Origin: Firmicutes bacterium UBA3871
GTDB lineage: Bacteria > Bacillota > Clostridia > Peptostreptococcales > Anaerovoracaceae
Assembly (NCBI GenBank): GCA_002392265.1
Contig: DGGP01000015.1
Coordinates: 1 to 12,421, forward strand
DNA: 12,421 nucleotides
Reading direction: 5' to 3'
This document shows positions 1 through 12,421 of the stretch, in pieces; within the stretch, counting starts at the first letter, position 1; each line of letters opens with the position of its first letter. The position numbers and the translations under genes were made by a program. Below the pieces are notes generated by a model. It did no database searches. It worked only from the letters and a program-made list of their open reading frames with translations, and was not told the origin of the DNA.

Positions 1-948
1 TGCCGTACAGAGCACATGTTCTTTGAAGAAGAAAGAATTCCTGCAGTTCGCCGCATGATTATGGCTGACAGCGAAGCAGAGAGAAGAGAAGCTCTCGCAG
101 CGCTCCTGCCTTATCAGAAGAGCGACTTCAAGGGTATATATGAGGCAATGGGTGACAGACCTGTTACAATTCGTCTTTTAGACCCACCTCTCCATGAGTT
201 CATTCCTCATACAGACGAGGAAATGAAGGTTCTCGCAAAGCAGATCAATGTTCCGTTTGAAAAGCTTCAGGCAAAGGGTGCAGAGCTTCACGAGTTCAAC
301 CCAATGCTCGGCCACAGGGGCTGCCGTCTGGCCGTAACCTATCCTGAAATCGCAGAGATGCAGGCAGAGGCTATTATCAGAGCAGCTATCGAGCTTAAAA
401 AGGAAAAGAACATGGACATCGTTCCTGAAATCATGATCCCTCTGACAGGCTCGAAAAAGGAACTTGCATTCGTAAAGAAGGTAGTTGTTGATACTATCGA
501 AAAGTGCTTTGAGCAGGAAGGTATCAAGTTCGATTATCTCGTAGGTACGATGATTGAGGTTCCTCGCGCAGCACTTACTGCTGATGAAATCGCAGAAGAA
601 GCTGAATTCTTCTCGTTCGGTACAAATGACCTGACTCAGATGACTCTGGGATTCTCTCGTGACGATACAGGTAAGATTATCAAGGAATACAAGAGACTCG
701 GCATCTTCGAAGAAGATCCGTTCCAGTCGCTCGACCAGGTAGGTGTAGGCAAGCTCGTAAAGATGGCTGTAGAGCTCGGCAAGGCAACACGTCCTAACAT
801 CAAGCTCGGCATCTGCGGCGAGCACGGCGGAGACCCTAAGACTATTGATTTCTGCCACAGAGTAGGGCTTAACTACGTTTCCTGCTCACCGTTCCGTGTG
901 CCTATCGCAAGACTGGCAGCAGCACAGGCAGCTATCGCAAATAAATAA
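1..948 (+). CDS. ppdK: Pyruvate, phosphate dikinase, C-terminal part (5' end outside window)
   Basis: The reading frame is open from base 1 and ends at TAA 946-948, giving 315 codons. This is the PEP/pyruvate-binding TIM-barrel domain of PPDK, the cytoplasmic enzyme that interconverts pyruvate + ATP + Pi and PEP + AMP + PPi. The fragment aligns without gaps to Clostridium symbiosum numbering (codon 1 = residue 560, last codon = 874, the family's usual end). The known active-site residues fall exactly in place: Arg561 in CRTEHMFF (codon 2), Arg617 in [10 protein letters not shown] (codon 58), Glu745 in MIEVPRAAL (codon 186), Asn768 in FGTNDLTQ (codon 209) and the general acid/base Cys831 in ICGEHGGDP (codon 272). 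The N-terminal nucleotide-binding domain and the phosphohistidine domain lie upstream of the window. A hairpin follows 21 nt after the stop. Nothing suggests damage, so the gene is probably intact apart from the window cut. Identification is very secure. Confidence 0.97.
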
Positions 949-969
949 TTGAGTATTTAGAGCAATTTC

Positions 970-1001
970 AAACCCACCTTCAGCAAACGGAGGTGGGTTT
1001 T
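970..1001 (+). terminator. Hairpin after ppdK; weak intrinsic terminator or attenuator
   Basis: AAACCCACCT (970-979) and AGGTGGGTTT (991-1000) are perfect reverse complements: a 10-bp stem with an 11-nt loop. The T-run is only four bases (998-1001), and three of them belong to the stem, so termination is probably incomplete. The next ribosome binding site starts about 4 nt after the stem, which leaves no room for a separate promoter after the hairpin. Confidence 0.6.
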
Positions 1002-1019
1002 CAAAAGAGGAGGACAGCT

Positions 1020-1694
1020 ATGGAAAACAGCGAAATAATGAGAATGCCGATGATTGGAGACAAAGCTCCTGAGTTCAGGAGCATCACGACAAAGGGAAAG
1101 ATTAATTTTCCGGATGATTACAAAGGAAAATGGGTAGTTTTCTTTTCGCATCCCGCAGATTTCACCCCGGTTTGCACTACAGAGTTTATTGCTCTTTCCA
1201 AAAGAGCCGAAGAGTTCAGGGCTATGAACACAGAGCTTTTGGGACTTTCAATCGACTCACTGCATTCACATCTGGCATGGGCAAAGAACATTGAGGAAAT
1301 AGACTGGAAGGGACAGGGAAAGGTGACGGTTCCGTTTCCTATAGTTGCAGATATCAGCATGGCTGTGGCTAAAAAGTATGGAATGCTTCAGACAGTAGCA
1401 TCCACACAGACAGTAAGGGCGGTATTTATTATCGATCCCGATTCGATTATCAGGGCAATACTCTATTATCCTATGTCATCAGGCAGAAATATTGACGAGA
1501 TTGTCAGAATTATTCAGTCTCTCCAAAAGCATGACACGGAAAATGTCAACACTCCTGCGGACTGGGTTCCGGGAGATTATGTGCTGCTGGGATCGCCGCT
1601 GACTCTCGAGGATGCTGAAAGCAGAATAAAGGAAAAGGGTGAAGAGCTGATACCTTATGAGTGGTATCTTACCGCAAAGAAGGATTGCAAATAA
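1020..1694 (+). CDS. Peroxiredoxin, Prx6-type (AhpC/TSA family)
   Basis: The 224-residue cytoplasmic thiol peroxidase is expected to reduce H2O2 and organic peroxides. The peroxidatic cysteine is Cys52 in HPADFTPVCTTEF, which has the PxxxT/SxxC signature and the preceding SH typical of Prx6-group enzymes. The conserved Arg follows in TVRAVFIIDP. The long C-terminal extension (WVPGDYVLLGSPLT onward) is the Prx6 C-terminal dimerisation domain, and the length matches archaeal and bacterial Prx6 members. The only other cysteine is Cys223, next to the C-terminus (KKDCK), where a resolving Cys could lie. The start at 1020 is chosen because AGAGGAGG (1005-1012) is correctly spaced from it; an in-frame ATG at 993 lies inside the upstream hairpin and has no ribosome binding site. 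The gene is flanked by hairpins on both sides. No promoter is evident, so it may depend partly on read-through from ppdK. Confidence 0.93.
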   Translation: MENSEIMRMPMIGDKAPEFRSITTKGKINFPDDYKGKWVVFFSHPADFTPVCTTEFIALSKRAEEFRAMNTELLGLSIDSLHSHLAWAKNIEEIDWKGQGKVTVPFPIVADISMAVAKKYGMLQTVASTQTVRAVFIIDPDSIIRAILYYPMSSGRNIDEIVRIIQSLQKHDTENVNTPADWVPGDYVLLGSPLTLEDAESRIKEKGEELIPYEWYLTAKKDCK

Positions 1695-1713
1695 AAGGTT
1701 AATGAATTATTAG

Positions 1714-1753
1714 CGATGCGCTGCAAAAAATAATTGCAGCGCATCGTTTTTTA
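1714..1753 (+). terminator. Rho-independent terminator after peroxiredoxin
   Basis: CGATGCGCTGCA (1714-1725) pairs perfectly with TGCAGCGCATCG (1735-1746) in a 12-bp stem with a 9-nt A/T loop, followed by TTTTTTA. This is a strong intrinsic terminator. An A-tract in the loop side and the T-tract could also make it work, less strongly, on the opposite strand. Confidence 0.9.
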
Positions 1754-1782
1754 TTTACATTAATAGGTAAATAGTATATAAT
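1754..1782 (+). promoter_or_regulatory. SigA-type promoter of the tadZ-like gene
   Basis: TTTACA (1754-1759), a 17-nt spacer and a perfect TATAAT (1777-1782) match the vegetative consensus. The predicted transcription start is near 1789, just after the preceding terminator. This placement supports translation from ATG 1838 rather than ATG 1793, which would sit almost at the 5' end of the message. Confidence 0.8.
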
Positions 1783-1837
1783 ATGGTAATAAATGGAATG
1801 TTTCGGGAATAAGCAGCTTATTGAAAGGAGATTAATA

Positions 1838-2812
1838 ATGGGAAGTAGGATTGAGATAACAACAGATGATGCCGAATACGGAAAGGCACTTGCAGAGAGT
1901 CTGGCTGTGCACTACATGGGAATCAGCGCCGAAACGGTAATTACGAATGAAGATTTGGGTAACTATTTCATTGTGGCAGGAAAAAGAATCAGCAAATACA
2001 TCAGTGTATATGAGGCCGCTGCGGAAATTGAAGCGGCACTGGGGATTAATCCGGCACAGCGAAGTCTTTTAAAGGACAGGCTCGTGATAGGGCTTGCGGG
2101 AATGCGTGGAGGCTGCGGAGTCAGCAGCATTGCGGAGGGGCTTGGCAGGACGCTTGCTTTGTTTCACGGAAAGAGAGTGCTGTCGCTTTGCTTGGGTAAT
2201 TTCGGGAGCGACTTTTGCAGTATAGGTGATGCGCGGCTTGGCAGATTATTGTATGAAAGCAGAGCTTTAGATGATGAAGCGTTTGGGGAGAGGAGTGTAC
2301 AGTGTGTCTCGCCCGACCCTTATGGCGTGTGGCATTTGGGCGTTAAAAACGGATATAATCCTTTAGCATTTGAAAATACTGAATTTGTCAGTGAATTTAT
2401 TGAAAAATTGATGGCAAAGTTAAATCTAAACTTAACAATTCTAGACCTCGGTTCGGCCTCGGATATGGGACCGGAAAAGATGAAACTGCTAGATAAAACG
2501 GATTTTGTTTTTGCCGTTTTGTGCAGCAGAGAGGATATGAAGAGAGCATCAGACTTTGAAAATACAGTGAGATTAATTAGCGGAAATGAAGGGTTTTCAA
2601 TTACGGGCTTAATACTAAACCATGTGGGGAATCGGGAAGAAATTTTCGATACTGAAACCGGACCTGCCTGTGATTTTTCAGATGATGAAGGAATTCATAT
2701 TGAGTTTTCGCCGGAAAGCTTTAAACGGTCGGAAAGTGGGGTGGAACTCGATATCAGTCTGGAGTTTGGGCTTTGTCTTGAAAAGCTTGCATCAAAGCTT
2801 CTTGAAATGTGA
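1838..2812 (+). CDS. TadZ/CpaE-like ParA/MinD-family protein with degenerate P-loop
   Basis: This 324-residue protein has an N-terminal region of about 75 residues (possibly a degenerate receiver-like domain, as in CpaE/TadZ) followed by a MinD/ParA-type P-loop domain. The deviant Walker A equivalent is GMRGGCGVSS at about residues 88-97. The catalytic Lys of GK(S/T) is replaced by Val95, and Arg90 stands where the signature Lys normally is. A Walker B-like strand, LTILDLGSASD, is followed by a strand resembling the MinD family (FVFAVLCSREDMKRA). CpaE/TadZ proteins place Tad pilus/secretion machines in the cell and often have atypical P-loops, so ATPase activity is doubtful. The start at 1838 follows AAAGGAG (1824-1830); an in-frame ATG at 1793 lacks a ribosome binding site. 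The cpaF- and tadB/tadC-like genes lie 3.6 kb downstream, separated by a kinase-like protein and an antiporter, and this context is the main support for the Tad role. A general MinD-like protein is the alternative. Confidence 0.7.
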   Translation: MGSRIEITTDDAEYGKALAESLAVHYMGISAETVITNEDLGNYFIVAGKRISKYISVYEAAAEIEAALGINPAQRSLLKDRLVIGLAGMRGGCGVSSIAEGLGRTLALFHGKRVLSLCLGNFGSDFCSIGDARLGRLLYESRALDDEAFGERSVQCVSPDPYGVWHLGVKNGYNPLAFENTEFVSEFIEKLMAKLNLNLTILDLGSASDMGPEKMKLLDKTDFVFAVLCSREDMKRASDFENTVRLISGNEGFSITGLILNHVGNREEIFDTETGPACDFSDDEGIHIEFSPESFKRSESGVELDISLEFGLCLEKLASKLLEM

Positions 2813-2823
2813 GAAATGTCACA
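2808..2823. promoter_or_regulatory. Perfect CRP-type palindrome (candidate operator)
   Basis: TGTGA-N6-TCACA (2808-2812 and 2819-2823) is the exact half-site arrangement bound by CRP-family regulators. It overlaps the tadZ-like stop codon and lies 7 nt upstream of the -35 box of the kinase-like gene, centred about 50 nt before the predicted start site. The site is seen directly; binding by any regulator is inference. Confidence 0.4.
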
Positions 2824-2830
2824 CAATTTG

Positions 2831-2860
2831 TTGAAAATTATTTCTTTGTTGTGCTATGAT
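2831..2860 (+). promoter_or_regulatory. Promoter of the kinase-like/antiporter operon
   Basis: TTGAAA (2831-2836), an 18-nt spacer and TATGAT (2855-2860) preceded by TG at -15/-14 (TGCTATGAT) form an extended -10 promoter. It lies 48 nt before the start codon of the kinase-like gene. No terminator separates it from the tadZ-like gene, so read-through from the upstream promoter is also possible. Confidence 0.65.
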
Positions 2861-2908
2861 AATGTTTATAGGAGAAATCCACAGTAATTATACTTTGGGG
2901 GTATATCT

Positions 2909-3955
2909 ATGAAAGCTAGCTTTATCATAACTTCAGTCCTGATACCGGCGTTTAACATTCTGGTATTTTGTATTTCTGCATTTATGGATGTGAATCCGAT
3001 ATTCGCGGTGATACCGTGCATTATCGGTTCTGTGCTGTTTGCGGTCGCGGGCTACAAGCTGACAATTGAGCCGTTTGTAGAGCAGTATCAAACTCTCGAG
3101 GAAGCATTCAACAATGTAAAGCGAAACGACCAGGCGAGAAGCGAGTTTGTTTACTCGATTTCACAGGCTTTTGAGTCACCGGTAAATGAAATCATAAAAA
3201 CTACGCGCGAACTGGACAGACTGGGTATAGCAAAGGCTGAAAATTTCGAGAGAATGCAGGCAGAGGCGGATGCTGCGGCAAAGAAAAAGAATTATAATTA
3301 CTTTGATCCGAACAAGAAAACTCTGTTCGATCCTACCGATGAAAAGAATCAAAAGATTGATCCTAATAAATACAAGGGCGAGCTGATTAGACAAAAGACA
3401 AAGGATCTAACCAATTCTGCGGAAAAGCTGGGAAACCTGGCAAAGGATATTGTTCTTTTTTCCGATGTGCAGACCAAATCCCATGTAGCTCAGGGCGGCA
3501 GGTTTGATGTTGACAAGGCCGTTGACAAGGTAATGGAGGTTATGGGTAAATATGCCGGAGAAAAGGATATAGAAATCGATATCGATATCGAAGACGGACT
3601 CTATATTGAGGGCATTCAGGAACGCTTTGTCGCAATGCTTCAAAAGATTGTCGACAACGCGATAGTATATTCGCGAAAGGGTAGCAGAATTTTCATCGAG
3701 GCAAGCAGCGTCAGCGGATATGTGGTGGTTAATGTAAAGGACGAGGGCATGGGAATTCCACCGAGTGAAATCCCTAATGTATTCCAGAACTTTTACAGAG
3801 TGCAGCGTCTGACAGATCCGAATCCGAATGGTGCGGGCATGGGACTTGCAATTGTAAAGCAGATTGCGGAGCTTATGGATGCTGAAGTAAAAATAAAGAG
3901 TGCACTTAATGTGGGTACAACCGTAACATTGATTTTTAAACGAGGCATTGATTAA
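2909..3955 (+). CDS. Membrane histidine-kinase-like protein lacking the phosphoacceptor His
   Basis: The 348-residue protein has two N-terminal membrane segments (about 7-28 and 32-52), a short coiled region, a HisKA-like helix and a C-terminal HATPase domain. The HATPase motifs are intact: N box IVDNAIVYSRKG (Asn250), G1 DEGMGI (Asp278), F box FQNFYRV and G2 GAGMGLAIVK (from Gly308). The H box reads SISQAFESPV where the family has SHELRTPL: spacing is kept, but His is replaced by Gln86. A polar insert rich in Lys, Asn and Asp (about 122-160) separates the H-box helix from the rest of the dimerisation helix. There is no sensor domain outside the membrane and no response regulator beside it. 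It begins an apparent two-gene operon with the antiporter. It probably binds ATP but should not autophosphorylate on the usual site, so it may be a pseudokinase, an allosteric partner or a phosphatase-like protein. The ATG at 2909 follows a GGGGG ribosome binding site. Confidence 0.85.
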   Translation: MKASFIITSVLIPAFNILVFCISAFMDVNPIFAVIPCIIGSVLFAVAGYKLTIEPFVEQYQTLEEAFNNVKRNDQARSEFVYSISQAFESPVNEIIKTTRELDRLGIAKAENFERMQAEADAAAKKKNYNYFDPNKKTLFDPTDEKNQKIDPNKYKGELIRQKTKDLTNSAEKLGNLAKDIVLFSDVQTKSHVAQGGRFDVDKAVDKVMEVMGKYAGEKDIEIDIDIEDGLYIEGIQERFVAMLQKIVDNAIVYSRKGSRIFIEASSVSGYVVVNVKDEGMGIPPSEIPNVFQNFYRVQRLTDPNPNGAGMGLAIVKQIAELMDAEVKIKSALNVGTTVTLIFKRGID

Positions 3956-3975
3956 ACTCAGAGGACTACTTCTAT

Positions 3976-6297
3976 ATGGAACATCTTGACAGCTTTATTT
4001 TGGATTTGGCGTTAATCCTCGCTGCGTCCAGCATAATAACAGTTATATTTAAAAAATTAAAGCAGCCGGTGGTACTCGGATATATCGTTGCGGGCTTTTT
4101 AATCAGCCCAAACTTTGAGTGGCTTCCGACTGTAATCAGTTCTGACAATATCAGCCTATGGGCAGATATAGGAATAGTGTTTCTGATGTTTGGCATCGGA
4201 CTCGAGTTCAATCTCCACAAGGTAGCGGAGGTTGGAGGCGGCGCAATCATCATAGCGGGCACAGTCATAGCTGCTATGGTTACGCTGGGCTATACTGCAG
4301 GTCAGCTGATGGGCTGGTCCACGATGGACAGCGTGTTTTTGGGCTGTATGATTTCAATGTCATCAACCATGATAGTGATAAAGGCCTATGAGGAAATGGG
4401 TCTGAAAAGACGCAGATTTGCAACGCTGGTTATAGGAGCACTTGTAATAGAGGATATGGCGGGCATCTTTATGATGATTATTCTTACCACCATTTCCGTT
4501 ACGAGGAATTTTTCGGGGAAAGACCTGGCTGTGGAGCTGTCTCAGCTGATATTCATCCTGATAGCGGTACTGGTAATAGGTATATATATTATTCCGTCAC
4601 TTCTGAAGCGAATAATAGGGCTCTTAAGCGACGAGATGCTGTTGCTGTTTTCTCTGGCAGTATGCCTGGTCATGGTAGTGTTCAGTGTGTATATAGGCTT
4701 TTCCGAAGCCCTTGGCGCATTCCTCGCAGGCTCGATACTTGCCGGAACCGTACAAGCCGAGAGGGTGGAGCATCTGGTGCAGCCTATAAAGGATCTGTTC
4801 GGTGCAATATTCTTTGTATCGGTGGGTATGATGATAGTGCCGGAAATGCTTGTAAAGTACTGGGCACAGATTCTGATAATTTCTTTACTCGTAATCATTG
4901 GGCAGATGCTGTTTTCCTGCATCGGTAGCCTGATTTCGGGGCAGGCGTTAAAGACCGCCGTTCGTGTGGGCTGCTCAATGTGTCAGGTGGGCGAGTTCTC
5001 GTTCATCCTTGCAACGCTTGGAGCCTCACTGGGCGTCATCAGTGATTTTCTGTATCCGATTATCGTTTGTGTTTCCATAATTACGGCATTCACCACGCCG
5101 ATATTTATTGGCAGCGGCGAGAAAATCTACTTTTTCGTAAATAAAATAATCCCTAAAAAAATAAGCAGCAAAATCGGTCAATATACTTCGCAGGACAAGG
5201 GCGCGAGCGAGTTTGACAGCGACTGGAAAAAATTCCTGTCAAACAGAGCTGTAAAGATTATCGTGGGTATAGCGGGAATGCTTGGCATAACGCTGCTGTT
5301 TACTACTATAGTTGAGCCTTATGTTTACGAAAGCCTCGACCTTCACAGCGGAGTGGCGAGAGCTGTTTTAGCGGTGCTTGCAATAGCCTGTATGCTGCCG
5401 TTTGCTTATGTTATGTGCCGTCGAAGGGGCAGGACCTTTTTAAAGCTCTGGTACAAATCGAATTTTAACAAGCTGCCGCTGATTGCCATCTGGGCGATTT
5501 CAGTGTTCATAGCGGTGGTTTTCATAACCGTAATACTGCGCAGATACATATTTTCGATTCCTATTTTGGTGGATGCAATCATTGCGGTACTGCTGGTTCT
5601 GATCTTTATGCGTGTGCCGGTTTTGGGCGGCAGGATCAGCAGGATGGAGACCAGATTTTTCGTTAACTTCAACGAGCGCATCATAGCCCATGAAAAGGCG
5701 GAGATGAAAACCAAATCCGACAAAATGTGGATAGATGAAAAGATGCGGCTGGTGGAATACAAGATAATAGACAATACGGGAAAGCAGTTTGTAAAGGATA
5801 TGATATCGAACAAAGCCTTTGGCTGCATGATCGTTTCGATATTCCGTTCACAGCAGGAGCTGATTAATCTGCCAAAGGCAAACACACCGCTCCACAATGG
5901 AGATATTCTGACGGTAATCGGCTCGGAAGAGGGTATTTTGGCATATTCAAAGTCTCTCCAAAAGAGCCACAATATTAAAGAGACAAAGAATGGCTCAAGG
6001 TCGCTGAAGGAATATCTCTATTATCAGATGTTTGATGATGACATACTCCTCGAAAATCAGCTGATGTGCTGTGCGTTAAAACCGTTAAAGCGCGGAGATT
6101 TTATGTGTGGCAGATCTGTAAAGGACAGTAAATTTATTTCAAAATACGATGGATATATGATAGCAATAGAAAGACAGGGACTGCAGATTATTTCTCCTGA
6201 CAGAAGCGAGATACTGCAGGAGGGCGACATTATCTGGTGCCTCGGCACGCAAAAGATGGTCGGAAGACTTCAGGATGACGATGTCCTGATGCTCTGA
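3976..6297 (+). CDS. CPA2-family cation/proton antiporter with two C-terminal TrkA-C domains
   Basis: This 773-residue integral membrane protein is predicted to exchange K+ or Na+ for protons. Residues 1 to about 385 form the Na+/H+-exchanger domain of Kef/CPA2 type, including the family's SSTMIVIKAYEEMGL segment and glycine-rich helices such as LGAFLAGSILAGT. A polar linker (about 385-425) leads to an extra block of about four membrane helices (about 425-550) that classic KefB/KefC lack. Two RCK C-terminal (TrkA-C) domains follow: about 585-665 (VEYKIIDNTGKQF to LTVIGSEEGI) and about 685-768 (CCALKPLKRGDF to IIWCLGTQKMV). No nucleotide-binding RCK_N Rossmann domain is present, so ligand control would act through the TrkA-C pair, which in other RCK proteins binds small ligands such as cyclic dinucleotides. 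It starts 20 nt after the kinase-like gene, behind AGAGGA (3959-3964), and is probably co-transcribed with it. The ion transported cannot be told from the sequence. Confidence 0.88.
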   Translation: MEHLDSFILDLALILAASSIITVIFKKLKQPVVLGYIVAGFLISPNFEWLPTVISSDNISLWADIGIVFLMFGIGLEFNLHKVAEVGGGAIIIAGTVIAAMVTLGYTAGQLMGWSTMDSVFLGCMISMSSTMIVIKAYEEMGLKRRRFATLVIGALVIEDMAGIFMMIILTTISVTRNFSGKDLAVELSQLIFILIAVLVIGIYIIPSLLKRIIGLLSDEMLLLFSLAVCLVMVVFSVYIGFSEALGAFLAGSILAGTVQAERVEHLVQPIKDLFGAIFFVSVGMMIVPEMLVKYWAQILIISLLVIIGQMLFSCIGSLISGQALKTAVRVGCSMCQVGEFSFILATLGASLGVISDFLYPIIVCVSIITAFTTPIFIGSGEKIYFFVNKIIPKKISSKIGQYTSQDKGASEFDSDWKKFLSNRAVKIIVGIAGMLGITLLFTTIVEPYVYESLDLHSGVARAVLAVLAIACMLPFAYVMCRRRGRTFLKLWYKSNFNKLPLIAIWAISVFIAVVFITVILRRYIFSIPILVDAIIAVLLVLIFMRVPVLGGRISRMETRFFVNFNERIIAHEKAEMKTKSDKMWIDEKMRLVEYKIIDNTGKQFVKDMISNKAFGCMIVSIFRSQQELINLPKANTPLHNGDILTVIGSEEGILAYSKSLQKSHNIKETKNGSRSLKEYLYYQMFDDDILLENQLMCCALKPLKRGDFMCGRSVKDSKFISKYDGYMIAIERQGLQIISPDRSEILQEGDIIWCLGTQKMVGRLQDDDVLML

Positions 6298-6307
6298 TGC
6301 TCCGGCA

Positions 6308-6372
6308 GACCTGTCCCCAAATTGGATATTTCGTCAAACCGGTGCCTGGCACCGGTTTGACTTGTTTTTTGC
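6308..6372 (+). terminator. Strong terminator after antiporter gene, inside a REP-like palindromic element
   Basis: GTCAAACCGGTGC (6333-6345) pairs perfectly with GCACCGGTTTGAC (6349-6361), a 13-bp GC-rich stem with a 3-nt loop, followed by TTGTTTTTTG. It functions as an intrinsic terminator between the antiporter gene and cpaF. Just upstream, GACCTGTCCCCAAATTGGA (6308-6326) closely resembles a second motif at 9053-9070, so the hairpin may belong to a dispersed repeat that supplies terminators. A weak promoter for cpaF (TTGTTT 6362, TAAAAT 6386, spacer 18) may begin in the T-run; this is tentative. Confidence 0.8.
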
Positions 6373-6409
6373 CCTGAAAAAGCAATAAAATATTGTCAGG
6401 GGGTAGAAT

Positions 6410-7642
6410 ATGAAAAGTACTGAAAAGCTGGTATCAAAGGCCAGGGAAGAAATCGGAAAGAAAAAGGACATCAGCGATGATGAGGTGAGGGAGCTTTTAA
6501 TCGGACTGAGCTTTGAGATAGCGGAGTACATGCTGCTTTGTGCGGCGGAAAGGGAAAACCTGATAGAGCGTGCTTTCTGCAGTCTCAGGTGCGAATACGG
6601 GCCTCTGCAGCCACTGATTTCGGACAGCAGCATCACAGAAATAATGGTAAACGGCGCGAGTGATGTATATATCGAAAAAAGCGGAAAGATAATGCGTAGT
6701 GAGATGTATTTTGAATCCACAGAGGAGCTTGAGAACATCATACGCAAAATGGCGGCAGGCGTGCGCAGGGAGATTAATGAAATGGTGCCGATAGTCGATG
6801 CGCGTCTTTCGGACGGTTCACGCGTGAACGCTGTGTATAAAAGCATTGCGCTTGGCGGGCCGGTACTGACAATAAGGAAATTCCCGGAAAGGCCGTTTGC
6901 TATGGAGGATTTTTTGAGGCTGGGCACGATTACAGCAGAGGCTGCTGAGTTTCTGCGCGTGCTTGTGGAGGCGGGATACAACATTTTCATCAGCGGTGGG
7001 ACCTCGTCGGGCAAGACTTCTTTTTTGAACGTGCTCTCGGCTTACATTCCGGCAGATGAGCGAGTCATCACAATCGAGGATTCGGCAGAACTGCAGATTC
7101 GTCAAATCCCGAACCTGGTGCGGATGGAGTGTCGCAACGCTAATTCGCAAGGCAAGGGGCAGATTACCATGCGCGACCTCATTAAATCATCACTGCGTAT
7201 GCGTCCGGACCGCATCATAGTCGGAGAAGTGCGCGGCGGCGAGGTTATGGACATGGTCCAAGCTATGAACACCGGCCATGACGGCTCGCTTTGCACGGGG
7301 CATGCCAATTCTGTGGGCGGCATGATGAAGCGGCTTGAGGCAATGTTTTTGCAGGCGGCGGAGCTTCCTGCCGCCTCGGTACGCAGCCAGATTGCTGAGG
7401 GGATAGACATAGTGGTGCACATGGGAAGGCTCTCGGACAAACAGAGAAGAGTGCTGGAAATTGCTGAAGTTTCAAAGACTTTGGCAGGCGGCGAAATAAA
7501 GGTCAATAGCTTGTTTAAATATAAACCGGGTAGTGGCCTGCAGCGTACGGAAAATTCGCTAATGAATACTTCAAAGCTCGAAATGGCAGGACTGATGCTC
7601 CCTGTAGCAGTTAAAGACAGGCTTGAGAAAGAGGGTGCATAA
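6410..7642 (+). CDS. cpaF: CpaF/TadA-type secretion ATPase
   Basis: This 410-residue hexameric cytoplasmic ATPase of the type II/IV secretion superfamily powers assembly of Tad (Flp) pili or related filaments. The N-terminal domain contains the CpaF-typical YGPLQPLISDSSITEIMVNG and DARLSDGSRVNAV segments. The ATPase core has Walker A GGTSSGKTS (Lys202), an Asp box TIEDSAEL (Glu223/Asp224), Walker B RIIVGEVRGGE (Glu273) and the His box TGHDGSLCTGHANS. All catalytic motifs are intact and the length is normal. The tail after about residue 370 is variable. The start follows AGGGGGT (6398-6404). The downstream platform-protein gene begins 3 nt after the stop codon, so the two are surely co-transcribed and probably translationally coupled. 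The TadZ-like gene at 1838 probably belongs to the same machine. Confidence 0.95.
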   Translation: MKSTEKLVSKAREEIGKKKDISDDEVRELLIGLSFEIAEYMLLCAAERENLIERAFCSLRCEYGPLQPLISDSSITEIMVNGASDVYIEKSGKIMRSEMYFESTEELENIIRKMAAGVRREINEMVPIVDARLSDGSRVNAVYKSIALGGPVLTIRKFPERPFAMEDFLRLGTITAEAAEFLRVLVEAGYNIFISGGTSSGKTSFLNVLSAYIPADERVITIEDSAELQIRQIPNLVRMECRNANSQGKGQITMRDLIKSSLRMRPDRIIVGEVRGGEVMDMVQAMNTGHDGSLCTGHANSVGGMMKRLEAMFLQAAELPAASVRSQIAEGIDIVVHMGRLSDKQRRVLEIAEVSKTLAGGEIKVNSLFKYKPGSGLQRTENSLMNTSKLEMAGLMLPVAVKDRLEKEGA

Positions 7643-7645
7643 ATT

Positions 7646-8836
7646 ATGCCTATTGATTACAGAACCTATCAGTTTTCGAAGAGCGAAATAATAAGATGCT
7701 GTGCTTTATGCTTTGCAGGGATGCTGGTGATTGCCGGTTTGTTTTTTGACAGCGTTTGGCCGGGGATTATACTATCCCCGAGCTTGTATTTTTGTCTGCC
7801 GATTTTTGCAAAGATTAAATGCGAAAAGCGGTTAAAGGTGCTTCGAGAGGAATTCGTAGATTTCCTTTACAGTCTGTCATCTTCGGTTGCCACGGGCATG
7901 CACATGGGCGAGGCGATTTCCGAGGCGCGAGACAGCCTTTTGGTAGCCTACAAGGGACATTCCTTGCTGGCTGACGAGCTCACGGAAATGATCAGGAAAA
8001 TGAGCGAGAGCAATGCGGGAGAAAAAGAGCTTCTCTTTGATTTTGCAAAGCGTAGCGGAATTGATGATCTAAAAAGCTTTGTTGAGAGCTATTACATCTG
8101 CCGCGATTCAGGCGGCGATCTGGTGGCAAATGTGAACCGCAGCACACAGGTGATAACGGACAAGCTTTTGATCGAAAAAGACATGAAAACACTTATCTCA
8201 CAAAAGGTATTCGAGGGGAGAATCATTGCAGCGCTACCGCCGTTTATTATACTCTTTTTGCGCATAACCTCGCCCGATTATTTGGCACCGCTTTATGAAA
8301 CGGCGATGGGGCGCATAATAATGCTGGGGGCACTAATGGCCATGGCTTATGCCTTTTATTATTCGGGTAGGCTCTCAAGAGTAGTCTTTTCTGAAGACAT
8401 AGACAGCTGCCAGCCGGAGTTTATGAGTCGGGTGGGGCTGCTGCTTGGCTCGGGCATGGTACTGCAGACGGTGTTTGAACGCATGGCAAGTGAGAGCAGT
8501 CTTTCGGAAAATCTCCTGCAGCGGGATTTTCGAAGGCTCTACGAAGATGCCGCAAGTGAAAACGTGCCGGTAATAGTGAAGCTCAGGGAATATGCCAGGA
8601 CCTCGGGCAGCCGAGAGATGCTCAGGTTTGTCGGAATCCTTGCCGCAAATCTGGACAAGGGCACTGAGCTTACCGAAAAGCTTTCGCGCGAATCGGAGTT
8701 CATGTGGCACTCTGCGAAAAAGCAAATTGAGGAAAAGAGCAAGCTCGCAGAGACAAAAATGGCATTTCCGATGTCGCTGATGCTGGTGGTGCTGATTGTA
8801 ATCACAATCGCGCCGGTTATGATGACGCTGAAATAG
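7646..8836 (+). CDS. Tad inner-membrane platform protein, apparent TadB-TadC fusion
   Basis: The 396-residue protein carries two type II secretion F (T2SSF) domains. The order is: membrane segments 1-2 (about 15-34 and 38-55), T2SSF-1 (about 60-185, with SSSVATGMHMGEAISEAR and CRDSGGDLVANVNRSTQVI), membrane segments 3-4 (about 192-212 and 222-242), T2SSF-2 (about 250-365, with GLLLGSGMVLQTVFERMA and AANLDKGTELTEKLSRES) and a C-terminal segment 5 (about 372-395). In usual Tad loci TadB and TadC are separate proteins of roughly 250-320 residues. Here one continuous frame carries both halves, and segments 3-4 seem to serve as both the end of the TadB part and the start of the TadC part. The platform would anchor the CpaF ATPase and pass pilins into the filament. 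It follows cpaF by 3 nt. No stop codon or frame change separates the halves, so it reads as an intact gene. Confidence 0.85.
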   Translation: MPIDYRTYQFSKSEIIRCCALCFAGMLVIAGLFFDSVWPGIILSPSLYFCLPIFAKIKCEKRLKVLREEFVDFLYSLSSSVATGMHMGEAISEARDSLLVAYKGHSLLADELTEMIRKMSESNAGEKELLFDFAKRSGIDDLKSFVESYYICRDSGGDLVANVNRSTQVITDKLLIEKDMKTLISQKVFEGRIIAALPPFIILFLRITSPDYLAPLYETAMGRIIMLGALMAMAYAFYYSGRLSRVVFSEDIDSCQPEFMSRVGLLLGSGMVLQTVFERMASESSLSENLLQRDFRRLYEDAASENVPVIVKLREYARTSGSREMLRFVGILAANLDKGTELTEKLSRESEFMWHSAKKQIEEKSKLAETKMAFPMSLMLVVLIVITIAPVMMTLK

Positions 8837-8851
8837 GCGTCAGTGCCATGC

Positions 8852-8879
8852 TTGACTTTTACGGGACATGAGATATAAT
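8852..8879 (+). promoter_or_regulatory. Promoter of the B12 uptake locus
   Basis: TTGACT (8852-8857), a 16-nt spacer and a perfect TATAAT (8874-8879) give a predicted transcription start near 8886. This lies directly before the riboswitch-like leader and 15 nt after the stop of the secretion platform gene. It marks a new transcription unit. Confidence 0.75.
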
Positions 8880-8890
8880 TATTAAGTATG

Positions 8891-9000
8891 AATTTCATAG
8901 GCGGAACGGGGTGAGAATCCCCACGAGTAGGTCACTGTGATACCAACGGTTTAGTCAGGTCAGCCAATTTGTAAATCCTGCCATTACCGGGTCGCAAATG
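8891..9000 (+). promoter_or_regulatory. Cobalamin-riboswitch-like aptamer (compact)
   Basis: The leader RNA shows the conserved B12 riboswitch core: GGAAC, then GGGGTGAGAATCCCC (8908-8922), matching the P4 hairpin consensus GGUGAAAAUCC, then GGTCACTGTGATACC (8930-8944), matching the P5 hairpin with its invariant ACTGT-A loop, then AGTCAGGTCAGCC (8953-8965), resembling the B12-box 3' side. A further hairpin closed by ATTTG (8967-8971) and CAAAT (8995-8999) sits where P13 would be. From the predicted start the element is only about 110 nt, so the large peripheral P8-P12 arms of full-length cobalamin riboswitches are absent or minimal, as in compact class II forms. The role of the downstream genes agrees with B12 control. 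A covariance-model search was not possible here, so the exact class is open. Confidence 0.8.
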
Positions 9001-9008
9001 AAAGAATT

Positions 9009-9037
9009 ATCCACGGGCAGAACTCGTGGATTTTTTT
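9009..9037 (+). terminator. Riboswitch expression-platform terminator
   Basis: ATCCACGGG (9009-9017) pairs with CTCGTGGAT (9023-9031), including one G-U pair, around a CAGAA loop and is followed by seven Ts (9031-9037). It lies 9 nt after the aptamer and 53 nt before the start codon, the position expected for ligand-controlled transcription termination. The 3' arm ACTCGTGG (9022-9029) is the exact reverse complement of CCACGAGT (8921-8928) in the aptamer core, giving a ready antiterminator. Confidence 0.85.
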
Positions 9038-9052
9038 ATAATTAACCACAGA

Positions 9053-9071
9053 GACCGTCCCTAATTTGGAC
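9053..9071. repeat. Second copy of the 6308-type motif (possible REP-like remnant)
   Basis: GACCGTCCCTAATTTGGAC (9053-9071) resembles GACCTGTCCCCAAATTGGA at 6308. It contains a small inverted repeat, GTCC (9056-9059) with GGAC (9068-9071). It lies in the leader between the riboswitch terminator and the ribosome binding site. The similarity is short, so a shared origin is tentative. Confidence 0.35.
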
Positions 9072-9089
9072 GAGAGAAAGAGGTAAAAT

Positions 9090-10706
9090 ATGAAAAGACT
9101 GGTCAGCTTGATCTTAATATGCACGCTCGTGATTGCGGGCGCGGTGCCGGTATTCGGACACAGCGCCTTAGATATTTCAAACGCTGTCACGGATACCGCT
9201 AAATACATTTACAGCATATCCGGCGGTGCGGGCGTTTCCGACGTTGGCGGCGAATGGGCGGTCCTCGGACTTGCCAGGAGCGGCTACAGCGTTCCGGACG
9301 AATATTATCAAAACTATTACGCAAATGTTGAATCATATGTAACTGAAAAGCAGGGCGTGCTTCATAAAAGAAAGTACACCGAATATTCAAGAGTGTCACT
9401 TGCACTTACGGCAATCGGCAAGGACCCAAGAAACGTAGGCGGATATAACCTCTTGACACCGCTCGGGGATTTCGATAAAACGGTATGGCAGGGAATCAAC
9501 GGGCCTACATGGGCTCTGATTGCACTCGACAGCGGCAATTATCCGATGCCGGTTAACAGCGAGGCAAAGGTTCAGGCGAGCCGTCAGATGTATGTAGACT
9601 ACATCCTCAGCAGACAGCTTTCGGACGGCGGCTGGTCGCTGACAGGTGGTGGAGATGATGTTACTCCGGGCGATGAGAGATCCGACATCGACATTACGGC
9701 AATGGTAATTCAGGCGCTTGCAAAATATATGGATCAGCCTGCGGTTTCAAAGGCGGTTAACGAAGCGCTCACAACTCTCAGCAAAAGACAGCACGACGAT
9801 GGTGGCTTTGACAGCTGGGGCACGGTAAATTCCGAGAGCTGCGTTCAGGTAGTTGTAGCACTCGGAGAGCTTGGAATCCCTGTTGACGATGCGCGCTTTG
9901 TAAAGAACGGCAAAACAATGATTGACAACCTGCTTACAAACTTTTACATAAAGGGCAGCGGCTTCAAGCACACGGCAGACACAAAAAAGAGCAACGGCAT
10001 GGCGACAGAGCAGGCGTTCTACGGCATGGTTTCCGCAAACAGACAGGTAAACGGACAAAATTCGCTCTATCGCATGAACGACCACATCACCTTCAAGGAT
10101 GCGGAAAAGGACGATACCGTAAAGCCGACTCCAACAAAGGTTGAGGTCACATTCTCAGACATAGATGGAAACAAATATAAAGACGCGATTCTCGAAATGG
10201 CATCCCTAGGCTTCATAAACGGCATGGGCGACGGCAAGTTTGCGCCAAACAGTACCATGACAAGGGCACAGTTTGCGACAATCGTGACCAAGAGCCTCAA
10301 GCTCGATCCGGGCGAAGAGACAACCTTTAAAGATGTTCCGGTTGGCAAGTGGTACACAGGCTACATTGCAACAGCATGCAAGTTTGGCATAGTCAGCGGC
10401 AGAAGCGCGGATGTTTTCGATCCGGAGGGACTTATCACACGCCAGGAGGCTGCTGTAATGGTGGCAAATGCAGCGAAGACTTGCGCCATGAATACGGCAC
10501 TTGACGAAACAGCTGTACGAAACACACTGGCACAGTTCGGCGACTATATGACAATCGCAGGCTGGGCAAAGACTCAGATGGCATTCTGCTATGCAAACGA
10601 TATATATGACCAGAGCGATTTGGACACAAATCCAACCGTAAGGATTACGAGAGGCGAAATCGCTCAGATGCTTTACAACATGCTCACAAAAGCACTTGTA
10701 ATTTAG
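9090..10706 (+). CDS. Surface protein: transcobalamin-like alpha/alpha barrel plus three SLH domains
   Basis: The 538-residue exported protein has a signal peptide (1 to about 23, hydrophobic core LVSLILICTLVIAGAV, cleavage near VFG). Residues of about 25-345 form helical-pair repeats of the squalene-cyclase/prenyltransferase fold, with QLSDGGWSL (from Gln176), QHDDGGFDSWG (from Gln234) and helices such as DIDITAMVIQALAKY and GPTWALIALDSG. This fold also forms the N-terminal domain of intrinsic factor and transcobalamin. No cyclase DxDD-type acid motif or prenyltransferase zinc site is apparent, so a binding role is more likely than catalysis. Three SLH domains follow (about 355-403, 413-460 and 485-533), which would attach the protein to cell-wall polymers. 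The ribosome binding site is AAAGAGG (9077-9083). It is the first gene after the B12-riboswitch-like leader and is followed by the DUF4430 gene, which supplies the missing beta domain. Domain calls are secure; corrinoid binding is inferred from context. Confidence 0.88.
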   Translation: MKRLVSLILICTLVIAGAVPVFGHSALDISNAVTDTAKYIYSISGGAGVSDVGGEWAVLGLARSGYSVPDEYYQNYYANVESYVTEKQGVLHKRKYTEYSRVSLALTAIGKDPRNVGGYNLLTPLGDFDKTVWQGINGPTWALIALDSGNYPMPVNSEAKVQASRQMYVDYILSRQLSDGGWSLTGGGDDVTPGDERSDIDITAMVIQALAKYMDQPAVSKAVNEALTTLSKRQHDDGGFDSWGTVNSESCVQVVVALGELGIPVDDARFVKNGKTMIDNLLTNFYIKGSGFKHTADTKKSNGMATEQAFYGMVSANRQVNGQNSLYRMNDHITFKDAEKDDTVKPTPTKVEVTFSDIDGNKYKDAILEMASLGFINGMGDGKFAPNSTMTRAQFATIVTKSLKLDPGEETTFKDVPVGKWYTGYIATACKFGIVSGRSADVFDPEGLITRQEAAVMVANAAKTCAMNTALDETAVRNTLAQFGDYMTIAGWAKTQMAFCYANDIYDQSDLDTNPTVRITRGEIAQMLYNMLTKALVI

Positions 10707-10716
10707 GAAAATGAAA

Positions 10717-11514
10717 ATGAACAAAAAGATTAAAATAGCAATAGGAATAGTTATCGTACTGGCGGTGCTTGCCTTTGCCTTTTGGTACGGAGGCGGCGCA
10801 CCGGGGATGCAGGGCTGGAATATAGGTGATGATTCCGCTGTGTCTGTAAGCGACAGCGCAGTAGACACCGGCGCGGATGCGGGCGCAGGCACGGACGAAA
10901 CAACGAACGACGCGATTTCGGACGGGGCGATTTCAGGCGATGTTCAAGGCGAAGCTGAAGGCAGCACAGAAGGCGGCACAGACAGCGCTTCCGGCATGAT
11001 AATCGACCCGAAAACCGGCAAGGACAAATACCTGACCGACCCTGTTCCGGAGGGCAAGCCTATCCCGGTGGAACCTCAGGATGTGACTGTGGGGACCACA
11101 CAGTACACCTGCACACTTTCGATTTCATGCGCGACCATTTTAGATCATATGGACTGGCTCGATCCGGAAAAGGTCGACCTCGTTCCCGAGGATGGCTGGA
11201 TTTTGAAGGCTACAAAGGTAAAATTCTATGAGGGTGAGAGCGTATTCAACGTGCTGCAGCGCACCTGCAAGCAGAATAAAATCCACATGGAATTCTCGGA
11301 TACGCCGATGTACAATTCGGCATATATCGAGGGAATTCATAACCTTTACGAGTTTGACTGCGGACAGCTCTCGGGCTGGATGTATTCGGTTAACGGATGG
11401 TTTCCTAACTACGGCTGCTCTCGCTATCAGTTAAAGGACGGAGACATCATAAAGTGGGTTTACACATGCGACCTCGGATACGATGTGGGCGGAGGCTATG
11501 CTGTCGGAGAATAG
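10717..11514 (+). CDS. Membrane-tethered DUF4430 (transcobalamin beta-domain-like) protein
   Basis: The 265-residue protein has one N-terminal membrane segment (about 5-23), no lipobox cysteine, and a long flexible linker (about 28-115) rich in Asp, Glu, Gly, Ser and Thr with no Lys or Arg before Lys99. The DUF4430 domain (about 129-262) follows, with GESVFNVLQRTCK, SAYIEGIHNLYEFDCG, LSGWMYSVNGWFPNYGCSRY and LKDGDIIKWVYTCDLG. This domain is the homologue of the C-terminal beta domain of intrinsic factor and transcobalamin. Six Cys in the domain could form disulfides outside the cell. The start at 10717 is preferred because AGGA (10705-10708) is 8 nt upstream; ATG 10711 is too close to it. The gene starts about 10 nt after the alpha/alpha-barrel gene and the ecfT start follows its stop by 3 nt, so all are one operon. 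The likely role is to hold corrinoid at the membrane together with the barrel protein; this is inference. Confidence 0.88.
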   Translation: MNKKIKIAIGIVIVLAVLAFAFWYGGGAPGMQGWNIGDDSAVSVSDSAVDTGADAGAGTDETTNDAISDGAISGDVQGEAEGSTEGGTDSASGMIIDPKTGKDKYLTDPVPEGKPIPVEPQDVTVGTTQYTCTLSISCATILDHMDWLDPEKVDLVPEDGWILKATKVKFYEGESVFNVLQRTCKQNKIHMEFSDTPMYNSAYIEGIHNLYEFDCGQLSGWMYSVNGWFPNYGCSRYQLKDGDIIKWVYTCDLGYDVGGGYAVGE

Positions 11515-11517
11515 GCA

Positions 11518-12414
11518 ATGATAAACAGAGATACTTTTTCTTCATATCATCCAATTATAAATTTCCTGTATTTTGCGCTGGTATTACTTTTTACAATGTG
11601 CTTTATGCACCCGGTGGCTCTGGTATTGTCACTTTTTTCGGCGCTTATCTACAGTATTATGCTGCGCGGCCGAAAGGCCGTGCGGTTTTCGCTTGTCTAT
11701 ATGCTGCCGATGGCGATTTTTATCATCATCCTAAATCCGGCATTCACGCATGAAGGCGTGACGATACTTACTTATCTGCCGAGCGGAAACCCGCTGACCT
11801 TGGAAAGTATAGCCTACGGAGCTGCGGCTGCGACCATGCTTACCGCAATGCTTGTCTGGTTCACGTGCTTTAATGAAGTCATTACGACGGATAAATTTGT
11901 CTATCTTTTCGGGCGCATCATTCCGGCGCTATCGCTGGTGCTGTCTATGGCTCTCAGATTCGTTCCGAGATTCACAGCTCAGATAAAGATTGTCAGCGAG
12001 GCTCAAAAGTGTATCGGCAGGGACGTGTCGACGGGCAGCGTCCTGCAGCGGCTGAGGCGCGCTGTAACCGTCATGTCAATCATGATTACATGGAGCCTTG
12101 AAAATGCGATAGAGACAGCTGATTCGATGAAGTGCAGGGGCTACGGTCTCCCCGGCAGGTCGGCTTTTTCTATATACCGATTTGACGACAGGGACAAAGC
12201 GGCACTTTTGTGGCTCTTCTTTTGCGGCGGATATATCATGTCCGGCTGGATTTGTAAAGCGTTTTATTTTAACTATTATCCTATGATGCGCGGGACGCAG
12301 ACAGGCGCAATGAGCCTAAGCTTTGAGCTTGTATATCTGGCGCTTTGCCTGACACCCGTTATTGTAAACTTGAGGGAGGACTATGCATGGAAACGTTTAG
12401 CATCCATGGATTGA
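11518..12414 (+). CDS. ecfT: ECF transporter transmembrane subunit (EcfT/CbiQ family)
   Basis: The 298-residue polytopic membrane protein is the coupling subunit of an energy-coupling-factor vitamin importer, linking the substrate-binding S component to the two ATPases. It has several hydrophobic segments (about 12-48, 58-75, 98-125, 140-160, 235-255 and 270-290) and the two cytoplasmic coupling motifs of the family: EAQKCIGRD (about 161-169) and TADSMKCRGYGLPGR (about 201-215), the latter matching the classic ADAMKARGYG with Cys in place of Ala. The start ATG 11518 lies 3 nt after the DUF4430 stop, with CGGAGA as ribosome binding site inside the upstream gene. Its end overlaps the start of the ATPase gene by 28 nt. 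Its location behind a B12-riboswitch-like leader and the surface proteins points to cobalamin or another corrinoid as substrate, although the S component that sets specificity is not in the window. Confidence 0.9.
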   Translation: MINRDTFSSYHPIINFLYFALVLLFTMCFMHPVALVLSLFSALIYSIMLRGRKAVRFSLVYMLPMAIFIIILNPAFTHEGVTILTYLPSGNPLTLESIAYGAAAATMLTAMLVWFTCFNEVITTDKFVYLFGRIIPALSLVLSMALRFVPRFTAQIKIVSEAQKCIGRDVSTGSVLQRLRRAVTVMSIMITWSLENAIETADSMKCRGYGLPGRSAFSIYRFDDRDKAALLWLFFCGGYIMSGWICKAFYFNYYPMMRGTQTGAMSLSFELVYLALCLTPVIVNLREDYAWKRLASMD

Positions 12415-12421
12415 CATTTGC
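12387..12421 (+). CDS. ecfA: ECF transporter ATP-binding subunit, first codons only (cut by window end)
   Basis: ATG 12387 follows GAGGGAGGA (12372-12380) at good spacing and opens METFSIHGLTF, which resembles the start of EcfA/CbiO ABC ATPases (short strand, then LTFxYP). It overlaps the end of ecfT by 28 nt in another frame, as is common in ECF operons. The alternative ATG at 12383 hits a stop after five codons. Only about 11 codons are visible, so the call rests on context and this short match. Confidence 0.6.
   Translation, partial: METFSIHGLTF

Follow-up and report, generated by a model that had tools for sequence, protein, structure and literature searches.

The locus raises the question of whether a bacterium may catch corrinoids (B12) at its surface with the two domain types of the animal B12 carriers placed on separate chains. 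The window, i.e., the whole stretch of DNA analyzed, is an entire contig of 12,421 nt (G000:C123) from an assembly rated 70% complete and 1.85% contaminated, and it stops inside ecfA. As a whole, it is best explained, with a probability of about 0.6, by a riboswitch-controlled corrinoid uptake operon in which a split clamp of two surface proteins (A and B) would feed a CbrT-type S component. That the operon serves corrinoid uptake is, in our judgment, almost certain.

Leader and gene content of the operon

The sequence 5' of position 8836 carries genes of other systems, with Pfam matches to the T2SSE and T2SSF families, an antiporter, a histidine kinase, and a peroxiredoxin. The T2SSE- and T2SSF-family genes are adjacent (6410-8836) and, by their look, presumably belong to a Tad-like pilus cluster; a 339-aa protein without a Pfam match is encoded at 1793-2812. 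From 8852 onward, the features below look like a single transcription unit, with gaps of 4 bases between A and B and 3 bases between B and ecfT.

8852..8879, + strand: sigma-70-like promoter of the operon (TTGACT-16-TATAAT, 11/12 consensus matches)
8899..8968, + strand: predicted cobalamin riboswitch aptamer core, short form (covariance model, core blocks; sub-cut-off Rfam AdoCbl alignment 8880-9011)
9009..9038, + strand: intrinsic terminator, likely the riboswitch expression platform (9-pair stem, hairpin 9009-9031, and T run)
9090..10706, + strand: A, secreted alpha/alpha-barrel protein with S-layer homology (SLH) domains (538 aa; barrel ~9162-10094, SLH ~10137-10703)
10711..11514, + strand: B, membrane-anchored DUF4430 (transcobalamin beta-like) protein (folded domain ~11065-11490, acidic linker ~10813-11085)
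11518..12414, + strand: ecfT, transmembrane component of an ECF importer (CbiQ PF02361, E 3.1e-6; same place in relatives)
12387..12421, + strand: first codons of ecfA (METFSIHGLTF; overlaps ecfT, ends with the contig; likely continued on host contig C144 as EcfA-EcfA'-CbrT)

The initial annotation described the leader as B12-riboswitch-like, which is borne out by the core blocks and a covariance match, short of the Rfam gathering score. The cobalamin core GGTGAGAATCC...CACTGTGA...AGTCAGG at 8910-8959 occurs once in the window and in none of 200 dinucleotide shuffles, and a looser pattern of the core gives one window match versus none in 300 shuffles. When the window is searched with a covariance model whose training set excluded its sequence, the sole match (E ≤10) lies at 8899-8968, with 20.3 bits and a rough E-value of 6e-4; there is a mild circularity in that 3 of the 16 other cobalamin leaders in the model were chosen via an earlier, window-containing one. 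In the window leader, all Rfam families stay below their gathering scores, and RF00174 has no match there; at a relaxed threshold, AdoCbl RF01482 aligns with 8880-9011 at 22.8 bits versus a cut-off of 50 (E 0.05). The element is of the short form and resembles the Rfam-positive one that precedes A in the related locus L039 (12410-12548, 68.8 bits). Since the putative aptamer sits between the promoter and the terminator at the operon head, riboswitch control by attenuation is suggested. The leader RNA fold has a z-score of -1.49, with 18 of 200 shuffles equally good. The RNAalifold structures of our riboswitch models R1 and R2 contain 13 and 11 pairs only and differ from the known cobalamin fold, and both are chiefly sequence models. 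A first regular expression for the riboswitch matched the window alone and was superseded by the Rfam and covariance models.

The locus runs unbroken into ecfT (11518-12414) and an ecfA start (from 12387), just as the initial annotation had it, and the offset of the ecfA start relative to ecfT is identical in the relative L038. In relatives, ecfT is followed by a duplicated ECF ATPase, often fused to the S component; otherwise, a separate S component comes next. TIGR04520 is over its cut-off in both duplicated ATPases scanned. The S component, which Pfam labels ECF-riboflavin/ECF_trnsprt, has 6FNP chain A as its best match among PDB sequences (E 1.3e-11 with a single sequence and 3.1e-15 with a seven-sequence profile), and the next matches follow at E 0.024 and 0.027. 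According to excerpts of PMC5997447, 6FNP is the structure of ECF-CbrT, which transports cobalamin and cobinamide.

In the host itself, contig C144 carries an EcfA-CbrT frame that runs off the contig end and matches the L038 protein from residue 257 at 65% identity; its ATPase copy is cut. For its S component, a PDB search at E 1 gives 6FNP alone (7.5e-8), and a truncated cobalamin riboswitch lies at the opposite end of C144. In G001, a genome of the same genus, CbrT is followed by a riboswitch and then by a giant A+B+SLH gene. Because the EcfA-CbrT frame matches L038 and the riboswitch layout is that of G001, C144 likely continues the window operon, with a gap remaining between the contigs. 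The downstream S component of the CbrT type that the initial annotation proposed to look for is found outside the window, in relatives and on C144, and the parts of a CbrT-type importer are accounted for by ecfT in the window, the duplicated ATPase in relatives, and the cut copy on C144. The host genome also holds a cobQ match over the cut-off and three matches to B12-binding-domain proteins; judging by the cobQ match, the host may synthesize or remodel corrinoids too.

Conservation and riboswitch association among relatives

A genome scan with A gave at least 568 confirmed relatives, and the best 80 of these at least 568 loci were analyzed; they were picked by likeness to A, which biases them towards this operon. 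They include named strains (Flavonifractor plautii ATCC 29863, Sporobacter termitidis DSM 10068, Fusibacter paucivorans DSM 12116, and Cellulosilyticum ruminicola JCM 14822), two Paenibacillus, and Candidatus Formimonas, and we take the organisms of the best 80 to be Bacillota, mostly Clostridia. Within these best 80 of at least 568 loci, SLH lies in the frame of A in 72 of 80, and B follows A within 3.5 kb in 64 of the 67 sufficiently long loci. On long-enough contigs, T is found downstream of A in 49/57, the ATPase in 45/53, and CbrT in 39/47, and B, T, EcfAA', and CbrT all come after A in 38 of the 47 loci with 9 kb downstream. A further B-type domain lies upstream of A on the same strand in 35/50. 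The exceptions to the downstream layout are L075, L083, and L101, as regards B, and L073, L075, L078, L101, L104, L139, L147, and L149, as regards the importer. A survey starting from B covered 29 loci of related genomes, several on cut contigs; 21 of them have A on the same strand, 20 have T, and 16 have CbrT. The order varies in some of them, with B after T in L043 and before A in L063 and L065.

Cobalamin riboswitches accompany the pair, as a survey suggested by the initial annotation bears out. Ten of the 29 B-first loci (L038, L039, L041, L043, L045, L055, L056, L057, L062, and L065) have such a riboswitch, called at the Rfam gathering score, just 5' of a gene that bears A or B. Model R1, whose training set comprised the window and leaders from relatives apparently outside the 80 loci, gave 64 matches at E ≤0.1 in the best 80 of at least 568 A loci, 62 of them on the operon strand, and a match upstream of A in 48 of the 80. 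The next gene within 900 bases after the 62 operon-strand matches bears A in 19 cases, B in 17, and neither in 26.

The host genome has four RF00174 matches, three of them over the cut-off. On C14, the riboswitch precedes a 1417-aa B-A-B-SLH protein; on C83, a match of 26.8 bits, under the cut-off, precedes a unit of two genes, the second of which encodes a 1357-aa protein that matches the B profile and no Pfam family; and on C90, the riboswitch precedes CbiK and Peripla_BP_2/FecCD genes. The RF00174 match of C83 precedes a 653-aa protein without a Pfam match (L069:2473-4860). The fourth host riboswitch, on C150, lies ahead of a fragment (390 aa) of a GLUG-motif protein (L067:3-1402), for which we know of no B12 link. 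In Candidatus Formimonas warabiya, an R1 match of 71.6 bits precedes a 737-aa fusion of a NifH-like and a nitrogenase-component-1-like part (L088:4582-7205). Two giant proteins (L111:2665-7974 and L161:3524-15283) contain at least six successive A-type barrel matches, with cobalamin riboswitch matches just 5'; that of L161 additionally contains two beta domains and SLH.

The surface proteins A and B and their possible partnership

Protein A has a signal-like N terminus and SLH repeats at one end (Pfam, E 1.5e-22), as in SLH cell-wall proteins. The initial annotation gave it a signal peptide and three SLH domains; Pfam counts two SLH stretches, and the third was seen by eye. Protein B matches DUF4430 (Pfam, E 3.7e-19) and is predicted to have the fold of the beta domain of animal B12 carriers. 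It fits the description of a membrane anchor and an acidic linker of about 90 residues, with a hydrophobic segment at the N terminus and 20 D/E versus 4 K/R in residues 35-125. At least 7998 homologues of B were scored. DUF4430 is the C-terminal domain of fish carrier-like proteins, according to excerpts of PMC4350170. In L162 (285-2998), the frame directly 5' of an A-SLH protein combines a beta domain with an SLH match, and this beta half looks wall-anchored too.

The homology of both domains to the animal carriers had been called established. It stands for the beta fold, whereas that of the alpha domain is invisible from A and rests on relatives. PF01122, the eukaryotic cobalamin-binding alpha family, has no match to window A at E 1. 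In protein scans, it matches the orthologue L162 at E 0.0056 and the relatives L160 and L161 at E 1.6e-4 and 6.5e-5, all under the 25-bit cut-off. Across 99 genomes, its matches at E 0.01 are exclusively A-type domains (6/6). At E 1 in 21 genomes, it gave, besides G004, weak matches (E 0.03 to 0.28) in G063, G064, G007, and G061, three of which contain internal stops, and it also matched the Bacillus subtilis control at E 1; these matches caution against over-reading PF01122.

The animal carriers are reached only by comparing structures, which were predicted for the single domains, and not by PDB sequence profiles. Among PDB sequences, the alpha profile finds squalene-hopene cyclases, the beta profile finds nothing relevant (a single chance match, E 1.3), and the one-chain relative L160 finds none. 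With hhalign, the alpha profile scores 21.9 versus three transcobalamin fragments (best of 60 shuffles 17.7; probability 2.8%, register uncertain), and the beta profile scores 19.8 versus two fragments over 19 columns (best of 60 shuffles 16.7; probability 8.5%). These scores lie above the shuffles yet are too weak for the placement of ligand residues, so we make no residue claim.

A and B probably form a joint clamp that would share the corrinoid. Among 99 genomes, A (E 1e-15) occurs in 40, B (E 1e-3) in 54, and both in 38 (Fisher p 4e-12), i.e., B is present in 38/40 genomes with A versus 16/59 without, although part of this co-occurrence comes from fused genes, the thresholds differ, and the genomes are incomplete. 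In the host's genus and family, B occurs in 31/31 genomes with A versus 14/29 others. In 29 cases, counting A-then-B order only (B-then-A also exists, in L068 and L091), neighboring A and B share one frame with linkers of 26 to 826 residues; seven linkers have at most 55 residues, one of these seven with a barrel fragment only. Several fused chains lie behind cobalamin riboswitches. The 903-aa B-A-B-SLH protein of L160 (2676-5717), in which the first beta domain was found by eye and the second and the barrel by profile, is one such protein, and the importer operon of its genome contains B without A. With its sub-threshold match to the vertebrate cobalamin-binding family, L160 is a good candidate for structure work.

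The alternative that fares best, though we consider it rather unlikely, is a relay without a clamp, in which A would be a wall-bound reservoir and B would feed CbrT as an accessory subunit, each binding corrinoid alone and never sharing the ligand. It could account for L050, in which B adjoins the importer without A (B-T-EcfAA'-CbrT), and for a Lacticaseibacillus protein annotated as "Additional lipoprotein component of putative cobalamin ECF transporter" (PMC9963975, in part). Excerpts of PMC5599065 bear on both readings: the isolated human transcobalamin beta domain crystallized with cyanocobalamin (5np4), and separately expressed transcobalamin alpha and beta domains assemble only upon cobalamin addition. 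The relay explains less well why A-B fused chains exist and why B follows A so closely (64/67 loci among the best 80 of at least 568). The distance correlations also speak against it. In 50 five-part loci, the partial correlation of A and B given T, U, and C is 0.505, reached in 0/500 permutations, a test that ignores shared ancestry, and it far exceeds A-T (0.065) and A-C (-0.033), with A-U at 0.214. B correlates with T at 0.343, with C at 0.215, and with U at -0.250; the known partners within the importer give T-U 0.543, U-C 0.369, and T-C 0.240. Neighboring genes of a surface system may share rates, which would count against the A-B inference. Further points against pairing are that G001 has B at another locus (L037) and that L042, L055, L056, L060, and L061 have no A or CbrT near B; A is found elsewhere in the genomes of L042 and L061 and is absent from those of L055, L056, and L060 at E 1e-15.

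It is improbable that A is a wall enzyme or scaffold, a terpene-cyclase- or glycosidase-like toroid that binds no corrinoid and, for example, places B or frees corrinoid from polymers. Terpene cyclases are indeed nearest to A in fold and sequence, but the exclusive PF01122 matches to A-type domains described above, the fusions to B, and the riboswitch association argue against this role. W56, R101, N137, A142, L143, A145, G180, D201, T203, E249, Q253, and Q308 are invariant in a 23-row alignment of A; a catalytic terpene cyclase was considered, and these residues allow no conclusion on activity. A non-corrinoid ligand for the importer and surface proteins is very improbable: Pfam and NCBIfam label the S component merely as riboflavin/folate-type, with all NCBIfam matches under cut-off, but CbrT is its closest solved relative by about nine or more orders of magnitude in E-value, cobalamin riboswitches precede the operons, and B has the predicted beta fold of B12 carriers.

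For the split clamp, we infer the following course. Low intracellular cobalamin would allow read-through of the leader, and the cell would then produce A and B along with an ECF importer whose S component is of the CbrT type. The alpha/alpha barrel of A would be fixed to the wall through its SLH domains, and the transcobalamin-type beta domain of B would be tethered to the membrane by its long acidic linker; on their two chains, they would serve as clamp halves like those of transcobalamin or intrinsic factor. Once bound to one half, a corrinoid would recruit the other, joining wall to membrane. Since the halves lack a covalent link, the clamp could reopen and hand the corrinoid over to CbrT with no need for proteolysis, on which the animal carriers depend; the hand-off from B to CbrT is suggested by the tether and the position of B. 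Excerpts of PMC11107200 state that animal carriers release B12 only after proteolysis.

Relation to known B12 capture systems

Compared with the vertebrate carriers (transcobalamin, intrinsic factor, and haptocorrin), the window pair has the beta domain of the carrier fold in common, but the vertebrate alpha domain belongs to PF01122, which window A does not match, and both vertebrate domains are on one secreted chain, whereas the window encodes them in separate genes. The window pair is bacterial, its chains are differently anchored, its alpha domain is distant, and it adjoins an importer; a one-chain form occurs in some relatives and on the host's C14. Given the missing PF01122 match and the two chains, we say that the pair may work like transcobalamin, not that it is a member of the family. 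Another of the closest known counterparts, 3U7Z (RUMGNA_00854 of Ruminococcus gnavus), is a lone protein of 97 residues that was deposited as putatively metal-binding.

ECF-CbrT of Lactobacillus delbrueckii shares the S component family (6FNP), EcfT, and two EcfA, and excerpts of its description give the cluster as nrdJ-cbrS-cbrT-pduO (PMC5997447). In contrast, EcfA here and in relatives is duplicated in one chain, often fused to the S component, and the importer lies in a dedicated operon with two surface proteins and a riboswitch. A CbrV-CbrU-CbrT ECF importer is named in L. plantarum MF1298 (PMC6722938), and the L. rhamnosus report contains, besides the annotated lipoprotein component, a separate DUF4430 protein beside rtpR (PMC9963975). 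These systems likewise have a cobalamin ECF importer with an annotated accessory surface component, but, compared by description only, neither an alpha barrel nor an SLH protein nor a carrier-like pairing is mentioned in the excerpts. Bacteroides BtuG and BtuH are surface B12 binders (PMC6143338, PMC8941943) and, as proposed for the window system, capture ahead of a B12 importer. BtuG is a lipoprotein that works with BtuB at the outer membrane, and its gene is exclusive to Bacteroidetes according to excerpts of its paper (PMC6143338).

No account of an A-B pair was found in searches of open-licence PMC literature, and the system looks like a bacterial B12-catching device, widespread among relatives and undescribed as far as searchable. 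To our knowledge, no corrinoid-catching route is established for the Bacillota, with their thick wall and no outer membrane. Surface capture of B12 has been worked out in Bacteroides (PMC6143338, in part). The present system offers a testable corrinoid-capture candidate for Bacillota in named strains, and it proposes a function for DUF4430, a domain of unknown function. More tentatively, the animal B12 carriers might have an older bacterial counterpart in a Bacillota surface clamp, one-chain or split, in which corrinoid-induced joining of wall and membrane would move B12 across the wall and splitting would allow reversible release. The clamp could then be related to, or be the origin of, the human B12 carriers and, if this is true, the one-chain carriers of vertebrates would be a derived, proteolysis-released form of it.
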